A stretch of 64,000 nucleotides of DNA, taken from NCBI RefSeq assembly GCF_041647995.1, contig NZ_JARRIB010000005.1, positions 1 through 64,000 of the forward strand, in the 5' to 3' direction. The position numbers and the translations under genes are program-made. The notes beneath the pieces are model-generated. The model had not been told where the DNA came from and searched no databases. It saw nothing but the letters and a program-made list of their open reading frames with translations. Positions 1 through 64,000 of this stretch are shown here, one piece after another (position 1 is the first letter of the stretch; each line of letters begins with the position of its first letter). The DNA is from Pyrococcus kukulkanii (lineage in GTDB: Archaea > Methanobacteriota_B > Thermococci > Thermococcales > Thermococcaceae).

Positions 1-111
1 CGGGTCAAAACCAAGGATTCACTTCCTAAACCCCACGAATCCCACCGAATAGTAGTTAGCGCACTTGCTATATATAACAGTTCACCTTCTGACTATACCT
101 GAACCAACAAC

Positions 112-148
112 GTTACATTTTTCCTTTTGAAAGCCTGTCCTCCCATCC
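112..148. repeat. Transposon-end-like motif, copy A
   Basis: GTTAC, a T-rich run and TTTTGAAAGCC followed by a pyrimidine-rich stretch. The same arrangement recurs at 1199-1250 and, with small changes, at 49812-49851. Here it borders the truncated end of the hsdR fragment. The pattern recalls the structured right end of IS200/IS605-type elements in Thermococcales, but no transposase gene is attached. This copy has lost the GC-rich hairpin seen in the other two. Confidence 0.4.
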
Positions 149-551
149 TTAGCAAGAGCTCCCAAAGAAACACCTCCACAATCTCGGTTCATCGGACAGC
201 CTGCACTCTATTATCACAATGGGAATCCCATTGATATAGAGAACTATGTCTGGGATTTTTGTTTTAAAGGGATAACTAACTTGGTTTGCAACTAAAAACT
301 CGTTATTTTCTGGATTTTCATAATCTATGAGCATCAGTCGTTTTAGCTCACCAGTTTCTTCATCCTTGATTGAGACGCCATCCTTCAAGTAGTCCAATAT
401 TCTGCAAGACCCCCTCAACACCAAATGACACAGACTTGAGAAAAGTTATAGCCTCCTCTGCTTCCTTCTCACTAACTTTGTTTATTCTCACAATTGCTCG
501 CTTTACTCGGGAAATTAGGAGGGGTTCTTTTTTTATCTTCAAGGATTTCAA
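149..551 (-). pseudogene. Remnant of type I restriction subunit HsdR (N-terminal part)
   Basis: Two overlapping minus-strand frames rejoin into one HsdR-like N-terminal nuclease domain. The upstream frame gives RVKRAIVRINKVSEKEAEEA and ends near FGVEGVL. After a +1 shift near position 415 the second frame continues ILDYLKDGVSI, LMLIDYENPENNEF, PDIVLYINGIPIVIIEC. The last part matches the HsdR PD-(D/E)XK core (a PDIVLYINGIP strand followed by VIIECK), but the expected K and everything after it is replaced by unrelated sequence near position 200. HsdR normally has about 800-1000 residues and is the translocating nuclease of type I restriction systems; only about 120 remain. No HsdM or HsdS gene is in the window. 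It is certainly inactive; the family call is from motif recognition. Confidence 0.65.
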
Positions 552-620
552 TACCCCTCTTGTATTGCCGGGGTGAGCCCTTCAATTGTGGGTTTCGCAT
601 TGTCCTCACTCAGCCATGGT

Positions 621-985
621 TTACACCAATGACTTTAATTTTTCAACTGAATTTATCAAAAGAACTCCCTCAGACTTACATGCGTCCTCAAAGTCTGGAT
701 CAAGAGAAACCAGACCTTGGATTCCATAGTATTTGCATGTTGCTAATATGGTCTCTAAGAACTCTTTAGTTGTGGCTTTCACAATTTCTTTATCTTTTTT
801 TCAATTCCCAGTAACCTTTCCCTGTTTTTGCCTTATAAGAATATGAAGAAAACCTCACTATAGACTATGCTGTTGATAAAAACTCTAAATTCCCCATTGA
901 AAAGAGTTTCTAAAAGTTTCACAGCTTTGGGATTGTCTTTAGCGAACTCAATTATAACATTGCTGTCAAGGAACAAGCTCATCAT
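621..985 (-). pseudogene. Broken VapC toxin (PIN-domain RNase)
   Basis: An ATG at 985, inside the end of the upstream antitoxin gene, opens MMSLFLDSNVIIEFAKDN, a PIN-domain first strand with the catalytic Asp. The frame stops after FFIFL near 840. A second frame resumes at KKDKEIVKATTKEFLETI and runs through YYGIQGLVSLDPDFEDACK, the C-terminal part with the second acidic cluster, to a TAA at 621. The total span is about 365 bp and lacks part of the middle helices, so there is at least one deletion plus a frameshift. In intact members this protein cleaves RNA and is held in check by the adjacent VapB. This copy cannot make a full PIN fold. Confidence 0.75.
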
Positions 986-1151
986 AAACCTCGGCCTCCA
1001 ACTCTTGCCAGGTTTTTCCAGTTTTCAATGAGCCTCTAGCTCTTTTTAGAGCTTCTCGCACGTTGACTTTAGCTTTCATCCTCAAAATCTCCTCTTTAAT
1101 TTTCCCCTCAAGTTCTTTGGGAACCTTCACAGTGATAGTGACTTCTTTCAT
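966..1151 (-). CDS. VapB-type antitoxin, orphaned by loss of its toxin
   Basis: 61 residues: an N-terminal beta strand (MKEVTITVKVPKELEGKIKE), then a helical, charged C-terminus typical of short VapB antitoxins that pair with PIN toxins. The gene overlaps the start of the broken vapC by 20 bp, the usual translationally coupled layout. The reading frame is intact while the toxin is destroyed, so it may survive by chance or still act on related toxins elsewhere. An inverted repeat (CCATGA, 9 bp, TCATGG) lies just upstream at about 1160-1180 and could be the autoregulatory operator. The ATG at 1151 follows GGTGAGGGT, a reasonable ribosome binding site. Confidence 0.65.
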   Translation of the reverse strand: MKEVTITVKVPKELEGKIKEEILRMKAKVNVREALKRARGSLKTGKTWQELEAEVYDELVP

Positions 1152-1198
1152 ACCCTCACCATGAGGAATTTTATCATGGAGAGATTTAAGATTTTAGT

Positions 1199-1250
1199 GT
1201 TACTTTTTTCTTTTGAAAGCCCCGCCCTTCAGGACGGGGAAGAGGTCAGT
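1199..1250. repeat. Transposon-end-like motif, copy B
   Basis: GTTAC, T-rich run, TTTTGAAAGCCCCG, then CCCTTCAGGACGGGG and GAGGTCAG. It abuts the stop of the sua5 gene. The CCCCG...CGGGG arms can form an imperfect hairpin. Together with copy A it brackets the hsdR/vapBC relics, as if one or more insertion elements had carried or rearranged this segment. Confidence 0.45.
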
Positions 1251-1253
1251 CAC

Positions 1254-2276
1254 TCAAACCTTTATAACTTTATAACCAGCGGCTTTTCTTAGCCTGTTCA
1301 TAACTGCCAACCCCAATCCCCTCTCTTCAACCCCTTCAGCTAAGACCACATCAACTCCCGCCTTATCCATGTACCTTAGAGCCTTGAAAAGATTCCTAGC
1401 GATGTCTTCAACCGTGCTCCCCAAGAAGAAGAACTCGTCCGCGTTATATCTTCCAGAGCCAATAACCCCGACCCTCTTACCCCTCCTTCTGAATTCCTCT
1501 ACCAGCTCCCCTATCTTCTCTTCTACCTTCTCTCTTGGCCCTTCAACAACGATTACTTCAGCACTGGGGGCGTAGTGCCTGTACTTCATCCCTGGGGCCT
1601 TTGCCAAGTTTACCTTCTTCCCGTAAACGGCCGGATGAACCCTTACCTCCCCAATGACCTTCTCAATCTCCTCTAGCGGTAAGCCTCCGGGCCTGAGGAG
1701 CACGGGAGGCCATTCGGTGAGATCTATGACCGTCGACTCAACGCCGATCTTCGTCTCGCCGCCATCTATTATGCACTCTATCTTTCCGTAAAAGTCATCT
1801 ATAACGTGCTCGGCAGACGTTGGACTAGGCCTACCGCTTATGTTAGCGGAAGGAGCGGCTATTGGCCTTCCACTGAGTTTTATAAGCTTCAGGGCTATCT
1901 CGTGGGCAGGCATCCTTATGGCCACGGTATCGAGGCCTCCCGTTGTTACTTTGGGAACCACATCTTTCCTAGGAAGGACAATGGTTAGGGGCCCGGGCCA
2001 GAATTTCTTAGCTAACATCTCCGCTTCCTCAGGAACCTCCCTCGCCAACTCGTGCACTTGAGAAAAGTCCGCGATATGGATTATCAGGGGATTATCAGCA
2101 GGCCTTCCTTTAGCCTCGAATATCCTTCTCACGGCCGTCTCGTTTAGGGCGTCTGCCCCCAATCCGTAAACGGTCTCTGTGGGAAAAGCAACAAGTTTTC
2201 CCTCTCTGATTAGTTTAGCGGCTACCCTGAGCTTCTTCTCGTCGATTTTATCCCTCATGTTTATGATGATAGTCAT
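1254..2276 (-). CDS. sua5: L-threonylcarbamoyladenylate synthase Sua5
   Basis: 340 residues, the full length of Sua5 rather than the short YrdC form. Residues about 14-200 form the YrdC domain, with GKLVAFPTETVYGLGADAL (nucleotide/threonine binding) and IAAPSANISGRPSPTSA. A linker with MKYRHYAP precedes the C-terminal Rossmann-like Sua5 domain (about 235-340). The enzyme makes threonylcarbamoyl-AMP from Thr, bicarbonate and ATP, the first step of t6A formation at position 37 of ANN-decoding tRNAs. The start overlaps the end of the upstream glycosyltransferase gene, and M7 is an alternative start. It is the last gene of a minus-strand run that also contains TrmO, another tRNA position-37 enzyme. 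Confidence 0.93.
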   Translation of the reverse strand: MTIIINMRDKIDEKKLRVAAKLIREGKLVAFPTETVYGLGADALNETAVRRIFEAKGRPADNPLIIHIADFSQVHELAREVPEEAEMLAKKFWPGPLTIVLPRKDVVPKVTTGGLDTVAIRMPAHEIALKLIKLSGRPIAAPSANISGRPSPTSAEHVIDDFYGKIECIIDGGETKIGVESTVIDLTEWPPVLLRPGGLPLEEIEKVIGEVRVHPAVYGKKVNLAKAPGMKYRHYAPSAEVIVVEGPREKVEEKIGELVEEFRRRGKRVGVIGSGRYNADEFFFLGSTVEDIARNLFKALRYMDKAGVDVVLAEGVEERGLGLAVMNRLRKAAGYKVIKV

Positions 2277-3259
2277 CTCACCACCTCCCCGTAAACCTTC
2301 TCAACCTCTCTACACGCCTTCTCAAGCGAATATAATGTAGAAATTCTCTTTCCAATTGCACCCCTTTTAGCTCCTTCCTTCCCCTCAAGTAGCCTATTTA
2401 AAAACTCAACTGCCTCCTCCAGGGTGTTGAATAAGTAACCGTTCTTGCCGTGCCTTATTAGCTCCCTTATTCCGCCGATATCCCTCCCCAAGACGGGAAC
2501 CCCAAAAGAATTTGCCTCAAGAATGACGAGACCAAATCCCTCCCTTCTTGAGGGGAGAACAAGAACTTTCGCCTTGCTTAAAACCTCTTCAGCCCTAACG
2601 TACCCCAAGAATTTTACATTCTCTGGAGCCTTAATCCTGGGGCCCTCGCCGGCAACGAGGAACTCCTCTTCAGGGAAGTGCTCGGCAAGCCTTATGAAGT
2701 CATAGATACCTTTATACCTGGCAATCCTACCCAGGAAGACAATTGCCTTCCTCTCAGATCTTCCACTGAGGGTCGTCCAGTTAGGAATTACCTTAACCTC
2801 CCTCGCGCCCAGCCTTAAGGCCTTCTTGGCCAAGTAGTGGCTGACGGCTATCACCTTATCGGCCTTGATCAAGGACTCCTTAACGAAGTACCTGCCCAGT
2901 GGAAGCTTGGACATGAACTCAAGGTCGCTCCCGTGGGCCGTAATTACCACCGGCCTAACGCCTGAGAGAATCGCGGAGTAGCTTGTGGTTCCAACATAAT
3001 GTGCGTGGATTACATCGTAGTTATTTTTCTCATGTAACCTCCTTATAACCTTCGAAGCAAGCAAGACAAAGGATATTCCCCTAAGGCCAAAGATGTTGGG
3101 AACTTTGATCGAGTAAACCCCACCCTCCCTAACTTTGACCGTTCCATAAGTTAAAACGTGAACCTCGTGCCTAGTCCTAAGGCATTCAACCAACTCCTTA
3201 ACGTGCCTTGCAACCCCTCCCCTGTGCGGGGGGTAGTGGCCAACCATTAGGATTTTCAC
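2273..3259 (-). CDS. Family 4 glycosyltransferase (GT-B fold)
   Basis: The N-terminal Rossmann domain begins KILMVGHYPPHRGGVARHV, with the glycine-rich acceptor loop. The C-terminal domain has VFLGRIARYKGIYDFI and the EX7E retaining-glycosyltransferase motif in SRREGFGLVILEANSFGVPV (about residues 235-255). It probably transfers a sugar from a nucleotide donor to a lipid, glycoprotein or polysaccharide acceptor at the cytoplasmic membrane face; donor and acceptor cannot be read from sequence. I place the start at the GTG at 3259, which overlaps the trmO stop as GTGA and follows GGGGTG; a GTG 9 bp earlier is possible. It overlaps trmO upstream and sua5 downstream, so the three genes are likely cotranscribed. 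Confidence 0.88.
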   Translation of the reverse strand: MKILMVGHYPPHRGGVARHVKELVECLRTRHEVHVLTYGTVKVREGGVYSIKVPNIFGLRGISFVLLASKVIRRLHEKNNYDVIHAHYVGTTSYSAILSGVRPVVITAHGSDLEFMSKLPLGRYFVKESLIKADKVIAVSHYLAKKALRLGAREVKVIPNWTTLSGRSERKAIVFLGRIARYKGIYDFIRLAEHFPEEEFLVAGEGPRIKAPENVKFLGYVRAEEVLSKAKVLVLPSRREGFGLVILEANSFGVPVLGRDIGGIRELIRHGKNGYLFNTLEEAVEFLNRLLEGKEGAKRGAIGKRISTLYSLEKACREVEKVYGEVVR

Positions 3260-3882
3260 TCCAAACACCCCAGCTTGCCCCTAATCTCAACGGGCAATTC
3301 TTCATAAATCTTTTTGAGGGTTTTAATCAATGTACACAGCTCTTCAGCAGAAAGAACGGCAGTTTTAGGGCCTATCTCAACTGTCAAGGCCTCGAACTCC
3401 TCAGGAGACACTTCTTCAAGCTTACCCAGATAATTGGACTTCCTGGGTATTAAGTTGATCTCGCCAATCCGAACTCCCCTACCTTTATTCACTTCCCTCC
3501 TCTCAATCTCACTTGGACAGTCAAGCCTCTTAACGAATATTCTTATGTCGAGGACAGGAGTTCCCTCGTACGCATCAACCCAGGAGATGTAGAGTTTATT
3601 TCCCTCAATCCTCTCTATCCTAACGGTATACAAGGCAAAGGGATTCGGTCTTAATGGAGAGCGAGTGGCAAAGACACCAGTTAAGGGATTTCTTGGATTG
3701 CCGCGCGGATGGACTTTCAGAACTTTCCTCTTCTCTGGAGTATCGCTTTCATGGAGCCAAGCTATTACCTTTATCCAGTCTCCCTCACTTAGTCCATCCA
3801 CCGCCTCTAAGAACTCGGGAAGGATCTCGATAAACACTCCATTTTCCTTCCTTATGTACCCTATGGGGTAAACGGCGAACAA
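3256..3882 (-). CDS. tRNA (N6-threonylcarbamoyladenosine37-N6)-methyltransferase TrmO-like
   Basis: 208 residues. The N-terminal about 130 residues form the TrmO/TsaA (UPF0066) beta-barrel: YPIGYIRKENGVF at the start and the signature HPRGNPRNPLTGVFATRSP with RPNPFALY (about 57-85), then DAYEGTPVLDIR. TrmO of bacteria methylates t6A37 of tRNA-Thr with SAM. The roughly 80-residue C-terminal extension, ending in a Cys-containing KLGCLE tail, is not part of the core. Translation probably starts at a TTG preceded by GGAGGTGGTAGG; the upstream gene ends within that site. Neighbourhood with Sua5 fits a t6A theme. Family assignment is firm, substrate is inferred. Confidence 0.85.
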   Translation of the reverse strand: MFAVYPIGYIRKENGVFIEILPEFLEAVDGLSEGDWIKVIAWLHESDTPEKRKVLKVHPRGNPRNPLTGVFATRSPLRPNPFALYTVRIERIEGNKLYISWVDAYEGTPVLDIRIFVKRLDCPSEIERREVNKGRGVRIGEINLIPRKSNYLGKLEEVSPEEFEALTVEIGPKTAVLSAEELCTLIKTLKKIYEELPVEIRGKLGCLE

Positions 3883-3883
3883 C

Positions 3884-4636
3884 CTACCACCTCCCAGCTA
3901 TGAATCCCCTATTTAGCTTCTTTGAGAAACAAACCATCTTTTCAACATCAATAAAAAGACCAGATCTGGGGCCAAGCTCATAAACTTCAACGTCGTCAGA
4001 GAGGAAATAAAAGAAGGCCCCCTCAAGGATCCTTGGGAGGGAGTCTATGAGCTTAACGTAGCCATCCATGCATTGAGGCGGATCTTTCAAGTAGCCCAGG
4101 AAGAGCTCCCACTTCATAAGCTCCCCAACTACCCTCCACGGTGCCCCCGTCTTCTCGAGAATTCTCCTAACGGAAGATACAAGGTAGGGGAAAAGTCTGT
4201 CCTGGGGGCTTATATCTGCACCTAAATTAAAGAGTGGATCCTTAAACTCTTCGTACCTTGGGGATTTAGCCATCAAGAACAAGTGAGGCTTGACTATCCT
4301 GTTGCTCCAAACCAGCATTTCCCTTGGCTTGCCGAATCTCCTATCTAGAGAAAATCCCCTAAGGGGATTCAGATCCCTGAGCAAATTCAATTGCAAAAGA
4401 CCACCGCCTAAAAAGAGATCATTATCCCTTAAAAATTCTAAAACATCCAAGAATTCGCAATAGGCTTTTTCAACTTTTTTATCGTCTTCCCTGGAGAAAA
4501 ATATTAGGGAGGCATCGGCTAGGCTCTTTATGACGTTTGACTGAAGCAAAAGGAGAGAATACTCACTAACATCCTCTTCCCTTATCTCCTTAAACGTCTC
4601 AATTGCTTGCTTTAAGAAGTGCTTCCCGAGATCCAT
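3884..4636 (-). CDS. Conserved hypothetical protein (Thermococcales)
   Basis: 250 residues, mostly helical by composition, no signal peptide, no transmembrane segment and no motif I can name. It begins MDLGKHFLKQAIETFKEIRE and contains FKDPLFNLGADISPQDRLFP in the middle. Its stop lies within the ribosome binding site of trmO, so the two genes are translationally adjacent. It sits between glnA and trmO on the same strand. I do not recognise the family and assign no function. Confidence 0.8.
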   Translation of the reverse strand: MDLGKHFLKQAIETFKEIREEDVSEYSLLLLQSNVIKSLADASLIFFSREDDKKVEKAYCEFLDVLEFLRDNDLFLGGGLLQLNLLRDLNPLRGFSLDRRFGKPREMLVWSNRIVKPHLFLMAKSPRYEEFKDPLFNLGADISPQDRLFPYLVSSVRRILEKTGAPWRVVGELMKWELFLGYLKDPPQCMDGYVKLIDSLPRILEGAFFYFLSDDVEVYELGPRSGLFIDVEKMVCFSKKLNRGFIAGRW

Positions 4637-4676
4637 CGAATATTAATTTGGGATAGGGAGATAATAATTTTCCTCG

Positions 4677-5996
4677 TCAGATGAAGAAGTACCTTTCAAG
4701 TTCCCACTCAGTGATCCTTTTGGTGTCCTTCGACAAGTGCTTGCTCTCAAGGTAGTCCAAGTACTCCTCCCATTCAGCCCTCTTGTACTCAATGAAGTTC
4801 TTGTACGCTCCTCCCAGGGCCTTTTTGATGACCTTATCCTGCTCAAGCTCTTCAAGGGCTTCTCCTAGGTTACTTGGGAGGATGTCAATTCCAAGCTGGG
4901 CCTTCTTCTCTTCACTCATCTCATAGACATTCTCCTCGACGTACGCGAATGGGTCGATCTTGTGCTTGATTCCATCGAATCCGGCCTTAATAATCGCTGC
5001 AAATGCAAAGTACGGGTTGGCACTTGGATCTGGACAGCGATACTCGATCCTTGCCCCATTCCCCCAAAACGCTGGAACTCTAATAAGGACGCTCCTGTTC
5101 CTGTAGCCCCAGCTTACGTACACTGGTGCCTCGTACCCTGGGACTAGCCTCTTGTAGCTGTTCACGGTTGGGTTCGTAACAGCGGTTAGTGCCTTGGCGT
5201 GCTTCAGTATTCCGCCGATGAAGTGAAGAGCGGTTTCGCTTAACCCTTCCTCGCCTTTAAATATGTTTTCCCCATCCTTCCAGAGGCTTATGTGGACGTG
5301 CATTCCATTGCCGGGCATTTCGTAGATCGGTTTAGGCATGAAGGTAGCGTACAGCCCATGCATCTCCGCAACTGCCTTAACGATGTACTTGAAGCTTACT
5401 ATATTATCTGCCGTCTTCAGGGCCTCATCGTACCTGAAATCGATCTCATGCTGGGCCTTTCCGACTTCGTGGTGGAGCACTTCTGGGGTAAGGCCAAAGG
5501 CGGGCATGTACTCGGCAATCTCCCTCCTTATCTCCCTCGCCCTATCTAGGGTTAATATGTCAAAGTAACCTCCGAAGTCTGGAATTTCAAGCTCCCAGGT
5601 ACCATTCTTCTTGAAGAAGTAAAACTCTGGCTCCGGCCCTATGTAAACTTTAAAGCCATCTTTAGCTAACTCATCGAGAACGTTCTTCAGGACGCCCCTG
5701 GGGTCGGCTGGATAGGGCTTGTTATCTTTATATATGTAACCGTAGACCCTTGCGACGTTGTCCCATGGAACCTCAACGTACGTGTCTGGGTCGGCCTTGA
5801 ATACGAGATCGCTATCTTCGATTCCTTGGAATCCTGGGATTGAAGAGCCGTCAAAAGCTATTCCAGTTTCCACGGCCTCTTCAAGCCTACTGATTGGCAC
5901 TTCCATTCCCTTAGGCACTCCATTTACATCAACAAATATGAGCTGCACAAACTTGGGCTTCCTATTAAACTTGCTAATGGTCCCAGCAATGTTCAT
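4677..5996 (-). CDS. glnA: Glutamine synthetase, type I
   Basis: 439 residues, normal for GSI. Recognisable blocks in order: FVDVNGVPKGMEVPISRLEE, FDGSSIPGFQGIEDSDL (about 48-64), IGPEPEFYFF (about 119), HEVGKAQHEIDF, GNGMHVHISLW (ATP/glutamate site, about 245), NRSVLIRVPAFWGNGARIEY and CPDPSANPYFAFAA. It condenses glutamate and ammonia with ATP and is the main ammonia assimilation enzyme. The Tyr adenylylation loop of the enterobacterial GSI-beta enzymes is not evident, consistent with the archaeal GSI-alpha type. The ATG is preceded by GAGGTGAAATAA. A TATA-like element (CCTTATATTG, minus strand, near 6059-6068) gives a leader of about 40 nt. It is monocistronic on this evidence. Confidence 0.97.
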   Translation of the reverse strand: MNIAGTISKFNRKPKFVQLIFVDVNGVPKGMEVPISRLEEAVETGIAFDGSSIPGFQGIEDSDLVFKADPDTYVEVPWDNVARVYGYIYKDNKPYPADPRGVLKNVLDELAKDGFKVYIGPEPEFYFFKKNGTWELEIPDFGGYFDILTLDRAREIRREIAEYMPAFGLTPEVLHHEVGKAQHEIDFRYDEALKTADNIVSFKYIVKAVAEMHGLYATFMPKPIYEMPGNGMHVHISLWKDGENIFKGEEGLSETALHFIGGILKHAKALTAVTNPTVNSYKRLVPGYEAPVYVSWGYRNRSVLIRVPAFWGNGARIEYRCPDPSANPYFAFAAIIKAGFDGIKHKIDPFAYVEENVYEMSEEKKAQLGIDILPSNLGEALEELEQDKVIKKALGGAYKNFIEYKRAEWEEYLDYLESKHLSKDTKRITEWELERYFFI

Positions 5997-6058
5997 TTAT
6001 TTCACCTCTTTTCTGAATATTTATCCAGTCCCTCCCCACATTCAATGAACACTTGCCC

Positions 6059-6068
6059 AATATAAGGT
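6059..6068 (-). promoter_or_regulatory. Putative glnA promoter TATA element
   Basis: CCTTATATTG on the minus strand, 63-72 bp upstream of the glnA start codon, in the AT-rich 6000-6150 intergenic region. Chosen by position and similarity to Thermococcales TATA boxes; a second AT-rich site (GATAAATATT, near 6020) is closer to the start. Confidence 0.4.
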
Positions 6069-6151
6069 TTTAGTCGTGAACATTAAATAATAGACAAAAT
6101 GTGCACGTTGAGGTTGCACTAAACAAAAATATGTTCAAAATTAACTATCTA

Positions 6152-6424
6152 TCATCCAAATATTGACGAATATGTGATAAAAATTCCCGCCAAGAAGAGG
6201 GAGACGTAGGCAAGTAAACTTAACTTGTATATTCGAGAATTCCAGAAGTGCTCCCTAACTACCAAGGCAACTATCGTAAGCATCAAGCCATATAGGGCCG
6301 AGAATATACCAACGGCCAGCTTAAGGTCAATCCTCATTAGCAGGAGAATCCCGAAGACGGCCCCCGCAAATATCGTCACGTGAGGAATTGTAAATGCATA
6401 GTACCTTAGTAAAGTCTTGTCCAT
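6152..6424 (-). CDS. Small membrane protein, three predicted transmembrane segments
   Basis: 90 residues with three hydrophobic stretches: HVTIFAGAVFGILLLM, LAVGIFSALYGLMLTIVALV and LSLLAYVSLFLAGIFITYSS. No charged catalytic motif is visible. It follows the UPF0216 gene by 3 bp on the same strand, at the end of a three-gene unit with the surface protein at 6842-8407. The family is not recognised; a role in the envelope is only a guess from context. Confidence 0.75.
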   Translation of the reverse strand: MDKTLLRYYAFTIPHVTIFAGAVFGILLLMRIDLKLAVGIFSALYGLMLTIVALVVREHFWNSRIYKLSLLAYVSLFLAGIFITYSSIFG

Positions 6425-6427
6425 GGC

Positions 6428-6838
6428 TTACCACTCCGTTATGAAGGCGTGAACCGTTGTCGTGGGGAGTTTTCTCCTTATCCTTGGAAGGTAATACCTT
6501 GGGAGCCTTAGCATTGTCTCCTCCTCGTAACCCTCCTCAATTTCTAGGATTTTCTTTATAACCTTAACCTCAACTTTGCCCCTAACTATGAAGCTCCCCC
6601 TATCTACAGTGCTTATCTCAAGGACTATTGGGAGCTTAAGTTTCTCAGCATCTTCCTCTTCAAGGAGTGACCTCAGAAGCAATAGCTCGTCCCGTTTGAA
6701 GTAGTGATAACTGCCGTCCCTCAGCTTTACCTTTGGATCATCCATTAGGAGTAATCTTGATAAACTTTCCCTTTTCCTAGGTAGATGGGAATTTATTCTA
6801 GCTACCTCGAATTCAATTATCCTCTCAATCCTCTCCAT
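6428..6838 (-). CDS. UPF0216/DUF61 family protein
   Basis: 136 residues beginning MERIERIIEFEVARINSHLP, with PRKRESLSRLLLMDDPKVKL and a C-terminal RLPRYYLPRIRRKLPTTTVH. This matches the archaeal UPF0216 (DUF61) family as I recall it, which has no assigned function. It is soluble and basic at the C-terminus. It lies 3 bp from each neighbour, between a secreted membrane-anchored protein and a small membrane protein on the same strand. Confidence 0.75.
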   Translation of the reverse strand: MERIERIIEFEVARINSHLPRKRESLSRLLLMDDPKVKLRDGSYHYFKRDELLLLRSLLEEEDAEKLKLPIVLEISTVDRGSFIVRGKVEVKVIKKILEIEEGYEEETMLRLPRYYLPRIRRKLPTTTVHAFITEW

Positions 6839-6841
6839 TTC

Positions 6842-8407
6842 TTACTTCCTCCCGAGGGGCGACTTCCTTTTAGGCTTTTTCCTTTTTCTCCTTTTCCTTC
6901 TTGAGTCAGTAAGCCAATAGTATCCGCCAACACCGGCAATTCCAACTAACGCCAAGAGCAACAAGAGGAACGCCCAAGTATTGCTCTTCTTAGGAGGGGT
7001 TGTCGTGGGAGTTGCCGAGGAGGTTGTACTTTCCGAAGGAGTCGTGGTAGTTAGTGAGGATGTGGTAGTTGAGTGTGGAAAGCTTGTCGTGCTTGAGGTT
7101 ATTGAAGAAGGCCCCACAACCCCAACACCTTCTACTTCGACTTCTCTCCCAAGGGTCTTAAGTGAAACCACGTACTTGAAACCCCCTTCCCTCCGGAGTC
7201 CTATGGAGAACGTGTAGTTACCCGAAGGAAGTAAGAGCTCCTTAGCCTCCCTAACTAAAGAACCATCGTCCCAGGTGATCCTATACTCAACCGTAGCCGT
7301 GAGTGAGATGGCGTTTGGATTGTTTATTACAACTACTATCCTTCCATCCTTAACCGATGCATTCAAAGTTGGGAATCCAATCACAAGGTAATCTCCGGTG
7401 GCCTCCCCCACTTCAAATCCCTTGTAGAAAACCTTAACCCCAGCTTCATGTCTTCCAGGTTTCTCAGTTGGCAGTTTGAGCTTGAGGATGTTTGAACCCG
7501 GGGTTATCCTAAACTTAGTTGAGTTTTCAAGGGAGTAATCCGGGGCATAAACCGTTAAGTTAACATCGATGAGTGCGGATCTGTCCGAAGATATTACTAT
7601 GTATGCAAAGTTATCTTCGCCCTGCAAGGCGTTAGTCCTTTCTATTGACATATCAACGAAGGAAATTCCTACATCAACCCAATATTCCCTTGAGTACTCA
7701 TAGACCCCTCTCTCATAGGATATCTCATACTTCAATTTATAAACCCCTGGCCTAAGTGGATCAGGCAACCTCAGCTCGAACCTAATTAAGTTATCCCCAG
7801 GATTCATCGTCTGATTAAATTCCTCCCACGTGACAACTTTGCCCGATTGCGAAACTATTTCAGCCCTAGCAGTGACGTTTATGGGAACGCTTGCAAGGTT
7901 AGTAACATGGGAGTAGACAACTATAACGTCTCCACTCAATGCAACCTTCGCGTTGGGCTTGTCTTTTATAAAAGACACAGCATCCTGAAATATCAGGGGT
8001 TTGTCTCTAACCTCAACAGGAACGTAAACCGAGAGAAGGTACAACTGATTAGTCTCCGTAAATCCCCACATAAATATGTACAGGAGATATTCCCCAGGAG
8101 TAACGTTCTTGGCGTAAAGGGAATATTTAACAACCTTCTTCTCCCCAGAACCCCAGAATCTAAAGATACTATCCTGGAATTCAATGTTGAAGCCCTCAAC
8201 TTCATTTCCCTCTTCGTCAAAAAATTTCGCACTTCTAATTGACACGTGAGCGAACTTAATCTTGAGCGGATTTGTCAGGTAAAACTCTCCCGATGTCACG
8301 GAGTTAACGAGACCAATTACTTTACCTTCACTCTCAAACTGACCGACTTGGGCGTTTACGAAAGGCATTAAAATGAGTAGGACAAGTATAAATAGAACCT
8401 TCCTCAT
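6842..8407 (-). CDS. Secreted, C-terminally membrane-anchored surface protein
   Basis: 521 residues. An N-terminal signal peptide (MRKVLFILVLLILMPFVNA) is followed by several beta-rich Ig/CARDB-like repeats of about 100 residues (for example SVPINVTARAEIVSQSGKVV and SLTATVEYRITWDDGS), with many N-x-S/T sequons. A Ser/Thr-rich stalk of about 50 residues (roughly 425-475) leads to one transmembrane helix (WAFLLLLLALVGIAGVGGYY) and a strongly basic cytoplasmic tail. This is the usual plan of S-layer-associated or binding-protein-like surface proteins in Thermococcales. No enzyme motif is seen. It is first in a three-gene minus-strand unit. Confidence 0.85.
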   Translation of the reverse strand: MRKVLFILVLLILMPFVNAQVGQFESEGKVIGLVNSVTSGEFYLTNPLKIKFAHVSIRSAKFFDEEGNEVEGFNIEFQDSIFRFWGSGEKKVVKYSLYAKNVTPGEYLLYIFMWGFTETNQLYLLSVYVPVEVRDKPLIFQDAVSFIKDKPNAKVALSGDVIVVYSHVTNLASVPINVTARAEIVSQSGKVVTWEEFNQTMNPGDNLIRFELRLPDPLRPGVYKLKYEISYERGVYEYSREYWVDVGISFVDMSIERTNALQGEDNFAYIVISSDRSALIDVNLTVYAPDYSLENSTKFRITPGSNILKLKLPTEKPGRHEAGVKVFYKGFEVGEATGDYLVIGFPTLNASVKDGRIVVVINNPNAISLTATVEYRITWDDGSLVREAKELLLPSGNYTFSIGLRREGGFKYVVSLKTLGREVEVEGVGVVGPSSITSSTTSFPHSTTTSSLTTTTPSESTTSSATPTTTPPKKSNTWAFLLLLLALVGIAGVGGYYWLTDSRRKRRKRKKPKRKSPLGRK

Positions 8408-8474
8408 TACTTTCCCTCCAAACTAATCTCTGAAGAATAGAAGCTAAAATAGTTTATGCCAAGGGGCGAGGCGA

Positions 8475-9587
8475 ATGAAGTACGAAGTCCTTATAATTGG
8501 TGGAGGGCCGGTGGGAAACTACTTGGCAACATTGTTGGCAGGAAAGATGGACGTTGCCGTTGTTGAGAGAAAAGGCCACTTCGGAGGTAAGGCCTGCACG
8601 GGCATAATTGGAGCGGAGATGTACGAAGGCTTAGGACTGCCCGAAAAGGCCATTTTAAATGCGTTTAATGGGGCATTTTTCATATCAAAAAAGACCGTAT
8701 TCGAGGTAAGTAGGAAAACTCCCCAAGCATATTTGGTTGATAGGAAGATCCTAGAGAGAGAACTCGCAAAGAGAGCCATGAAGAGGGGGGCAGAGTACTA
8801 CATGGCGACAAGCTTCCTAGGATTTAGAAATGGGAAGGCAGTAGTGCAACACCTTGACTCCAAATTTGAGATAGAGGCAAAGTTTTACGTTGGAGCAGAT
8901 GGAATGAACAGCACCGTAGCGAGAGAAATTGGGGCGAGAACTGATGGAGAAGTATTGAAGGGATGGGAAGTAGAAGTCCTGGGAAACTTTAGGAGAGATA
9001 GAGTTGAAGTATGGGTGAATAAAGATCTCAATCCAGAGTTCTTCTTCTGGGTTGCCCCTATAAACGAGGAGGAGGCAAGAGTAGGGACTTTCGGTTCTGT
9101 TGATTCCTTGGCAAAGTTCCTCAAGCTGAGAAGGTTGAATGGGGGTAGGATACTTGAATTCAAAACGGGGGCCGTGATCCTAGGATGGAGGAGGCCATGG
9201 GTTAAGGGGAATGTCGCCCTCTTAGGGGATGCCGCCCTTCAGATAAAGCCAACAACCGCCGGTGGAATAGTCTTTGGAGCGTACTGTGCGAGGGTTTTGG
9301 CGAAGGGTATATTGAATGGGGACATCTCAAGGTACGAGAGGGAGTGCTCTTGGGTTAGAAATCAGATAAGCTTTGGATTGAGGGTGAGGAAACTCTTCAG
9401 GAAAATGTCCCAGGAGAACATTGAGGAAGTATTCGACGTGCTGTCAAGCGAAGAGGCAAGGGAGATAATAGAGAGGAGCGCGAACTTTGACGATCACGTC
9501 CAAACTGTAAAAGCTATTCTAAAAAGCCCAAGACTTCTTGCCAAGCTTATAAGGATAAGCCCCATGATACTGAGGATGCTCGTCTGA
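8475..9587 (+). CDS. FAD-dependent geranylgeranyl-reductase-like protein
   Basis: 370 residues of the geranylgeranyl reductase flavoprotein family. Residues 4-17 form the FAD dinucleotide fold (VLIIGGGPVGNYLA), followed by GKACTGIIG, a Cys-containing loop near residue 42 seen in the family, VGADGMNSTVAREIGA (about 138-153) and the second FAD motif LLGDAALQIKPTTAGGI (about 250). The archaeal digeranylgeranylglycerophospholipid reductase saturates the isoprenoid chains of membrane lipids; this paralog could do so or act on another polyprenyl compound. It is transcribed alone, divergent from the surface protein upstream and convergent with the LSm-like gene 3 bp downstream. Confidence 0.85.
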   Translation: MKYEVLIIGGGPVGNYLATLLAGKMDVAVVERKGHFGGKACTGIIGAEMYEGLGLPEKAILNAFNGAFFISKKTVFEVSRKTPQAYLVDRKILERELAKRAMKRGAEYYMATSFLGFRNGKAVVQHLDSKFEIEAKFYVGADGMNSTVAREIGARTDGEVLKGWEVEVLGNFRRDRVEVWVNKDLNPEFFFWVAPINEEEARVGTFGSVDSLAKFLKLRRLNGGRILEFKTGAVILGWRRPWVKGNVALLGDAALQIKPTTAGGIVFGAYCARVLAKGILNGDISRYERECSWVRNQISFGLRVRKLFRKMSQENIEEVFDVLSSEEAREIIERSANFDDHVQTVKAILKSPRLLAKLIRISPMILRMLV

Positions 9588-9590
9588 CAA

Positions 9591-9782
9591 CTAAACCGGA
9601 TTCCCTTGTTGAACCTCAATGTAGGCGATTGCTTTCTTGTTCACGATGAATACTTTCCCATCTTTGGTGAGTACTAGGATGAAGTTGTCATCAAGGCACT
9701 TGATCTTTCCAACTATTACTTCGCCAGATAAAACCTTAATAATCCCACTAATATTATTCAGACTGAACTTCTTCTCCTTCAC
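9591..9782 (-). CDS. LSm/Hfq-like small RNA-binding protein
   Basis: 63 residues. The core (about 13-58) reads as an Sm fold: LSGEVIVGKIKCLDDNFILVL, then KDGKVFIVNKKAIAYIEV. The last block resembles the Sm2 segment of Hfq, where (Y/K)KHAIS precedes the final strand, so it may be an Hfq-type rather than the usual archaeal SmAP1 protein. Such proteins form hexameric or heptameric rings binding U- or A-rich RNA. The start is a GTG at 9782, one base after a run of ten G on the coding strand, with no ordinary Shine-Dalgarno between them. It is convergent with the gene at 8475 and opens the accessory island. Function is inferred from short motifs only. Confidence 0.6.
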   Translation of the reverse strand: MKEKKFSLNNISGIIKVLSGEVIVGKIKCLDDNFILVLTKDGKVFIVNKKAIAYIEVQQGNPV

Positions 9783-9783
9783 G

Positions 9784-9793
9784 CCCCCCCCCC
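9784..9793. repeat. Homopolymer C10 (G10 on the coding strand) at a start codon
   Basis: Ten consecutive C on the plus strand immediately upstream of the GTG start of the LSm-like gene. It is the longest homopolymer of G or C I noticed in the window. Flanking arms GTTGCCAAGAT (9794-9804) and ATCTGGCAAC (9845-9854) are near-complementary and enclose the leader. Confidence 0.8.
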
Positions 9794-9912
9794 GTTGCCA
9801 AGATTTCTCCTGAAAGGTAATTAACGGGGCGAAATAAAAACTTTATCTGGCAACTTCACGTTATTTTATCTCTGCTAATATTGCAGTTCTACAGTAGAAA
9901 AGTTTATAGGGG

Positions 9913-10143
9913 ATGAAGTTCTGCTGTATGATGGTGGTGTTAGTGTGGAGGGTGAAGGTTCACAAGCACATCAAGAGGCAAAGGAAGAAAGGTAAGGTTT
10001 ACAACGTCGAGCAGAAGATAATCTACGTCCCCTCAAAGGCTAATGTTGGAGAGGAAGTTTACATCCTAACTCCAGAGGAACTCCAGGAGATACTAAGCCT
10101 AATTCCAGAAAAGAGAAGGCCAAAGTGGCTGGTGGTGGAATGA
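9913..10143 (+). CDS. Small basic protein of unknown function, first gene of an overlapping pair
   Basis: Up to 76 residues; the compositionally ordinary part is VKVHKHIKRQRKKGKVYNVE through KANVGEEVYILTPEELQEIL. The N-terminus is uncertain: ATG at 9913, ATG ATG at 9928, or a GTG near 9946 preceded by GGTGGTG. A TATA-like AAAAGTTTATAGG ends at 9909, so the 9913 start would be too close to it and a later start is more likely. The stop overlaps the ATG of the next gene as ATGA. The strand-turn pattern around YNVEQKIIYVPSKANVGEEV loosely recalls AbrB-like antitoxins but is not convincing. Unrecognised. Confidence 0.6.
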   Translation: MKFCCMMVVLVWRVKVHKHIKRQRKKGKVYNVEQKIIYVPSKANVGEEVYILTPEELQEILSLIPEKRRPKWLVVE

Positions 10144-10604
10144 GCTGGCTGATCTTCGTTGATAAATCGGACGAGGGAAATTATTCCTACATATCCCTCC
10201 TAATAATCAGGGACTCAAATAAGGGGAAGGTGTACAACAATATAGTCAAGTGGGTCAAGCACAGTAGAAAGCTTGGGAAGAGGAAGACTAAGTACTTTAA
10301 CGACTTCTCAAACCGCTATTCCCCCTTACTCCCACTGATAGAGGTTTCAAGAGCGTATTCATACAAAAAAGGATCCCAAATTCCAAGCGTTGTGTTCATG
10401 AAAATTGATAAGTATTATGACGACTTCACAATAATAGTCGTTGATGACAAACTAGTGAAAGCCTTCCAAAAGAGGTATGGAAAGGACAAGGTTCTAATAG
10501 AAGGCAAACTGACAGATAAACAGCTGAAAAAGATCATGGAACTTGCGGATAACCTGTGCAATTACTTAAGGCTCAATAAGAGCTTAGAACCAGTATGGAA
10601 GTGA
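10140..10604 (+). CDS. Hypothetical protein, possible RNase H-like/DUF3800-type fold
   Basis: 154 residues from the ATG that overlaps the preceding stop (ATGA). It opens WLIFVDKSDEGNYSYISLLI, a hydrophobic strand with acidic residues like the first strand of DUF3800 and other RNase H-like proteins, and later has a strand TIIVVDDKLVKAF with two Asp that could complete an acidic site, then a helical C-terminus. A small basic partner translated just ahead of it suggests a toxin-antitoxin or defence pair. Fold and activity are inference from weak similarity. Confidence 0.6.
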   Translation: MSWLIFVDKSDEGNYSYISLLIIRDSNKGKVYNNIVKWVKHSRKLGKRKTKYFNDFSNRYSPLLPLIEVSRAYSYKKGSQIPSVVFMKIDKYYDDFTIIVVDDKLVKAFQKRYGKDKVLIEGKLTDKQLKKIMELADNLCNYLRLNKSLEPVWK

Positions 10605-10679
10605 GAAGCCGCCAACTCCGCCCCCAACGGGGCTTCATGCCAGTGCGGCTCATCGCCCGCTCATTACCAATTCTCACGG
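10598..10679. other. Nested inverted repeats, candidate structured RNA or terminator
   Basis: Three sets of complementary arms nest within about 80 bp: GTGAGAA with TTCTCAC outermost, GCCGC with GCGGC inside it, and GCCCC with GGGGC as the inner hairpin (loop CAAC). The outer arm overlaps the stop codon of the preceding gene. The element is far more GC-rich than its surroundings. It lacks a T-run, so a simple intrinsic terminator is not obvious, and no box C/D or ACA pattern is clear. A TATA-like GGGATATATAAAC follows at about 10702-10714. Confidence 0.5.
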
Positions 10680-10781
10680 GCTCAATATTGGTATATACTA
10701 GGGATATATAAACATTCTGCCAGCCACCTGCCACCACGACACCCGCCGAAAGCCCACTCCCTGTTCATTTTAGCCAAATGA

Positions 10782-10982
10782 ATGAACATATTTGGACAGG
10801 CAAGAAGCGAGGGGAGGGCTTCTTCAAATGCAGCGTTTACGCAGCGTGATAGGATCTACTCCAGGATTCTGGAGAGAACCAAAAGGGCTGCATATTCAAA
10901 AGGCTATGAGAGGGCTCAAATTCTCAAAAGCGAGAACGAGAGAGCGAGAAAAATCGTCGAAAATTACGAGCAAAAGAGGTAA
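10782..10982 (+). CDS. Doubtful small ORF
   Basis: 66 residues in the frame ending IVENYEQKR, with a helical, charged C-terminal half (RILERTKRAAYSKGYERAQI). It starts just after the TTCATTT-TAGCC-AAATGAA inverted repeat (about 10768-10786) and has no good ribosome binding site. An overlapping frame (10792-10995) is equally open, so this could be a gene remnant. Listed because nothing else explains the segment. Confidence 0.3.
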   Translation: MNIFGQARSEGRASSNAAFTQRDRIYSRILERTKRAAYSKGYERAQILKSENERARKIVENYEQKR

Positions 10983-11110
10983 GAGAAGTGCATGAGGGTG
11001 CAAACACTATAAAGCCAATAATATTTCAAAGGTGTAAAATTTAATAAAGATCCTTGGAGCTGGAGGTAAGATTAAATACACAACAAATCAATATAAAGAT
11101 GGTGTGAAAG

Positions 11111-11872
11111 ATGGCAATTACTACATTTGCTCAAGCCATGGAGGGAGCGTATTATGGATATAAACTTGGAAAAGATATTCTGGATGATTTTAGACGCTCT
11201 TCAAAGTTGCCTCTTGGAAAAGATATATATGTGACTTTTGTATTAGTCACGATATTCAAAGAGAGATCCTGGCCAAAATTTAAAGAAGTTGAGGATGAAG
11301 TAATAAAAGTTCTTCACAAATATAACTTTAACAAGAGTAAAGGAACTCTAACATTGGACATTTCTGGAAGAAAAGTTGAATGTGCTGTTGAATATCAAAT
11401 TAAGACGAACTTCCTACTACCTTTTGATGAGAGTATCTTTCCCATATCTGGAGAAGACTACGAAGATTTGGCCGAGGAAATATATGATTTGGCAATTGCC
11501 ACAGACTTAACAGTCTTCATAATTCCGGATCTAAGGAAACTCTCAAAAGAAGAGAGCAAAAGAGTCATGAGAGACATTTTAAGCATCTTAGAAAATCTGA
11601 AATCAAAACTCCAAGAAAAGTTTGTAGTTAAAAAAAGCATCATACGACTGAAACTCCAATTTGAGGACGAAAAAACAGCTAAGGAAGTTTACACTAAACT
11701 CAAAGAAGTTATTTCCTCAAAAAATATAGCTACACTTGCACACATTTCTGAACCGACCCGTACAATGGAAACTGTAGAGATAAACATCCGAAATGCTGAC
11801 GCTGGAGTAATCGAAGCTTTATTCTCTATAAAGTTTAGGAGGTTCCCCCTATGGGGAAAAGTTGCAAAATAG
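11111..11872 (+). CDS. Unknown protein, first gene of a two-gene unit
   Basis: 253 residues, no signal peptide or membrane segment. A short N-terminal region with YYGYKLGKDILDDFRRSSKL is followed by alternating strands and helices, including IYDLAIATDLTVFIIPDLRK and a C-terminal RNADAGVIEALFSIKFRRF. It begins with ATG preceded by GGTGTGA. The end overlaps the next gene by 22 bp. The AT-rich third positions and AAA/GAA-rich codon use differ from the housekeeping genes, which favour AGG and GAG. I recognise no family. Position in the island suggests an element-encoded or defence-related role, which is inference. Confidence 0.75.
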   Translation: MAITTFAQAMEGAYYGYKLGKDILDDFRRSSKLPLGKDIYVTFVLVTIFKERSWPKFKEVEDEVIKVLHKYNFNKSKGTLTLDISGRKVECAVEYQIKTNFLLPFDESIFPISGEDYEDLAEEIYDLAIATDLTVFIIPDLRKLSKEESKRVMRDILSILENLKSKLQEKFVVKKSIIRLKLQFEDEKTAKEVYTKLKEVISSKNIATLAHISEPTRTMETVEINIRNADAGVIEALFSIKFRRFPLWGKVAK

Positions 11873-12588
11873 TAAAAGTAAAACCCCTACACCTTGGGAA
11901 CCTCTTAGACCTTCTTGCCCCCGAAACGACTATTGACTATGACGAAATCCCCATACAGAGAAACGACTTGGATTTAAGCCTAATCAACAATGACCCCAAA
12001 CTTTACACAAAGATAATATCTAGGGAAGAATACAATGAATTGGGAGTAGAGTTCAAAGCAAAAATTGAAAGCTGGATGACAGTAGAAAGCGCAGGCAGAT
12101 TAATAGCGCTAAAACCTGCTAACAAGATCACATTCTTTATATACACTGCAGAGAAAGTTGAAGGTTTTATGGCCATCTTTACGAAAGGCAAACTTCTCAA
12201 AGGCCTCATAGCTACAATTAGCAAACTCTTAGGAACCACAGATTGGTATTACGACGTTACGTTCAACATCCACGAAAATGAAGAAGTTCTTAGAAGAGAG
12301 TTTGGCAACTTCAGCAGATTTTACACAAGAGACATGGATCATGAGCTAGTAAAAAACGCCGCAGTCGGAGGGATACGTCTAGAAGACTCTCCCGATTACC
12401 GTAGATTCCTCGAAGAATACGGCGGCTACCTTTCTGTTCTCTTCATAGACTATGGCGGACTAGAAATCATGCTTTCTAGTAGTGGGCGCATATGGAGCCC
12501 CAAAAAAGAATTCGAAGAAAGAAAATACGAAATAATCAAAGACCTCCTTATCAGACTCGAAGAAATAGGAGTACTTGAATATCACTAA
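11851..12588 (+). CDS. Unknown protein, second gene of a two-gene unit
   Basis: 245 residues. ATG at 11851 follows AGGAGG inside the end of the upstream gene, so translation is probably coupled. It contains a short TIDYDEIPIQRNDLDLSLIN stretch, a hydrophobic FMAIFTKGKLLKGLIATISK segment that could be a buried helix rather than a membrane span, and YGGYLSVLFIDYGGLEIMLS near residue 200. Codon use is AT-biased like its partner. No known family is recognised. The pair has no similarity I can see to either neighbour. Confidence 0.75.
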   Translation: MGKSCKIVKVKPLHLGNLLDLLAPETTIDYDEIPIQRNDLDLSLINNDPKLYTKIISREEYNELGVEFKAKIESWMTVESAGRLIALKPANKITFFIYTAEKVEGFMAIFTKGKLLKGLIATISKLLGTTDWYYDVTFNIHENEEVLRREFGNFSRFYTRDMDHELVKNAAVGGIRLEDSPDYRRFLEEYGGYLSVLFIDYGGLEIMLSSSGRIWSPKKEFEERKYEIIKDLLIRLEEIGVLEYH

Positions 12589-12664
12589 CTATTCATCACT
12601 CCTTAATCTATTCTTTACTACTTTTATAAGTAACTCATTTGCATGCTCACGCAAAAGTTAAGAC

Positions 12665-12683
12665 GTTTAAAAACGTTTTAAAC
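12665..12683. promoter_or_regulatory. Perfect inverted repeat, probable operator
   Basis: GTTTAAAA-ACG-TTTTAAAC, 8 bp arms and a 3 bp centre. It lies about 35 bp downstream of a TATA-like TTTTATAAG (12622-12630) and about 50 bp upstream of the AbrB-family start codon, close to the expected transcription start. That position suits a repressor site, most simply autoregulation by the AbrB-domain protein. Confidence 0.55.
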
Positions 12684-12732
12684 AAAAAACATAAACATGT
12701 TAGAAAACATAAGGAGCAAAGGCGGTGAGCAC

Positions 12733-13107
12733 ATGGACACTAACAAAGAACAGGGGAAAGAAACAAGAGAACCATTAGCGAAGTTTCAGGCTAGGATAGA
12801 TAGGGATGGAAGGCTAATTATCCCGAGGTACATCAGAGATGCCTTGAATATCGAACAGGGCGATTATGTCAAGATAATACTAAGGAAAATCAATGTAAAC
12901 CTTGAGGAAAGGACTATATATGTACTTAACCAGGCTCAGGTAATTTCGAAAGTTGGAAGAAAAGGAGCAGTTCACATCCCAAATGACCTTAGGGGGGACT
13001 TAAACATTCAGCCAGACGAACTTGTTGAGGTTATACTACTTGACTTCTACAAGAGAAAAGTTCCTGATGAAAACACTCAATTCAAGTATGTTTTTTTGAA
13101 CGTTTAA
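12733..13107 (+). CDS. AbrB/SpoVT-family regulator with two swapped-hairpin domains
   Basis: 124 residues from the ATG at 12733, chosen because GGCGGTGA sits 5 bp upstream; an ATG 36 bp earlier has no such site. Two AbrB-like beta-hairpin units occur in tandem: FQARIDRDGRLIIPRYIRDA with LNIEQGDYVKIIL (about 18-55), and ISKVGRKGAVHIPNDLRGDL with LNIQPDELVEVIL (about 75-110). Each has the basic turn plus IP helix start used for DNA binding. Unlike a toxin-paired antitoxin it lacks a toxin-binding tail and a toxin neighbour, so a transcriptional regulator is more likely. Confidence 0.8.
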   Translation: MDTNKEQGKETREPLAKFQARIDRDGRLIIPRYIRDALNIEQGDYVKIILRKINVNLEERTIYVLNQAQVISKVGRKGAVHIPNDLRGDLNIQPDELVEVILLDFYKRKVPDENTQFKYVFLNV

Positions 13108-13127
13108 TATATACATGTATATATTAA
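13104..13127. repeat. 24-bp perfect palindrome
   Basis: TTAATATATACA followed by its exact reverse complement, with no spacer. It overlaps the TAA stop of the AbrB-domain gene. The AT-only stem with a CATG centre could be a terminator, an operator or a recombination/replication site; no T-run follows. Confidence 0.7.
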
Positions 13128-13510
13128 TTCGAGAAAAAGAAGAAAGAAGAAAGTATTTTGCCAATGTTTTCTTCCCTCAGACAGGCGATTTTTTTGTGAA
13201 GTTAATTCATGTATCCAAAAATTCAAGCTGATTTAACTGCCTAAAGTAATGCATATTTTGTAGAAAAAAGCCCTCTAAAGGGTTTTTATTTTTGTTCATT
13301 CTATTACGCTAAGAAGTTGTATATCAGACTTGATGAAATTATCTTGCCTAATAGTGTTTGTTCTGAGTTTATGTATCCAAAAATTTGGTCAATTGTGTTC
13401 ATTATGCAACAAGTTTGACCACAACAAAGCTTATAAGTTTTCCTTCCGTATGGTTTATGGAACTAAGTTCCATACATGGCCATAAGTCCCATAATCTTAA
13501 GGTGATGAAA
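13128..13510. other. Noncoding stretch with direct repeats, hairpin and promoter
   Basis: No credible gene is seen in this 383 bp. It holds a 15-bp direct repeat ATGTATCCAAAAATT at 13209-13223 and 13371-13385 (162 bp apart), a hairpin with T-run AAAAAGCCCT...AGGGTTTTT at 13264-13287 that looks like a transcription terminator, and a promoter-like AAAGCTTATAAG near 13426-13437 for the gene at 13511. The long leader between these may be regulatory. Confidence 0.5.
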
Positions 13511-13672
13511 ATGGCAAGGAGAAGGAAATATGAGGCAATAAGGCGCGTTGAATTCTTACTTCCTCCAGATAGAGTTGCTGAGATTGAAAAAGCCAAAGGA
13601 AAGAAGTCCTGGGGCGAATTTATTTGGGAACTCTGGACGTTTTGGAAAAGCCACTTTAGGAACGGTGTCTAA
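13511..13672 (+). CDS. Small basic protein of unknown function
   Basis: 53 residues, MARRRKYEAIRRVEFLLPPD then a helix KAKGKKSWGEFIWELWTFWK. ATG at 13511 is chosen over the in-frame ATG at 13505 because AAGGTG lies 6 bp upstream. The RRVEFLLPPDRVAEIEK strand-helix arrangement followed by a second helix would fit a ribbon-helix-helix DNA-binding protein. The stop overlaps the start region of the nuclease-like gene by 1 bp spacing, so the two are coupled. RHH assignment is tentative. Confidence 0.6.
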   Translation: MARRRKYEAIRRVEFLLPPDRVAEIEKAKGKKSWGEFIWELWTFWKSHFRNGV

Positions 13673-13673
13673 A

Positions 13674-14233
13674 ATGAGGTATAGTAGGCGCCCTGGGCCA
13701 GGAAGGCCCCGAAAGTATGGGGAAGATTTAAAGAAACTTCAAGCCCATGTACCTGAATCTACTTATGATGCTTCGTATGAGATGAAAGAGACTCTTAAGG
13801 AGGTTCATCCTCATGTATGGCTTAATGGAAACAATGAAAAGCTTGAGTTTGATCTCCTAATTATTTTGAGAAATAGGAAGGGGCATGCTAGGAGGATCGG
13901 AGTTGAGTTTAAGGAGGGGATGTTAAGAAGGTTCTTGCCCAAGCAATTGCAAGGCAACCTTATGTTGATTACATGTACATCGCCACTAGATCCTGGGTTA
14001 CGCTTGACTGTGAAGATCTTTTTGTCATGGGTTACTATGGGATTGGATGGGTGGTTTGGGAGGAGGGCTTTGCTAAGATGATTGTCTCAGCTAAGTATCA
14101 CTCTCCAGCAAGTTCTCTTGAGTATATGATCGAGAGAGCGGTTAAGATTAAGGTTGAAGAGGAGTTTTCAAAGCTCTTCCCCAGGAAGAAGGATCTTAAT
14201 TTGGAGGTGTGGCTGGGGGGTGTTAGGGTATGA
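13674..14233 (+). pseudogene. PD-(D/E)XK nuclease-like protein, interrupted by a -1 frameshift
   Basis: The ATG at 13674 opens a frame with a basic N-terminus (RRPGPGRPRKYGEDLKKL). Then FDLLIIL and RIGVEFKEG carry the D...ExK arrangement of PD-(D/E)XK nucleases (about residues 65-85). In the GGGG run at 13916-13919 the frame must shift by -1 (one G missing) to continue DVKKVLAQAIARQPYVDYMY, ATRSWVTLDCEDLFVMGYYG and a C-terminus to 14233. The rejoined product is about 186 residues. The lesion lies just after the catalytic lysine, so the truncated product keeps the acidic residues but loses the core helix. It could be decay, programmed frameshifting or a base-calling error. Confidence 0.6.
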
Positions 14234-14337
14234 TATTAAGTGGGCATACTAACATGCTGAGGTCACAGTTGTGCCTTGATTTCTGTGATATTTTCTTTGA
14301 CTTGCAAGCAACCTTGTATGAGGGGAAGTATTTAAAA

Positions 14338-14356
14338 GCACAAAAAAACTTTGTGC
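14338..14356. promoter_or_regulatory. Operator-like inverted repeat 1 of the winged-helix gene
   Basis: GCACAAA-AAAAC-TTTGTGC, perfect 7-bp arms, starting right at the end of a TATA-like TATTTAAAAG (14329-14338). The same half-site recurs at 14427-14442. Confidence 0.55.
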
Positions 14357-14426
14357 TATAAGCTCCACGGTTCGTGGGAGAAAAACGCTCTCAGAAACCT
14401 TCTTTTTCCGAAATGCTCAACTCTCA

Positions 14427-14442
14427 CACAAAAGAATTTGTG
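14427..14442. promoter_or_regulatory. Operator-like inverted repeat 2 of the winged-helix gene
   Basis: CACAAA-AGAA-TTTGTG, perfect 6-bp arms, about 20 bp before the start codon, followed by a further half-site CCACACAAAGG that overlaps the ribosome binding site. A leader hairpin (CTCCACG...CGTGGGAG) lies between repeats 1 and 2. Both sites fit autoregulation by the downstream winged-helix protein. Confidence 0.5.
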
Positions 14443-14462
14443 CCCACACAAAGGTAGTGAAT

Positions 14463-14780
14463 ATGAACTGGCTTGAGAAAGTCATAAGGTATGGTATGCT
14501 AAGGAGGGAAAAGCTCGTAGTTGAGAACATACTTGAAAAACTCAAGTATGAATATGATGGACAGCTATTCAGGGGAAACTTGAAGAAATTTGTTCAAGAA
14601 GTAGCTAAAACCTCGGGCGTTCACACAAACACGGTTTACTATGTGATTAGACGCCTAAAGGAGCTCGGTATTCTTGAGGAAGCAATCGTCAACGGCAAGG
14701 ATTACATAGTCCTCTCAAAGCGCTTCTCAAGCCGGATGATTAAACTAGGAAGAGAATATTCAGAATGGCTAAAGACCTAG
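14463..14780 (+). CDS. Winged-helix DNA-binding protein
   Basis: 105 residues. A basic N-terminal helix region is followed by a winged helix: FVQEVAKTSGVHTNTVYYVI (recognition helix about 50-68) and RRLKELGILEEAIVNGKDYI (wing). ATG at 14463 is chosen because AAAGGTAG lies a few bases upstream; a GTG at 14457 overlaps that site. It is likely an element-encoded repressor. Two inverted repeats with CACAAA half-sites lie in its promoter and leader. Confidence 0.75.
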   Translation: MNWLEKVIRYGMLRREKLVVENILEKLKYEYDGQLFRGNLKKFVQEVAKTSGVHTNTVYYVIRRLKELGILEEAIVNGKDYIVLSKRFSSRMIKLGREYSEWLKT

Positions 14781-14848
14781 ATTCCAGAGGTGATCCCCAT
14801 GGTAGTCAATATATACTCCATAGGTCCTGCTGATAATAGTGGGTCACA

Positions 14849-16577
<1,729 letters not shown>

Positions 16578-16654
16578 AAGCAGGAAAAAATTTAAACCTT
16601 TGCTCGGTGTCAGGGGCCGATTAGGTCATCACAGCTCAGCTACCTACCCTCTCT

Positions 16655-17119
16655 TCATCCACCAAGGCCGAGAAGCTCCCTGAACTTTATGGAGATCCAA
16701 CCTACCTTAGGAATCACCAAGAGAGCCTTAGCCTCTACGGCATCCCCAGGGACACAGTCTAAAACACCGTTGAATGTAGGATAGATATCAGGAACTGGAT
16801 TGTGATCACCCCAAGTTACAAAGCAGAGCTTTTCTCTACCTCCAATAACAACCTTCCTGACCTCCCTAACCCTATGGATTATGGGATATTTGGCTAAAGG
16901 GCTCCTATAAACTACAACGTCTCCGACTTTAATATCTTCAGGTTTAACACCCTTAAGGACAACGACATCTCCCCTGTAGAAAACGGGCTCCATAGACCCA
17001 CTAGCGACGACCACTAAGGGTATGTCAGTGTGGAGGACAAGCTTAAGCCCCTGGTAGAAGGCAAGGGTTAAGAGGATTATCAAGAGAGTAGAAATTATCT
17101 CTTTAATCGCCTTTTCCAT
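16655..17119 (-). CDS. Signal peptidase I (archaeal/ER type)
   Basis: 154 residues. An N-terminal membrane helix (IISTLLIILLTLAFYQGLKL) precedes VVVASGSMEPVFYRGDVVVL, with the catalytic Ser in SGSMEP (about residue 42). KYPIIHRVREV supplies the His that replaces Lys in the archaeal/eukaryotic type, and FVTWGDHNPVPD supplies the Asp. It removes signal peptides outside the cytoplasmic membrane. It overlaps the 3' end of the DUF531 gene upstream by 25 bp. A second, larger signal peptidase in this window (29186-30166) belongs to a dedicated operon, so this is probably the general enzyme. Confidence 0.92.
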   Translation of the reverse strand: MEKAIKEIISTLLIILLTLAFYQGLKLVLHTDIPLVVVASGSMEPVFYRGDVVVLKGVKPEDIKVGDVVVYRSPLAKYPIIHRVREVRKVVIGGREKLCFVTWGDHNPVPDIYPTFNGVLDCVPGDAVEAKALLVIPKVGWISIKFRELLGLGG

Positions 17120-17651
17120 TTCAGCGCCTCCATCAACGTTCTTAATTTAGCTGGAATTATGCCTATTGCCGTACAGGTTTCCAAGCTTACCCCCATACCG
17201 TCCGTCACATCAAGGTGATATTTTGATATCTTTAAAACATCTTTCGGAAGCCCATGCCTACCAAGCCCTATAATCAGTAGCAAACTCCTTCCCTCAAGTG
17301 CCATCTTGGCTACCTCTTCTGTGGTTACAAACTTCTCCCTCGATGGCTTTGATGTGGTGGCTATTGGAACCCCGAACTGGGGGGAAAGCCCTTCCTAGGA
17401 AAATCCAATAGATGAAACTTATTGGCCCTCGAGAGTTCCAGTAGGTATCTACCTCCCTCTCCAATCGTCGTGGTTGAGGCTACCTCCTCAGCGACTACTT
17501 TCGGATCATCGTTTTCAAAGGGAAACCCCACTAAAGCTAAGTGGAAGTCGAAAGCGTAGGCAACTGGGGCTGCCCTTGCTATCGCCCTTATGTGAGCTTC
17601 ATGTAGCCTTCGGACATCGTAAGTGTTGTAGAGGGCTATTGTGAGCATCAT
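17095..17651 (-). pseudogene. DUF531 family protein, split by a single-base frameshift
   Basis: Two minus-strand frames join into one protein of about 185 residues. The first (17361-17651) begins MLTIALYNTYDVRRLHEAHI and reaches FPRKGFPP. The second continues QFGVPIATTSKPSREKFVTT and then MALEGRSLLLIIGLGRHGLP to the end. The break lies in a C6 run (coding strand, about 17382-17387); a seventh C would restore the frame. The combined sequence matches the archaeal DUF531 family, possibly SPOUT-like from the GLGRHGLP block, with unknown function. As the rest is well preserved, a base-calling error is at least as likely as a true mutation. Confidence 0.75.
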
Positions 17652-17725
17652 TCAAAATTTCAATTTTAGACTTAAAGTTAATCCCAGGCAAAGTGTTTAA
17701 TACTTAGAACAACTAACTGAAAATT

Positions 17726-18757
17726 ATGGAAATTGAAGAGATAATCGAGCTGGTGAGGAGAGGGCTCATAGATGAGGCCCTCCAGCACCTTGAGGAGCTT
17801 GAGGATATTGACAAGGTAATAGTCCTATCGGAGGCCGCCGTTGTCACTATGAATCCGGATTTTATTGATGAGGCAATTTACATCTTGGAAAAGCACGTTA
17901 AGAGGTCGGAAGATAAGGTCATCGGATATTCGGAGATAGCCTTGGCCCTTGCTAAAATTGGGTACTACGAAGAGGCCACCGAGTATTTTAACAGGGCAAT
18001 TTCGCTCCTCAACAAGCTCGACAAGTACGACGCCGCGATCTCCGCAATGTTCCTCGGAACGAGACTAGCAAGGGCAGGCTTTTATGATTCAGCTTTCGAC
18101 GCCTTTGAGGACTCTTTCGACATGATAATTGACCTCGACATTGATGTATCGAAGAAAACCGACCTGATATTAAGCCTTGCCGACATAATAGAGAAAACTG
18201 GGGATGAGTTAACTTCAGATATAGCACTCAAGTTCTATGAAAGGGCCTACGATATATTCGACAAGCTAAAGGTTGGTCACAGGGCAGGGATGCTTGAGAA
18301 GAAGATAAGGTTATCAAAGGTTCTCTCATTCACGAAGGATCCCGAGATAAGGAAGTTAACGTACGAGGGTAGGTTCAGGCAGGCGGTGTACAAGGTGCAT
18401 GAGAAATTCGAGAGAGAAAAGAGGGGCCTTGCCGTGTTGGAGATAGCACTCTGGGCGAATGAAAATAATATGCCCGAGGGAACAGAGTTGTTGGAAATAG
18501 CACTTAAGGAGATAGAACCATTAAAGCTCAGTGATGAGGAAGTTAAAAGGGCAGTGGAAGTCTTGGTTAAGTTAGAGAAATTTCAAAAGGCCATAGAATT
18601 TGCAGAGAGTATAAGGAATGGAAAAGTAAGAGATGAAGCTCTTGCAATTATAGGGGAAAGGTTCATAGAGTTGGGAGAGGTTGGGGAACTAAGGGAACTG
18701 ATCATCCCAAAGATAAAAAGCGAAGAAGTTAAGAAAGAACTACTATCAAAGTTATAA
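17726..18757 (+). CDS. TPR-like helical repeat protein
   Basis: 343 residues, entirely helical, built from tetratricopeptide-like pairs such as SEIALALAKIGYYEEATEYF and YERAYDIFDKLKVGHRAGML. It is rich in acidic residues and Leu/Ala, with no enzyme motif or signal peptide. It probably mediates protein-protein contacts. It begins an operon-like run on the plus strand: the DMT transporter starts 1 bp after its stop. A similar helical-repeat protein is encoded at 23347-24363. Confidence 0.8.
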   Translation: MEIEEIIELVRRGLIDEALQHLEELEDIDKVIVLSEAAVVTMNPDFIDEAIYILEKHVKRSEDKVIGYSEIALALAKIGYYEEATEYFNRAISLLNKLDKYDAAISAMFLGTRLARAGFYDSAFDAFEDSFDMIIDLDIDVSKKTDLILSLADIIEKTGDELTSDIALKFYERAYDIFDKLKVGHRAGMLEKKIRLSKVLSFTKDPEIRKLTYEGRFRQAVYKVHEKFEREKRGLAVLEIALWANENNMPEGTELLEIALKEIEPLKLSDEEVKRAVEVLVKLEKFQKAIEFAESIRNGKVRDEALAIIGERFIELGEVGELRELIIPKIKSEEVKKELLSKL

Positions 18758-18758
18758 C

Positions 18759-19601
18759 ATGAAGGAAAAAACCAAGGCCTCACTTGTGCTCCTTGGAATC
18801 TCGGTGATTTGGGGCTCAACGTTTCCCGTAATGAAGGTTGCGGTCAAGGATTTTCCCCCAATAACGTTCATAGCCATTAGATTCACGATAGCTTCCCTGT
18901 TAATGCTTCTCTTCCTCAAAAAGGAGCTGAAGAGAGATCAAATAATCCCTGGGCTAATTTTGGGAGTTGCCCTCTTCCTGGGGCATGGGTTTCAGATCGT
19001 CGGATTAAAGTACACCACAGCATCAAATTCGGCCTTTATAACATCCCTCTACGTGGTCTTTACTCCTTTCGTCGCTTATTTAATCCTAAGAAAGATTATA
19101 AAGGTTGAAGATTCAGTGGCGTTGATCCTTGCAATTTTGGGCCTTTACCTAATCTCCAACGCGAGGCTGTCCTTAAACTATGGGGATCTACTTACAATAA
19201 TAGCGGCATTAAGCTTCGCCTTCCAGATAGTTCTCGTGGAGTACTTCAGCAAGCACGGAATAGGAATAGCCTTCTGGCAAGTCTTCTGGAATGCGGTGCT
19301 TTCAACGACCTATGCCCTAATTGCAGAAGGCCTGCCAATGCCAGAGGGAAGCGTTCTCCTCGCTATCCTCTACACAGGAATATTCGCCACGGCATTAGCT
19401 TTCTTTGCCCAGGTCAAGTACCAGCCTAAGGTTGAAGCCTACAGGGCTGCGATACTGTACTCTGCTGAGCCCGTATTCGGACATTTGTTCTCCCTGGTAA
19501 CCCTGGGGGAGGTGCTTTCGGTAAAAGGCTACCTAGGGGCACTCCTAATAATGTCGGCGATATGGATAGAGTTGTACAAAGAAAAGCTTAATAGGAACTG
19601 A
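18759..19601 (+). CDS. EamA/DMT-family transporter
   Basis: 280 residues with about ten hydrophobic segments in two EamA repeats. The first begins ASLVLLGISVIWGSTFPVMK, with GLKYTTASNSAFITSLYVVF near residue 85. The second begins GDLLTIIAALSFAFQIVLVE and ends YLGALLIMSAIWIELYKEK. These proteins move small metabolites, often amino acids or nucleotide-linked compounds, across the cytoplasmic membrane; the substrate is unknown. It starts 1 bp after the TPR gene and its stop is 26 bp before the acylaminoacyl peptidase start, so it could be cotranscribed. Confidence 0.88.
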   Translation: MKEKTKASLVLLGISVIWGSTFPVMKVAVKDFPPITFIAIRFTIASLLMLLFLKKELKRDQIIPGLILGVALFLGHGFQIVGLKYTTASNSAFITSLYVVFTPFVAYLILRKIIKVEDSVALILAILGLYLISNARLSLNYGDLLTIIAALSFAFQIVLVEYFSKHGIGIAFWQVFWNAVLSTTYALIAEGLPMPEGSVLLAILYTGIFATALAFFAQVKYQPKVEAYRAAILYSAEPVFGHLFSLVTLGEVLSVKGYLGALLIMSAIWIELYKEKLNRN

Positions 19602-19627
19602 TGCAATTAAGTTTTGGTGATACCGTT

Positions 19628-21490
19628 ATGAGCAGTATCGAATGGAACGAGAAGACCTTCGCCAAGTTTGCATATTTGGACGACCCCAAGACTAGGGGTA
19701 ACTTGGTGGCCTACGTACTGACGAAGGCGAACCTTGAGAGCAACAAGTACGAGAACACGATAGTAATCGAAGACCTAGAAACAGGAAAGAAGAGGTACAT
19801 AGAGAACGCCTCAATGCCCAGAATTTCTCCAGATGGAAAGAGGATAGCATTCATGAGAGTCAACGAGGAGAAAAAGAAGAGTGAGATTTGGGTTGCCGAC
19901 ATAGAAACCCTTACCGCAAAGAGGGTTCTTGAGGCCAAGAACGTGAGATCTATAGAGTGGAACGAAGACTCAAGGAGGCTTCTAGTTGTAGGGTTCAAGA
20001 GGAGGGACGATGAAGACTTCGTGTTTGACGATGACGTTCCGGTGTGGTTCGACAGGCTAGGCTTCTTCGACGGGGAGAAGACTACATTCTGGATCTTAGA
20101 TACCGAGGCTGAGGAAGTAATAGAGGAGTTCGAGAAGCCAAGGTTCTCCTCGGGAATATGGCATGGAGATTCGATAGTGATTAGTGTTCCGCACAGGGAG
20201 GGAATCCCACAGTACTTCAAGTTCTGGGACATCTACATCTGGAAAGATGGAGAGGAAGAAAAGGTGCTTGAGAAGGTCTCGTTCCAAGCTATAGACTCCG
20301 ACGGCAAGAGGATTCTCCTGTACGGAAAGCCGGAGAAGAAGTACATGAGCGAGCACGACAAGCTCTACATATACGAGGACGGCAAAATTACTGGAATAAT
20401 GGACGAAATCGACAGGGAGGCAGGGCAGGCAAAGATTAAGGACGGAAAGGTATACTTCACCCTTTACGAGGAGGGTAGCGTTAATCTTTACGTCTGGGAT
20501 GGAGAGGTTAAGGAGATAGCAAAAGGAAAGCACTGGATAATGGGGTTTGACGTTGATAAGGTAGTCGTCTACCTGAAGGAAACTGCCACAAGGCTAAGGG
20601 AGCTCTACGTCTGGGACGGAGGGGAGAGGCAACTAACGGATTATAACGGGCTGATATTCAAGAAGCTTAAGACGTTCGAGCCAAAGCACTTCCGCTTTAA
20701 GTCGCTCGACCTTGAGATAGACGGATGGTACATAAAGCCGGAGATCAAGGAGGGAGAGAAGGCTCCAGTAATAGTCTTCGTCCACGGTGGGCCAAAGGGA
20801 ATGTACGGTTACTACTTCAAGTACGAGATGCAGCTAATGGCGAGTAAAGGTTACTACATAGTCTTCGTCAACCCGAGGGGGAGCAACGGTTACAGCGAGG
20901 ACTTCGCGCTGAGGGTTTTAAACAGAACTGGTCTAGAGGACTTCCAAGATATAATGAACGGGATAGAGGAGTTCTTCAAGCTTGAGCCTCAAGCCGATAG
21001 GGAGAGGATTGGTATTACTGGAATAAGCTACGGAGGGTTTATGACTAACTGGGCCTTGACTCAATCCGAGCTGTTCAAGGCAGGAATAAGCGAGAACGGC
21101 ATAAGCTACTGGCTGACCAGCTACGCTTTCTCCGATATAGGTCTATGGTTCGATAAGGAAGTAATAGGAGAGAATCCATTGGAGAACGAGAACTTTAGGA
21201 AGCTAAGCCCACTGTTCTATGCAAAGAACGTTAAAGCCCCTATATTACTGATCCACTCCCTCGAGGACTACCGCTGTCCGCTCGATCAGTCAGTTATGTT
21301 CTACCACGTGCTCAAGGACTTAGGGAAGGAAGCGTACATTGCGATATTCAAGCGCGGTCCACACGGCCACAGCGTCACAGGGAGTCCAAAGCACAGGATG
21401 AAGAGGTACAAGCTATTCATGGAGTTCTTCGAGAGGAAGCTCAAGAAGTACGAGGAAGGCTTTGACGTGGAGAAGATAATGAAGGAGTAG
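19628..21490 (+). CDS. S9 family acylaminoacyl peptidase
   Basis: 620 residues from the ATG at 19628 (GGTGAT just upstream; a longer frame opens at 19601 without a site). Residues 1-about 360 form the beta-propeller with repeats such as SMPRISPDGKRIAFMR; the rest is an alpha/beta hydrolase. Catalytic Ser about 467 in ITGISYGGFMTNW, Asp about 547 in HSLEDYRCP, His about 578 in RGPHGHSVTGSPKHR; FVHGGPKGMYGYYF forms the oxyanion region. It closely resembles the P. horikoshii enzyme, which removes N-acylated or other N-terminal residues from peptides. It is cytoplasmic. Confidence 0.95.
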   Translation: MSSIEWNEKTFAKFAYLDDPKTRGNLVAYVLTKANLESNKYENTIVIEDLETGKKRYIENASMPRISPDGKRIAFMRVNEEKKKSEIWVADIETLTAKRVLEAKNVRSIEWNEDSRRLLVVGFKRRDDEDFVFDDDVPVWFDRLGFFDGEKTTFWILDTEAEEVIEEFEKPRFSSGIWHGDSIVISVPHREGIPQYFKFWDIYIWKDGEEEKVLEKVSFQAIDSDGKRILLYGKPEKKYMSEHDKLYIYEDGKITGIMDEIDREAGQAKIKDGKVYFTLYEEGSVNLYVWDGEVKEIAKGKHWIMGFDVDKVVVYLKETATRLRELYVWDGGERQLTDYNGLIFKKLKTFEPKHFRFKSLDLEIDGWYIKPEIKEGEKAPVIVFVHGGPKGMYGYYFKYEMQLMASKGYYIVFVNPRGSNGYSEDFALRVLNRTGLEDFQDIMNGIEEFFKLEPQADRERIGITGISYGGFMTNWALTQSELFKAGISENGISYWLTSYAFSDIGLWFDKEVIGENPLENENFRKLSPLFYAKNVKAPILLIHSLEDYRCPLDQSVMFYHVLKDLGKEAYIAIFKRGPHGHSVTGSPKHRMKRYKLFMEFFERKLKKYEEGFDVEKIMKE

Positions 21491-21546
21491 CTCAGAGCGC
21501 GCTACATTCATCATTTTTTCAGACAGGGATGGAGCTCATCATCGCT
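21490..21546 (-). ncRNA. C/D-box guide RNA
   Basis: On the minus strand the order is box C GATGATGA (21536-21543), a 13-nt guide GCTCCATCCCTGT, box D' CTGA (21519-21522), a 4-5 nt spacer, box C' ATGATGA (21508-21514), a 12-13 nt guide ATGTAGCGCGCT, and box D CTGA (21492-21495). The boxes and spacing are those of compact Pyrococcus C/D sRNAs, which direct 2'-O-methylation of rRNA or tRNA at the fifth base upstream of D or D'. It lies between the 3' ends of the acylaminoacyl peptidase and vapC genes. I did not identify the targets. Confidence 0.8.
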
Positions 21547-21577
21547 TGTTGATTTTTATTATTCACCAATTTTTAAA

Positions 21578-21979
21578 CTATGACCTAAGACGGGATTCCA
21601 TGTCTTTCAATACTTCCTCTAGGCTTTTTCCAGCCAAAAGAGATTCCAAAGCTAACGTGTCCAACGCGACGAATTTCTTACTCGATAGTGATGCGGTGTC
21701 TTTCTCATCAAACTTAGAAGCTACCTCATAGGCCTCCTTGATTTTATCTGAGTAGAACTCTAAGGGAAGTATTTGAACAAGCGAAAAAGCCAAGAATGTG
21801 CGATATTCAAAGTCCTTTGCGAACTTTTTGAGTTTGCAAGTGTGCCGTCTGAACTCAAAAATTATCTCTTCCGGAGCAAAGAGCGTAATTTCGTGTTCTT
21901 CAAGAAGCCTGAACGCTTTTGATTTCCTACCAGACACAATTATTGAGAACAGGATGTTACTATCAACCACGACATTCAT
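21578..21979 (-). CDS. VapC-like toxin (PIN-domain RNase)
   Basis: 133 residues. It begins MNVVVDSNILFSIIVSGRKS, the PIN first strand with the catalytic Asp, followed by FAPEEIIFEFRRHTCKLKKF (acidic second site). A FDEKDTASLSSKKFVALDTL segment supplies further acids, but the usual third motif (D-x-D/N in a TxDKDL loop) is not clear and the C-terminus looks compressed, so activity is not certain. It overlaps the antitoxin stop as ATGA, the usual translationally coupled TA layout. Confidence 0.75.
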   Translation of the reverse strand: MNVVVDSNILFSIIVSGRKSKAFRLLEEHEITLFAPEEIIFEFRRHTCKLKKFAKDFEYRTFLAFSLVQILPLEFYSDKIKEAYEVASKFDEKDTASLSSKKFVALDTLALESLLAGKSLEEVLKDMESRLRS

Positions 21980-22188
21980 ATCAATCCCATCTCTATGTAT
22001 TTGCGCTTAATCTCACTCCAAACTTCTTCTCTTGTTTCTTCAAAGGGTTTTTCATCTAGCGGGATACCCTTAGCAAGAGCTTCAAGAACTATTCGCCGGG
22101 ATATCTTTCTTCCAAGCCCCTCTGCTATCCAAAGTTGGGCCTCTTGTTCTGAAACCCAATCAGGAACTTTCACGTTTATTGTCTTCAT
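21976..22188 (-). CDS. VapB-like antitoxin
   Basis: 70 residues, MKTINVKVPDWVSEQEAQLW followed by RKISRRIVLEALAKGIPLDE and an acidic helical tail with EEVWSEIKRKYIEMGLI. This is a typical short archaeal antitoxin upstream of a PIN toxin. Its stop overlaps the toxin start by 4 bp. A TATA-like AATTATATAAACC near 22211-22223 (minus strand) would give a leader of about 10-15 nt. Confidence 0.75.
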   Translation of the reverse strand: MKTINVKVPDWVSEQEAQLWIAEGLGRKISRRIVLEALAKGIPLDEKPFEETREEVWSEIKRKYIEMGLI

Positions 22189-22296
22189 AGCTGAACATCC
22201 TTATCTCCGAGGTTTATATAATTTTAGGGTCATGTGGAAGTTAGTAGCGCATCTCTCTTAGATAGAAGCACAAGTGAGAGTATTCAGAGAAAAAGT

Positions 22297-23304
22297 TCAT
22301 AACTCAAAACCAGGCCTCCTAATCTTTATAACTTCCCTGTTCACCAAGGTTGGGGGAACTTCTCCCCTCTTGAATGCTATTAAATTCCTAGCAACCAACT
22401 CGGCCATCCCCTCCCTAGCCCCGAAGGTTGCGCTCCCTATGTGTGGAGTTAGAACCACGTTCTCAAGGCTGAAGAGCTCCTCATTGTAGTACGGCTCCTC
22501 CTCGTAGACGTCAAGGCCAGCCCCGGCTATCCACCCTTCCTTCAGGGCCTTTATCAACGCCCTAGTATCGACAACCTTGCCCCTAGCTACGTTCACCAGG
22601 ATTGCTGTGGGCTTCATCAGCTTAAGCCTCTCCTCGTTTATCATGTACATCGTTTCCTTCGTTAGGGGAACCGCAAGAACAACGAAGTCGCTCTCCCTCA
22701 AGAGTTCTTCCAAGGGTTTAAACTCTGCATTCAGCTCTTTCTCCACCTCGGGCTTCCTCGTCCTTGAGTAGTAGAGGATTCTCATCCCAAAGCCTTTAGC
22801 CCTTCTGGCTACGGCCTGCCCTATCCTCCCAAAACCCACTATCCCTATCGTTTTTCCGTAAACGTCGTAACCCAGGAACAACTTCGGATGCCAAGCTACA
22901 CCCTTTCTCTTCCACTCCCCCGTCCTAACGAACTTATCCCCCTTGACTAGGTGCCTTGCCGTTGCCAACAGTAAAGCGAACGCTAGGTCGGCCGTTGCGT
23001 CGGTGAGAACGTCAGGTGTATTAGTTACGTAGATCCCCCTCTTCGTGGCCTCTTCAACGTCGATGTTGTCGTAGCCAACGGCATAATTTGCAACTATTCT
23101 GAGCCTTGGGGCATTCTCGAACACTTCCCTGTCGATTCTCTCGCTCAGCATTGGGACTAATGCGTCAACGTCTTTAACCCTCTTCAAGAGTACGTCCCTG
23201 GGGATTTCCCTTTCCTCTTCCCAGATCTCAACTTCAAACTCCTTCTCCAGCAACCTTATTCCATTCTCGGGAATTTCCCTAGTGATGAAGACCTTCGGCT
23301 TCAC
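22297..23304 (-). CDS. gyaR: Glyoxylate reductase (D-2-hydroxyacid dehydrogenase)
   Basis: 335 residues from the GTG at 23304, which follows GGTGGTGAGG and gives [16 protein letters not shown], as in the P. horikoshii enzyme; a TTG 12 bp earlier opens the same frame. NAD(P)-binding [20 protein letters not shown] (about 150-168), catalytic Arg in NVARGKVVD (about 236), Glu in [14 protein letters not shown] (about 265) and His in [15 protein letters not shown] (about 284). It reduces glyoxylate (and hydroxypyruvate) with NADH or NADPH. It is monocistronic. Confidence 0.94.
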
Positions 23305-23346
23305 CCTCACCACCAAAAATTTTATTCTTGGGAGGACAAATAAATC

Positions 23347-24363
23347 ATGATGATAGAAGATTTACTGAAGGTAAAAGAGGCAATTGAAAGTGGGGATATT
23401 GATAAAGCGCTGCAATTGTCTGAAAAAATAAAGGACCAATACTGGCGCTCTTACGCCCTAAAGTGGATCTCCCAGGAGTTGGCTAAGAGAGACCCTAAAA
23501 AGGCGAGGGAGATAGCGAGTTCGATCCCTATTACTTCACTCAGGAGCGAAACCCTCCTCTACTTATCTTACGAGCTTTCAAAGATGGAAAGGTTTAAGGA
23601 TGCCGTTGAGAGTGCCAAGCTCATTCCGGATTCTTACACGAAGAAGAAAGCCCTAAAGAGGATAAGCTCTGCTATAGCCGATGCCCTAAAGAGTAAGAAC
23701 ATCCTTGAAGTAAAGCTAAGCGATTTGGGATTGGATGAGGATGATGTAGAGTTGCTTAAGCCTCTCCCAAGGGGAATCAAGTACGAGGACGGGAAGTTCC
23801 TTGTAGATGCCGAGATCATTAAGGCGAGCGGAGAGTTTCACAATGAAGTCGTTGAGGTTGGCGATGAAATTGGAGAGATGGAGAGTCCAGAGTTTGACGA
23901 GCTAACCCAGGAAAATGTTACCCCTGAAAATCTCCCCGAGCCCTTCAGATCATCGCTCCTGGAGCATATCGGCCTTGAGTACCTTGACGAGGGAGAGGTT
24001 GATAAGGCAGTTGAAATCTTGGAGAGGATAAAGGTCGGAGGGCCTCTACCTAGGCTACTCTTTTTCCTGGGTAAGAATCACGATGTTACAAAGGTCGTTA
24101 GGCCCATAGATAAGGTTCTCTTGGCTTATAGATTATTACTCCTGCTCCCAGAAGAGGACTCTTTCCCAATGCTTGAGCTCATATTCAGGGATTTAAGATC
24201 CAGAAATCCAGGAAAGTTCATAAGACTACTAAAATTTTTCTCCTTTGAGCTTCTAGAGGAAGGAAAGATGCTCAACAATCCAAAATTGATAGAAAAGTCA
24301 AGAAAGCTATTCAAGGAGGCTCAGCGCCAGAGCTCGAGCTTTTCAATGAACCTCTTGGCGTAG
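23347..24363 (+). CDS. Helical-repeat (TPR-like) protein of unknown function
   Basis: 338 residues. The N-terminal third has TPR-like helix pairs ([40 protein letters not shown]). A central acidic segment (about 125-205) is less regular and includes [20 protein letters not shown]. The C-terminal part is again helical ([20 protein letters not shown]). No catalytic motif. Its 3' end overlaps the convergent CBS gene by 43 bp. It resembles the protein at 17726 in plan, possibly a distant paralog. Confidence 0.75.
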
Positions 24364-25499
24364 CGGATGTCCCTCTCAAGCTCGGCCTTCTGAAGGAGTT
24401 GCCTCTCAATTGCCCTTATGGCATCGTGTACAGCTTGAATGGCACCCCAGGTTTCTCCCTTAGCCACGAACACTCCCTTATCGGTAACCACCCTCATCCT
24501 TGCCTGGTAGAGGTGGACTCCCCTGAACTTCTCGTTGAACCTCCTTATGTACAGGTAGATTATCCCCTCGTTGCCCAGAAGGTCAGAGTAGCCGTCGACG
24601 AACCTCTTTATGTCGTTGATTATCCTCTCCCTCGTGAACTCGCTTAGGGCTGAAGCGTCACCACCGAGCTGTAGGTAGAATTTAGCCTCCTTCTCGACCA
24701 TCCTTGATATTGGTAGCAGGAGATCCTTAACTGTGAGCACTCCAACGACCTTGTTGTTCTCATCTACAACGACCAGACCATCTATGTTGTTGTCCTTCAT
24801 CGTCGCTACGGCCTCTCTAACCGTTGCATCTGGAAGGAGTGTTATGACTCCCTTTATCATCGCCTCCCTGAGCTTCATGCTGAACGGAGGTATCTTCTCG
24901 CCGACCAGCTCCCCGGTCTGGGCCCTAAACCTTGGCTTGATGAATCTTATTATTAGATCGTGTAGCGTCACGAGGCCCTCAAGCTTCCCCTCTTCGTCAA
25001 CTATTGGAATTCTTGAAATGGCATGATCTCTCATAGTAGCTAAGGCCTTCGCAACGGTGTCATCTGGCCCTAGTGTTATAACATCCTTTGTCATGAACTC
25101 CTCCACCTTTCTCTTACCGAACTCCTCAGCAACAACCCTCTCAAGCAGAGCTATATCGCTTATTACACCTATTATCTCAGCCTTGCTTTCACCAACCGGA
25201 AGGGATCTTAAATCGGTCTCAAGCATTAGCTTAGCTGCGTGGCTTAGATCATCGTTAGGCTTAACAACGGGAGCCGGCTTATACACGTCCCTAACCTTCG
25301 CCTTAGTTGGATCCCACTTGAGGTGGGATCTTATAATTAGATCCTGGGTTAGGACGCCTTTGTACACGTTGTCATCGAACACGAGAATTAGATCTGGGTC
25401 TTCCTTCTCAATAATTCCAATTGCCTCAGAAAGAGGCGCACTTATATCTATCTTCGCGTACTTGTCCGTCATAACTTCCTGCACCTGTATTCCGACCAT
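24321..25499 (-). CDS. Protein with four CBS domains
   Basis: 392 residues. Four CBS units are visible: VQEVMTDKYAKIDISAPLSE, VRDVYKPAPVVKPNDDLSHA, VEEFMTKDVITLGPDDTVAK with ISRIPIVDEEGKLEGLVTLH, and LREAMIKGVITLLPDATVRE with IDGLVVVDENNKVVGVLTVK. CBS pairs bind adenosine nucleotides or SAM. A C-terminal domain of about 115 residues (from about 275) with RRFNEKFRGVHLYQARMRVV resembles a ribosome-hibernation/dodecin-like alpha-beta fold only loosely. The ligand and output are unknown. Monocistronic, convergent with the helical-repeat gene. Confidence 0.85.
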   Translation of the reverse strand: MVGIQVQEVMTDKYAKIDISAPLSEAIGIIEKEDPDLILVFDDNVYKGVLTQDLIIRSHLKWDPTKAKVRDVYKPAPVVKPNDDLSHAAKLMLETDLRSLPVGESKAEIIGVISDIALLERVVAEEFGKRKVEEFMTKDVITLGPDDTVAKALATMRDHAISRIPIVDEEGKLEGLVTLHDLIIRFIKPRFRAQTGELVGEKIPPFSMKLREAMIKGVITLLPDATVREAVATMKDNNIDGLVVVDENNKVVGVLTVKDLLLPISRMVEKEAKFYLQLGGDASALSEFTRERIINDIKRFVDGYSDLLGNEGIIYLYIRRFNEKFRGVHLYQARMRVVTDKGVFVAKGETWGAIQAVHDAIRAIERQLLQKAELERDIRYAKRFIEKLELWR

Positions 25500-25598
25500 T
25501 CCTGGCCACCTCCTGACAATTATTATTTTGGTTCTCGCTCAATTTAAACCTATTGACTCCGATAAGATTTTAGTAAGAAAAGGTTAATAAAACTTTCG

Positions 25599-26015
25599 TC
25601 ACACTAACTCTTTGCCCGTAGTCGTCATCACTAGTTTACCGTGCTTAACTCCCTTGAGGCTTAGAAGCCTGTCAGCGATCTTCTTTATCTTCTTGGCCTC
25701 CCCTTTAACGACCACCACCTCCAAGCAGTTGTGCTCGTCCATGTGAACGTGCAGGCTTGCAACTATCTCATCAAGGTACTCGTGCTGCAGATCAAGGAGC
25801 TCCTTTACGACGTCAGCTTCATCGTGGTTGTAGACCATGGTTATCGTTCCTGCAACCTCCTCATTTCCAACTTCCCATTCATGCCTGACTATGAAGTCCC
25901 TTATTAGGTCCCTTATTGCCTCGCTCCTATTGGTGTAGCCCTTCTCCTCGATTATCCTGTCGAACTTTTCTAGGAGCTCTTCAGGTATGGAAACTCCAAA
26001 TCTAACCAAGTTCAT
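25599..26015 (-). CDS. nikR: Nickel-responsive regulator NikR
   Basis: 138 residues. An N-terminal ribbon-helix-helix ([35 protein letters not shown]) is followed by an ACT-like metal-binding domain with the NikR ligands: His in [13 protein letters not shown] and the HVHMDEHNC block (two His plus Cys). It represses nickel uptake genes when nickel is bound. ATG at 26015 follows GGTGATTGC, and a TATA-like ATAAATATTTAAC lies near 26045-26057. It is divergent from the HTH-MNT gene, with three repeated operators in between. Confidence 0.93.
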
Positions 26016-26061
26016 GCAATCACCATGATAAAGTTTCGATGAGAGTTAAATATTTATGCAC

Positions 26062-26122
26062 GTTCACGATTCGTGAACAATTCGTTCACAAAATGTGAAA
26101 GAAAAGTTCATAAATTGTGAAC
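26062..26122. promoter_or_regulatory. Three 17-bp operators at exact 22-bp spacing
   Basis: GTTCACGATTCGTGAAC (26062-26078), GTTCACAAAATGTGAAA (26084-26100) and GTTCATAAATTGTGAAC (26106-26122). Each is a perfect or near-perfect palindrome; the starts are 22 bp apart, two helical turns. The third covers the TATA position expected for the HTH-MNT gene starting at 26137; the first lies just upstream of the nikR TATA. Cooperative binding by the HTH-MNT protein (autoregulation) is the simplest reading; NikR is the alternative. Confidence 0.75.
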
Positions 26123-26136
26123 GAAATTCACCCAAT

Positions 26137-26676
26137 ATGTACAAGCTAATTTCAACAAAGGAGCGAGTTGAAATCTTGAGGTACATTCTCGAACGAGATA
26201 CCATTAGGGTAGAGGAAACGGCAAAAAAGCTCGGAGTTAGTAAAGGTCTTGTATCAAAGCTTCTCCATATGTTAGAAAAGGAAGGTATTGTAAAAAAAGA
26301 GGGGAGGTATTTCAAAGTAATCCTGAACCCAAAAACAAGGGAACTCAAGAGATTTCTAAACTTCTTAACCCTATACCCAAAACTTTCGCAACTAAGAGAA
26401 GAGTGGATAGAGGGTTTAGGCATATACGGAAGTTTCTCAAGGGGAGAGAATAAAGAAGGTAGTGATGTAGATATCTGGATATACACCCAAGGAGAAGATA
26501 TGATAAGGGTAGCAAAGTTCCAAAGGAAGCTCAGGGACACTTTAAAAAGGGAGGTTGATTTGCTTGTCCTTACGCCGAAAAAAATCGAAAGACTAAAAAA
26601 AGAAGATCCAATTTTTTACTATAGCTTGATCTATGGGTCGATAATAATATGGGGGGAAAACCTTGGACAACTTTAA
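26137..26676 (+). CDS. Winged-helix plus minimal nucleotidyltransferase (MNT) antitoxin
   Basis: 179 residues. ATG at 26137 is chosen because the earlier in-frame GTG (26095) lies inside the operators. Residues about 1-75 form a winged helix (EETAKKLGVSKGLVSKLLHM). Residues about 85-179 form an MNT domain with GIYGSFSRGENKEGSDVDIW, the GS-x9-DxD signature, and a third acid in KREVDLLVLT. MNT proteins neutralise HEPN RNases by AMPylation; the fused HTH would add DNA-level autoregulation. No Shine-Dalgarno is visible, so it is probably leaderless. It overlaps the HEPN gene by 14 bp. Confidence 0.82.
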   Translation: MYKLISTKERVEILRYILERDTIRVEETAKKLGVSKGLVSKLLHMLEKEGIVKKEGRYFKVILNPKTRELKRFLNFLTLYPKLSQLREEWIEGLGIYGSFSRGENKEGSDVDIWIYTQGEDMIRVAKFQRKLRDTLKREVDLLVLTPKKIERLKKEDPIFYYSLIYGSIIIWGENLGQL

Positions 26677-27132
26677 AGTTTGTGTAGAGAAAGGACTTCT
26701 GAGAAGAGTTCCTCCTTCAACTGAAAAAGCTTTTCTCAGTCTAAAAAGGGCCGGAGAGTGGCTTGTGGAAGCTGAAATGAATTTAAAATTGGTTCATACA
26801 GAACTTCATTAATTGCGTCATACCTTGCCATGTTTCATTCTGCGAGGGCTTTACTTTTCAAAGATGGGTGGAGAGAAAAGAGCCACTTCTGTGTGGCCAG
26901 GTTCCTTGAGGAATTCTATGTGAAAACGGGAAAACTAGAACAAGAATGGGTAGACTTGCTTGACAGAATGAGAGAAATTAGACATGCCGACCAGTACGAC
27001 GTCAGCTACTCGCCTACAAAAGATGAAGCTGAGGATGCATTAAGGTTAGCTAAACAATTCGTGGAGAAAATTGGGAAGTTGGTGCGGGGGCGGGGATTTG
27101 AACCCCGGAACCCCTACGGGAGGGGATCTTGA
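26663..27132 (+). pseudogene. HEPN toxin partner, frameshifted and running into tRNA-Leu
   Basis: A TTG at 26663 opens DNFKVCVEKGLLRRVPPSTE and reaches EAEMNLKL. A one-base loss near 26795 (GG where GGG would keep frame) stops it. The next frame continues SYRTSLIASYLAMFHSARAL and LFKDGWREKSHFCVARFLEE, with RMREIRHADQYDVSYSP carrying the R-x(4-6)-H HEPN active-site motif, to FVEKIGKLV, and then translates antisense tRNA-Leu until 27132. If the lesion is real the toxin is dead and the MNT gene is an orphan. Confidence 0.7.
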
Positions 27133-27167
27133 GTCCCCCGCCTTTGACCAGGCTCGGCAACCCCCGC
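27080..27167 (-). tRNA. tRNA-Leu (anticodon CAA), CCA encoded
   Basis: Class II tRNA. Acceptor GCGGGGG pairs with CCCCCGC, discriminator A and encoded CCA (27080-27082). Anticodon arm GGGGA-CTCAAGA-TCCCC gives CAA (codon TTG). A long variable arm (CTCCCGTAGGGGTT) precedes the T-arm CGGGG-TTCAAAT-CCCCG. A TATA-like GTTTATAAGGC lies about 35 bp upstream (near 27195-27205, minus strand). Confidence 0.95.
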
Positions 27168-27230
27168 TCTTGCTCAATTATGAGAAGGATGGATATGCCT
27201 TATAAACTTTATCAGAGTAGGAAAAGAAGA

Positions 27231-27306
27231 TGGTAGCCCCGCGGGGATTCGAACCCCGGTCGCGGGATCCAGAGTCCCGCATGCTTGGCCGCTACACCAC
27301 GGGGCT
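27231..27306 (-). tRNA. tRNA-Gln (anticodon CTG), CCA encoded
   Basis: Acceptor AGCCCCG pairs with CGGGGCT; discriminator A and encoded CCA at 27231-27233. Anticodon arm CGGGA-CTCTGGA-TCCCG gives CTG. T-arm CGGGG-TTCGAAT-CCCCG. It reads CAG codons as glutamine and stands 64 bp from tRNA-Leu on the same strand. Confidence 0.94.
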
Positions 27307-27434
27307 ATGGCCATTTTTCTCTCGATAATCGGGATTTTTAAACTTTACGGTGCTATTGAGAAAGATAAAAACTGGAAGTGTCTCCAAAAGGTTAATATAA
27401 GGGAAGGAAGAAGTTGAATGAAAGGTGAGATATT

Positions 27435-27893
27435 ATGATACCTCCAATATTTTTCACCCAAGCCCAACCTTCTAAGACCATTCTAGGAAATGATAGAAGA
27501 ATGTGGGTTGTTGAATGTTTAAGAAAAAATCATGGAAAGGCCGAGATTGGAGAGATAGTTGATTACATAGCCAACTTGGAAGGAAATAACACAAGGAGGC
27601 ACAGGAAGAGTATTTACGTAAGCCTGGTTCAGACCCACCTTCCCAGGATGGAAAGGGAAGGGATAGTCAAGGTTAATAGGGGCACCGTTGAGCTACTAGA
27701 TGTACCCCAGGAAGTTGATAGGTACATGAAGATCAAGAAAACCTCAATCACCTGGCCCCTTCTTTATGTAACCTTCTCGGGGGTTGCCCTGATAGCTTCC
27801 CTACTTAGGAATAGTAGCGAGGGAGTCATAATATCCCTCCTCCTTCTTGGAGTGGCAATTTTCCACTGGATTAAAGCTTCTGAACAATGGTAA
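27435..27893 (+). CDS. Membrane-anchored winged-helix regulator
   Basis: 152 residues. Residues about 15-100 form a winged helix (WVVECLRKNHGKAEIGEIVD, RKSIYVSLVQTHLPRMEREG, IVKVNRGTVELLDVP), resembling the DUF7344-type domain. The C-terminus has two hydrophobic segments (WPLLYVTFSGVALIASLL and GVIISLLLLGVAIFHWI), so it is probably membrane-bound with the DNA-binding domain inside the cell. ATG follows GGTGAGA. It stands immediately upstream of the fibre-like operon in the same direction and is the obvious candidate regulator, which is inference. Confidence 0.75.
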   Translation: MIPPIFFTQAQPSKTILGNDRRMWVVECLRKNHGKAEIGEIVDYIANLEGNNTRRHRKSIYVSLVQTHLPRMEREGIVKVNRGTVELLDVPQEVDRYMKIKKTSITWPLLYVTFSGVALIASLLRNSSEGVIISLLLLGVAIFHWIKASEQW

Positions 27894-27906
27894 TTACCCA
27901 TTACCA
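27888..27906. promoter_or_regulatory. Inverted repeat upstream of the fibre operon promoter
   Basis: TGGTAAT-TACCC-ATTACCA, perfect 7-bp arms, overlapping the stop codon of the membrane winged-helix gene and about 15-20 bp upstream of a TATA-like CTATATAC (27925-27935). Position upstream of TATA/BRE suits an activator site, but it may also serve as a weak terminator. Confidence 0.5.
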
Positions 27907-27955
27907 ACATCTTAATTCGGAACTACCTATATACTAGGTCGTCAAAATCCATGAT

Positions 27956-27976
27956 TGGGTCTCACCATGAGACCCA
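27956..27976. other. 5' leader stem-loop of the fibre operon
   Basis: TGGGTCTCA, loop CCA, TGAGACCCA: a perfect 9-bp stem with a 3-base loop placed at about the expected 5' end of the transcript (TATA near 27925-27935), ending a few bases before the first start codon. It could stabilise an abundant mRNA or control translation start. Confidence 0.6.
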
Positions 27977-27982
27977 GAACGA

Positions 27983-28597
27983 GTGGAGATGGAGAAAGTG
28001 AATAAATTTGGACTAGCCATATTTGGTCTAGTGGCCATATTTGGCCTCGTTCTTGGGGCCGGGGCCAGTTTTAGGGACTACAACGCAAGCAGAAGCGTCC
28101 ATTGGGACGTAGTAACTGATGACACCGAGCTAATTGACCTAACACCAATCCAGCCGTACTCGTACATCAACGAAACCACTGGAAAGTTAGTAATTGACTT
28201 CTCAGCGAACAATCCCAACTACCCAGGGTACGGAGACGGAATTAGCCCAAGTGCAGAGTACAACTTCGACGAGGTTTTCGGAGTCAGCAACCACCTTTGG
28301 GAGGACGTGGATATTGTCGTGGAAATTAAGTCCACCAACAGCAACATAGAGCTGTACGGAGCAGATGGGGGCGTTTATTCAGTGGATGATGGCAACCCTG
28401 CGACAGCCAGCGACTCAGCTAGGGACTGGATTTGCTTTGTCGTTCCTCACAACAACATGGTAAAGATAGGAATTGACCTTTCAGCCGATGGAGACAGCCC
28501 CGGAGACTTTTGGACCGGAAATATAGTTATTAAGGCATACAGGCTTGGCACTGAGCCTGCTTACTTAGCGGGCAAGTGCGGGCAGCCGGTGCCATGA
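27983..28597 (+). CDS. DUF1102-type secreted protein, candidate fibre subunit 1
   Basis: 204 residues (GTG start, or ATG 6 bp later). A signal peptide (FGLAIFGLVAIFGLVLGAGA) is followed by SFRDYNASRSVHWDVVTDD, then TELIDLTPIQPYSYINETTG and a beta-rich domain (FSANNPNYPGYGDGISPSAE) with two Cys. The family (DUF1102) is archaeal with no proven function that I know of. The signal peptide followed by a short conserved strand motif and the adjacent dedicated signal peptidase match TasA/camelysin-like fibre subunits. Highly similar in plan to the next gene. Confidence 0.78.
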   Translation: MEMEKVNKFGLAIFGLVAIFGLVLGAGASFRDYNASRSVHWDVVTDDTELIDLTPIQPYSYINETTGKLVIDFSANNPNYPGYGDGISPSAEYNFDEVFGVSNHLWEDVDIVVEIKSTNSNIELYGADGGVYSVDDGNPATASDSARDWICFVVPHNNMVKIGIDLSADGDSPGDFWTGNIVIKAYRLGTEPAYLAGKCGQPVP

Positions 28598-28611
28598 AGG
28601 AGGTATGAAAA

Positions 28612-29142
28612 ATGAATAAGTTATTTGGGTTTGCCCTGTTCTTCGCAGGGCTAATGTTAGCGGTTGGCGCTGGAGCCAACTTCAGGTACTTTGAAGCAAG
28701 TAGGGATGCTACAGTAGCCATAGTGTCGGATGACACCGAGCTTATTGACTTAACACCACTGCAACCCTATGTCTACCTGAACAACGGAAAGCTAACTGTG
28801 GAAATTTCGTCAAACCATCCTGACTACCCAGGGTACGGAGCAGGCCTTAGCACGGACAGTATCTACGTGTTTGAGGAAATGTTTGAAGTTAGCAACGAAC
28901 TGTGGGAAAATGAAAACGAAGACTACCCAATTTGTGTAACTCTAAAGGCCGACAATGGAGTTAAGTTGTTTGCGGGCTCATATGACAACCCAACAGCAGG
29001 ACCGGCAGGAACTATCAGGGTTACAGTGTACCACGGAGACCCAGTAAAGATAGGAATGATCTTCAACACAACGGGACAGGGACTTGGAGGTCACCAAGTG
29101 CAAATTGACGTGACCGCGGTAGCGGGTGAATGCACTCAATGA
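28612..29142 (+). CDS. DUF1102-type secreted protein, candidate fibre subunit 2
   Basis: 176 residues. Signal peptide LFGFALFFAGLMLAVGAGA, then NFRYFEASRDATVAIVSDD and TELIDLTPLQPYVYLNNGKL, clearly paralogous to the preceding protein (shared ELIDLTPxQPY, HPDYPGYGAGLS and VSNELWEN blocks). The ATG follows a strong GGAGGTATGAAAA site, better than its neighbour's, consistent with high expression. An intrinsic-terminator-like hairpin directly follows the stop. Beta-rich, extracellular, probably polymerising by inference from the operon. Confidence 0.8.
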   Translation: MNKLFGFALFFAGLMLAVGAGANFRYFEASRDATVAIVSDDTELIDLTPLQPYVYLNNGKLTVEISSNHPDYPGYGAGLSTDSIYVFEEMFEVSNELWENENEDYPICVTLKADNGVKLFAGSYDNPTAGPAGTIRVTVYHGDPVKIGMIFNTTGQGLGGHQVQIDVTAVAGECTQ

Positions 29143-29166
29143 AGGGACTTCCGTCCCTTCTTTTTA
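29142..29166 (+). terminator. Hairpin with T-run after the fibre subunits
   Basis: AAGGGAC, loop TTCC, GTCCCTT, followed by CTTTTT. It overlaps the stop codon of subunit 2 and lies 20 bp before the signal peptidase start. A partial terminator here would give excess subunit mRNA over the processing and assembly genes. Confidence 0.7.
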
Positions 29167-29185
29167 AATCTTGGTGGTTTAAGCT

Positions 29186-30166
29186 ATGAGGGCCTCCGAA
29201 ATTTTATTCTCAATTGTCATCCTTACCCTAATAATTCCCTCAATAGTTGGCTTCTTCTTGGGGAGGCCCGTGTTCGTTTCGTACGTTTATTCCGATAGCA
29301 TGTACCCCACCCTTAAGAGGTGGGATGTCTTCTTCATAAACCCCCTATCCAAGGGGGACGTCGGTGATATAATAGTCTTCAACCTTTCGGGCAAGTGGAC
29401 GGTTCACAGGGTGTACGCGATAACCGAAGAGGGTTACATAACCAAGGGAGATAACAACGTTGCCACGGATCAGCAAGACGGCAAAAACCCGCCAGTTCCG
29501 AGGGATCAAGTTATTGGGAAGGTGATAACTGTAGGAGGAAAACCGGTAAAGATTCCGGGGCTTGGAAAGCACGTAAACTCGCCACTTGGAATGGCCCTCC
29601 TTGGTGCTGCGGGTTTGCTTTCAATACTCTCAGACTCCTCCGAGGTTAAGAGGAGGAGGAAGAGGGTTATAATCACGACGGAACAGTTGTACGTTGGACT
29701 TGTGGGCTTATTGGCTATGGCCATAATCTTCGTCGGCTCGATGAGCTGGGGAGGAATTGACGTAACCTATGCCTCCACGTTGGCTGGAGGCCAAAGAGAG
29801 GGCTGGTATCTCCCAGGGAGCGTGGTAGAGAAGAACGTTACCGTGAGTAACCCCACGTACATTCCAATGCTCATAATAGCTGAAGGGAAGGTTCTGAAGA
29901 GAACAACGTTCATTTTGGGCGGGCACGAAGAAGTCTCGGTTCCAATCAGGATAGAGGTTCCCGAGGAAACAAGGATATACACGGAGAGGATAAACATATA
30001 CTCCTACTATCCCATACTTCCCCCCTCGATAGTGGAGGGACTTTACTCCATAGACCCGCACCTGCCACTCATCGTTGAGGGGTTGATAGTGTTCTTCGGC
30101 ATGCTCGCGATAAAACCACTCCTCGGGGAGCCCGAGGTAATAATGGTTAGGAGATCTAAGAGATGA
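29186..30166 (+). CDS. Large SipW-like signal peptidase with extra C-terminal domain
   Basis: 326 residues, twice the size of the general enzyme at 16655. N-terminal membrane helix (ILFSIVILTLIIPSIVGFFL), then SYVYSDSMYPTLKRWDVFF with catalytic Ser in SDSMYP (about 36), KWTVHRVYAI with His (archaeal/SipW type) and ITKGDNNVATDQQDG with Asp. Residues about 125-326 are additional: a hydrophobic segment, a basic KRRRKRVIITTEQLY linker, a second span (VGLVGLLAMAIIFVGSM), an extracellular beta-rich domain of about 100 residues, and a final span before RRSKR. The extra domain may recognise or hold the fibre subunits. It overlaps the next gene as ATGA. Confidence 0.85.
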   Translation: MRASEILFSIVILTLIIPSIVGFFLGRPVFVSYVYSDSMYPTLKRWDVFFINPLSKGDVGDIIVFNLSGKWTVHRVYAITEEGYITKGDNNVATDQQDGKNPPVPRDQVIGKVITVGGKPVKIPGLGKHVNSPLGMALLGAAGLLSILSDSSEVKRRRKRVIITTEQLYVGLVGLLAMAIIFVGSMSWGGIDVTYASTLAGGQREGWYLPGSVVEKNVTVSNPTYIPMLIIAEGKVLKRTTFILGGHEEVSVPIRIEVPEETRIYTERINIYSYYPILPPSIVEGLYSIDPHLPLIVEGLIVFFGMLAIKPLLGEPEVIMVRRSKR

Positions 30167-30540
30167 TTAGGAAGATATTTGGGTTGTTACTCATAGCACT
30201 CGCCGCATTATCTATTTCAGGATCATCATCCACGTTTAGGAGTTACACCGCGGAAAGGGAAGTTCTCGTGAAGATCGGAGAGGATCCGCTGATAGACGTT
30301 GAATGCCTAGAGAATGGGAGTATAATCATAACGAACAACATGAACGTTCCAGTTGACTTCAGGGTCTTCTGCCTTCCCTGCATAATGCCCAGGGATTTCA
30401 CTCTGCTACCGAGGGATGAGAAGATGATTGACGTGTGTTTATTTTACTATATCAAGGCAAAGTGGGACGGAGGAGGAGCGAAGATAAAAGGATGCTGCAT
30501 TCCTCACTGCCACCATCATAGAAGGGGTTGTAAAGGATGA
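30163..30540 (+). CDS. Small secreted protein with Cys/His-rich tail
   Basis: 125 residues. A signal peptide (IFGLLLIALAALSISGSSS) is followed by TFRSYTAEREVLVKIGEDP, which repeats the FRxYxAxRxV motif of the two DUF1102 proteins, so it is likely a third substrate of the adjacent signal peptidase. The mature part has VFCLPCIMPRDF and ends GCCIPHCHHHRRGCKG, nine Cys in total and a HxHHH cluster, suggesting disulfides or metal binding. Overlaps both neighbours as ATGA. It could be an anchor, tip or nucleator by analogy with TapA, which is inference. Confidence 0.75.
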   Translation: MIRKIFGLLLIALAALSISGSSSTFRSYTAEREVLVKIGEDPLIDVECLENGSIIITNNMNVPVDFRVFCLPCIMPRDFTLLPRDEKMIDVCLFYYIKAKWDGGGAKIKGCCIPHCHHHRRGCKG

Positions 30541-31463
30541 TTAGGAAAGAGTACTTGATAGGAGGCATATTCGTAGCATTCCTCCTGATGAGCTTCGCAT
30601 CCTACCTGATGAAGGAGGGATACGAGAAAACAACTTTAATCGAACAGGTGGTTCAAAGGGGGGAGCTCAAGCACTCAGGGTACTTAGCCAACGACACGGT
30701 GTACGGAAGGGTTGCGAGCCTTGAGTACTACCCAACGAAGATACTCGAGGCAATACATGGGAACTACACATATTCGATAGAGCCAAGCGAAAGCGGTTCC
30801 TATTACCTCGTGGGCACCGCCTCGTACTACGTAACCAAGGGGAAGGACAGGATATACCTCGTGAACGAGACGCTGTTCTCGACCAAGGGGAAGTTGCTTA
30901 ACGGAACCTTCAGCCAAGGTTTCAGCATAAATTTGACGGAAGTTGGAGAGAGAAGGAGAGAACTCGCCGAGGCACTACAGCTTCCAAGGATACTGTACGA
31001 GGTCAAGGTTACTGCTAAGGTCAGGACGAAGGAGGGAGAGTTCGTCCAAGAGATGCCGATAGTCGAGGACACTAGCGGACTGACGTACATCAAGAACACG
31101 GAGCTTGAGAAGAAGAGGAACATAGTAGAGACGAGTACCGTGAACAATAAGCTGCTTGGCATGAACGTTTCGACCGCGAGGGTTGTGTTCCCCATATTGG
31201 CACTAGTTTCGGGGATAGCCCTCCTTGTGCTGTGGAGGCCTAAGCCGAAGAGGAAGATAAATGCAATAGAGGGCATGCCAAAAGGAATAAGCTCAAGGGT
31301 TCTCGTCAACGACGAGAAGAGCCTTAAGAAAATAGCGAAGATAATTGGAAGCCCAATTATTCACTACACACTTGACGGGGTCGACGTTTACGGGGTGATA
31401 GATGGGAGCGTTATATACGAGTGGTGGAGCCTCAAGAGCGCTGAGCCTGAATCCAGGCAATGA
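30537..31463 (+). CDS. DUF5305-type membrane protein with two terminal spans
   Basis: 308 residues. An N-terminal membrane helix (LIGGIFVAFLLMSFASYLM), an extracellular beta-rich domain of about 190 residues (SYYLVGTASYYVTKGKDRIY, GTFSQGFSINLTEVGERRRE), then a second span (RVVFPILALVSGIALLVLW) and a cytoplasmic tail of about 75 residues with LVNDEKSLKKIAKIIGSPII and VDVYGVIDGSVIYEWW. The plan matches DUF5305. It is the last gene of the fibre-like operon and overlaps the convergent 31432-33372 gene by 32 bp. A membrane assembly or anchoring role is possible. Confidence 0.75.
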   Translation: MIRKEYLIGGIFVAFLLMSFASYLMKEGYEKTTLIEQVVQRGELKHSGYLANDTVYGRVASLEYYPTKILEAIHGNYTYSIEPSESGSYYLVGTASYYVTKGKDRIYLVNETLFSTKGKLLNGTFSQGFSINLTEVGERRRELAEALQLPRILYEVKVTAKVRTKEGEFVQEMPIVEDTSGLTYIKNTELEKKRNIVETSTVNNKLLGMNVSTARVVFPILALVSGIALLVLWRPKPKRKINAIEGMPKGISSRVLVNDEKSLKKIAKIIGSPIIHYTLDGVDVYGVIDGSVIYEWWSLKSAEPESRQ

Positions 31464-33372
31464 GGATTATGATCCCCGCCCCTATCGCTATTCCTATTAT
31501 TAGGGTCAGCCAGCTCCACTTTGTTACCACCTCCTTAACCGTTGTCGTTGCGGTGAAGGTTACTGGAATCTGCTTCGTCGTGATTATCGTCTGAGTCACG
31601 GTCTTCGTGATGTTGCCAACGCTCATCGTTATTGTCTTAGTAACCTCATTTGTCACCGTTTCCGTGCTTGTAACTACGGAAACCCCACCGCTTGACTTAA
31701 GAACCCTGATTTTAAGCTTGACTTCATCTATCGGCCTGCCGAATGCCTCAAGCTTTCCGACTAGCGTGTAGTTACCTGGGGTAACGGCCACGAGCTTTAG
31801 TGTGGAGTTCCCTTTAACTACCGGAACCTTGACTTCCCCTCCCAAGACCTCCCCCTGCGATATTAAGCCAACGCCATCGGGAAGCTCCAAGGTTAAGTTC
31901 CCCAGGAAGCCCGCTGGGGCCTCCAGTGACACGTTTACTTCGAAAGGAACTCCAGCAGGAACTTCCCTTGGGGAAGTCACGACGAAGTTGACGTTTACGG
32001 GACTAACGCTGACGAGGGGCTCGTTTGAGGAGAAGCTAATCACCTTAAGGCCACCGCAGGCCAAAGGATAGGGGATTGGGGCTACAACATCTGCTTTACC
32101 TAGGGAAATCGTTCCGTTCCTTAACGCAACGACCTTGAATTTAAGCGTCTTTTCCTTTCCTGGTTCCAGCTTGTCTATGTAAACCTCGTCACCACCAAGA
32201 ACCTTAAAGTCCTTCCCTGGGGAAAACGTTAGGAGGGCATTATAAACTGGACTTGTCCCCACGTTCTTAATTATTACATTGACAACCCCAGGAACGAGTG
32301 CGGTAAAGTTCTCCTGGGGAATGATGGTTACGTTTAGCAGGGCAAGGTACCTCGGCTTCTCCCTTGGGTTGTAGAAGGTTATGAAGGTGGCCTTCTTACC
32401 GCTTGAATCCTCGCTCGTGTTCAAAAGGCCTACACTTATCCCATCGTACGTTACCGGGCTTATCCACTGGGAGCTCGCCCTGACTACTCCGTCCTTAAGC
32501 TCGTCGTGGCAGGAATTGAGGATGGAGATGTACGCTACGCCATCGGCTATGCCGTTCACCCTAACTATGTAGGGACCAAGGGCGTAATCTTTGCCTTCAT
32601 AAACCGTGAATTCCCTCGATGGGTCATAGGAAACGTTGATCTGAAGGGCCCTCAGGTAGACCTCGATGGATATCCTCGGATCGCACATGTTGTTGACCAT
32701 GATGCACCTGAAGCCGATGTACTTCACTATGAACTTACCAATTACCTCGCTCTCTCCCTCTTCGATCTTGTACTCCTTCCCACCGTACTCTACGGAGATG
32801 ACGCTCGAGGTCTTATTGTTTACAAGGGTCATGTTTATTCCCTTGATCTCAAGCCTGAGGTTTTCATAGGTTACGTTGTCCCCCACCTTAACCTCTCCCC
32901 TGAACAAGAGGGGCCTCGGGGTTATCGTTATCGAATAATTGGCGAAGTCAAACTTTGAATCCTTAAACGTCTTCTCCTCACCATTGTACGAGGCAAGAAC
33001 CTCAAAAGAGTCCACATCAACATCCTCAACCTTCAAAGTTAAGTTGCCAACCTCAACTTTCTCGCCAACGAAAATTGGGGGAAAGGTCATGTTCACGTAC
33101 AGCATTGGAGGTTCACTAAAGAAGACCCTAAGGACGGTGACGTTGGAGTGGGCAAATTTGTAGAGCCCACCGAGCGGGATGGAGTAGGAGCTTATGGATC
33201 CGTTAAACTCTTCCTGAACGTAAACCTCCCCGCCCATGTCAACGTCCACGAATCCTAAGGTAACGTTCCCAAACTTTACCCCCTCTCCCAGGCTCACCCA
33301 GCCCACGAATGAAGATGCAAGAACCTGGGGAAGGAAAGTTAGCATCAACAGTACCGCAAGCACTTTCCTCAT
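31432..33372 (-). CDS. Large secreted, membrane-anchored beta-repeat protein at the end of the archaellum operon
   Basis: 646 residues. Signal peptide (VLAVLLMLTFLPQVLASSF), several beta domains with many N-x-S/T sequons, two CARDB/NEW3-like repeats (NVTIIPQENFTALVPGVVNV, FVVTSPREVPAGVPFEVNVS), a Thr-rich stalk (about 570-615, with TSTETVTNEVTKTITMSVG) and a C-terminal membrane helix (LTLIIGIAIGAGIIILIAWI). It starts only 6 bp after the arlJ stop on the same strand, so it is probably cotranscribed with the archaellum genes. It may tether or insulate the archaellum in the envelope, or be an S-layer-associated protein unrelated to motility. Confidence 0.82.
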   Translation of the reverse strand: MRKVLAVLLMLTFLPQVLASSFVGWVSLGEGVKFGNVTLGFVDVDMGGEVYVQEEFNGSISSYSIPLGGLYKFAHSNVTVLRVFFSEPPMLYVNMTFPPIFVGEKVEVGNLTLKVEDVDVDSFEVLASYNGEEKTFKDSKFDFANYSITITPRPLLFRGEVKVGDNVTYENLRLEIKGINMTLVNNKTSSVISVEYGGKEYKIEEGESEVIGKFIVKYIGFRCIMVNNMCDPRISIEVYLRALQINVSYDPSREFTVYEGKDYALGPYIVRVNGIADGVAYISILNSCHDELKDGVVRASSQWISPVTYDGISVGLLNTSEDSSGKKATFITFYNPREKPRYLALLNVTIIPQENFTALVPGVVNVIIKNVGTSPVYNALLTFSPGKDFKVLGGDEVYIDKLEPGKEKTLKFKVVALRNGTISLGKADVVAPIPYPLACGGLKVISFSSNEPLVSVSPVNVNFVVTSPREVPAGVPFEVNVSLEAPAGFLGNLTLELPDGVGLISQGEVLGGEVKVPVVKGNSTLKLVAVTPGNYTLVGKLEAFGRPIDEVKLKIRVLKSSGGVSVVTSTETVTNEVTKTITMSVGNITKTVTQTIITTKQIPVTFTATTTVKEVVTKWSWLTLIIGIAIGAGIIILIAWIQAQRS

Positions 33373-33378
33373 CGCCCA

Positions 33379-35085
33379 TCACCCCATCAATAGCAAAGCT
33401 AACCTACTGCTACCAAGCTGCATGAACCTCGCCATCAACTCCTGACCTACGTACATTCCAGTAGCAAAGACCCAAAGCAGGATCACGAAGTAGTACAGGG
33501 AGCCGAGTATGTGCCCCCCATCCGCAATCTTTATGGCCATGGCCGAAAGCAGGGAGTGGGCTACCATTATGACCAACATGGAGATCGTGAGTAGTTGCAT
33601 TCCTGATGGGGGAATAATGTGGATTATCTCCCCGATGTATTCGGTTGGTACCTGAAGCTTGCTGAAGAGATCGTTAATTGACACCGCAACCTGGAACGAT
33701 GCAGCTAAGGCGAAGGCGAATGCACCGGTTAAACCGAGTATTATTCCGATGAAGCTTGAAACGCTCTGCTGCCTTTTCCTCCTAAGACGAACGAGCCTCT
33801 CGAAGTTCCTGCTTATGACCTTACCAACGTAGTCCGGTTCAGCACCGAGCCTCAGGCTCTCCCTGAATATCTCTGAGAATATTCCAATGAGCCAGCTACC
33901 GGTTTCAGCTATGAAGAAGTCCCAGGCCCTCTGGGAGTCGACCCTAACGGCCAACCTCCTGTAGAGGGCCCTTATGTCTTCAGTTAGAGTTCCGAAGTCG
34001 TGAGCGCTAAGGTACTTGAGGACGAGTAATGGGGATGCGCCACTTGCCGCAAGGGAGGATGCAAAGCTCCTTATGAAAGCTGGGAAGTTCTCATCCTTCC
34101 TGAATATCGAGGCCTCCTCCTTCCTAACGACGTTGCCAACGTACATCAGGGGAGTTAATGTTAGGGCTATAACGAACGGAGTTGGAAGGGAGAACCTCGG
34201 CCTTATGAATGCCATATAAACTAGGAAAACCACGGGAACGAGAGCAATGGATGTAACTAAAGCCCTCTTTATCTTCTCCTGCCTCGGGGTCTTGACCCTA
34301 ACCTCGGCCCATATGGGATCCTCTGGCATCCTGTACTTTATGACGAGTAGCGTTCCTATCTCTGCAGCTAAGATCAGGAAGATTAGGTAGAGGGCAAGCC
34401 TCCCTATATTTTGTCCTGTGATGATGGGGCCGATGATTATGAAGGCCGCCGCGAATACCACCGAGATTATGATCGACTCGTATATCTCCTTGAATATGTC
34501 AAGGTCGTAGAGCGCACCCTCGTAAAATGTCTGGAAGTCGTCCATGACCGTTTGCTGCTCTTGGAATAAATAGTCCTTAAGCTCGACACCGCTATCAAGA
34601 GAATATGCGAGCCTATCAAGGAAATCAGCAAAAACTCTGCTTGGGGTTCTCCTCGCGAGGAATCTAAATGCCTCGGGCATCGAGCGGTGGAGCTTGTCAA
34701 CTATAATGTACACCTTCTTCAACTCACTAGCTATTGCCCCAAGCTTTGGGTCACTCGCTAGAACCCTAAGCAGGTCACTCCTACCTATCTCGCTCGTCGA
34801 GAGAACCGCGAAGTACGTTATGAAGAAGGGCAGTTTGGAGTTTATGCTTATCCTCTTGGAGTCGGCCATCAAGTAGGGATAGGCAACGACGTACAGTGCC
34901 AAGATTATGGGGATGAGGTACATGAACAGCCTCAAGCCCGTGGGTAGAGCTATCAGCCTGTTGAAGATGCTTATAACTATGAATATTACAGCAGAGCCAG
35001 CTAACCCCGGAATCAAAATTTTCTTTATATATTCCTTGGGGTCAACGTCCGCTTTGACGAATATGCTGACCCTCTCCTTGGGCAT
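33379..35085 (-). CDS. arlJ: Archaellum platform membrane protein ArlJ (FlaJ)
   Basis: 568 residues, T2SF/TadC-type platform. Hydrophobic segments include LIPGLAGSAVIFIVISIFNR, IISVVFAAAFIIIGPIITGQ, ALVTSIALVPVVFLVYMAFI, SFIGIILGLTGAFAFALAAS, MQLLTISMLVIMVAHSLLSA and LYYFVILLWVFATGMYVGQ. Two cytoplasmic four-helix regions follow the family plan (YLMADSKRISINSKLPFFIT; LRLGAEPDYVGKVISRNFER). It is the membrane base on which ArlI assembles and rotates the filament. It lies 9 bp after arlI. Confidence 0.95.
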   Translation of the reverse strand: MPKERVSIFVKADVDPKEYIKKILIPGLAGSAVIFIVISIFNRLIALPTGLRLFMYLIPIILALYVVAYPYLMADSKRISINSKLPFFITYFAVLSTSEIGRSDLLRVLASDPKLGAIASELKKVYIIVDKLHRSMPEAFRFLARRTPSRVFADFLDRLAYSLDSGVELKDYLFQEQQTVMDDFQTFYEGALYDLDIFKEIYESIIISVVFAAAFIIIGPIITGQNIGRLALYLIFLILAAEIGTLLVIKYRMPEDPIWAEVRVKTPRQEKIKRALVTSIALVPVVFLVYMAFIRPRFSLPTPFVIALTLTPLMYVGNVVRKEEASIFRKDENFPAFIRSFASSLAASGASPLLVLKYLSAHDFGTLTEDIRALYRRLAVRVDSQRAWDFFIAETGSWLIGIFSEIFRESLRLGAEPDYVGKVISRNFERLVRLRRKRQQSVSSFIGIILGLTGAFAFALAASFQVAVSINDLFSKLQVPTEYIGEIIHIIPPSGMQLLTISMLVIMVAHSLLSAMAIKIADGGHILGSLYYFVILLWVFATGMYVGQELMARFMQLGSSRLALLLMG

Positions 35086-35094
35086 GGCATCACC

Positions 35095-36708
35095 TCACAG
35101 TCTGAAGCTCAGGCCCTCGATACCCTTCTGGTAGAAGGCCTTGATCTCCCTGTACACGTCCCAGTAGTTGAATATCTTCAGCTCAACCATCCTCTGGATT
35201 ATCCTCGCCCTAAGGAAGAGCTCGTCGTAGATATCCTTCGGATCCTCGTAACCGGCAATCTCGGCTATCTTCCTCTCGAGGATGTAGGAGTTGTTCATGC
35301 CCCTGAATATGTGCTTGTCATTTACTGGATCCCACTCGAAGACGTTCCTAGTTGCGACTCCACCGAGCTCCTCATAGTAACCTTCAATCTCAACAACCGT
35401 AAGAACCCTCCTGAGGAACTTGCCCTTAACGTACACTGCCTGCTGGAATAGGGCGATGTTGAGGTTGTCTATGAAGGTTATCGGGACGTTTATTGGAGAA
35501 CCGGTAAAACGCTGGATCATCTTCTTAATGTCACCGGCGTGGAAGGTGCTCATGACAGGGTGGCCTGTCTGCATGGCCTGGAATGCAATTGCACCCTCGA
35601 CACCTCTGATCTCACCGACGATGATGTAGTTCGGCCTCGATCTTAATGCTGCCTTAAGCAGATCAAACAGCGTTACCCTGCTCTCCTCGGGCCCCCTCTC
35701 CCTCGTCACGAGCCTCTGCCATGTTGGATGGGGTACTTGAACCTCGGGAGTATCCTCGGCTGTAAACACCTTCGAGCCGGGCTTTATGAACGGGATTATG
35801 GCATTGAGGGTTGTAGTCTTACCCGAAGCAGTCTCACCGCACACGAATATGCTCATGCCGTACTCTATGGCGAGCCAGAGGTATGCCGCAATCTCGGCAC
35901 TCATCGTTCCCCAGGCAACTAGCTGGGTAATGCTCAGTGGCGTTGCTGCGAATTTTCTTATCGTCGCGCTTGGACCCTTCAGTGAAATGTCTGGGGAGTA
36001 GATTATGTTTATACGCGACCCATCGGGAAGGGCACCATCGACGATAGGATTTCTATCGCTCACAGGCCTTCCAATCCTCTCGGAGAGGTTCTTGAGGTAG
36101 TCAGCCAGTTCAACGTTGTCCTTCCATTTTATGTTCGTCGGCAGGTGCTCGAATATCTTGTGGACTAATGATACATAGTGGGCGCCTATTATGTGGATAT
36201 CCTCGATGTAGGGGTCTCTAGCTAAGGGCTCGAGGGGGCCGATTCCAATGATGTCCCTCTTGATTAGGTAGCGGAACTTCTCCATCTCCTCCTTAGTTAT
36301 CGTGATCCCCTTCCTACCCTTAACAAGGGAGAGAACAGCCTCCTCAAAAATCGAGTCAAGAAACCTCTCAAACTCCTCCTGCTCCTCGGGAATGTCCCTA
36401 TTAGGGGCGAGCTCAAGGATTCTATCCTTTATCATCCTGTACTTCTCTTCCTCCTCCCTCGTCTCTATCCTGGGCTCGATAACTATGTACTGCTTCTCGG
36501 TCTGAGGGTCACCATAGATGTGGATGAATATTGGATCACCAACTGGATAAATTATGTTTGGGTAGGGAATCTCCTTCATGTCCCTACTTAGTTGAACGTG
36601 AAACTCGGGAACTTTACCGTACTTCTTTCTAAACTGCTCCACGTACTTCCTAAGGTGGGGGTTCCTCCTCATTGCATCCTCCAATGTTTGGGAAACAGCC
36701 TCAGCCAT
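35095..36708 (-). CDS. arlI: Archaellum motor ATPase ArlI (FlaI)
   Basis: 537 residues from the ATG at 36708, preceded by GGTGGTGAGG; a frame 24 bp longer is open. It is a secretion-superfamily ATPase: IKRDIIGIGPLEPLARDPYI, Walker A in MSIFVCGETASGKTTTLNAI, Asp box FTAEDTPEVQVPHP, Walker B in RSRPNYIIVGEIRGVEG and the His box TGHPVMSTFHAGDI. The hexamer powers both filament assembly and rotation. Confidence 0.97.
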   Translation of the reverse strand: MAEAVSQTLEDAMRRNPHLRKYVEQFRKKYGKVPEFHVQLSRDMKEIPYPNIIYPVGDPIFIHIYGDPQTEKQYIVIEPRIETREEEEKYRMIKDRILELAPNRDIPEEQEEFERFLDSIFEEAVLSLVKGRKGITITKEEMEKFRYLIKRDIIGIGPLEPLARDPYIEDIHIIGAHYVSLVHKIFEHLPTNIKWKDNVELADYLKNLSERIGRPVSDRNPIVDGALPDGSRINIIYSPDISLKGPSATIRKFAATPLSITQLVAWGTMSAEIAAYLWLAIEYGMSIFVCGETASGKTTTLNAIIPFIKPGSKVFTAEDTPEVQVPHPTWQRLVTRERGPEESRVTLFDLLKAALRSRPNYIIVGEIRGVEGAIAFQAMQTGHPVMSTFHAGDIKKMIQRFTGSPINVPITFIDNLNIALFQQAVYVKGKFLRRVLTVVEIEGYYEELGGVATRNVFEWDPVNDKHIFRGMNNSYILERKIAEIAGYEDPKDIYDELFLRARIIQRMVELKIFNYWDVYREIKAFYQKGIEGLSFRL

Positions 36709-36728
36709 CCTCACCACCCCCTCTCGCT

Positions 36729-37436
36729 TCACACCACAGCCGCAATCTCAACCACGAGCCCCACCTTAGGTTCCACCCTGAAGGGTATAATCTTTTGGAA
36801 TACACCCTTGGCGTTGTTGTACTTCACTATCGTCGCCGAATTCTTCAGGTCACCACCAAAGACCCTAACGTTGAGGCGCATAAGTAGGGTTGATGCCTCC
36901 TCGAGGAGAAATAACACATCCCTGGGGAGCTCTTCTGGGTTTGCCGTGAGGACTATGACCTTCCCCAGGCTTGAGAGCCTCTTTATGTACATGAGAAAGT
37001 TCCTGACGCTCCTAACCTCCTGCTCTCGAGAGAGCACAGATGAGAATGAATCTATAACGACAATATCCTGCTCCCATAACCTCGGCTCGCCCAACAACCT
37101 GCTCAGAAATTTCCTCTCCTCGCTCACCCCACTAAGTAAAGGGTAGAGCGAGACGAAAACGAGCTTTTTTCTTATGAGGAAAGGGATAACATCATAGTTA
37201 ATGGACATCATCTGCTTCACGTACTCCACGGTCGTGTACTGGGAGGAGATGTAACTTGCGGTGTACCCATTCATCAGGAAGCCGTAAAGGAGCCTCTGGG
37301 AGAAGATTGATTTACCCGTCCCCCTGTCCCCCTCAATGAGCATTATTGTACCCGCGGGAATGCCACCGCCAAGCCTCCTGTGAAGCTCATCGCCCTTTAG
37401 GTCGATCCTTAGTAGCTCCTCGACCAAGATGATCAC
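36729..37436 (-). CDS. arlH: Archaellum KaiC-like ATPase ArlH (FlaH)
   Basis: 235 residues, RecA/KaiC-like. Walker A is in MLIEGDRGTGKSIFSQRLLY (about 32-51) and Walker B in QDIVVIDSFSSVLS (about 115). The usual start is GTG at 37436; a TTG 9 bp downstream fits the GGTGATC site equally. ArlH binds ATP and docks on ArlI, inside the ArlC/D/E cytoplasmic ring. It is 15 bp after arlG and 20 bp before arlI. Confidence 0.93.
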   Translation of the reverse strand: MIILVEELLRIDLKGDELHRRLGGGIPAGTIMLIEGDRGTGKSIFSQRLLYGFLMNGYTASYISSQYTTVEYVKQMMSINYDVIPFLIRKKLVFVSLYPLLSGVSEERKFLSRLLGEPRLWEQDIVVIDSFSSVLSREQEVRSVRNFLMYIKRLSSLGKVIVLTANPEELPRDVLFLLEEASTLLMRLNVRVFGGDLKNSATIVKYNNAKGVFQKIIPFRVEPKVGLVVEIAAVV

Positions 37437-37451
37437 CCCCAGTTGCTGATT

Positions 37452-37934
37452 TTAACTCTTGACCCTGAATATCAGGACCCTCTTCTTACCGTTCTCAAGC
37501 ACCACCTGGATCCTGTGTGGGACTGTGGTATTCAATGCCTTTCCAAGGGTAACCTTGATGACGCCCACTTGGTAGGGCTGAAGGCTGGTTATCGCATTTC
37601 CAGCCGTATCAGTAAAGGTGAGGTTTGAGGAGGGGATCAGGTTACCGTCTATAAAAACCTGAATTGACTCGGCGTTGAATGGGATTGGCTCTTGGCCTAT
37701 GTTCTTGATGTAAAACGTGTAATAATAAGGACCTGTCCCTTCTTCAACTACCGCGTTGGGATCGTTGATTATCGCGAAGTCGATTCTAAGGTTATCGGCG
37801 AGCTCAACCCCCCTCACCTTCATGCTGTTGGCTATGTCGTTGGTGACGTAAGCCAGGGCCCCCGCAACGCTCCCTGCCACAATCACTGCAACGATGAACA
37901 TGATTAGCTCACTCGCTGGCCCACCTGCAGCCAT
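37452..37934 (-). CDS. arlG: Archaellum stator protein ArlG (FlaG)
   Basis: 160 residues. An N-terminal membrane helix (ELIMFIVAVIVAGSVAGALA) and an Ig-like beta-sandwich (DLRIDFAIINDPNAVVEEGT, TFYIKNIGQEPIPFNAESIQ, DLIPS-like turn, FRVKS end). ArlG forms filaments capped by ArlF and links the motor to the S-layer in the pseudoperiplasm. The gene abuts arlF with zero spacing. Confidence 0.92.
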   Translation of the reverse strand: MAAGGPASELIMFIVAVIVAGSVAGALAYVTNDIANSMKVRGVELADNLRIDFAIINDPNAVVEEGTGPYYYTFYIKNIGQEPIPFNAESIQVFIDGNLIPSSNLTFTDTAGNAITSLQPYQVGVIKVTLGKALNTTVPHRIQVVLENGKKRVLIFRVKS

Positions 37935-38408
37935 TCAGCTCACCTCCACTGGGCACTGGGTTGAGGCTGAGTCGACAACGTACTCGGTTCCATTATAGTG
38001 ATAGGTGACAAGTAAGGTGCAACCGTTATCAAAGGCCAAGACGACCTGATTTGAGCTACCACTCATATCGGCACCACCGGGTATTGTAACGGTGTAATCG
38101 TTGCCGGGGATCAGATAGTTGAGATCAGCGAAACCAACGTAAGTCCCGTTGTGTAAGACATCAACCCTCCCAGGAATAGTCTGACCCAGGAATTTGAAGG
38201 TAAGGTCAACATTACTATTATTTGTAGAGGGGGAAATCGAAACATCCCCAATCTTAAAATTTAGCTGGGAAAGCTTGAGGGAATACCAAAACTCCCTGGC
38301 AGCCTGGACTTCACTGTAGGTGTTGTCCCATGCCGTGTAAAGGGTTCCTACCGCGATTAAAAAAGATATAAAGACTATCGCTGCACTCGCTGAAACGCTG
38401 AACCCCAA
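37935..38408 (-). CDS. arlF: Archaellum stator protein ArlF (FlaF)
   Basis: 157 residues. Membrane helix SAAIVFISFLIAVGTLYTAW, then an extracellular beta-sandwich (LNFKIGDVSISPSTNNSNVD, VDVLHNGTYVGFADLNYLIP). ArlF binds S-layer protein and anchors the motor. Two Cys near the C-terminus (NGCTLLVTYHY, STQCPVEVS) may form a disulfide. Confidence 0.9.
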   Translation of the reverse strand: MGFSVSASAAIVFISFLIAVGTLYTAWDNTYSEVQAAREFWYSLKLSQLNFKIGDVSISPSTNNSNVDLTFKFLGQTIPGRVDVLHNGTYVGFADLNYLIPGNDYTVTIPGGADMSGSSNQVVLAFDNGCTLLVTYHYNGTEYVVDSASTQCPVEVS

Positions 38409-38423
38409 TAGTAACCCCTCCGG

Positions 38424-39668
38424 TCAGACACCGTAGAACTCATCCAAGGTTTTTTCTAGCATCTTGACCTCTCTTTCAAGCTTGTCGAGGACGTCCCTCG
38501 TAATCCTCAGGCCCCTAAGCCTCTCTATGAACAGCAGGCTTATCAGGTGGTCCTGAACGGTGAGCTTCTCAGCCGGCTTCCACTCTGGATCCCTGTGGTG
38601 CGGCCTCGTTCCCCTTGCAAACCTCAAGAGCTGGTTGAGGACTTTCTCGCTTATCCAGCCGATGTCGTAGTAGAACTCGAGGACCTTTTCAAGGTTCTGC
38701 ATGCCGACCCTGTCTATGAGGAAGCCGAGCCACTTCAGTGCTATCATTATGGAAACCACATCCTCAGGTATCTCCTCGAGCCTTGCCTTCTTGGGCTCTT
38801 CCTCGAAGAGAATGCTCGCAATGTCCTCCGGGATCTTCATCTTTTCGGCCATCTCAACACCACCCTCCTCAACTTTTTCAGGATGAGCAGGAGCCTCCTC
38901 AACTTCTTCAACAACTTCTTCAGGGGTTACCTCTTCAACTTCTTCGGGCTTAACTTCCTCAACAACTTCTTCTTTTTCAACAACTTCTTCAGGCTTGGCT
39001 TCTTCCTCTATAACAACTTCCTCAGGCTTAACTTCCTCAACCTTGACCTCCTCTTCAGCGGGCTTTTCGGCTTCAGCCTCAAGCTCCTCTAACTTTTCAT
39101 GCAACTCCTCAACTTCCTCGGGCTTGACCTCCTCCCCCTTCTCAATCTTCTCCTCGAGCTCCTCAACTTTTGCTTTCGCCTCCTCAAGCTTCTCCCCAGC
39201 GATCTTGGCCTCAAGCTTCTCCAACTTTTCATGCAACTCCTCAATCTTCTCGGTTATCTCCTTGGGGACTTTCTCTTCCTTTGGCTTCTCCTCGAGCAGC
39301 TCCTCAATCTTCTCTATCTTCTCGCTGACCTCAGCTGCCTTCTCGGCAACCGCCTCGGCCTTCCTCTCGTGGACGGCAAACTTCTTCTCTTCCAAAGCCT
39401 CAACAAGCCTTGCGAGCTGGGAACTCAGGTCGCTAAGCTTCTTGCCGAGCTCGTCAACCCTCTTGCTTATCTGCTCGTACTTTGCAGCCTGGCTTCCGTA
39501 GGCATCAAGGACCCTCTTGACTATCTCGTCAAGCTGCTGTGGGGTTAAGGAATCTTTCTTTGCCATGAGCTTCTCCCTCAGCTCTTCAATGACGACGCTG
39601 GGAACCTTGCCCTTAAGTTCAGATAGCTTTGCATTGATCTCTGCATCCGTGACGTAACCGACCTCCAT
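38424..39668 (-). CDS. arlD: Archaellum cytoplasmic ring protein ArlD/E (FlaD)
   Basis: 414 residues. Residues about 1-100 are helical; about 100-280 is a very acidic Glu/Lys/Val-rich coiled coil with repeats around EEVKPEEV. The C-terminal about 130 residues form the FlaD/E domain: EDIASILFEEEPKKARLEEI, MIALKWLGFLIDRVGMQNLE, YYDIGWISEKVLNQLLRFAR and LTVQDHLISLLFIERLRGLR. With ArlC it forms the cytoplasmic ring connecting chemotaxis (via CheF) to the motor. The repeats create long spurious open frames on the opposite strand. Confidence 0.92.
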   Translation of the reverse strand: MEVGYVTDAEINAKLSELKGKVPSVVIEELREKLMAKKDSLTPQQLDEIVKRVLDAYGSQAAKYEQISKRVDELGKKLSDLSSQLARLVEALEEKKFAVHERKAEAVAEKAAEVSEKIEKIEELLEEKPKEEKVPKEITEKIEELHEKLEKLEAKIAGEKLEEAKAKVEELEEKIEKGEEVKPEEVEELHEKLEELEAEAEKPAEEEVKVEEVKPEEVVIEEEAKPEEVVEKEEVVEEVKPEEVEEVTPEEVVEEVEEAPAHPEKVEEGGVEMAEKMKIPEDIASILFEEEPKKARLEEIPEDVVSIMIALKWLGFLIDRVGMQNLEKVLEFYYDIGWISEKVLNQLLRFARGTRPHHRDPEWKPAEKLTVQDHLISLLFIERLRGLRITRDVLDKLEREVKMLEKTLDEFYGV

Positions 39669-39671
39669 ACA

Positions 39672-40154
39672 TCACACCTCCGCGAGGACATCATACAAGA
39701 TCGAGTCTATATCAACACCATAACCCGCGAGCACCTTTATGTCGTTCTTGACCTTGGCGAGCTCCATCTTTAGCTCGTCAATCTGCTTCTTGAGCTCCTG
39801 TATCTCACTGCTGAGCGATGACTCCTGGCTCAGCTGCTCCTTGAAGGGGTTTATCTCCTGGGAAACTACTTCGTACAGCATCATGATGTCCTTTATCGTC
39901 TTGTCGAGCCTCTCTATCTCCTCCCTGAGCTCCTGGATCTGCTTCTTTACGTTGTCGATGCTTATCTTCACCCTAGGTAGGTCGTTCTCGATCTCGTTGA
40001 GCCTCTCCATTATCTGGCTTATCTGCTCCTCCTGCTCCCTGTTCTCAACCCTCTCCTCTAGCTCCTCGACTGTAACCTCTTCAAATGTCTCTTCAGTTCT
40101 CTGCTCCTCCTTCTTTTTCTTCTTGAACAAAGACGAAAGGAACTCGAGGGCCAT
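39672..40154 (-). CDS. arlC: Archaellum cytoplasmic ring protein ArlC (FlaC)
   Basis: 160 residues from the ATG at 40154 (GAGGTGGGGCC upstream; 9 bp shorter than the longest frame). Short basic N-terminus (FLSSLFKKKKKEEQ), acidic linker, then coiled coil (ISQIMERLNEIENDLPRVKI, VKKQIQELREEIERLDKTIK) ending SEIQELKKQIDELKMELAKV and YGVDIDSILYDVLAEV, the FlaC/D signature helix. Partner of ArlD/E in the cytoplasmic ring. Confidence 0.88.
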   Translation of the reverse strand: MALEFLSSLFKKKKKEEQRTEETFEEVTVEELEERVENREQEEQISQIMERLNEIENDLPRVKISIDNVKKQIQELREEIERLDKTIKDIMMLYEVVSQEINPFKEQLSQESSLSSEIQELKKQIDELKMELAKVKNDIKVLAGYGVDIDSILYDVLAEV

Positions 40155-40164
40155 AGGCCCCACC

Positions 40165-40830
40165 TCACTGTAGCTCTATTGCAGTGCTTGAGTACGTTGG
40201 TGGAGTTAGGAAGTCTATCACCGTTGCCGCACCGTGCGGCGGTATTATCTTCCCTATAACCCTAACAGATGGCGGGATTCCATTGTATTTTGAGAATACC
40301 TTTCCAGTATTTACTAGCAATGCTGCTAAATCGCCCGTTGTCAATGATGGTGAATTCTCGTTTGAAGTCATGCTCTTGTCTGTGTCCAGTAGAACCACAA
40401 CCCCAAATGTCGTATTTGATAACTGATTCCATATACCTAGGGTAAAGATATTGCTTGCTCCGCTAGTTGATGAGTTGAAGACGTCAGGCCCCCCATAGGA
40501 AAGCACTGCCATCTGGTCCTTAACAGTTAGTATTATCCTTGTCTGGTTCAAATTTACTGGTTCACTACCAGCATTTAGGCTGACATATATAACAAGTTTA
40601 GTTATGTTACTCCTGATTTTTTTTGATGTTGAGTTTTCTGGAGCATATCCCCAAATTGAGATCAACCTAATACCACTTGAAACGTCAATAGTTGTCTCCC
40701 TGCCAACGCTTAAGGCCCTCTGTTGCAAATTTCCTGCCGTTGAGATGAGAACTCCTGCGGCTACTGCAGCCACTAGCACCATTGCTATGAAGACTATGAG
40801 CGTGCCAATGCCTATCGCTCCCCTCCTCAT
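40165..40830 (-). CDS. arlB: Archaellin (flagellin), third in operon
   Basis: 221 residues. Class III signal: short basic MRRGAIG, with cleavage by the prepilin-type peptidase after Gly7, then the hydrophobic stem [20 protein letters not shown]. The globular domain ends in a beta strand with PPHGAATVIDFLTPPTYSS. It shares the N-terminal about 35 residues almost exactly, also at DNA level, with the gene at 40842, suggesting duplication or conversion. Filament subunit. Confidence 0.95.
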   Translation of the reverse strand: MRRGAIGIGTLIVFIAMVLVAAVAAGVLISTAGNLQQRALSVGRETTIDVSSGIRLISIWGYAPENSTSKKIRSNITKLVIYVSLNAGSEPVNLNQTRIILTVKDQMAVLSYGGPDVFNSSTSGASNIFTLGIWNQLSNTTFGVVVLLDTDKSMTSNENSPSLTTGDLAALLVNTGKVFSKYNGIPPSVRVIGKIIPPHGAATVIDFLTPPTYSSTAIELQ

Positions 40831-40841
40831 CTGCTACCACC

Positions 40842-41492
40842 TCACTGCAGTAATATTACATTTGAGTTAAACGTTGAGGGTGTTACGAGGTCTATCACGC
40901 CAGCGGCACCTACTTCGGGAATTACTTTCCCTATAAGCCTAACACTAGAGCCAATACCATTCTCGCCCGTCTTCTGATCCGTGAATATTTCAGTAGATAG
41001 GCACAACGCAACTACATCCCCCCACTCAAGCGCTGGGTGATCCTCTGTCATCTTGTTACCTCCATCTTGGATAACGACGACGGCGAAGGACGTGTTAGTG
41101 GCGTTTTCCCAGACCTTGGTTATGCTAAACAGGTCAGTTATAGTCCCGTTGTACAGCTTCCCACTATAGTTGTAAACTACAAGCTTCTTCCCGTCCGTTA
41201 ACACTATCTTAACCTTGCTTAAGTCGATTCCATTGCTTCCCGAGTTCGGTGCAACGAAAATTGCTAGCTTTGTTATCGTGCCGTTACTTGGAGTTGAGGA
41301 GTTGACGTACCCATAGACATCCAAGATTTTGATTCCGCTAGCGACTTCCTGGGTCGTCTGCCTACCAGTGGCCTGAGCCTTTTGCTGGAGATATCCCGCT
41401 GTTCCAATGATAACTCCTGCGGCTACTGCAGCCACTAGCACCATTGCTATGAAGACTATGAGCGTGCCAATGCCTATCGCTCCCCTCCTCAT
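40842..41492 (-). CDS. arlB: Archaellin (flagellin), second in operon
   Basis: 216 residues. MRRGAIG plus [20 protein letters not shown], then a globular beta domain ending [25 protein letters not shown]-like CCCTATATAACTTT (minus strand, about 41549-41562) in the 95-bp gap upstream could drive this and downstream genes separately from the first flagellin. It is 11 bp upstream of the third flagellin gene. Confidence 0.95.
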
Positions 41493-41587
41493 CTGCTACC
41501 ACCTCTGAGAACGCTTTTCCATGAGGACGTTAAACAATAATGAAAAAGTTATATAGGGAAAGAAGAAGTTAAAGGGCTACTGAAAAA

Positions 41588-42106
41588 TCACTGAAGCCTA
41601 ACTGTACCATTGAGGGATGTTGAATTTGGATAGTAGAACCCAAAGTGCACTGGTGAGCCATACTGTGGCACAATCTCACCACTTACATAGGTGCCCTTCT
41701 TAAGGTCATTTACATCAGTAATTACAATCTTCCCCAGCTCCCCAGGTCTAAGAGTCCCTGTCTCACTTGTTGCTGTTCCATTAGTGCTAATAATCGCAAA
41801 GCTCTTGCCAACTGGCTTTCCATTGAGAAGGATCCTAGTGGCGTTCAAGTCTATTGGGTCTGAACCAGGTACGACTTTCACGTAAATCGTGATATTGCTA
41901 AGGTTCCCGTCATTGAAACCTCCATAAACACCCACAATATCTAGTGCGTTAGCAACTTGCTTGGTTGTCTGAAGTCCAGTAGTTGAAGCCCTGCTCTGGA
42001 GGAATCCGCTCGTGTTGATGAGTACTGCTGCAGCTACTGCAGCCACCAACACCATGGCAATAAATACGATCAAGGTCCCTATACCCACTGCACCCCTTCT
42101 TGCCAC
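41588..42106 (-). CDS. arlB: Archaellin (flagellin), first in operon
   Basis: 172 residues from the GTG at 42106, giving MARRGAVG and the conserved [20 protein letters not shown]. The open frame extends 43 codons further upstream, but that part lies across the promoter. It is shorter than its two neighbours in the globular domain. In P. furiosus the first gene of the series (flaB0) encodes the major flagellin, as I recall; the same may hold here. A dedicated promoter and tandem regulator sites lie upstream. Confidence 0.92.
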   Translation of the reverse strand: MARRGAVGIGTLIVFIAMVLVAAVAAAVLINTSGFLQSRASTTGLQTTKQVANALDIVGVYGGFNDGNLSNITIYVKVVPGSDPIDLNATRILLNGKPVGKSFAIISTNGTATSETGTLRPGELGKIVITDVNDLKKGTYVSGEIVPQYGSPVHFGFYYPNSTSLNGTVRLQ

Positions 42107-42153
42107 TACCACACACCCCCTTGGAGTTTTTTCAATAATCTCTAAAAATAGCT

Positions 42154-42165
42154 GGATATAAAGCG
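42154..42165 (-). promoter_or_regulatory. Promoter TATA of the first archaellin gene
   Basis: CGCTTTATATCC on the minus strand about 50-60 bp before the GTG start, giving a leader of roughly 25-30 nt that includes a GGGGGTGTG ribosome binding site. It lies about 40 bp downstream of the TACATA boxes. Confidence 0.55.
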
Positions 42166-42200
42166 ATTTTTTGTGTGTGGAAGTGCTTGTAAAAATTGAA

Positions 42201-42224
42201 GTGCATATGTAGGTGCATATGTAG
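42201..42224. promoter_or_regulatory. Tandem EarA-type boxes upstream of the archaellin genes
   Basis: GTGCATATGTAG occurs twice head to tail with no gap (42201-42212, 42213-42224). On the coding strand each contains TACATA, the six-base sequence I recall as bound by the archaellum activator EarA of Methanococcus. The two copies are one helical turn apart. earA itself is about 1 kb upstream on the same strand. Confidence 0.65.
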
Positions 42225-42246
42225 GTACACAACAAAAAAGAAAGCC

Positions 42247-43212
42247 CTAAAGCTTCTTGACCACGAGAACCGATTTGCCGTGCTCTTCAAAGCTTACATC
42301 AAAGCCCTCCCCAAGGATGTACTCCTTAACCTCAGCCCTGCTCGGGAAGCCAACGAAGGAATCGTTTAGCCCCTCGAAGAACTCCAACGCCTCAACGTTC
42401 TTGAACTCGTCCCTGAAGGCGTCCACAACTACGAGCTTCCCTCCCGGGTTCAGGCTCTCCATGACCTTCCTCAGGACTTCCCTCCTGTTGGTTAAGTACT
42501 CCATGGTAAACGTCATTATAGCCACATCATATGATGTCCTCGGCTTTATCAAGCCTACATCCATCTCCTTCAACTCAACGGGAAGGTTCATCTTCTCTAC
42601 CCTTGCCCTTGCAATCTCAAGCAAAGCCGGCGAATAATCAACACCGAGGTACCTCCCGTCCTCACCTATGAACCTTCCGAAGTAGGCCGGTGAAACCGAG
42701 CCGCAGCCGAGGTCGAGGACGTAGCTCCCCTCTTTAAGCCCGGTCAGCCTGAGCACGAGCTCCCTGTACGCGGAGTGGAAGGATGATGACAGCCTCATGT
42801 CCCAGAAGTCAGCGTCCTTATCGAAGTCCATAAGCACGTAGGGATGATCTGGAGAAATCAGCGCGAAGTCGACCATCTTGTAGATCTCCTCGAATATCGG
42901 GATCCAGTCCGGGAGGAGAAGCATGTACTCCTCTTTCGGAAACTTCAGCTCGTAGGAGAAGCCGTTGAGGACTAACCTACCGGGGGTCTCCTCAATTATC
43001 CCGAGGGCCTCCAGGTGGTCGACCAGCCTCTTCAGGAGGGACTTGTTCGGAACGCTTACCTGGGAGAGCAGCTCGGAATAGCTCGGCCTCCCGGCGACTA
43101 TCTTGAATATCCCGTACTTTATTCCGAGCTGGGCCAAGTGGAGGACGCTTAGGCTGATCATGTGGTTTATGTTGGTATCGATGACCTTGATTAGCTCTTC
43201 AGTCCTCCCCAT
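42247..43212 (-). CDS. Winged-helix/SAM methyltransferase associated with the archaellum locus
   Basis: 321 residues. An N-terminal O-methyltransferase-type winged helix (HLAQLGIKYGIFKIVAGRPS, LLKRLVDHLEALGIIEETPG) precedes a class I methyltransferase domain: motif I in YVLDLGCGSVSPAYFGRFIG (about 158-177), motif II LGVDYSPALLEIARARVEK, then IMTFTMEYLTNRREVLRKVM and PGGKLVVVDAFRDEFKN. Thermococcales carry such a gene (called fam in P. furiosus) next to the flagellin genes. The substrate is unknown. It lies between earA and the flagellins. Confidence 0.85.
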   Translation of the reverse strand: MGRTEELIKVIDTNINHMISLSVLHLAQLGIKYGIFKIVAGRPSYSELLSQVSVPNKSLLKRLVDHLEALGIIEETPGRLVLNGFSYELKFPKEEYMLLLPDWIPIFEEIYKMVDFALISPDHPYVLMDFDKDADFWDMRLSSSFHSAYRELVLRLTGLKEGSYVLDLGCGSVSPAYFGRFIGEDGRYLGVDYSPALLEIARARVEKMNLPVELKEMDVGLIKPRTSYDVAIMTFTMEYLTNRREVLRKVMESLNPGGKLVVVDAFRDEFKNVEALEFFEGLNDSFVGFPSRAEVKEYILGEGFDVSFEEHGKSVLVVKKL

Positions 43213-43221
43213 GCTACCACC

Positions 43222-43548
43222 TCACATGAACTTCCTGTAGTAGGCCTGGTAGTCCTTGAGCATCTCAACCACTTTTTTCCCGTACTCGGTTAATCGGTAG
43301 TACTTGAAGCCGTTATTAACTATCTCCTCAACCAGTCCCAAGTAGACGAGGGAGCTCTCACCGTTATAACGATTGCCCAAACCAACGAGGGCACCTCTAA
43401 CGTTGGAGGGATCGGAGCCAACTACCCTAGCTATCTCGCTCAGATAAGTCGCGGAGGGATAAATCTCGTACAGGTACTGGAGTATCCTCCTCCTGAGCTC
43501 GCTCCTGTGCAAAGACCTGAGAACGTGGGGGTCTATCACTGGCGGCAC
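43222..43548 (-). CDS. earA: Archaellum transcription activator EarA
   Basis: 108 residues, a winged-helix protein: LRSLHRSELRRRILQYLYEI, SATYLSEIARVVGSDPSNVR (recognition helix about 42-55), GLVEEIVNNGFKYYRLTEYG (wing). Sequence, size and location upstream of the flagellin genes match the euryarchaeal archaellum regulator EarA. GTG start with GGTGATGCC upstream. It is 9 bp before the methyltransferase gene. TACATA boxes at 42201-42224 are its probable targets. Confidence 0.85.
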   Translation of the reverse strand: MPPVIDPHVLRSLHRSELRRRILQYLYEIYPSATYLSEIARVVGSDPSNVRGALVGLGNRYNGESSLVYLGLVEEIVNNGFKYYRLTEYGKKVVEMLKDYQAYYRKFM

Positions 43549-43726
43549 TGGGCATCACCGTGTTACGTTGTTGAGTTATCTTTACCCCCGTACTATAATG
43601 ACTGCAGAATTAATAAAGGTTTCGCAACATTATTGAATATTTCACAATTGCAGAATATATCAACAATCTACGGGATGATCCCTAGATGCCCCAGGAAGCC
43701 TTAAATAGAACATTGGCCTATCTACA

Positions 43727-44719
43727 ATGGGAGAGGTTATGTTCGGCGGTAAGAAGGAGGAGAGGGCAAACTGGACCTTCTTTCAAGAGCACTACCCGGA
43801 GGTAGTTGAGGGGTTGAAGGAGCTAAAGGAGTGGGAGAGCGTTAAGAGTGCACTAGCTGACTCGGAGAGGCTTGGGGACTACTCGATCCTAGCCCTATCA
43901 GCTTTGGTCGCCATGAAGAGGGAGATAAACCAGGACATGGATGATGTCAGGGAGAAGATCTACTCCCTCTTCTCAAAGCTTGATGCACTAAAAACCGATA
44001 CGGACAACAACTTCAAGAGGGTGGAGAAGGAAATCGAATCCTTAAAGGAGGCAATTGACGAACTCGACAGGAGGACGCTGGTGGTTTCGAACCTCGAGAG
44101 GGTCCTTCCGAGGATAACGGAGATGGAGGAGAGGATGCTCTCCTACCCGCTGGAGGTTGCTGAAAGTATAGAGAAGAGGCTCAGGGAGAAGATAGAGGAG
44201 AAGGTGGAGGAGATAGTCGAGGAGAAGATGAGGGAGTTCGAGGAGAGGATGAACTCTGTAAATCCTGAGGTAGTAAGGGAGATAATAGGGAAGTACGACT
44301 CCCTCGTCAGGGAGAACGTCGAGCTTAGGAGGAAGCTCGAGGCGAGGGAGAGGATAATCAAGGATCTAAGGGAGAAGCTGACGAAGCTTCAGGAGGGGGT
44401 CAAGGAGGTGGAGGCCATAGAGAGGAAGGTCGAGGAGTACGGGAAGCTCGCCGAGGAGCTGAGGGAGATAAGGGCGAGGCTGGCGAAGATGACCGGGAGC
44501 TACGATCCGAGGGAGGCCCTCAGGATAATAGAGAGGAACTACATACCCAGGTCAAAGGTCGAGGAACTAGCTAAGACAGTCAAGAGCTTAATGAAGGAGA
44601 ACGAGGAGTTGAAGAGGGAGAACGAGAGGTTAAAGAAAGAGATTGAGAGGATTACTCAGGCGGTGAAGACGCTAGTTGAAGAGGGGATCATTGAGGCCGA
44701 GACCTCTCAAGAAGGGTGA
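43727..44719 (+). CDS. Long coiled-coil protein
   Basis: 330 residues, rich in Glu, Lys and Arg. Coiled coil occupies about 70-250 and 280-320 ([40 protein letters not shown]). No transmembrane segment or enzyme motif. ATG at 43727 is near the expected transcription start (TATA-like CTTAAATAG at about 43701), so the message may be leaderless; ATG at 43739 is an alternative. Its 3' end overlaps the convergent HEAT gene by 32 bp. Divergent from earA; function unknown. Confidence 0.8.
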
Positions 44720-45440
44720 GCCTTGAAAGCCCTTCCCTGACGGCCTTCATGACTAACTTGCTCTGATCCTGGAACTCTTCTAGCCTGCGTATTATGACCT
44801 TCCTGAGCTTATCGTTTAACGTCGCCAGGTGAACCAGAACCTCAACCGCGCTCGCCCTAACTATCTCGTCCCTGTCGTGTAGCAGGCTTATTATCCTCGG
44901 GAGGTAGGGGCTGACGAACTTGAAATTGTTCTCGCCCATTGCCTCTATGAAGTTCAACGCGGCAAGCTTGTCCTCCCTCCTCTTTGAGGTAAGCATCTCG
45001 GCGAAGTCCCTCGCTATTACCCCCATGAGCTCGGGATTGGCCCTAGCTATCTCCTCAAGGGCGTAGCTCACATTTATCTTCGTCTTCGCATCCCCTATCC
45101 TGTAGTTGGCGAAGAGGACTGGGATCATTGACCTTATGAGCTCGGGCCTCTCCTTGGCTATCTGCCCAAAGGCTTTAGCGATTTCCTGGGTTAGCGGGAT
45201 CGCCTCGCTCTTCTTTATCATGGCAAACAGCTTCTTTATCAGGGGCTCGTACAATTCAGGCTTGCTCTTGGCTATTACCAAGATTATGGAGAGGGCGTTC
45301 TTAGCAACGGTCCAGAGGTCATCATCCAACAATCCTATAAGCTCATTCAAAACCTCCTCATCGTACTTGGCCATTATCAGTATTTTATCGAGGTCCTCGC
45401 TGTTCGCCAATGACTCCCTTATGTCCAACTCTTCCTCCAC
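44688..45440 (-). CDS. HEAT-repeat protein
   Basis: About 250 residues of HEAT/armadillo-like helix pairs: [60 protein letters not shown] with [20 protein letters not shown]. Probably a scaffold. I chose the GTG at 45440 because AGGGGTG lies upstream; the GTG at 45449 is inside that site. It is divergent from the ATPase gene at 45498 and convergent with the coiled-coil gene. Confidence 0.8.
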
Positions 45441-45497
45441 TTCCCACACCCCTAACCTTAAAATCCGAGCTTCAAAAAATAAATGTTTGGTGGTCGA

Positions 45498-46508
45498 ATG
45501 TTCATTGATAGGGAGGAGGAACTTGGAGAGCTCCTTAAGTTAATTAGGTTCGAGCCCAACGTCATAAACTTCGTCTACGGCCCGATGAACTCCGGGAAGA
45601 CAGCTTTAATGCTCGAATTCCTGAAGAGGCTGCCCCAGGATCACGTTGGCTTTTACGTAAATTTTAGGGCAACCCCAGTCAGCTCTTACGAAGAGTTCTC
45701 GAGGGTTTTATTCTCTACCGAGTACGGGGGAATCAAGAAAACAATTAAAGAAATCGTAAAGGGACTGGCCAAGATCAACACCGGAATACCGATTCCTCAA
45801 GAGATCTTGGAGGTAATATTAAAAGAAAAAGAACCGATAAACGCGTTCTCCTACCTGAAAGACCTCATGCTTGAAATAATTGAATCTGGCAAAAGGCCAG
45901 TCTTGGTTTTTGATGAGATCCAGGTGATAAAGGACTTGAAGGTTGATGGTCCCCTGATATACCAGCTCTTCAACTTTTTAATCCACTTGACGAAGGAGAT
46001 TCACTTAGCCCACGTTTTCGTGGTAACCTCGGACAGCCTCTTCATTGGGGAAGTGTATGGAAATGCAAAGCTAACGGGAAGGGCGGAGTACTTCCCGGTC
46101 TACGATCTCTCAAGGGAAGCATCAATGGAGCTCCTAAGGACGCTTGGCGTTAGCGGGGAGGAAGCTGAACTCCTATGGGAGTACTTCGGAGGGAAGCCGG
46201 GCTATCTAATAGAGGGAGCGAAGAGGAGGGGGAAGGTTAGGGAGTGGTGCGAGCTAAAGCTGAGGCTCAGGATTAGGGAAATAAGGAAGTTCAAGGACTA
46301 CAAAATACTAGATAAGTTCCTCGAGAGGGAGGAGGTGGAAGTTGACGAGTTGGGGGAGGAGGAGAGGAAGTTAATAAGGGAAAACGTCCTCTTCTACGAT
46401 CCCCTCAAAGGAACCCTCTCCCCCCAGGGCAGGCTTGAGCTGCTCGCGATAAGATCACTCAAGTCCCGTGCTCCCAGCTCCCCAAGTACTTCCTCTGCTC
46501 CTCGGTGA
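45498..46508 (+). CDS. Archaeal P-loop ATPase (STAND/MNS-like 'archaeal ATPase' family)
   Basis: 336 residues from the ATG at 45498 (GGTGGTC upstream) giving [20 protein letters not shown]. Walker [21 protein letters not shown] (about 26-45), Walker [18 protein letters not shown] (about 135), a sensor-like [17 protein letters not shown], and a C-terminal winged helix ([40 protein letters not shown]). These lineage-specific ATPases are abundant in Thermococcales; function unknown. Broken relatives lie at 57335-58323 and 58424-58612. It overlaps ahcY convergently by 50 bp. Confidence 0.85.
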
Positions 46509-47724
46509 GCTCCTCTATCTTTATCCCCATAGATTCCAGCTTTATCCTGGCCACCATCTCGTCTATCTCCCTGGGGAGTACGTAAACCCTTGGCTCCAGC
46601 CTTTCGTGGTTCTCCTTTATGTACTCGGCCGCTTTAGCCTGCAGGGCAAAGCTCATGTCCATTATCTCCGCCGGATGACCGTCGGCGGCGACGAGGTTGA
46701 CAAGCCTACCCTCGGCAAGGAGGTATAACCTCCTCCCGTCCTTAAGCTTGTACTCGGTTATGTTCGGCCTCGGATTATTTATCTCAACGGCCAATTCCTC
46801 GAGGTCGGGCTTCCAGATTTCAACGTCAAAGTGGCCGGCGTTGGCGAGGATTACTCCATCCTTCATCAGCTCGAAGTGCTCTTTTCTTATGCACTTTATG
46901 TTCCCGGTTGCGGTTATGAATATATCCCCAACCTTTGCTGCATCCTTCATGTCCATAACCAAAAATCCGTCCATCCTAGCCTCCAATGCCCTAATTGGAT
47001 CCACCTCGACCACTATAACGGTTGCACCAAGGCCCCTCGCCCTCATGGCGATTCCCCTGCCGCACCAGCCGTAGCCGACTACAACAACGTTCTTTCCGGC
47101 AACTAAAAGGTTAGTAGTCCTTATTATCCCGTCCCAGGTAGATTGCCCCGTCCCGTAGCGGTTGTCGAAGAGGTACTTTGTGTACGAATCGTTCACAGCA
47201 ATAACCGGGAACCTCAGCACGCCATCCCTCTCCATCGCCCTCAGCCTTATCACTCCAGTGGTCGTTTCCTCGCTTGCCCCCCATATTTCCTCTATCAACT
47301 CCTGCCTCTCCCTGTGGACTAGGCTTATCATGTCAGCCCCATCGTCTATGATTATGTTCGGCCTAATGTCCAAGGCCCTGTGCATGTTCTCGTAATATTC
47401 CTCCCTGCTCTCACCCCTTATCGCGTAAACTTTAACCCCGGCCTCCGCCAACGCTGCGACAACGTCATCCTGGGTGCTCAAGGGGTTGCTGGCAGTGGCA
47501 GAAACTTCCGCTCCCCCGGCCTTAAGCGTTAGCAGGAGAAAGGCAGTCTTCATCTCGAGGTGCAACGTTGCGGCAATCCTTACCCCTTTGAACGGCTTTC
47601 TCTTCTCGAAGTCCCTCCTTATGAGCTGGAGAACCGGCATGAACCTTGAGACCCAGTCAATCTTCTTCCAGCCCTCGGGGGCAAGCTTTATGTCCTTAAC
47701 GCAGTAATCCTTCGTGCAGTCCAT
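46459..47724 (-). CDS. ahcY: Adenosylhomocysteinase (S-adenosylhomocysteine hydrolase)
   Basis: 421 residues. [20 protein letters not shown] near residue 45, substrate motif [14 protein letters not shown], catalytic [23 protein letters not shown]-binding [20 protein letters not shown] (about 212-231), [14 protein letters not shown], and [15 protein letters not shown] near the C-terminus. It hydrolyses S-adenosylhomocysteine (or S-inosylhomocysteine in some archaea) to recycle the product of methyl transfer. It lacks the C-terminal Lys/Tyr extension of eukaryotic forms. Confidence 0.97.
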
Positions 47725-47762
47725 ACTACCACCCTGTAAGCTTAGGTCTCAAGGTTTAAAAC

Positions 47763-48848
47763 CTATGACCTATGCCTCCCTGCTACCCTAAGAATTGCCT
47801 TCGCCAATGGTCTCTCCGGGATGAAGTACTTCCCGCTTCTCCGGACGACCATTCCCGACATGACAAGATTGTGGAGTATCCTCGTGACGCTCCTCTCGCT
47901 GATATCTTCCCTCCTCCGAACTTCATTCAGGATTTCCCTCCTGCTGATTCCAAACTTCGAGCTTGCTATGAGCGACAAAATAGTCACGTAAGCTCTGCTG
48001 TTATAGACCGTTAGGAATGCCTCGAGGTCTTTCTCCCAAACCCTAACGGCGTGCTCCGAAGCCTCCTCCAAGGCTTTCTCATGACTTAGGCCCCTAACTC
48101 TGGCTATTCCATAGTAAGCTAAAAACCCTGGAACGTTTGAAAGCTCTTCGGCGGCTTCTTCAAGCTCAGGTTCCGAAAATGGAACCCCCTCTTCCTTAAA
48201 TCCCCTCTTGAGGTATTCAACGCTCTCCTCAAGTGTCCACCTCTCGACGTGTATCTTATCAACGTACCTTGAGAACATTGGCTGGGAGGCTGAAGGGTTC
48301 AGAACCTTCTCAAGGAGCCCGGGCATTGAGCCCGTCATTATGACGGTCACGTTATCGAGAGTGTTACTTATCAGCTGAAGAACCCCAAGCATATTAAGGC
48401 CCCTTATCCTTGGCATTACCTGGGCCTCATCTATAACAAGAAGGACGTTCTCGTACTTACTATTCAGCTCCCTAAGAAGGTTTATCAGCTCATTCTGGAA
48501 CCTAATGGAGCTCTCAGGCTTTACATCCAGCCTCACTATTCCAAGGCTGAGCTGGGCACGATAGGAGAGATCCTTGGGATCAACGTTGATTATAGCAGGA
48601 GTTAGCTCAAGGTAGCTCACACCAAACCTCCCGATGAAGGGGGAGAGATCATAGTAGAGAAACTTATAATCATACTCGTTGAGGAAAACTCTCAAAATGC
48701 TCGTTTTTCCAACCCTTCTTGGCCCCAAAAGGGCTGTGAAGATCCCTGCCTCAACGTTTTCCTTTAACAGCTTGACAACTCTCCTATGCCCCTCCCCATG
48801 CAACTCCTCAATTTTCGTTATGGGCCTCACCTTAAAGAACATGGACAT
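47763..48848 (-). CDS. Archaeal P-loop ATPase (second subfamily)
   Basis: 361 residues. Walker A FTALLGPRRVGKTSILRVFL (about 37-56), Walker B ENVLLVIDEAQVMPRI (about 137), TVIMTGSMPGLLEKVLNPSA (sensor), and a C-terminal winged helix with FGISRREILNEVRRREDISE and ILHNLVMSGMVVRRSGKYFI. An intact member of the family whose pieces are found elsewhere in the window. Start at ATG 48848 or ATG 48842. Function unknown; relatives are often selfish or conflict-related. Confidence 0.83.
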   Translation of the reverse strand: MSMFFKVRPITKIEELHGEGHRRVVKLLKENVEAGIFTALLGPRRVGKTSILRVFLNEYDYKFLYYDLSPFIGRFGVSYLELTPAIINVDPKDLSYRAQLSLGIVRLDVKPESSIRFQNELINLLRELNSKYENVLLVIDEAQVMPRIRGLNMLGVLQLISNTLDNVTVIMTGSMPGLLEKVLNPSASQPMFSRYVDKIHVERWTLEESVEYLKRGFKEEGVPFSEPELEEAAEELSNVPGFLAYYGIARVRGLSHEKALEEASEHAVRVWEKDLEAFLTVYNSRAYVTILSLIASSKFGISRREILNEVRRREDISERSVTRILHNLVMSGMVVRRSGKYFIPERPLAKAILRVAGRHRS

Positions 48849-48937
48849 CCCATTCCATAGGGAAGGGGCTTCCCCTATTTAAAGGTGTTGATCAAAGGAC
48901 ATCATACTTATAAACTAAAGTGTGGAACAAATAATGT

Positions 48938-49507
48938 ATGGGTATAGTCGATCTAACTATGCGGCTTGGAAAAGAAACCCCCACCTTTCCCGGAGACCCC
49001 GAAATCGAGATTACTCCTTGGTCTGAGATAGAGGGTAATGGCTTCTACATGAACGTTATAAAGATGGGGGAGCACTCCGGAACCCACGTTGATGCACCAG
49101 CCCATTTTATTAAGGGAGGGAGAACCATAGATAAGGTTCCCCTCGAAAGGTTCATGGGAATTGGCATTGTCGTCGATGTACGGAAAGGAGATGGTTCCAT
49201 TAAGCCCGAGGAGGTTCCAGATAAAGTTAGTGGGAAGATAGTCCTGTTCCTCACCGGGGGTAGGGAGCTCTCGAGAGAGGCTGCAGAAAAGCTTATTAGG
49301 GGTAAGGTGAAGGCGGTTGGAACCGACGCCATGAGCATAGGAAGCGAGGACGTTCACAGGATCCTCCTCTTGGCGGGCGTGCCCATATACGAGAATCTCG
49401 TTAACCTTGACAAGCTCGTAGGGAAGGAATTCCTTTTCATAGGACTGCCCCTGAAGATTGAGAGAGGTTCTGGAAGTCCGGTTAGGGCCATCGCGATAAC
49501 AGGCTGA
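48938..49507 (+). CDS. Cyclase-family metal-dependent hydrolase (kynurenine formamidase-like)
   Basis: 189 residues. The metal-binding signature HSGTHVDAPAHFIKGGRTID (about 49-68) defines the cyclase/KynB family. DLTMRLGKETPTFPGDPEIE is the usual N-terminus, and IGLPLKIERGSGSPVRAIAI the C-terminus. Members hydrolyse formamides or cyclic amides; the substrate here is unknown. TATA-like CTTATAAAC at 48907-48915 places transcription start near the ATG, so the message is probably leaderless. Confidence 0.85.
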   Translation: MGIVDLTMRLGKETPTFPGDPEIEITPWSEIEGNGFYMNVIKMGEHSGTHVDAPAHFIKGGRTIDKVPLERFMGIGIVVDVRKGDGSIKPEEVPDKVSGKIVLFLTGGRELSREAAEKLIRGKVKAVGTDAMSIGSEDVHRILLLAGVPIYENLVNLDKLVGKEFLFIGLPLKIERGSGSPVRAIAITG

Positions 49508-49811
49508 ACTTAAGAACTGGGTCTTGAATTCTATACCTCTCTCCAACTTTTTCTATGAAGGAGGCCTTTGTAAGGTTGTTCAACAGCTTAGCGAGTGTCG
49601 AATCCCCTATTCTCAAGGTCTCTTTGAGCTCATCCCATGTGCCCTTACCCTGGGCTATGGCCCTTAATAGCTCCATGTACTCTTCCTTTATCCACACCTT
49701 TTCGCTAGGAAGGAGTTTAACTCTTTCAAAACGAGCTTAGATGACTCCTCAAGCATCCTCGTGATTACTTGGCGCCTGACGTAAACTGCATGGCTTCCGT
49801 ATGTCATCCCT
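49482..49811 (-). pseudogene. C-terminal remnant of a P-loop ATPase (DUF234-type end)
   Basis: Two frames join: VRRQVITRMLEESSKLVLKE and LNSFLAKR, then after a -1 shift near 49700 VWIKEEYMELLRAIAQGKGT and the winged helix DELKETLRIGDSTLAKLLNN with FIEKVGERYRIQDPVLKFSL. This is the C-terminal end of an archaeal ATPase with DUF234. The rest is missing: upstream the homology stops at transposon-end motif copy C (49812). The remnant overlaps the 3' end of the cyclase-family gene. Confidence 0.7.
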
Positions 49812-49851
49812 GTACCTTTTTCTTTGAAAGCCTCGCCCTTTAGGGCAGGGA
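49812..49851. repeat. Transposon-end-like motif, copy C
   Basis: GTACC, T-rich run, TTTGAAAGCCTCGCCC, then TTTAGGGCAGGG, which folds GCCC-TTTA-GGGC. Same plan as the copies at 112-148 and 1199-1250. It marks the point where the ATPase remnant ends. Confidence 0.45.
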
Positions 49852-50184
49852 TGCAGTAATTGAGATTTATAGATCGAAACCTTTCTTTGAACTCTTGCAA
49901 TAGGGCCTCGGAGAGGTTATCAAAGCCGATGAGATGAGGGGGTTTCACTCGTGTCCCTCCCCGTTGGGATGCTGGTAGGCGTCCTCTCAAGATCTCGGCA
50001 GTTTAAACTTCTGGAGTGGCCTCTTGGCGATAACCCCGAGCCGTTTTGCGGTAGGGGTAACTTTAGGCCGGGCCCGCGGGCTGAAACAAAGGTGGGCAAA
50101 CCAATGAAAGCCCTAAAGGTCATGACGCCCAAAAGGAACCCTCACCCTTCAGGACAAAAAGGAGGTCAGCTTGTTGTGGTTTAG
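49852..50184 (+). mobile_element. Probable remnant of an IS200/IS605-type element
   Basis: GC-rich segment between motif copy C and the AOR gene. An open frame (49951-50184) reads MSLPVGMLVGVLSRSRQFKL, EPFCGRGNFRPGPRAETKVG and ends NPHPSGQKGGQLVVV, compositionally like the Cys/Gly/Arg-rich C-terminal tails of Thermococcales TnpB proteins, and includes CCCTTCAGGAC and GAGGTCAG, also seen in motif copy B. No catalytic residues are present. Calling it a TnpB tail is from memory of similar sequences and is uncertain. Confidence 0.4.
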
Positions 50185-50207
50185 AAACCTGAGCTTCCAC
50201 GGTAGTC

Positions 50208-52088
50208 TTATACTCCAAGTCTCTTCCTTATCCTTTTAATCTCCCGTTTCGCCTCCCCTAGTCCTAGGCTTTCCAAAATATCTTCCCTAGGAATCCCGTA
50301 TTCATCATAGCCGATTTGCCTATAGTACTCGAGGACTTTTCTCTTAACGTCTTCTCTGTTTGGCGCCCTACCTTTCATGGGCCCAGTGGGCAGGGGCTCA
50401 TAGAACCTTGGTGGGTTCTCATCATCTTTCCTTGGATCCCAATATACATCAGGCCCTCCCAATAGCAAGAGTATTCTTTGGAGATGGATTATCCTTAATC
50501 CCATCTCATTAATCCACTTCTCTGGAGTAACGTCAAATCCTGTAACTGCATTTCCAAACTCAAGAATCTTCTCAAATCCTGGTTTTGTCGTGAACATGCA
50601 AATTACCGCTGAATCATAGAAGGCATTTATGAGTTCTCCTTCGTAGCTTTTCGGTGGTAAACTTGCCGTTGATGTGTGATCCCCACCCTGAACCGATACA
50701 GCGTAGCTTATGTCCTTCGTGTAATCTAGGTTGCTCCTAATTCCGTGAGCCCCTACTCCAATCCCCTTGACTTGAATTGCATACCTCGTCACGTCGATTC
50801 CCTTCTCCTTAGAAATCTTAAGGGCTGCGCGGTAGGTACCTTCAGCCAAGACATCTCCAATACCCTTTCTTTCAGCTATCAGTTTTAGTAGTTCTGCAAA
50901 GGCCTTTTCGTCTCCCCAATTCACCTTAACTCCCAAATCTTCGTCAGTTAAGATTCCGCGTTGGTAAAGTTCTGCGACGAATCCTAAGACATTTCCGGCG
51001 TTTATACCATCCAGGCCAAGATCATCTACCAAGTATGATAGGTAAATTATCTTTTCCGGCTCAAAAATTCCAAGGTTAGTCCCCAGGTAAGCCATCAATT
51101 CATAATCGGGAGCATCCGTTATCGCTCCTTTGTACTCCCCGTACCTGAGGTATGATATCTTCATGCAGTTCACTGGGCAACCGTAATCTGCCCAATACTT
51201 CTTTATCCATGCTTTGAGTTCAAAATTCAGAACACTTATCCTCTCATCGTCATGATACTCCTCCTGCCAGTTCCTTATTGGCTGACTCGACCTGTCCCTA
51301 CCAACACTGTAACCTCCCGCTCCAGTTCCCCACTGCCTAAAAGTCGTTAGGGTTAAGAGCTCCCTCTGTATCTCTCTAAGCATGGATTTTAATTTCTCAC
51401 TGTCGTATACTTTTGGTAGTGGCCCGTTTCCCTTTACGACTATTGCCTTTAGATTTTTGCTTCCCATGACCGCCCCAAATCCTCCGTATCCAGCAGCGTG
51501 TACCCATTTACTCATTATGGAAGCGAATCTAACTTTGTTCTCTCCTCCCTTTCCAATATACATAACAGCTGGTTCCTTTGGTATACCACGAAGCTTAGAT
51601 CTCTCCTTTAACTCCTCGTGGATTTCTTTTACCAGCGTCTTGTATAGCTCGATTCCACCCATTCCCCAATATCTTGATGCATCCCTAATTTCTACATTGT
51701 CGTCGTTTATGAGTAAATAAACTGGTTCCTCGGCTTTGCCACGAATTATTATTCCATCGTATCCACTAGCTTTAAGTTCTACTCCAACCTCACTACTTAG
51801 AACGCTACCAACAACGCCGTTACTCTCGGGTGATTTTGAAACCACCGCGATTTTTATTCCAGGATAATACCCGGTTAAAGGGCCAGTAAGTATGAGAAGC
51901 AGGTTCTCTTTTCCCAGAGGATCAACTTTTTCCCATTCTCTGCCAAGTTCCTTCCATAGCAAATACGTCCCTAGCCCCCTACCTCCATAGAACTTTACCA
52001 TATCATCATTTAGCTCAACTGTTCTTACTTTTCCTGTGCTAAGGTCTATATCGAGAAGTTTTCCCGCATATCCGTACATGGTTCTCAC
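50208..52088 (-). CDS. Tungsten-containing aldehyde ferredoxin oxidoreductase, WOR5-like catalytic subunit
   Basis: 626 residues, full-length AOR family. N-terminal tungstopterin region: GRGLGTYLLWKELG, LLILTGPLTGYYPGIKIAVV, VSKSPESNGVVGSV. Iron-sulfur cysteines around DYGCPVNCMKI (CxxxC) and a later Cys; DLGLDGINAGNVLGFVAELY and VSVQGGDHTSTASLPP are pterin-binding blocks. These enzymes oxidise aldehydes to acids and reduce ferredoxin, using tungsten. The stop of the ferredoxin-like gene overlaps its ATG by 4 bp, the arrangement of P. furiosus WOR5 (large and small subunits), so I favour that subgroup over AOR, FOR or GOR. Confidence 0.88.
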   Translation of the reverse strand: MRTMYGYAGKLLDIDLSTGKVRTVELNDDMVKFYGGRGLGTYLLWKELGREWEKVDPLGKENLLLILTGPLTGYYPGIKIAVVSKSPESNGVVGSVLSSEVGVELKASGYDGIIIRGKAEEPVYLLINDDNVEIRDASRYWGMGGIELYKTLVKEIHEELKERSKLRGIPKEPAVMYIGKGGENKVRFASIMSKWVHAAGYGGFGAVMGSKNLKAIVVKGNGPLPKVYDSEKLKSMLREIQRELLTLTTFRQWGTGAGGYSVGRDRSSQPIRNWQEEYHDDERISVLNFELKAWIKKYWADYGCPVNCMKISYLRYGEYKGAITDAPDYELMAYLGTNLGIFEPEKIIYLSYLVDDLGLDGINAGNVLGFVAELYQRGILTDEDLGVKVNWGDEKAFAELLKLIAERKGIGDVLAEGTYRAALKISKEKGIDVTRYAIQVKGIGVGAHGIRSNLDYTKDISYAVSVQGGDHTSTASLPPKSYEGELINAFYDSAVICMFTTKPGFEKILEFGNAVTGFDVTPEKWINEMGLRIIHLQRILLLLGGPDVYWDPRKDDENPPRFYEPLPTGPMKGRAPNREDVKRKVLEYYRQIGYDEYGIPREDILESLGLGEAKREIKRIRKRLGV

Positions 52089-52612
52089 CCTAGGAGCTCT
52101 TTTCCATACATCTTTCTTGCCAATTCGAGGCCTTTTTCTATGGGATCTTTAGCAAAGGTCCTGTATATTGACCTGTATTCCCCTCTGACAAGTGTTAGGG
52201 CGTCGTGCCCAGCCTCGTGGCAGACTTCAACACACTTGGGTTCCCCACCACACAGGTCGCAAATTACAACACTCCCCTTTCCTTTCGGGATCCTTGGGAC
52301 GTTCCCAGGACAAGCAAGGACACAAGCGCCACACTCCGTGCACTTATCTTCTTCAACGATAACTGCCCCTGTTTTCTCATCCACTTTTAGAGCACCGAAG
52401 TTACATGCGTCGACGCAGGGATAATCAGGGCATTGAACGCATGTGTGTGGAATGGTTACTCCCGGTAAGATCTCATATATCCTTATTCGTGAGGCTTCTG
52501 GCCATATTATACCTTCATGCTCTATTGAACAGGCTATCTCACAGAGTCTGCAACCACTACATTTATCGGGTGTTACCAATATCCAAATCCTTTCACCTTT
52601 TTCCGCTCCCAT
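52085..52612 (-). CDS. Polyferredoxin subunit of the tungsten oxidoreductase
   Basis: 175 residues from the ATG at 52612 (AGGTGTC upstream; the GTG at 52621 is inside that site). Four [4Fe-4S] cysteine sets are visible: CSGCRLCEIACS, CVQCPDYPCVDACN, CTECGACVLACPG, and CDLCGGEPKCVEVCHE. This is the DMSO-reductase-B/HycB-like plan. It carries electrons from the tungsten subunit to ferredoxin. Overlap with the catalytic gene by 4 bp implies coupled translation and 1:1 assembly. Confidence 0.9.
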   Translation of the reverse strand: MGAEKGERIWILVTPDKCSGCRLCEIACSIEHEGIIWPEASRIRIYEILPGVTIPHTCVQCPDYPCVDACNFGALKVDEKTGAVIVEEDKCTECGACVLACPGNVPRIPKGKGSVVICDLCGGEPKCVEVCHEAGHDALTLVRGEYRSIYRTFAKDPIEKGLELARKMYGKELLG

Positions 52613-52694
52613 TGAAGACACCTAAATATGTAGTCAGCTTCACGTTTTTATATAGGTTTTTAAGTTCGCCAGGGAAGTAGGAAGGGGGAGCATC

Positions 52695-53420
52695 ATGTGG
52701 GACACCAGTAAGGATTACAGGTTGCTGGTCGCTGAGAAGGCCGTTGAGCTGTTCTTGAGGACTATAGAGGGGGCAAAGTTCAGGGGACAGTGGGACAAGA
52801 AGAAGGCCGTTAAGCTCGCTAAGGAAATGATCCCCGAGATACAGGCCATGAGGTACAGCTACCTCGACCCCCAGGAGTTGGTTGACACCCCCCAGATGAA
52901 GGCCCTCAAGGAGAAGGCCCAGGGAATAATTGAAGCTCTGGGCGGAGAAGACTGGCACCACAAGTTCGTAAGCCAGGCCAGCAAGGACGAGAGGGAAAAA
53001 GTTGAGGAGCAGGTTGCGAAGATAAGGTTCTTCCTCAACACGATCCTGGGGCTAGACAGGAGGTTAAAGCTTGGAAAAATCAACGATCCAGTAATTGCCG
53101 TCGATATAGTTGTTGGCGAGGTGATGAGCGTGGGAAAGCATCCTAATGCGGATAAGCTACTCGTCACCAACGTGAACATCGGGGAGAGGGCTGTAACCGT
53201 CGTTACCAACGATCTCACCGTGAAGGAAGGGAACAGGGTTGCCGTTGCGTTATTGCCCCCGAGGAGCTTCTTCGGGATAGTGAGTGAGGGAATGTTCCTG
53301 GGGGCAGGGCAGGGAGTCCTCAAGGATGTGAAGGGTGAAGTAGGTGGTTTACCCAAGGGGATTCCCTTGGAAGCGTTGAATGAAACAAGAAACCTCGTGG
53401 AGGCGTTCTTGAAGGGATGA
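52695..53420 (+). CDS. tRNA-binding-domain (EMAP/CsaA-like) protein
   Basis: 241 residues. The C-terminal about 110 residues form an OB-fold tRNA-binding domain: [40 protein letters not shown], and [18 protein letters not shown]. The N-terminal about 130 residues are helical and specific to archaeal members. It probably binds tRNA structure as a chaperone or synthetase cofactor. ATG follows GGGGGAGCATC. It is divergent from the tungsten enzyme operon. Confidence 0.85.
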
Positions 53421-53437
53421 ACAGGGAGAAAGAGCTT

Positions 53438-53698
53438 AGATAGGATACTAAGGAAAGTTCAGGAGGATGAATCCGTTAGGTTAGTCATGCTCTTTGGTTC
53501 CCTTGCAAGAGGGGAAGTTAGGGAGACAAGTGACCTTACTTGATAATAGTGAAGGAAACTGAGGAGAGGTTCCTTGACAGGTTGGATGAGTACTATGAAA
53601 TCGTTGAAGTTGCAGTTGCTCCAGAGGAGTTGAGGCCATGAAAGAGAGTCCCTTTATTAAGAGGGCATTAAGGGAGGGTATCGTCGTTTATGAGAAGG
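53438..53698 (+). pseudogene. MNT nucleotidyltransferase remnant with multiple lesions
   Basis: Frames to be joined: SLDRILRKVQEDESVRLVML, FGSLARGEVRETSDLT, then after a shift IIVKETEERFLDRLDEYYE, VEVAVAPEEL, and after another break MKESPFIKRALREGIVVYEK. The GS-x9-D signature (GSLARGEVRETSD) is the MNT hallmark, but the second Asp of the DxD is disturbed (SDLT) and at least two frameshifts and stops interrupt the frame. Antitoxin half of the pair with the following HEPN gene. Confidence 0.7.
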
Positions 53699-54127
53699 GA
53701 TCCCAGGGAAGAGGCTGAAAGGTAGTTGGGGCAGGCAGTGAGGGATCTTGAAGATGCAAAATTCGTGTTCCATGGAAAAAGGTACAACTTAGCGTGCTTC
53801 TTGGCTCAGCAGGCCGCTGAGAAAGCACTAAAAGCTTACCTTTACTATATGGGGGAAGAGGTCGTGCCTGGGAATTCCGTGTCGGATCTCTGCAAGAGGG
53901 CTATGAAGTACGACGAGGAATTTAAGAGAATATGCAAGGCAGGTGTCCTGGATAAGTATTATATCCCCACCAGGTATCCAAATGGGCTCCCTGGGGGAGT
54001 TCCTTATGAGGCTTTTGATGAGTCCGATGCGAAGAGGGCTATCCCTTTAGCTGAAATGGTTATTAAATTTGTCAAGGATAAGGTAGAGGGGATCCAAGGT
54101 GAAGGCCAAGATCGAGAAGAAGATTGA
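53690..54127 (+). pseudogene. HEPN toxin with an in-frame TAG near the start
   Basis: From ATG 53690 the frame reads RRDPREEAER, then TAG (53723-53725), then LGQAVRDLEDAKFVFHGKRY, LACFLAQQAAEKALKAYLYY and a normal HEPN helix bundle to 54127. The family has Trp at this position (ERWLxQA), so TGG to TAG is the likely change. Re-initiation at TTG 53726 could still give a nearly full protein (133 residues). It overlaps the cupin gene by 29 bp. Confidence 0.7.
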
Positions 54128-54437
54128 CAGGGGAAGCTACGTTAAGATACCACTGTTTGAGGGCAAACTTCCAGAGGGCAATTATGCTCAGATAGTTGAG
54201 ATAAAGTCTAAGGCTGAGGTTGGGAAGCACTACCACAAGTTTCAGTACGAGCTCTTCTACATAATCTCCGGAACAGCGAGGCTGGGAATAGGGGAAGAAG
54301 AATTTGAAGCAAAGCCTGGGGAAATTTACCTCGTCACCCCAGAGGCGGTTCATTGGGTAATTAACGAAAGCGATGAGCCCTTCAAGTTGCTCGTGGTTAA
54401 GATGAACTACCGCGGGGAAGATACGGTGTGGCTTTAG
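54099..54437 (+). CDS. Small cupin-domain protein
   Basis: 112 residues, GTG start after AAGGT. The single cupin barrel has motif 1 VGKHYHKFQYELFYIISGTA (metal-binding His, His, Glu) and motif 2 KPGEIYLVTPEAVHWVINES (His). Such proteins bind a metal and a small ligand such as a sugar or phosphosugar; the reaction is not predictable. The 29-bp overlap with the damaged HEPN gene suggests it replaced or survived part of a TA locus. Confidence 0.8.
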   Translation: MKAKIEKKIDRGSYVKIPLFEGKLPEGNYAQIVEIKSKAEVGKHYHKFQYELFYIISGTARLGIGEEEFEAKPGEIYLVTPEAVHWVINESDEPFKLLVVKMNYRGEDTVWL

Positions 54438-54453
54438 AGAGGAGGGTCTTCAA

Positions 54454-54726
54454 ATGCCGCTCGTAAAAGTCACAAAGAACTATCGAATAACGATACCTTC
54501 TAAAATTAGAAATGCCCTGAGGATAAGAGAGGGAGAGTATCTCAGAGTAGAGCTAAGGGGAAATGAGATCGTTATTAGGAAGATTAATCTGGAGTGGCCA
54601 ACTATAGACCTTGGTCGAGATTTTTCACCGGAAGATATTGAAGGAATTATAAGGAAAGTGTTATCAGAGGTTTCAAATTGGGAAACTAATCATTGGCCAA
54701 AGGCCCCAGGGATTAAGAATTTCTGA
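54454..54726 (+). CDS. AbrB-family antitoxin-like protein without a toxin
   Basis: 90 residues. N-terminal swapped-hairpin domain (VKVTKNYRITIPSKIRNALR, REGEYLRVELRGNEIVIRKI) and a C-terminal tail (DFSPEDIEGIIRKVLSEVSN) of the kind that wraps a PIN toxin. No toxin follows; the stop is 45 bp before tRNA-Gly copy 1. It may be an orphan antitoxin. ATG follows GGAGGGTC. Confidence 0.72.
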   Translation: MPLVKVTKNYRITIPSKIRNALRIREGEYLRVELRGNEIVIRKINLEWPTIDLGRDFSPEDIEGIIRKVLSEVSNWETNHWPKAPGIKNF

Positions 54727-54771
54727 CGAAAGTCTTATAAAATGGGTGTTGGTGAGTATGTATCGGCTTGT

Positions 54772-54849
54772 GCGGTGGTAGTCTAGCCTGGCCTAGGACG
54801 CCACCCTGCCAAGGTGGAGACCCGGGTTCAAATCCCGGCCACCGCACCA
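54772..54849 (+). tRNA. tRNA-Gly (anticodon GCC), copy 1, CCA encoded
   Basis: Acceptor GCGGTGG pairs with CCACCGC; discriminator A; CCA at 54847-54849. Anticodon arm CCACC-CTGCCAA-GGTGG gives GCC. T-arm CCGGG-TTCAAAT-CCCGG. A TATA-like CTTATAAAAT lies about 40 bp upstream, so it is independently promoted. The mature sequence is identical to copy 2 at 57233-57310. Confidence 0.96.
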
Positions 54850-54960
54850 CAACTTTTCTTTGATCTTTAATGAATGTGCCAGTCGAAACGGAATAGGTTC
54901 AAAAGGAGTATTCTATGGGCACCAACTATTTATAAGCTGGTCATCCTAATGACCAAATAG

Positions 54961-56261
54961 GTGGGCTTATGGTTCATCCAGATGACTATAATTGTGGAAC
55001 ACCTGTTAACCCAACCATTACTCCTCCAACCCTACAACAAACCCGAAAAGAGGGATCTGTACCGTTGGTTAATATCGAGGGTTGACTCGTACATCGAGAG
55101 AGGAAAATCCGACACCATATTGCTTCTTGGTGTTAGGGGCGTCGGTAAAACTACTCTTCTAGCCCAGCTCTACTTCTATGCGACCTCAAAGATGCCCCAG
55201 AATCACGTCCTTTACTTATCATTGGATCGGCTTCAGACCTTCGGTTTAGATCTTTTAGAGGTTTTGGAGACGTATAAAAGGATTGTAAAGCCGGAAAAGG
55301 CGATAATATTGCTTGTTGATGAAGTCCAGCACGAGATCTGAAGCTTAAGCTACTTCACGATGAAAAGAGATTCCTCGTAATTGCAACGGGATCTTCCGCC
55401 ATAAAGCTTAAGGAGAGTCCCGACCTGGCTAGAAGGGCCCTCCACAGGGAACTCTTCCCAATGACTTTCAGGGAGTATCATCGGCTTAAAACGGGCAACT
55501 CTCTCCCTGAGCTCATGCCCAAAATCCTCAAGCTGAAGGAGGTGCCTCTAGCTGTTTTGGATGATGTGGTCGAGTATGTGAAGGTTGGCTCGATGCCCCT
55601 ATCCCTTGAAATGGAGGAGTGGGCGGTCTACGAGAGGCTCGTGACGATGCTCGACAGGGTCATCTATCGTGACCTCAGGGAGGTCTATGACTTTGATGCT
55701 GAAACTCTCGACAAGGCTTTCAACCTGCTCTACCTACTCGCGAACCCGAAGGGAGAAAGGTTCAGCTATGAAAAGCTCTCAAAGACCTTGGGCTTGGCTA
55801 AGGGGACGGTTATAAAGCTCGTCGATGCCCTTGAGAAAGCAGGCATCGTTCAGAAGATCCCGATTCATGGCCCAATATCCAAGGCCACCCGCAAAAGCCC
55901 CAAGGTTAAGTTCCTAACGGTTCCCATAAAGTCCGCCCTGCTCTACAGGATAAATATAAATAGGGAGGGAGTCTTCGCTTCTCTCCTCGAGGATGTCGTA
56001 GCCTTTTACCTCTACCTCATCGCAAGGGAGAGGAACGGCAGGCTAAGCTATGAGCCAAGCAAAGGAGCTGCCAACTTCGTGCTCGAGCTGGGGAATGAGA
56101 AGATAGTCGTTGAAGTTGGGCTCGGGAAGGAGAAGAAGGGTCAAGTGGAGAGGACTATGGAAAGGGTTGGGGCTGAGAAGGGAATAGTGGTGGGAAGGAA
56201 GTACGAGGTCGGGGATAGGATTGCTTTCTATCCCTGGCAACTCTTCGTGTCTGCACTTTAG
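54961..56261 (+). pseudogene. P-loop ATPase with DUF4143 domain, frameshifted
   Basis: First frame (54961-55341): N-terminal region, Walker A LLLGVRGVGKTTLLAQLYFY and Walker B IILLVDEVQHEI, then a stop. After a small shift/deletion near 55340 the other frame continues LKLKLLHDEKRFLVIATGSS, MTFREYHRLKTGNSLPELMP and a winged helix (EKLSKTLGLAKGTVIKLVDA), with a C-terminal nuclease-like DUF4143 end (FVLELGNEKIVVEVGLGKEK) to 56261. The W-x-loop after DEVQ is lost. A TATA-like ATTTATAAGC near 54928 precedes it. It begins about 110 bp after tRNA-Gly copy 1. Confidence 0.8.
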
Positions 56262-56275
56262 TTGGTTCAGTTAAC

Positions 56276-56506
56276 TAGACCAAAAAAGTCGTGGAGTTAA
56301 TTCAGGTGACCTTGAGCTTGGAGGAGAGCTACGAGAGGGAAGTTTCGGCCCTAATAAAAGCTGGGAAGAACCTAGGATGTAGGAACTTGACGATAGTGAC
56401 GCTGGATGAAGAGGGAGAGATAAAGGTTGGCTCCTTTGTTGTGAATATAATCCCGCTTTGGAAGTTCCTCTTGACGAGGTGGGATTCTACTGGGAAAGCA
56501 TTATAA
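56276..56506 (+). pseudogene. C-terminal fragment of another P-loop ATPase
   Basis: VELIQVTLSLEESYEREVSA, LIKAGKNLGCRNLTIVTLDE and VNIIPLWKFLLTRWDS match the C-terminal nuclease-like end of DUF4143-type ATPases, where VIQVxYDL...YEREVxAL and IPLWxWLL are typical. Nothing upstream provides a P-loop; the fragment directly follows the frameshifted ATPase and is a second relic. Confidence 0.6.
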
Positions 56507-56531
56507 AGTATATATAAAGAGGGGGATTGTA

Positions 56532-56726
56532 ATGATGCGGGAAAAAATAGGGATAACTGAGGGTTCCTATGTGGAGCTTGAAGTTTACAATAAAAACGCG
56601 ATAATAATAAAGCCCCTTGAATCTATTGCTGATAAATATTTTGGAATATTCAAGGTTGAGGAGTATCCTGATGACATAGACGAATTTTTAAAGAAGGAGG
56701 TAATAAGAAAATGGTTAAGAGACTAA
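56532..56726 (+). CDS. N-terminally truncated AbrB-type antitoxin
   Basis: 64 residues. IREK-like start (MREKIGITEGSYVELEVYNK) and NAIIIKPLESIADKYFGIFK are the second half of an AbrB domain plus tail; the first strand with the TIPK-type DNA contact is missing. GGGGGATTG precedes the ATG. DNA binding is probably lost while toxin binding may be kept. The toxin gene begins 3 bp after its stop. Confidence 0.65.
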   Translation: MMREKIGITEGSYVELEVYNKNAIIIKPLESIADKYFGIFKVEEYPDDIDEFLKKEVIRKWLRD

Positions 56727-56729
56727 AGT

Positions 56730-57129
56730 ATGTACGATGTGAATGTTTTTATTTATTGGCTCACTTCTCATCCAGAATTTGGAAAGAAGGCAAAAATGTG
56801 GATAAAGAGGATGGAAAGAGGAGGAGAGTACATAACATCATCATTAACGCTTTATGAAGTTGCGGTAATAATTTCTGGTTTGGTTAATAAGTCGTTGAGA
56901 GATAGAGAATTTTTAGAAAAAACATTGACACCACTTCTTGAGATTCAGAATTTAAGAATAGAGCCCCTTCTCAAGCAAGACTTTGTGAACGCCCTGAGCA
57001 TTGCAAAAAAGTATAAGCTAGATTTGGAAGACTCTCTGCATCTCTCTCGTGGCAATTAGGACAGGATGTGAAAGTATAATTTCCAACGACAAAGATTTTG
57101 ATAAAACAGAACTCAAAAGGATATTTTAG
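56730..57129 (+). pseudogene. VapC-like PIN toxin with C-terminal frameshift
   Basis: MYDVNVFIYWLTSHPEFGKK is the first PIN strand with Asp; LTLYEVAVIISGLV supplies the second acid (Glu); YKLDLEDSLHLS the third. One extra base near 57045 diverts the frame into a stop at 57059; the other frame continues VAIRTGCESIISNDKDFDKT with the fourth Asp motif (SNDKDFD) to 57129. All four acidic residues would be present in the rejoined protein. Confidence 0.75.
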
Positions 57130-57232
57130 GAAAGCTAAAGCTTAGTTTCATAAAATCGTATAAAAGCTCCGTTTTGGTTGTCCACGGCGAAACCCTTATA
57201 AACCGACTAATGATGACTAAATAACGGCCCGT

Positions 57233-57310
57233 GCGGTGGTAGTCTAGCCTGGCCTAGGACGCCACCCTGCCAAGGTGGAGACCCGGGTTCAAATCCCGGC
57301 CACCGCACCA
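57233..57310 (+). tRNA. tRNA-Gly (anticodon GCC), copy 2, CCA encoded
   Basis: Identical to copy 1 from the preceding GT through CCACAACTTTT past the CCA, with different 5' flanking sequence and its own TATA-like CCCTTATAAACC about 40 bp upstream. Anticodon arm CCACC-CTGCCAA-GGTGG. Two identical genes 2461 bp apart suggest a duplication linked to the inserted ATPase/TA cargo between them. Confidence 0.96.
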
Positions 57311-57334
57311 CAACTTTTTTGTAAACAGTCCTAA

Positions 57335-58323
57335 ATACAAATGGGACAGGGAGAAAGAGCTCTCGTACTTAAGGAGCCTGCTGAACTCTGAGCCAAACCG
57401 GATCCTCTTCATTTATGAGCCCATAAACTCGGGAAAGACTACTTTACTCTTGAAATTCCTCGAATCCCTGGGAGAGGAAGGAATTGGAATCTATGTTAAC
57501 CTCAGATCAAGACCCATATTAAGATTTTATGATTTCAAAGATCTGCTTTTCTCACGCACGAAGTCAAAAGATGTGTTGTCCATTGTGTTAGCTTCCATGG
57601 AAGTTATCTTTGGAATTCCAGTGCCAAAGAAAATCTGGGAAACAATTGAAAGTCCCAGGGATGCTTTCGACCACATAACAGATTTCCTGGGCAAATTGAG
57701 AAGGAAGGGTAGACTCCCAATAATAGTCTTCGATGAGCTTCAGGTGTTGAAGGATCTGAAAGTTAATGGGCCACTAATATATGAGCTGTTCAACTTCTTC
57801 GTTCACCTAACCAAGGAGCTCCACTTGCCCACGTGATAGTTTCAACTTCGGACGGCCTTTTCCTCACTGATGTCTATACGAATGCTTCACTCCACGGGAG
57901 GGCGAAGTACTTCCTAGTTGATGACTTCGACGAGGAAACCGCTTTGGCATTCCTCCTCAGCAATGGGCTAACCGAGGAAGAGTCAAGAATCGTTATTGAA
58001 TACTTCGGGGGAAAACCAGTTTATTTAGTTGAAGCTATTAACGAGAAGAGGGCCGGAAGGGACATAGAAGAGTACTGCAGGGAGCAGTTCATGGTGAGGC
58101 TAAATCAGGTAAAGCCCGTGGTGAGAAAGTTAAATGATCCATCTATTTAATTGACCTCGGCGAAAGGGAAGTTTTAGAGTATGACGAGTTGACTGAGGAC
58201 ATGCTCACGCTCGCCAGGGAAAACGTGATTTTCATCGATCCCGTCAGGGGAGTTATAAGGCCCCAAGGGAGGCTTGAGCTGAAGGTCATTAGGTTTATAA
58301 GCGGGAAGCTTTTAGGTAACCCT
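57335..58323 (+). pseudogene. P-loop ATPase relic (relative of the 45498 gene)
   Basis: In-frame pieces: KWDREKELSYLRSLLNSEPN (no start codon), Walker A LFIYEPINSGKTTLLLKFLE (Gly to Glu change at the first loop position), Walker B LPIIVFDELQVLKDLKVNGP, a shift near 57830, VIVSTSDGLFLTDVYTNASL, a stop near 58148, then LGEREVLEYDELTEDMLTLA and NVIFIDPVRGVIRPQGRLEL. At least two lesions and a missing start. It starts 25 bp after tRNA-Gly copy 2 and ends 6 bp before tRNA-Arg. Confidence 0.8.
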
Positions 58324-58328
58324 GGGAT

Positions 58329-58406
58329 GCCCCGGTGGCCTAGCCTGGACAGGGCGCGAGGCTGCGGACCTCGAGGTCCGGGGTTCAAATCCCCGCCGGG
58401 GCGCCA
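58329..58406 (+). tRNA. tRNA-Arg (anticodon GCG), CCA encoded
   Basis: Acceptor GCCCCGG pairs with CCGGGGC; discriminator G; CCA at 58404-58406. Anticodon arm CGAGG-CTGCGGA-CCTCG gives GCG. T-arm CCGGGG-TTCAAAT-CCCCG. It reads CGC/CGU as arginine. No promoter is apparent between it and the ATPase relic, so the promoter may lie within the relic. Confidence 0.95.
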
Positions 58407-58423
58407 CACCTTAAAGTCTCCTT

Positions 58424-58612
58424 TTGTACGATAGGGAGAGGGAGATCGAGGATATACTAAGCCTAATAGATGAGAACAGGTCCTTAATAGTTATAACCGG
58501 GATTAGGAGACTGGGCAAAACATCACTTCTTAGAATAGCCCTAAACGAGGCTGGCAGGGAGTACGTTATAGTGGATCTTAGGACAAATCCCCTTAAAGCT
58601 TCCTTTCTTTAA
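58424..58612 (+). pseudogene. Truncated P-loop ATPase, N-terminal fragment after tRNA-Arg
   Basis: YDREREIEDILSLIDENRSL, then Walker A IVITGIRRLGKTSLLRIALN and EYVIVDLRTNPLKAS. Only about 62 residues; the rest is replaced by the convergent gene at 58593-58928. It begins 18 bp after the tRNA-Arg CCA. Confidence 0.75.
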
Positions 58613-58928
58613 CCCTTTTATCCCACTCTTCAAGCATCTTATCCAAAGCCAACAGCTGATTCAGCCTTATCCTTACCTTCCTGTTCTCCCAGTCTATCGA
58701 ACCCTTAAAGTCGTTCAGCAACTCAAAGACCTTCTCGGCCTCATCCCTGGGCAGGAACTTACCGTAAAACTCTTCGCCGCAACGGGGACATTTAAATGCA
58801 AAGTTCTCCAAGGCATTAATGAACTCATTCTTGTTCTTGAGTAGTTCGCTGAAGTTTTCAAGGGTTAGCATTTGATCGATGAGCTCCCTCCAGTCAAGGG
58901 GCGAACCGCAAACCGGACACTTCGCCAT
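58593..58928 (-). CDS. Small protein with two CxxC zinc-ribbon-like pairs
   Basis: 111 residues from the ATG at 58928 (GGGTGAGG upstream). N-terminal AKCPVCGSPLDW and, about 45 residues later, FKCPRCGEEFYGKFLPRDEA give two CPxCG knuckles, which likely hold one zinc. The C-terminal half is helical (NQLLALDKMLEEWDKRVKER). Family not recognised. It is divergent from the HEPN-MNT pair. Confidence 0.72.
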   Translation of the reverse strand: MAKCPVCGSPLDWRELIDQMLTLENFSELLKNKNEFINALENFAFKCPRCGEEFYGKFLPRDEAEKVFELLNDFKGSIDWENRKVRIRLNQLLALDKMLEEWDKRVKERKL

Positions 58929-58999
58929 AACCTCACCCCGAGGAATTTCGAAGGGAACGTTAAAAACGTTATTTGGCATAGGAAATTTTAGGTGGTGGA

Positions 59000-59455
59000 A
59001 TGCATTACGATGAAGTCGAAGTGCTGTTAAATAAATCCGCCGAGTTCCTTGAACTTGCAGAAGTTGCACTAGCCAGGGAAAAATATGATAGCGCGGTGTT
59101 CTTGGCTGAGCAGGGGCTTCAGCTGTACCTCAAAGCCCTATTGGTGAAGTATTCAAACATCAAGCCCAAGACGCATTCATTGAGGGAGCTACTTGGGTTT
59201 CCCGGCGAGGCAATAGAAGCTCAGGATAAAATAAGCGAGTTCATAAAAGAAAACAGGAGTATTTTAAAGGAGCTAGAATCAGCGTACATCCTCGCGAGGT
59301 ACGAGCCCAGGGTTTATGAGAAGGAGGAGGCGGAAGAGTTATTAAAGCTCGCAAAGGACGTCATTAAATTCGTGGAGGCTCTTGCTGATGAATTCGAGAG
59401 AAGAATTAGTGAAGAAGATGATAAAGAGGGGAAGGGAAAGGTACATCATGATTAA
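59000..59455 (+). CDS. HEPN-domain protein (toxin of an MNT pair)
   Basis: 151 residues. Four-helix HEPN bundle: LNKSAEFLELAEVALAREKY, SAVFLAEQGLQLYLKALLVK, IKPKTHSLRELL, and AYILARYEPRVYEKEEAEEL. The RYEPR segment stands where the RX4-6H/RxxxYE motif is expected. In HEPN/MNT systems the HEPN is an RNase controlled by AMPylation by its partner. GTGGTGG precedes the ATG. It overlaps the MNT gene by 8 bp. Confidence 0.8.
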   Translation: MHYDEVEVLLNKSAEFLELAEVALAREKYDSAVFLAEQGLQLYLKALLVKYSNIKPKTHSLRELLGFPGEAIEAQDKISEFIKENRSILKELESAYILARYEPRVYEKEEAEELLKLAKDVIKFVEALADEFERRISEEDDKEGKGKVHHD

Positions 59456-59768
59456 AAACTACCGCAAGTACCTCCCCGCCATAGAGAGGGCATGCAGGGA
59501 GATTTTTGGAGAGTGTGAGATATATATTTTCGGAAGCGTCCTAACTGGAAAATTCACCGCGGGGAGCGACGTTGATGTTCTAATAAAGGTCAAGGAACTT
59601 CCAGATGAAAACGATATCAAGGAGAAAATTGAAGAGCTCGCCGAACTTCCCGACAATCATCCGTTTGAGTTCCACATAGTTGATGATGAAGGATTCAAGT
59701 ACTACAGGGATGTTCTAAAGGTGAAGCTAGCTAAGATAGACTCCTTAGAAACTTCTCAATCTCCTTAA
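59448..59768 (+). CDS. MNT nucleotidyltransferase (antitoxin of the HEPN pair)
   Basis: 106 residues from the ATG at 59448 (AAAGGT upstream); the open frame extends 22 codons further. GECEIYIFGSVLTGKFTAGS plus DVDVLI gives the GS-x9-DxD signature, and FEFHIVDDEGF the third acid. Intact, unlike the two MNT/HEPN pairs elsewhere in the window that carry lesions. Its 3' end overlaps the convergent DHH gene by 38 bp. Confidence 0.83.
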   Translation: MIKNYRKYLPAIERACREIFGECEIYIFGSVLTGKFTAGSDVDVLIKVKELPDENDIKEKIEELAELPDNHPFEFHIVDDEGFKYYRDVLKVKLAKIDSLETSQSP

Positions 59769-60717
59769 CCAAGAATTTTATCGCCTCGTTTAAGTTCTTT
59801 TTGCCATTAGCTCCCGCGGCCCCAGCGTGCCCTCCGCCGGAACCCTCAATTATTGGCCCAACCTTCTCCATAATTTTGCCGAGGTGAAGTCCCCTCTTAA
59901 CGAGGTAATCCTTGGCCCTCGCAGAAATTCTAACCCCACCTTTCTCGCTCCCGACTATGGCAACGTCGGCTCCCAACTGGAGGAAGACCTTACAGGCCAA
60001 GGCTTCATATGCGGAAACCCTAGACGTCACAACGACGAACCTCCCAACCTTGTGGATCTCCATCCTCTGACAAGCTTTGAGGATAGCCATCCTCTTCGCC
60101 TGCTCGGTGTTCTCATCGCTAACCGGAGCGACAAGTTGGGAGATCTCAGGTATCGAGAAGTTGTATAGGTTTAGTATCTCGTACACGGTCTTGAAGGTCT
60201 TGGCGTTTGCATACCTAAAGTTCGATGTATCCGAGATTATTCCAGCAAGGAGAACTCTTGCAGAGTCCTCGTCCCTGTAGCTGAACTTCTTGAAGAGCTC
60301 CCAAACTATCTCGGCCGTAGAAGTTCTCATTGGGTCAACGACCGCTATGTCCGCAGGAATGGGATTCTCCTTCTCGACGTGATGATCGATGACAACTATC
60401 GTGGAGGAGGCGGGAATTTCGATCGGCTCGAGTTGCTCAAGGGACGATGTGTCGAAGATGAACACGACCCTTTCATCTATCATGGGGTTCTTCTCTATTG
60501 GAACCTTAGAGAAAGCCATTAAACGCCTAGAATAGCTCGCCACACTCTGGGCAACACCAATCCTAACTCGGGTAAATCCCAGGGAGAGGAGGAAGTTTGA
60601 GAACGCTATTGCGGAGCCCAAAGAATCGGGATCGGCGTTGTGGTGGCATAAAAGTATTATTCTCTCATCTCTCCCCAAGTTCTTCAGGAAGTTCTTTAGC
60701 TTCCTCTCTCCTTTCAT
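59731..60717 (-). CDS. DHH-family phosphoesterase (RecJ/NrnA-like)
   Basis: 328 residues. Motif I LCHHNADPDSLGSAIAFSNF (about 23-42), motif II VVFIFDTSSLEQL, motif III (DHH) TIVVIDHHVEKENPIPADIA (about 105-124), DHHA1 end with GVRISARAKDYLVKRGLHLG and GSGGGHAGAAGANG. Manganese-dependent; members degrade nanoRNA, c-di-AMP-type nucleotides or single-stranded nucleic acid. Start overlaps the DUF3194 gene by 53 bp. Confidence 0.88.
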   Translation of the reverse strand: MKGERKLKNFLKNLGRDERIILLCHHNADPDSLGSAIAFSNFLLSLGFTRVRIGVAQSVASYSRRLMAFSKVPIEKNPMIDERVVFIFDTSSLEQLEPIEIPASSTIVVIDHHVEKENPIPADIAVVDPMRTSTAEIVWELFKKFSYRDEDSARVLLAGIISDTSNFRYANAKTFKTVYEILNLYNFSIPEISQLVAPVSDENTEQAKRMAILKACQRMEIHKVGRFVVVTSRVSAYEALACKVFLQLGADVAIVGSEKGGVRISARAKDYLVKRGLHLGKIMEKVGPIIEGSGGGHAGAAGANGKKNLNEAIKFLVKEIEKFLRSLS

Positions 60718-61009
60718 TTGATTTCCTCCTTAGGTACCTCTCAACGGCCTCATAAGCCTTGTCTATGGCCTCCTCAATCAAGGAATCAACGTCAACCTTG
60801 ATGAATATCGGGACTTCAATGAAAACCTCTATCTCCAAATCGAGGGTTTCACCCTGGTTTATCCTCGCCGTAACTTCCATGTCTCTAACTTCGCTCTTCG
60901 CAAGATGATCAAATATATAATCAATAATGACCTCCTGGGCTATGCTACCTACTTCAATCAGCTCTTCCTCACTTAACTTCGGAAGGCCTATGTGGACAAC
61001 TTTCCTCAT
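60665..61009 (-). CDS. DUF3194 family protein
   Basis: 114 residues from the ATG at 61009 (GGTGATCCTG upstream). RKVVHIGLPKLSEEELIEVG, YIFDHLAKSEVRDMEVTARI and VPIFIKVDVDSLIEEAIDKA. It matches the small archaeal DUF3194 family that stands next to prefoldin beta in Thermococcales; function unknown. It is 24 bp after pfdB and overlaps the DHH gene. Confidence 0.78.
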   Translation of the reverse strand: MRKVVHIGLPKLSEEELIEVGSIAQEVIIDYIFDHLAKSEVRDMEVTARINQGETLDLEIEVFIEVPIFIKVDVDSLIEEAIDKAYEAVERYLRRKSNERREEAKELPEELGER

Positions 61010-61033
61010 CAGGATCACCAAAAATAAAAGAAA

Positions 61034-61387
61034 TCAGCCAGCAGTTGGCGGTCTCAGAGCTGCCTGGATCTTCTGGGTTAGCTCCTTAACTCTCTCGTTG
61101 ATCTTTTGCTCTTGCCTGTTGAGGGCGTTGAGCCTGACATTAAGGGTATCAAGCTTCTCCTTGAGCTCTTGAATGGCCTTATCCTTTGTCGTCTTAACTA
61201 TTAAAGTTCCAACTGTCTTGTATATGATAGCATCATCTGGCAGCTTCTCTATCTCTTCCAAAGCCTTCTTTGCCTCCGTCAAATCAGCCTGAACCTTTTG
61301 CTTCTGCTGGATCACAAGCTGAAGTTGCTGCTGATAGCTTTCAAGCTGGCCAAGCATGGCCTGAACCTGGGGAGGAACGTTCTGCAT
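61034..61387 (-). CDS. pfdB: Prefoldin beta subunit
   Basis: 117 residues. Two long coiled-coil arms (VQAMLGQLESYQQQLQLVIQ and LNARLNALNRQEQKINERVK-like C-terminal arm) joined by a beta hairpin with LPDDAIIYKTVGTLIVKTTK. Prefoldin is a hexamer of two alpha and four beta subunits that passes unfolded protein to the thermosome. Heads a run with DUF3194 and DHH phosphoesterase. Confidence 0.93.
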   Translation of the reverse strand: MQNVPPQVQAMLGQLESYQQQLQLVIQQKQKVQADLTEAKKALEEIEKLPDDAIIYKTVGTLIVKTTKDKAIQELKEKLDTLNVRLNALNRQEQKINERVKELTQKIQAALRPPTAG

Positions 61388-61407
61388 TTCAACACCCCCA
61401 GCCTATG

Positions 61408-62313
61408 TTAAGGTTGCAACTTAAGAACCTTACCGAACTCTACGTTTATCGTCTCCGGAGACCTCCAGATGTAGGCCCCTTCTCCCTTGTCTATGAACGT
61501 CCTTAGACCAGTTGGAACACCTTGGCTCTCGTATATTGCCGACTGAACGTCAGGATCGTTGTACAGGAGTAAGGTAGGCCCAGGGATTGAGAGAACTTGA
61601 TCCAAAGGATACCTCGTCCCCAATATCGCAACCCTTCTCCTCGCAGGCCTCGTCAGGAGGGGCAACCCAGCGTTGCCGGCCCCAGTGAAAGTCAAAACGG
61701 CAACGTCGTAAAGACCGTAAACGACTCTCCTCCTCCCCTCCATTGCCGCGGCTAGGATTAGAAAGGCCATTCCGGTTAGCGTCACGCTGTTCAGCCCGCT
61801 GAGGTCTATAAGTCCACTCTCAGGAATCTTAACCGGATCTCCAGAAAAGAGCATCTCGTCAAGATCGGTGTAGCCCTCTAAGATTACCTCGCTGTAGTTC
61901 TTCTTGGCCTTGACTGCATCCGCTATCGAGCTAACTTTCCCGGTCACAAAGTCAGCGTAGAGCTTATCGGTTGAGGCGGAATCAAGCTCGTAAATCGTCT
62001 GGACTATGGTAACGGCCGAGTATGGATCTTTTATCATTCCCATCCTCGCCATCTTTAACGGATCCAATCCAGCCGGGTTCCCCTCTTCTATTCTAAGGAC
62101 GCTCTCGAAGAGCCCAGTTGGGAAGTGGCCCGAGGTGTCAAAAACAACTATAGAGTAACCTTTCTCCTTGTACTGGGCCAAGAGATATTCCATGACCTCG
62201 ACGGGATCATCGTCTATCCCTATCACTTTCAGGGTCCTTCCATGATATATTGGGTCATAGTACACCACGCTCTCGTTCTCCAGAATCTTGACTGCAAGCT
62301 TAGAAACCTTCAT
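61408..62313 (-). CDS. Conserved archaeal hypothetical protein
   Basis: 301 residues from the ATG at 62313 (GGTGGAACGTC upstream; the open frame extends 45 codons further into sequence with no coding character). It begins MKVSKLAVKILENESVVYYD, with DDDPVEVMEYLLAQYKEKGY, then SIVVFDTSGHFPTGLFESVL and ATILGTRYPLDQVLSIPG-like strands. HerA/VirB4-like ATPase character is suggested by the DTSGHFP strand and the internal SATDKLYADFVTGK helix, but no Walker A is present. Function unknown; the protein is conserved next to prefoldin in this order as far as I recall. Confidence 0.75.
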   Translation of the reverse strand: MKVSKLAVKILENESVVYYDPIYHGRTLKVIGIDDDPVEVMEYLLAQYKEKGYSIVVFDTSGHFPTGLFESVLRIEEGNPAGLDPLKMARMGMIKDPYSAVTIVQTIYELDSASTDKLYADFVTGKVSSIADAVKAKKNYSEVILEGYTDLDEMLFSGDPVKIPESGLIDLSGLNSVTLTGMAFLILAAAMEGRRRVVYGLYDVAVLTFTGAGNAGLPLLTRPARRRVAILGTRYPLDQVLSIPGPTLLLYNDPDVQSAIYESQGVPTGLRTFIDKGEGAYIWRSPETINVEFGKVLKLQP

Positions 62314-62362
62314 GACGTTCCACCTAAGAAAATGTAAGGAAAGGAGGATATACGGCTTTCGC

Positions 62363-63091
62363 TCAGAAGAGATCCTCGAGCTTAACGTCGATCTTGTCGG
62401 GAATGAATGGAAGGACGTGCCTCGTTGTCTTGGGTGAGAACACTTCACCCTTCTTTACGAGCTCCATGACCTCTTCCTTCGTTGGGGCCTTCCTAATGAA
62501 GACGTAATCTATCTCCCCCTTCTCCATATCCGCTTTGGCGTCTTCTTTAAGGCCGTAGTAGACGAGCTCTATCTCCTTCGCCTGATCCATCTCGTCCAAA
62601 ACCTTGCTCACCTTCTTCTGCTCCTCAAGCTTCCCTGGGATCGCATAGCTCTTCTCGCCGACGAGGGCAAAGGCTATCTCTCCCCTCTCAGCCTCTTCTT
62701 CAGCCTCTGGATCCTCAATTACCTCCAGGCCCTCAGCCTTTAGCCTCTCTATGACCTTGTTAACGTCTCCCTTGAATGCCGGATACCATGTGTAGACCTT
62801 AACCCCCTCATCGAAGTAGTCAAGAATTACCGAGGGGGCCCTCTTTGCACCAAGCTTCTGGAGGCCGGCCCAACGATGGTGACCGTCAACTATCAAGTAC
62901 TCATCGGTTCCTGGGATCTTAGCCAGAAGCATTGGCTTCCAGAATATGCCACTACCGGTAACGCTCTCTATGAAGTCCTCAAGCTCCCTCTGAACGAGCT
63001 GCTCGTGTGGCTTCATTTTGTCAAGCTCGATGAATACGTATTCAACCTTCTTAACTGGAATGTCGTACTTAGGAACCTTCTCGACACCCAT
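62363..63091 (-). CDS. serK: ADP-dependent free serine kinase SerK-like (ParB/Srx fold)
   Basis: 242 residues from the ATG at 63091, giving MGVEKVPKYDIPVKKVEYVF, the start of the T. kodakarensis SerK as I recall it; the open frame is longer. EQLVQRELEDFIESVTGSG and LIVDGHHRWAGLQKLGAKRA (DGHHRW, nucleotide/substrate site) are ParB-like; the rest continues to LPFIPDKIDVKLEDLF. SerK phosphorylates free L-serine to O-phosphoserine with ADP, feeding cysteine synthesis. RBS GGGTGTCG-like; neighbours are unrelated core genes. Confidence 0.88.
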   Translation of the reverse strand: MGVEKVPKYDIPVKKVEYVFIELDKMKPHEQLVQRELEDFIESVTGSGIFWKPMLLAKIPGTDEYLIVDGHHRWAGLQKLGAKRAPSVILDYFDEGVKVYTWYPAFKGDVNKVIERLKAEGLEVIEDPEAEEEAERGEIAFALVGEKSYAIPGKLEEQKKVSKVLDEMDQAKEIELVYYGLKEDAKADMEKGEIDYVFIRKAPTKEEVMELVKKGEVFSPKTTRHVLPFIPDKIDVKLEDLF

Positions 63092-63150
63092 GACGACCAC
63101 CACTATTTTAAATCCATAAAACGTATTAAAGCTTTGGGGAACGGGAGTTG

Positions 63151-63525
63151 TCATTTCGCGTACATCAGCTTGAGCCTGTAAGAGTGTCTCAAACACTCCT
63201 CACCCATGATCCTTAGAATATCCTTAACGCTACCTTCTTCTTGGGCCGAGAGTTCCAGGTACATTCTAGCTAACAGCTCCTCGGCAATTATAGCCTCCCT
63301 CATAAGCTCTTCAAGGGAAGATGGCCTATCTTTTATTTCGGGAAACACTAGCTCCCCCTTTAAGTTAAGATTAACCGTGGATAGGATTTTCTGATGCTTA
63401 AGGCTTTCCTCAGCCAAGAGTTGGAAAGTATCTACAAGAGAGGGATCCTCCTGACTCGCGAACATCTCACCAAGCTTGTACAGATTGTAGAGCTTCCTCT
63501 CTATTGCCACGAGCTCGTCCCTCAT
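63151..63525 (-). CDS. Ferritin-like (rubrerythrin-type) helical protein
   Basis: 124 residues, four-helix bundle: AIERKLYNLYKLGEMFASQE, QLLAEESLKHQKILSTVNLN, LEELMREAIIAEELLARMYL and IMGEECLRHSYRLKLMYAK. ExxH pairs (EESLKH, EECLRH) with the other Glu are consistent with a di-iron centre. Stops and starts overlap the HAD gene by 4 bp (ATGA). Oxidative-stress or iron role by family only. Confidence 0.72.
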   Translation of the reverse strand: MRDELVAIERKLYNLYKLGEMFASQEDPSLVDTFQLLAEESLKHQKILSTVNLNLKGELVFPEIKDRPSSLEELMREAIIAEELLARMYLELSAQEEGSVKDILRIMGEECLRHSYRLKLMYAK

Positions 63526-64000
63526 TCTATCACCTTCAGATAATCAATTAACCTTGCAACGCTGTCCAAGACTAAATCAGGCTTTATGTTGAGCTTTTCA
63601 ATGTCGTTCAGGGTATGAACTCCAGTTAGAACCATTATGGCCTTCATACCAAACCTCTTGGCGAAGGCTATATCCGTGTCGAGCCTATCCCCAACCATCC
63701 AGATCTCCTCCACCCCGAGCTTCTCCCTGACTATCTCGTACATGGGCTCGTTGGGCTTGCCGATTATCAGGGGTTCCCTCTCGGTGGAGGCCCTCAAAGC
63801 GGCAATTATTGAGCCTGCCCCAGGATAAATACCTTCTTCCCCCGGGAACGTCGTGTCAGGGTTCGTCCCTATGAACTTAGCTCCATTCCTTATCGCAAGG
63901 GTTCCGTACTTGAGCTTCTCGTATGTTAGCCCAGGATCGAGGCCAACTACCACGTACTTAACTTCCCTCCATTCCCCCTTTCGGGCATCTTCCACCGTAA
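63522..64000 (-). CDS. HAD-superfamily phosphatase, 5' part outside the window
   Basis: C-terminal about 155 residues; the frame is open to the window edge, so the start lies beyond 64000. YVVVGLDPGLTYEKLKYGTL, NGAKFIGTNPDTTFPGEEGI and PGAGSIIAALRAST are cap and core elements of NagD/4-nitrophenylphosphatase-type HAD proteins. LIIGKPNEPMYEIVREKLGV holds the motif III Lys, and WMVGDRLDTDIAFAKRFGMK motif IV. Substrate unknown. It heads a unit with the ferritin-like gene. Confidence 0.88.
   Translation of the reverse strand, partial: TVEDARKGEWREVKYVVVGLDPGLTYEKLKYGTLAIRNGAKFIGTNPDTTFPGEEGIYPGAGSIIAALRASTEREPLIIGKPNEPMYEIVREKLGVEEIWMVGDRLDTDIAFAKRFGMKAIMVLTGVHTLNDIEKLNIKPDLVLDSVARLIDYLKVIE

Follow-up and report, generated by a model that had tools for sequence, protein, structure and literature searches.

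In the window analysed here, a stretch of 64,000 nucleotides from Pyrococcus kukulkanii, six genes on the forward strand encode, in order, a membrane winged-helix protein, two secreted DUF1102 proteins (DUF1102a and DUF1102b), a large signal peptidase, a small secreted Cys/His-rich protein (hereafter X) and a DUF5305 protein (Table 1). An earlier note on this DNA had described these genes, at positions 27435-31463, as a TasA/SipW-like fibre operon, and gene calls together with Pfam and NCBIfam confirmed all six in presence, place and order, as well as the ATGA overlaps of the last three. Pfam and hydropathy agree with its description of the first product (DUF7344, with two membrane spans at the C-terminus), and the claimed paralogy of the next two holds, since DUF1102a and DUF1102b are 50% identical over their aligned part and both match PF06510 (E 1.2e-54 and 1.8e-52; 184.7 and 177.7 bits against a curated cut-off of 22.2). 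The hairpin and T-run noticed after DUF1102b are also real. Neither type IV pilus ATPase or platform genes nor class III prepilins were found in the operon by gene calls, Pfam and NCBIfam.

Table 1. Genes and sequence elements of the operon (positions within the window)
Feature	Position	Strand	Basis
Membrane-anchored winged-helix regulator, DUF7344, two C-terminal membrane spans	27435..27893	+	PF24035, E 1.8e-16; hydropathy
Putative palindromic operator GGTAAT-TACCC-ATTACC, overlapping the regulator stop codon	27889..27905	.	conserved; single in genome
TATA box CTATATAC, 21 bp downstream of the operator	27927..27934	+	spacing kept in most relatives
Hairpin, presumed 5' leader of DUF1102a	27955..27977	+	hairpin with varying sequence in 8/8 genus loci
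DUF1102a, presumed fibre subunit; in-frame ATG at 27989; predicted mature start ~28067 (GAGA/SF)	27983..28597	+	Pfam
DUF1102b, presumed fibre subunit; predicted mature start ~28678 (GAGA/NF)	28612..29142	+	Pfam; AlphaFold2; Foldseek
Perfect 8-bp hairpin GAAGGGAC-TTCC-GTCCCTTC with T5, probable attenuating terminator	29141..29165	+	pairing kept in genus
Dedicated signal peptidase, 326 aa, Ser38/His74 catalytic domain	29186..30166	+	TIGR02228; invariant Ser/His; hydropathy
X, secreted Cys/His-rich protein, 125 aa; predicted mature start ~30232 (SSS/TF)	30163..30540	+	AlphaFold2; Foldseek; N-terminal homology
DUF5305 protein, 308 aa, spans ~6-26 and ~211-235	30537..31463	+	Pfam, E 1.6e-8; hydropathy

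Conservation and natural loss of the operon

The earlier note had proposed checking the gene order across Thermococcales. We compared 40 loci besides our own, from six genera, and all 40 keep the order regulator, DUF1102-1, DUF1102-2, an optional DUF1102-3, peptidase, X and DUF5305, with the DUF7344 gene as the first gene of the cluster in every case; such conservation is far beyond chance. DUF1102 is present in 87 of the 94 Thermococcales genomes, and in 72 of the 74 good ones. The same order recurs on contigs of Archaeoglobus and Geoglobus (Archaeoglobi), where the regulator gene may or may not be present. In genomes that we call haloarchaeal, judging by their place in the phylum of the Archaeoglobi and by sequence, DUF1102 proteins share their region with a large peptidase in 8 of the 12 loci read, five of which also carry DUF5305 (Pfam E 8e-59 in one of them). 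Only in the window's own genus do archaellum genes lie next to the operon, and the neighbouring ArlJ belongs to an archaellum cluster on the other strand; hence they are not part of the system.

Loss of the operon is mostly complete. Two good genomes (G025 and G040) possess neither DUF1102 nor the large peptidase, their sole signal peptidase being the short housekeeping enzyme of ~190 aa, while in a third genome (G028) stops and frameshifts break the operon throughout. This mostly joint loss marks the operon as an accessory unit, and a single genome, G080, is an exception that counts against the fibre reading: there a deletion fuses the regulator gene to the end of DUF1102-3 and has removed both main DUF1102 genes, while the reading frames of the peptidase, X and DUF5305 are still intact. 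The three remaining genes may serve a different purpose, or the deletion may be recent. That they survive would fit a general maturation device formed by peptidase, X and DUF5305, for which DUF1102 is one client among several secreted proteins. However, each genome holds one large peptidase, nearly always beside DUF1102, this enzyme is absent from the two good genomes in which DUF1102 is absent, and in the window's own genome DUF1102 is encoded solely at this operon; we therefore regard a general device as very unlikely.

Secreted proteins and the large signal peptidase

DUF1102b was modelled with AlphaFold2 without its signal peptide, from an alignment of 86 sequences. In the resulting model (pLDDT 84, pTM 0.79) residues 1-8 have pLDDT below 50 and are followed by eleven strands. 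Among 350,542 PDB chains, the first Foldseek match is the bundling-pilus subunit AbpA (7ueg; probability 1.00, E 1.1e-3), a borderline match by its TM scores of 0.47/0.42 and rmsd of 9.5 A, and the next ones are FimA pilins, several of them self-complemented or reversed. The fold comparison proposed earlier thus placed AbpA first, at a borderline score, and TasA outside the 50 best matches. Moreover, hhalign gives TasA and DUF1102 a probability of only 0.2% by sequence, and a Pfam scan up to E 1 returned no Camelysin match; hence, 'TasA-like' can only mean that the system works like TasA, and by sequence the operon is not of the TasA family. AbpA itself has been described as structurally related to TasA (PMC9674648). 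The DUF1102b sequence alone found no match in the PDB, while the DUF1102 family profile retrieves 9p0a (first at E 0.035), an entry known to us by its name 'Pilin' and its three identical chains. The haloarchaeal proteins are homologous to DUF1102 (hhalign 99.6%, E 6e-24) and match 9p0a over their full length (E 8e-29). In the literature searched, we found no paper naming DUF1102.

The three secreted proteins of the operon, DUF1102a, DUF1102b and X, share a TasA-type cleavage region with phenylalanine at P2'. Across the Thermococcales loci this residue is present in 82 of 82 DUF1102-1 and DUF1102-2 precursors, with the cut predicted after GAGA, and in every X with an intact start (one locus, L055, with a disrupted start was left out), with the cut predicted after GSSS; in DUF1102-3 the phenylalanine and the segment that follows it are absent in 24 of 24 cases. 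In TasA, the P2' phenylalanine and the sequence around it prevent cleavage by the common bacterial signal peptidase but suit SipW, an enzyme of the Ser/His type (PMC10269814), and the same residue, Phe29, packs in the donor strand (PMC9674648). We also noticed that TasA AFNDIKSKDATFA (sequence verified in PDB 8aur) locally resembles DUF1102b NFRYFEASRDATVA, a similarity that is suggestive only, because comparison of the whole proteins finds nothing.

Besides the large enzyme of the operon (71.4 bits), the window's genome encodes one other signal peptidase, which is short (141.8 bits). The large enzyme exceeds the cut-off of the archaeal signal peptidase I model TIGR02228 (69.6 against 51.85 bits), aligned over its first 115 residues only, and falls below that of the SipW equivalog NF046067 (26.9 against 190 bits). 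Its Ser38 and His74 are invariant, and its best solved relatives are SEC11 subunits. The trait that characterises SipW, a dedicated Ser/His peptidase beside substrates with an aromatic P2' residue, is thus found here in the genome's second peptidase. According to hydropathy, on which this topology rests, the catalytic domain is followed by two spans, an exoplasmic domain of ~100 residues (~aa 192-290) and a last span, an unusual architecture for a Ser/His signal peptidase. As the enzyme aligns with its haloarchaeal counterparts over the full length (352 columns, 100%, E 1.4e-47), the exoplasmic domain is old and has been kept. This domain and DUF5305 both gave no meaningful match to solved structures, and the idea that the two are duplicated relatives of each other was ruled out (probability 0.8%).

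X takes a short Cys/His form in the window's genus, while most other Thermococcales have a protein of 300-480 aa in its place, in some cases with a DUF11 domain that may reach outward or bind. The AlphaFold2 model of X (26 sequences, pLDDT 79.5) comprises a signal helix, a disordered stretch (residues 17-43) and a complete seven-strand domain (44-111), closest in Foldseek to designed Ig domains, and the N-terminal part of X is homologous to DUF1102 (98.4%, E 5e-15). In Bacillus, TapA combines a flexible N-terminus resembling the TasA donor strand with a complete Ig fold (PMC9674648, PMC10151520). By analogy of architecture, X shows the same traits: a free N-terminus like the donor strand of the subunits, a complete Ig fold and a shared peptidase site. 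The earlier note had counted X among the secreted substrates, and X does appear to be secreted with the same type of cleavage region as DUF1102; it is, however, more plausibly an initiator or cap in the manner of TapA than a subunit of the fibre. DUF5305 occupies the same slot in all Thermococcales loci and also lies beside the peptidase in 5 of the 12 haloarchaeal loci. With two spans, an exoplasmic domain and a C-terminal cytosolic domain, it is presumed to be an assembly or anchoring partner. Its proposed role as the anchor is a guess, and the third DUF1102 protein of many Thermococcus, which has no donor segment, is a better candidate for a base anchor.

DUF1102 is known here from genes and predicted folds, the fold scores are modest, and archaeal surfaces often carry soluble proteins with a beta-sandwich, so that DUF1102a and DUF1102b might be non-polymerising cell-surface or S-layer-associated proteins and the large enzyme simply a second signal peptidase. 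We consider this unlikely, given that AbpA and FimA are the best fold matches, that a haloarchaeal relative has been solved as 'Pilin', that X resembles TapA, that DUF1102 is lost together with the peptidase, and that a second DUF1102 paralogue is fixed in all loci.

Regulator, operator and hairpins

The palindrome that separates the regulator gene from DUF1102a conforms to the consensus GGTAAY-N5-RTTACC, deviating by no more than one position in 39 of the 41 loci, and in most relatives it stands mostly 20-21 bp, otherwise 30-31 bp, upstream of the TATA box. The 2.05-Mb genome of the window holds exactly one such site, hence a broad regulon can be dismissed. By our own count, the 94 genomes contain 68 exact sites, 50 at this operon and 18 elsewhere, the latter being about as numerous as the 21 sites of a reversed control pattern. 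Moreover, the Archaeoglobi with a detected DUF7344 gene keep the site (0, 2, 2 and 3 mismatches), whereas those without it show at least 4 mismatches. Collectively, these sequence comparisons argue well, if indirectly, for control of this operon, and of little besides, by DUF7344. The palindrome could instead be bound by a factor other than DUF7344: the contact between the two is predicted, and the site lies downstream of the regulator gene, not before it. Against this stand the single exact genomic site, which excludes a broad regulon, the parallel presence of gene and recognisable site in Archaeoglobi, and the different motif of the archaellum regulator EarA (PMC10665913), so that binding by another factor seems rather doubtful. 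DUF7344 is not EarA itself, because in Thermococcus it stays with the DUF1102 operon away from the arl genes and the EarA motif of the archaellum operon differs from the palindrome (PMC10665913). A sigma-70 promoter scan was set aside, its consensus being bacterial and the host archaeal.

Hairpins of varying sequence flank the subunit genes in all eight loci of the window's genus, and the pairing is kept in the one after DUF1102b. Terminators between the genes of the P. furiosus arl operon fine-tune the amounts of its subunits (PMC10665913), and by analogy the hairpins described here likely do the same.

A probable donor-strand fibre and related systems

The evidence is best explained, we think quite probably correctly, by an operon for a donor-strand surface fibre with its own dedicated peptidase. 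The earlier fibre reading is thus upheld by gene order, by AbpA as the first fold match, by the P2' phenylalanine and by the dedicated peptidase, while membership of the TasA family by sequence falls away and any part of the fibre in bundling or in biofilms is conjectural. The product would be a thin fibre outside the cell, its subunits joined by donor-strand exchange. After Sec export, DUF1102a and DUF1102b would be cleaved by the dedicated peptidase immediately ahead of [SN]FRxY/FxASR, an N-terminal segment that, once free, would fill in the beta-sandwich of the following subunit. X would be cleaved at a site of the same type and offer the same segment; since its Ig-like domain is already complete, it could donate and not accept, and would start or cap the fibre as TapA does for TasA. 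While the fibre is being assembled, the exoplasmic domain of the peptidase and DUF5305 would probably retain the released subunits at the membrane. DUF7344 would probably bind the palindrome upstream of the DUF1102a promoter and thereby switch the operon, and the hairpins flanking DUF1102a-b would ensure a surplus of subunits. In the literature searched, we found no such filament in Pyrococcus; electron microscopy of P. furiosus earA deletion cells, which were mostly without archaella, was not designed to detect thin fibres (PMC10665913).

With tapA-sipW-tasA of Bacillus subtilis the operon shares a dedicated Ser/His signal peptidase beside its substrates, phenylalanine at P2' and a donor-like N-terminal segment common to subunit and initiator, and with sipW-tasA/calY/capP of B. 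cereus the presence of two paralogous subunits. Unlike tapA-sipW-tasA, it lacks TasA sequence homology and has another gene order; its peptidase has about four spans and an exoplasmic domain, and it further includes DUF5305 and, with an operator of its own, the regulator DUF7344. The AbpA bundling pili of Pyrobaculum calidifontis are built from a secreted archaeal beta-sandwich subunit, the first PDB fold match of DUF1102b, for which the predicted fold is also a beta-sandwich, but no sequence match was found and the Foldseek score is modest. The operon would thus work like both systems, with three features of its own, namely the exoplasmic domain of the peptidase, DUF5305 and a one-site regulator. 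The haloarchaeal DUF1102 proteins and the 9p0a 'Pilin' are of the same superfamily, with a GAF...R cleavage region, a large peptidase and, in several loci, DUF5305, whereas the haloarchaeal signal is twin-arginine-like (our reading of MxRRxF) and several loci lack the operon order. To our knowledge, no dedicated peptidase lies beside Saci_0406, the thread subunit of Sulfolobus acidocaldarius. These threads are an archaeal donor-strand fibre processed by signal peptidase I (PMC9715654), as is proposed for the fibre described here, but they are outside the 50 best fold matches of DUF1102b.

Tentatively, the signal peptidase might double as an assembly platform, its exoplasmic domain and DUF5305 holding each subunit as it is cut and passing its released strand on to the fibre as this grows. 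In Thermococcus, such a fibre might have X as a donor-only end and a membrane-held DUF1102-3 as an acceptor-only base, in which both donor segment and cleavage site are missing. Possible rather than probable, this arrangement would, if true, be the usher-free, single-membrane counterpart of chaperone-usher assembly.

Our findings offer a probable function for DUF1102, DUF5305 and DUF7344, and point to a surface fibre, distinct from archaella and type IV pili, in almost all Thermococcales, some genera of which are genetically tractable. The operator, single in the window's genome, would make DUF7344 a clean one-target archaeal regulator. Furthermore, a Ser/His signal peptidase of unusual build appears tied to fibre assembly across three archaeal classes, and donor-strand assembly in single-membrane cells without chaperone-usher machinery therefore becomes directly testable.

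Rearranged and reduced loci in relatives

In the relative genome G080, both genes for the presumed fibre subunits are deleted and the membrane regulator gene now runs into the last part of DUF1102-3, an optional third paralogue; the reading frames of the peptidase, X (the small Cys/His-rich secreted protein) and DUF5305 are intact despite this loss. The locus is a natural knockout of the subunit genes. The second clusters of two Archaeoglobi-type genomes contain four DUF1102 genes (one product of 522 aa), with X preceding the peptidase, and probably represent a second, rearranged version of the presumed fibre system.

Coordinates of features in the window and in relatives
Feature	Position	Strand	Remarks
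Nucleotidyltransferase with HTH, and HEPN gene	26095-27132		NTP_transf_2 profile match
Secreted protein, 646 aa	31435-33372	-	C-terminal span, Thr-rich stalk; convergent with operon
G080 deletion junction, regulator gene fused to DUF1102-3 end	L149 7623-8116		
Second DUF1102 cluster, Archaeoglobi-type genome	L143 5959-9110		
Second DUF1102 cluster, Archaeoglobi-type genome	L144 7112-10263		

Neighbouring genes

Upstream of the operon lies a predicted minimal nucleotidyltransferase/HEPN pair with a broken HEPN partner, whose gene, 3' of the nucleotidyltransferase gene, occupies two frames (break near 26805). The gene for the 646-aa secreted protein keeps its position between the operon and arlJ across the genus; its product evolves fast (34-83% identity) and matched no family in a Pfam profile search.

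Export of haloarchaeal DUF1102 proteins

In the alignment, DUF1102 precursors from the haloarchaeal loci (L130-L141) begin with MxRRxF, which looks like a twin-arginine signal; hence, the presumed fibre subunits of haloarchaea may be exported folded.

Follow-up and report, generated by a model that had tools for sequence, protein, structure and literature searches.

The EarA boxes of Methanococcus maripaludis were reportedly described by Ding in 2016. The archaellum operon of this organism is activated by EarA from a promoter in which a 6-bp box is present in four copies, immediately upstream of a weak BRE with seven adenines (PMC5512572); the sequence of these boxes is given as TACATA (PMC10665913). 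In the papers at hand, the process shown to depend on EarA is archaellation, in M. maripaludis and in Pyrococcus furiosus (PMC5512572, PMC10665913), and in the latter the activation of the archaellum by EarA was addressed genetically by Stöckl (2023; PMC10665913). The same study describes the motif A(C/G)(C/G)TACA(T/C), present in one to three copies before arlB0 in most of the Thermococcales examined, with P. horikoshii reported to have one site, and states that the other arl genes are without the motif; the genes directly regulated by EarA were left to future knock-outs (PMC10665913). The part of this account that was available to us mentions no lattice of 12-bp steps.

Another relevant element, published without a regulator or a link to EarA as far as the available part of the paper goes, is the 23-bp motif TTTGTGTABSTGBTTATGTAGGT, which was found by Villain (2021) in six promoter regions of Thermococcus kodakarensis and the function of which was called unclear (PMC8643681). 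It is located in promoters of supercoiling-responsive genes, namely, the fla, che, MCP, ODP-type, and AAA-ATPase promoters (PMC8643681). The motif-bearing genes are upregulated with gyrase, the archaellum about 54-fold, and downregulated in histone mutants (PMC8643681, PMC8155482). According to Sanders (2021), the 30 transcripts with the strongest depletion in strain TS620 include those of fla, che, TK0156, TK2147, TK1139, TK1605, and TK1606, together with TK0050, TK0168, TK0546, and TK1804; TK1605-TK1606 are absent from the corresponding list of 30 for strain TS622 (PMC8155482).

In the window, i.e., the whole stretch of 64,000 nt of DNA that was analysed, three archaellin genes of the PF01917 family are encoded by the minus strand: the first one, arlB0 (41588..42109, 137 bits, start codon provisional), the second one (40842..41492), and the third one (40165..40830). 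Upstream of arlB0, on the same strand, are a gene of a protein with methyltransferase domain (42247..43212; PF08242, PF13649) and, as had been claimed in the earlier note, the gene of the 108-aa winged helix-turn-helix activator EarA (43222..43548; PF07381, 3.4e-33, 113.8 bits at a cut-off of 22). The EarA of the window is 67-99% identical to 20 relatives. The sole confident model of the five that were obtained (mean pLDDT of 84.3 vs. 51.5-58.7 for the other four) comprises a winged helix-turn-helix and a long C-terminal helix. A search by sequence revealed no close relative of solved structure (best E 0.059, PadR-like), and a search by fold returned weakly the winged-helix regulators of MarR and ArsR types (best E 0.011, none at or below 0.001). 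In three genomes of genus g4, open reading frames of 435-470 aa (L103, L104, L105) encode an EarA-like domain of 39-41% identity. The EarA locus of Geoglobus (L303) has no archaellin gene among its ORFs, as judged by eye. On its other side, earA of the window is adjoined by a coiled-coil protein gene (43727-44719) and a repeat-protein gene (44688-45449), which may be motility-linked, since proteins that by eye look alike adjoin cheR in locus L284.

It is the minus strand that carries the boxes, and this is the strand of arl transcription, which corrects an earlier note. On this strand, ACCTACATATGC is repeated with a period of 12 at 42201-42226 (2.2 copies, 100% matches), and the two TACATA boxes at 42218-42223 and 42206-42211 are 12 bp apart. 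The perfect 12-bp duplication perceived in the earlier note is thus real, as is its 12-bp step, while the description of this step as one helical turn is inexact, 12 bp being 1.14 turns of B-DNA. With its 14 matched bases, the array is the only period-12 run of at least 12 matched bases in the window, and runs of at least 14 were found in none of 200 order-1 simulations. The TACATA sequence alone is weak evidence, as the window contains 35 copies of it vs. 16.2 expected from shuffles. When the window was scanned with a matrix derived from archaellin promoters of other genera, the array ranked first among 127,962 positions (32.4 bits), and the positions ranked 2-4 overlapped the same array.

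The region upstream of the first archaellin gene reads, on the minus strand, ...TGTACCTACATATGCACCTACATATGCACTTC... and resembles the described arl promoters of Thermococcales in its motif, its weak A-rich BRE and the proximity of earA. The Thermococcales motif upstream of BRE/TATA is present in it twice, as ACCTACAT in 42207-42226, and the array as a whole (42201..42226) comprises two full EarA boxes, ACCTACAT(ATGC), their TACA being in slots -61 and -49 relative to TATA. It is followed by the TACA of a degenerate box (TTTTACAAG, 42188..42191) that is off the lattice, at -29, and is present in 7/8 promoters of the genus, by the A-rich BRE (AAAAAATCGC, 42163..42172) of the weak type described in PMC10665913, with 6 adenines vs. 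7-8 in print, and by the TATA box TTTATA (42157..42162; TATAAA on the plus strand). Between the boxes and TATA, a segment of about 38 bp (42163-42200) is near-identical among most of the genus's promoters, a similarity that goes beyond the EarA boxes. The distance from the nearer box to TATA is 43 bp, close to the about 40 bp estimated earlier. This is unlike the Methanococcus geometry, with its boxes immediately upstream of BRE, and unlike the Thermococcales form, in which the first box is about 9-11 bp from BRE; the latter misfit is a known variation, since the motifs of Pyrococcus are described as shifted by a window (PMC10665913). The window array is probably a set of EarA binding sites of an already published kind, and the finding at the archaellin promoter is not new, since the presence of such boxes ahead of the first archaellin gene of Thermococcales is in print (PMC10665913).

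Results of our comparison of archaellin promoters indicate that the boxes are placed on a fixed lattice. The EarA family was matched in 72 of the 94 genomes of the order, in G073 only via a long paralogue; 71 EarA loci were taken, of which 7 contained no archaellin start within the stretch, and the remaining 64 promoters were all anchored at TATA. The TACA sequence starts at -61 in 9, at -49 in 61, at -37 in 56, and at -25 in 41 of them, which amounts to 167 occurrences on the slots vs. 21 off. At least two boxes in fixed 12-bp slots are present in 63/64 promoters (three slots in 41, two in 22), counts that do not represent independent events, since the promoters are related by descent; the sole exception, the promoter of G045, has no lattice box. 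A run of at least six adenines precedes TATA in 64/64 promoters, but this count is biased, as the anchoring rule favoured long A-runs. A perfect palindrome, CCTACATATGTAGG, occurs in 14/64.

Among the genera of our set, we take g1 to be Pyrococcus and g3 to be Thermococcus, and genome G023 is presumably that of T. kodakarensis KOD1. In the window's genus, TACA is present at -61 and -49 in 8/8 promoters, and the alignment of Pyrococcus genomes, proposed in the earlier note as a check, shows that the box pair is kept in each of them. One of these genomes (G011) additionally fills slot -37, bridging to other genera. Compared with 37/40 promoters of g3, the innermost box of the window's genus is displaced upstream by 24 bp. 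The gap of about 40 bp is a feature of the genus, which uses the outer two slots, and the boxes that are 43 bp from TATA in Pyrococcus may be assisted by the TACA at -29, which is conserved and off the lattice. As for the proposal that the Methanococcus-type activation is conserved in Thermococcales, the EarA boxes (63/64 promoters) and the role of EarA as the archaellum activator (genetics in P. furiosus, PMC10665913) agree with it, whereas the geometry does not.

A search of the 94 genomes for the tandem CCTACA-N6-CCTACA was followed up in the 20 near-complete genomes for which every match was listed. It gave 86 matches vs. 9 for the reversed pattern; 22 of the 86 fall within ORFs, and the remaining 64 precede genes of archaellin, CheR, ODP-MCP, or other MCPs. 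The latter correspond to 56 arrays, as eight archaellin promoters hold two overlapping matches. Our script classed 85 matches (21 coding, 62 upstream, 2 left), and the 86th is coding; the two that were left, in the archaellin promoter of G005 and the ODP promoter of G024, were placed by inspection. Gene calling followed a simple ORF rule; near 10/64 upstream sites, the start of an unnamed gene is present as well. The match counts are not independent, since the sites collapse, as judged by eye, to about seven orthologous loci in related genomes: arl, cheR with a divergent MCP gene, the ODP-MCP operon after the A-ATPase D gene, the gene of PilJ-type MCP, and three differently neighboured MCP loci. 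Searches of Pfam with products of the downstream genes gave CheR, CheW, MCPsignal, ODP, ATP-synt_D, CheC, and CheD. CheR was matched in 33/94 genomes, in two of them with an internal stop, and an ODP protein of at least 71% identity is encoded by 30 genomes. The DUF257-MCP operon of the window's genome (G000), as well as its look-alikes in G011 and G024, has no tandem box.

Of the nine places of the reversed control, seven fall within ORFs and none precedes a motility or chemotaxis gene; one of the nine (L238) is behind the 3' end of the gene of an ODP-family paralogue, which is 45% identical to the chemotaxis ODP. When a spacing of 0-30 bp was allowed in the eight genomes of the window's genus, 21 of the 47 matches had a spacing of exactly 6 bp. 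Of these 21, four lie in coding sequence and 17 belong to three orthologous promoters. The 22 matches inside ORFs, among them TatD-like and nucleotidyltransferase-like ORFs and ORFs of 659-670 aa in the ATP-synthase operon, were rejected as targets. A match of G029 beside the 3' end of cheF (L221) falls within a 122-aa ORF without Pfam match and was counted as coding, an assignment that is weakly supported; the reading T-Y-x-N-A-Y of this ORF recurs, by eye, in G018 and G032.

Independently of the fixed pattern, we built a 20-column matrix on the 64 archaellin promoters, which comprise 30 distinct sequences, and scored regions outside this training set, with 424 windows of 150 bp from the 64,000-nt stretch as a background (maximum 9.2 bits). 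Loci of cheR were located with tblastn, and 30 of 33 were returned. All 30 of their upstream regions scored above the best background window, although at 220 bp they were slightly favoured by their length. In the case of ODP genes, 27/30 upstream regions of 150 bp exceeded the background. Two of the misses (G027 and G069) have an MCP gene preceding ODP and the array before that MCP gene; the third genome, G093, has no box at ODP. The boxes of ODP loci are inverted relative to transcription, with TGTAG at -14 in 26 and at -13 in 2 of the 28 CTTAAATA-box sites (30 loci). Of 11 MCP promoters, chosen for a TATA-like stretch that follows the array, seven have TACA at -13 and four at -12. With these spacings to TATA, the ODP and MCP boxes nearly coincide with the lattice slot that would come next on the inner side.

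The same matrix detected a tandem upstream of earA itself (200-bp regions) in 6/71 loci (L033, L077, L091, L096, L097, and L099), all of genus g3, with scores of 17.5-23.8 bits, i.e., above the background maximum. The carriers include no member of the window's genus, and there is no array upstream of earA in the window. As the g3 tandem is located roughly 30-40 bp behind a TATATA stretch, it is probably at or after the transcription start, and it would fit a possible self-repression of earA.

When the 23-bp motif of T. kodakarensis (PMC8643681) is reverse-complemented, it contains two CCTACA-type boxes with a 12-bp step, and the first 20 letters of this reverse complement reach 19.2-28.0 bits when scored with the archaellin matrix, the background maximum being 9.2. 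A simplified pattern of this motif, with up to three mismatches allowed, gave 16 matches in four genomes, some of them overlapping, vs. 2 for the reversed pattern. In G023, the matches are at che, the gene of a 368-aa AAA ATPase, arl, the gene of an MCP-like dCache protein, and ODP (two overlapping), with one further, unrelated match in a 1006-aa ORF. In the window's genome, they are at one MCP gene, ODP, and two unrelated places; at this threshold the pattern misses the window's own arl array and the che array of G000, and it has no match in G006. The AAA ATPase gene, with the array in its promoter (L308, 361-1467), encodes a protein with a weak Vps4_C match. We presume that this gene is probably TK1139. 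Judged by the agreement of letters and step, the orphan 23-bp motif appears to be an EarA-type tandem array. In PMC10665913 and PMC12713403, both EarA and the reference to Villain appear, and the available parts of these papers draw no connection between them.

Taken together, we estimate at roughly 80% the probability that the array of the window is an EarA operator array, which would serve archaellin activation and a motility-and-chemotaxis regulon and of which the 23-bp motif would be another form. In the mechanism that we propose, the tandem boxes would act as EarA operators in a rigid array of 12-bp steps upstream of the weak A-rich BRE, and EarA units, probably dimers, would be placed side by side on the successive steps. 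By helping TFB onto the weak BRE, a step already proposed in print, EarA would turn the archaellin operon on. Since promoters of cheR, of the ODP-MCP operon, and of several MCP genes contain the same array in this organism and in related Thermococcales, our reading is that EarA most likely binds and activates these as well, i.e., that it is most likely an activator of the whole regulon.

It is unlikely that EarA acts at the archaellin promoter only, the chemotaxis genes being controlled by a second regulator with a near-identical site. Such a regulator could explain a tandem box in G019, which is without EarA and archaellins. There, the box precedes a gene the product of which starts with MLLTRHAKERL (L275, ~1961-1986), its other neighbour being a DUF5658 gene, and a non-motility gene of the same kind is preceded by a tandem box in G037 (L322, 1987-2004); both sites fall outside the 20 followed-up genomes. 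It could also explain three genomes (G049, G081, and G076) in which no EarA was found and in which boxes persist at genes of ODP, MCPs, or Che proteins, as well as the different orientation of boxes at ODP. Two of the three, G049 and G081, are drafts split into many contigs and have their boxes at ODP or MCP genes; G076, with a box at a cheR gene that has a reported in-frame stop, looks like a relic. At the cheR locus of G076 (L284), the neighbouring ORFs look broken up and no EarA or archaellin gene was found, possibly a sign of a decaying motility system. In the 13 near-complete genomes without full-type EarA, G073 included, an archaellin match was found in 0/13; G003, a 78% complete draft, has no EarA match and two archaellin matches. 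Against a second regulator, the matrix trained solely on arl promoters fits the sites at cheR and at ODP, where the step is again 12 bp, and the spacing of ODP and MCP boxes to TATA is close to the next inner lattice slot.

The idea that the motif is an element of DNA topology or chromatin and not a protein operator, which was put forward as speculation by Villain (2021; PMC8643681), would account for the rise of the relevant genes with gyrase and their fall in histone mutants (PMC8643681, PMC8155482). We consider it quite improbable, as the exact letters are conserved, the slots are fixed, and the genetics of EarA were done in an organism whose archaellin promoter carries the same motif; moreover, the topology effects could pass through EarA. 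Still harder to credit is a recent, functionless slip as the origin of the duplication in the window, with one box being enough. Although P. horikoshii, reported with one site (PMC10665913), would speak for it, the conservation of TACA at -61 and -49 in all eight promoters of the genus and the letters that differ between the boxes indicate that the pair is not a recent copy.

Since 12 bp is not a helical turn, shifts by whole slots change the face of the helix, which, speculatively, would speak for a cooperative array or an altered twist. The 12-bp spacing, taken with the two transcriptomes in print, leads to the doubtful proposal that EarA binds cooperatively to a single face of a DNA helix that is underwound in the direction of 12 bp per turn and that the whole regulon is a twist-sensitive switch. 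If true, it would explain the rise with gyrase, the fall in histone mutants, and the observation that promoters differ from one another in steps of whole 12-bp slots instead of helical turns.

The boxes of the archaellin promoter are known; what appears to be new is the inclusion of chemotaxis genes in the proposed regulon and the identity of the 23-bp motif: our literature search, with most subscription papers beyond its reach, returned no published statement of a link between EarA and chemotaxis, nor was the identification of the 23-bp motif as an EarA array found in print within the same reach. The propeller and its steering are probably under one switch. If the EarA boxes and the 23-bp motif are the same element, one small activator would tie the building of the propeller to the sensors and steering, and the 12-bp lattice would provide a quantitative handle on the tolerance of an archaeal activator to varied distance from TATA.
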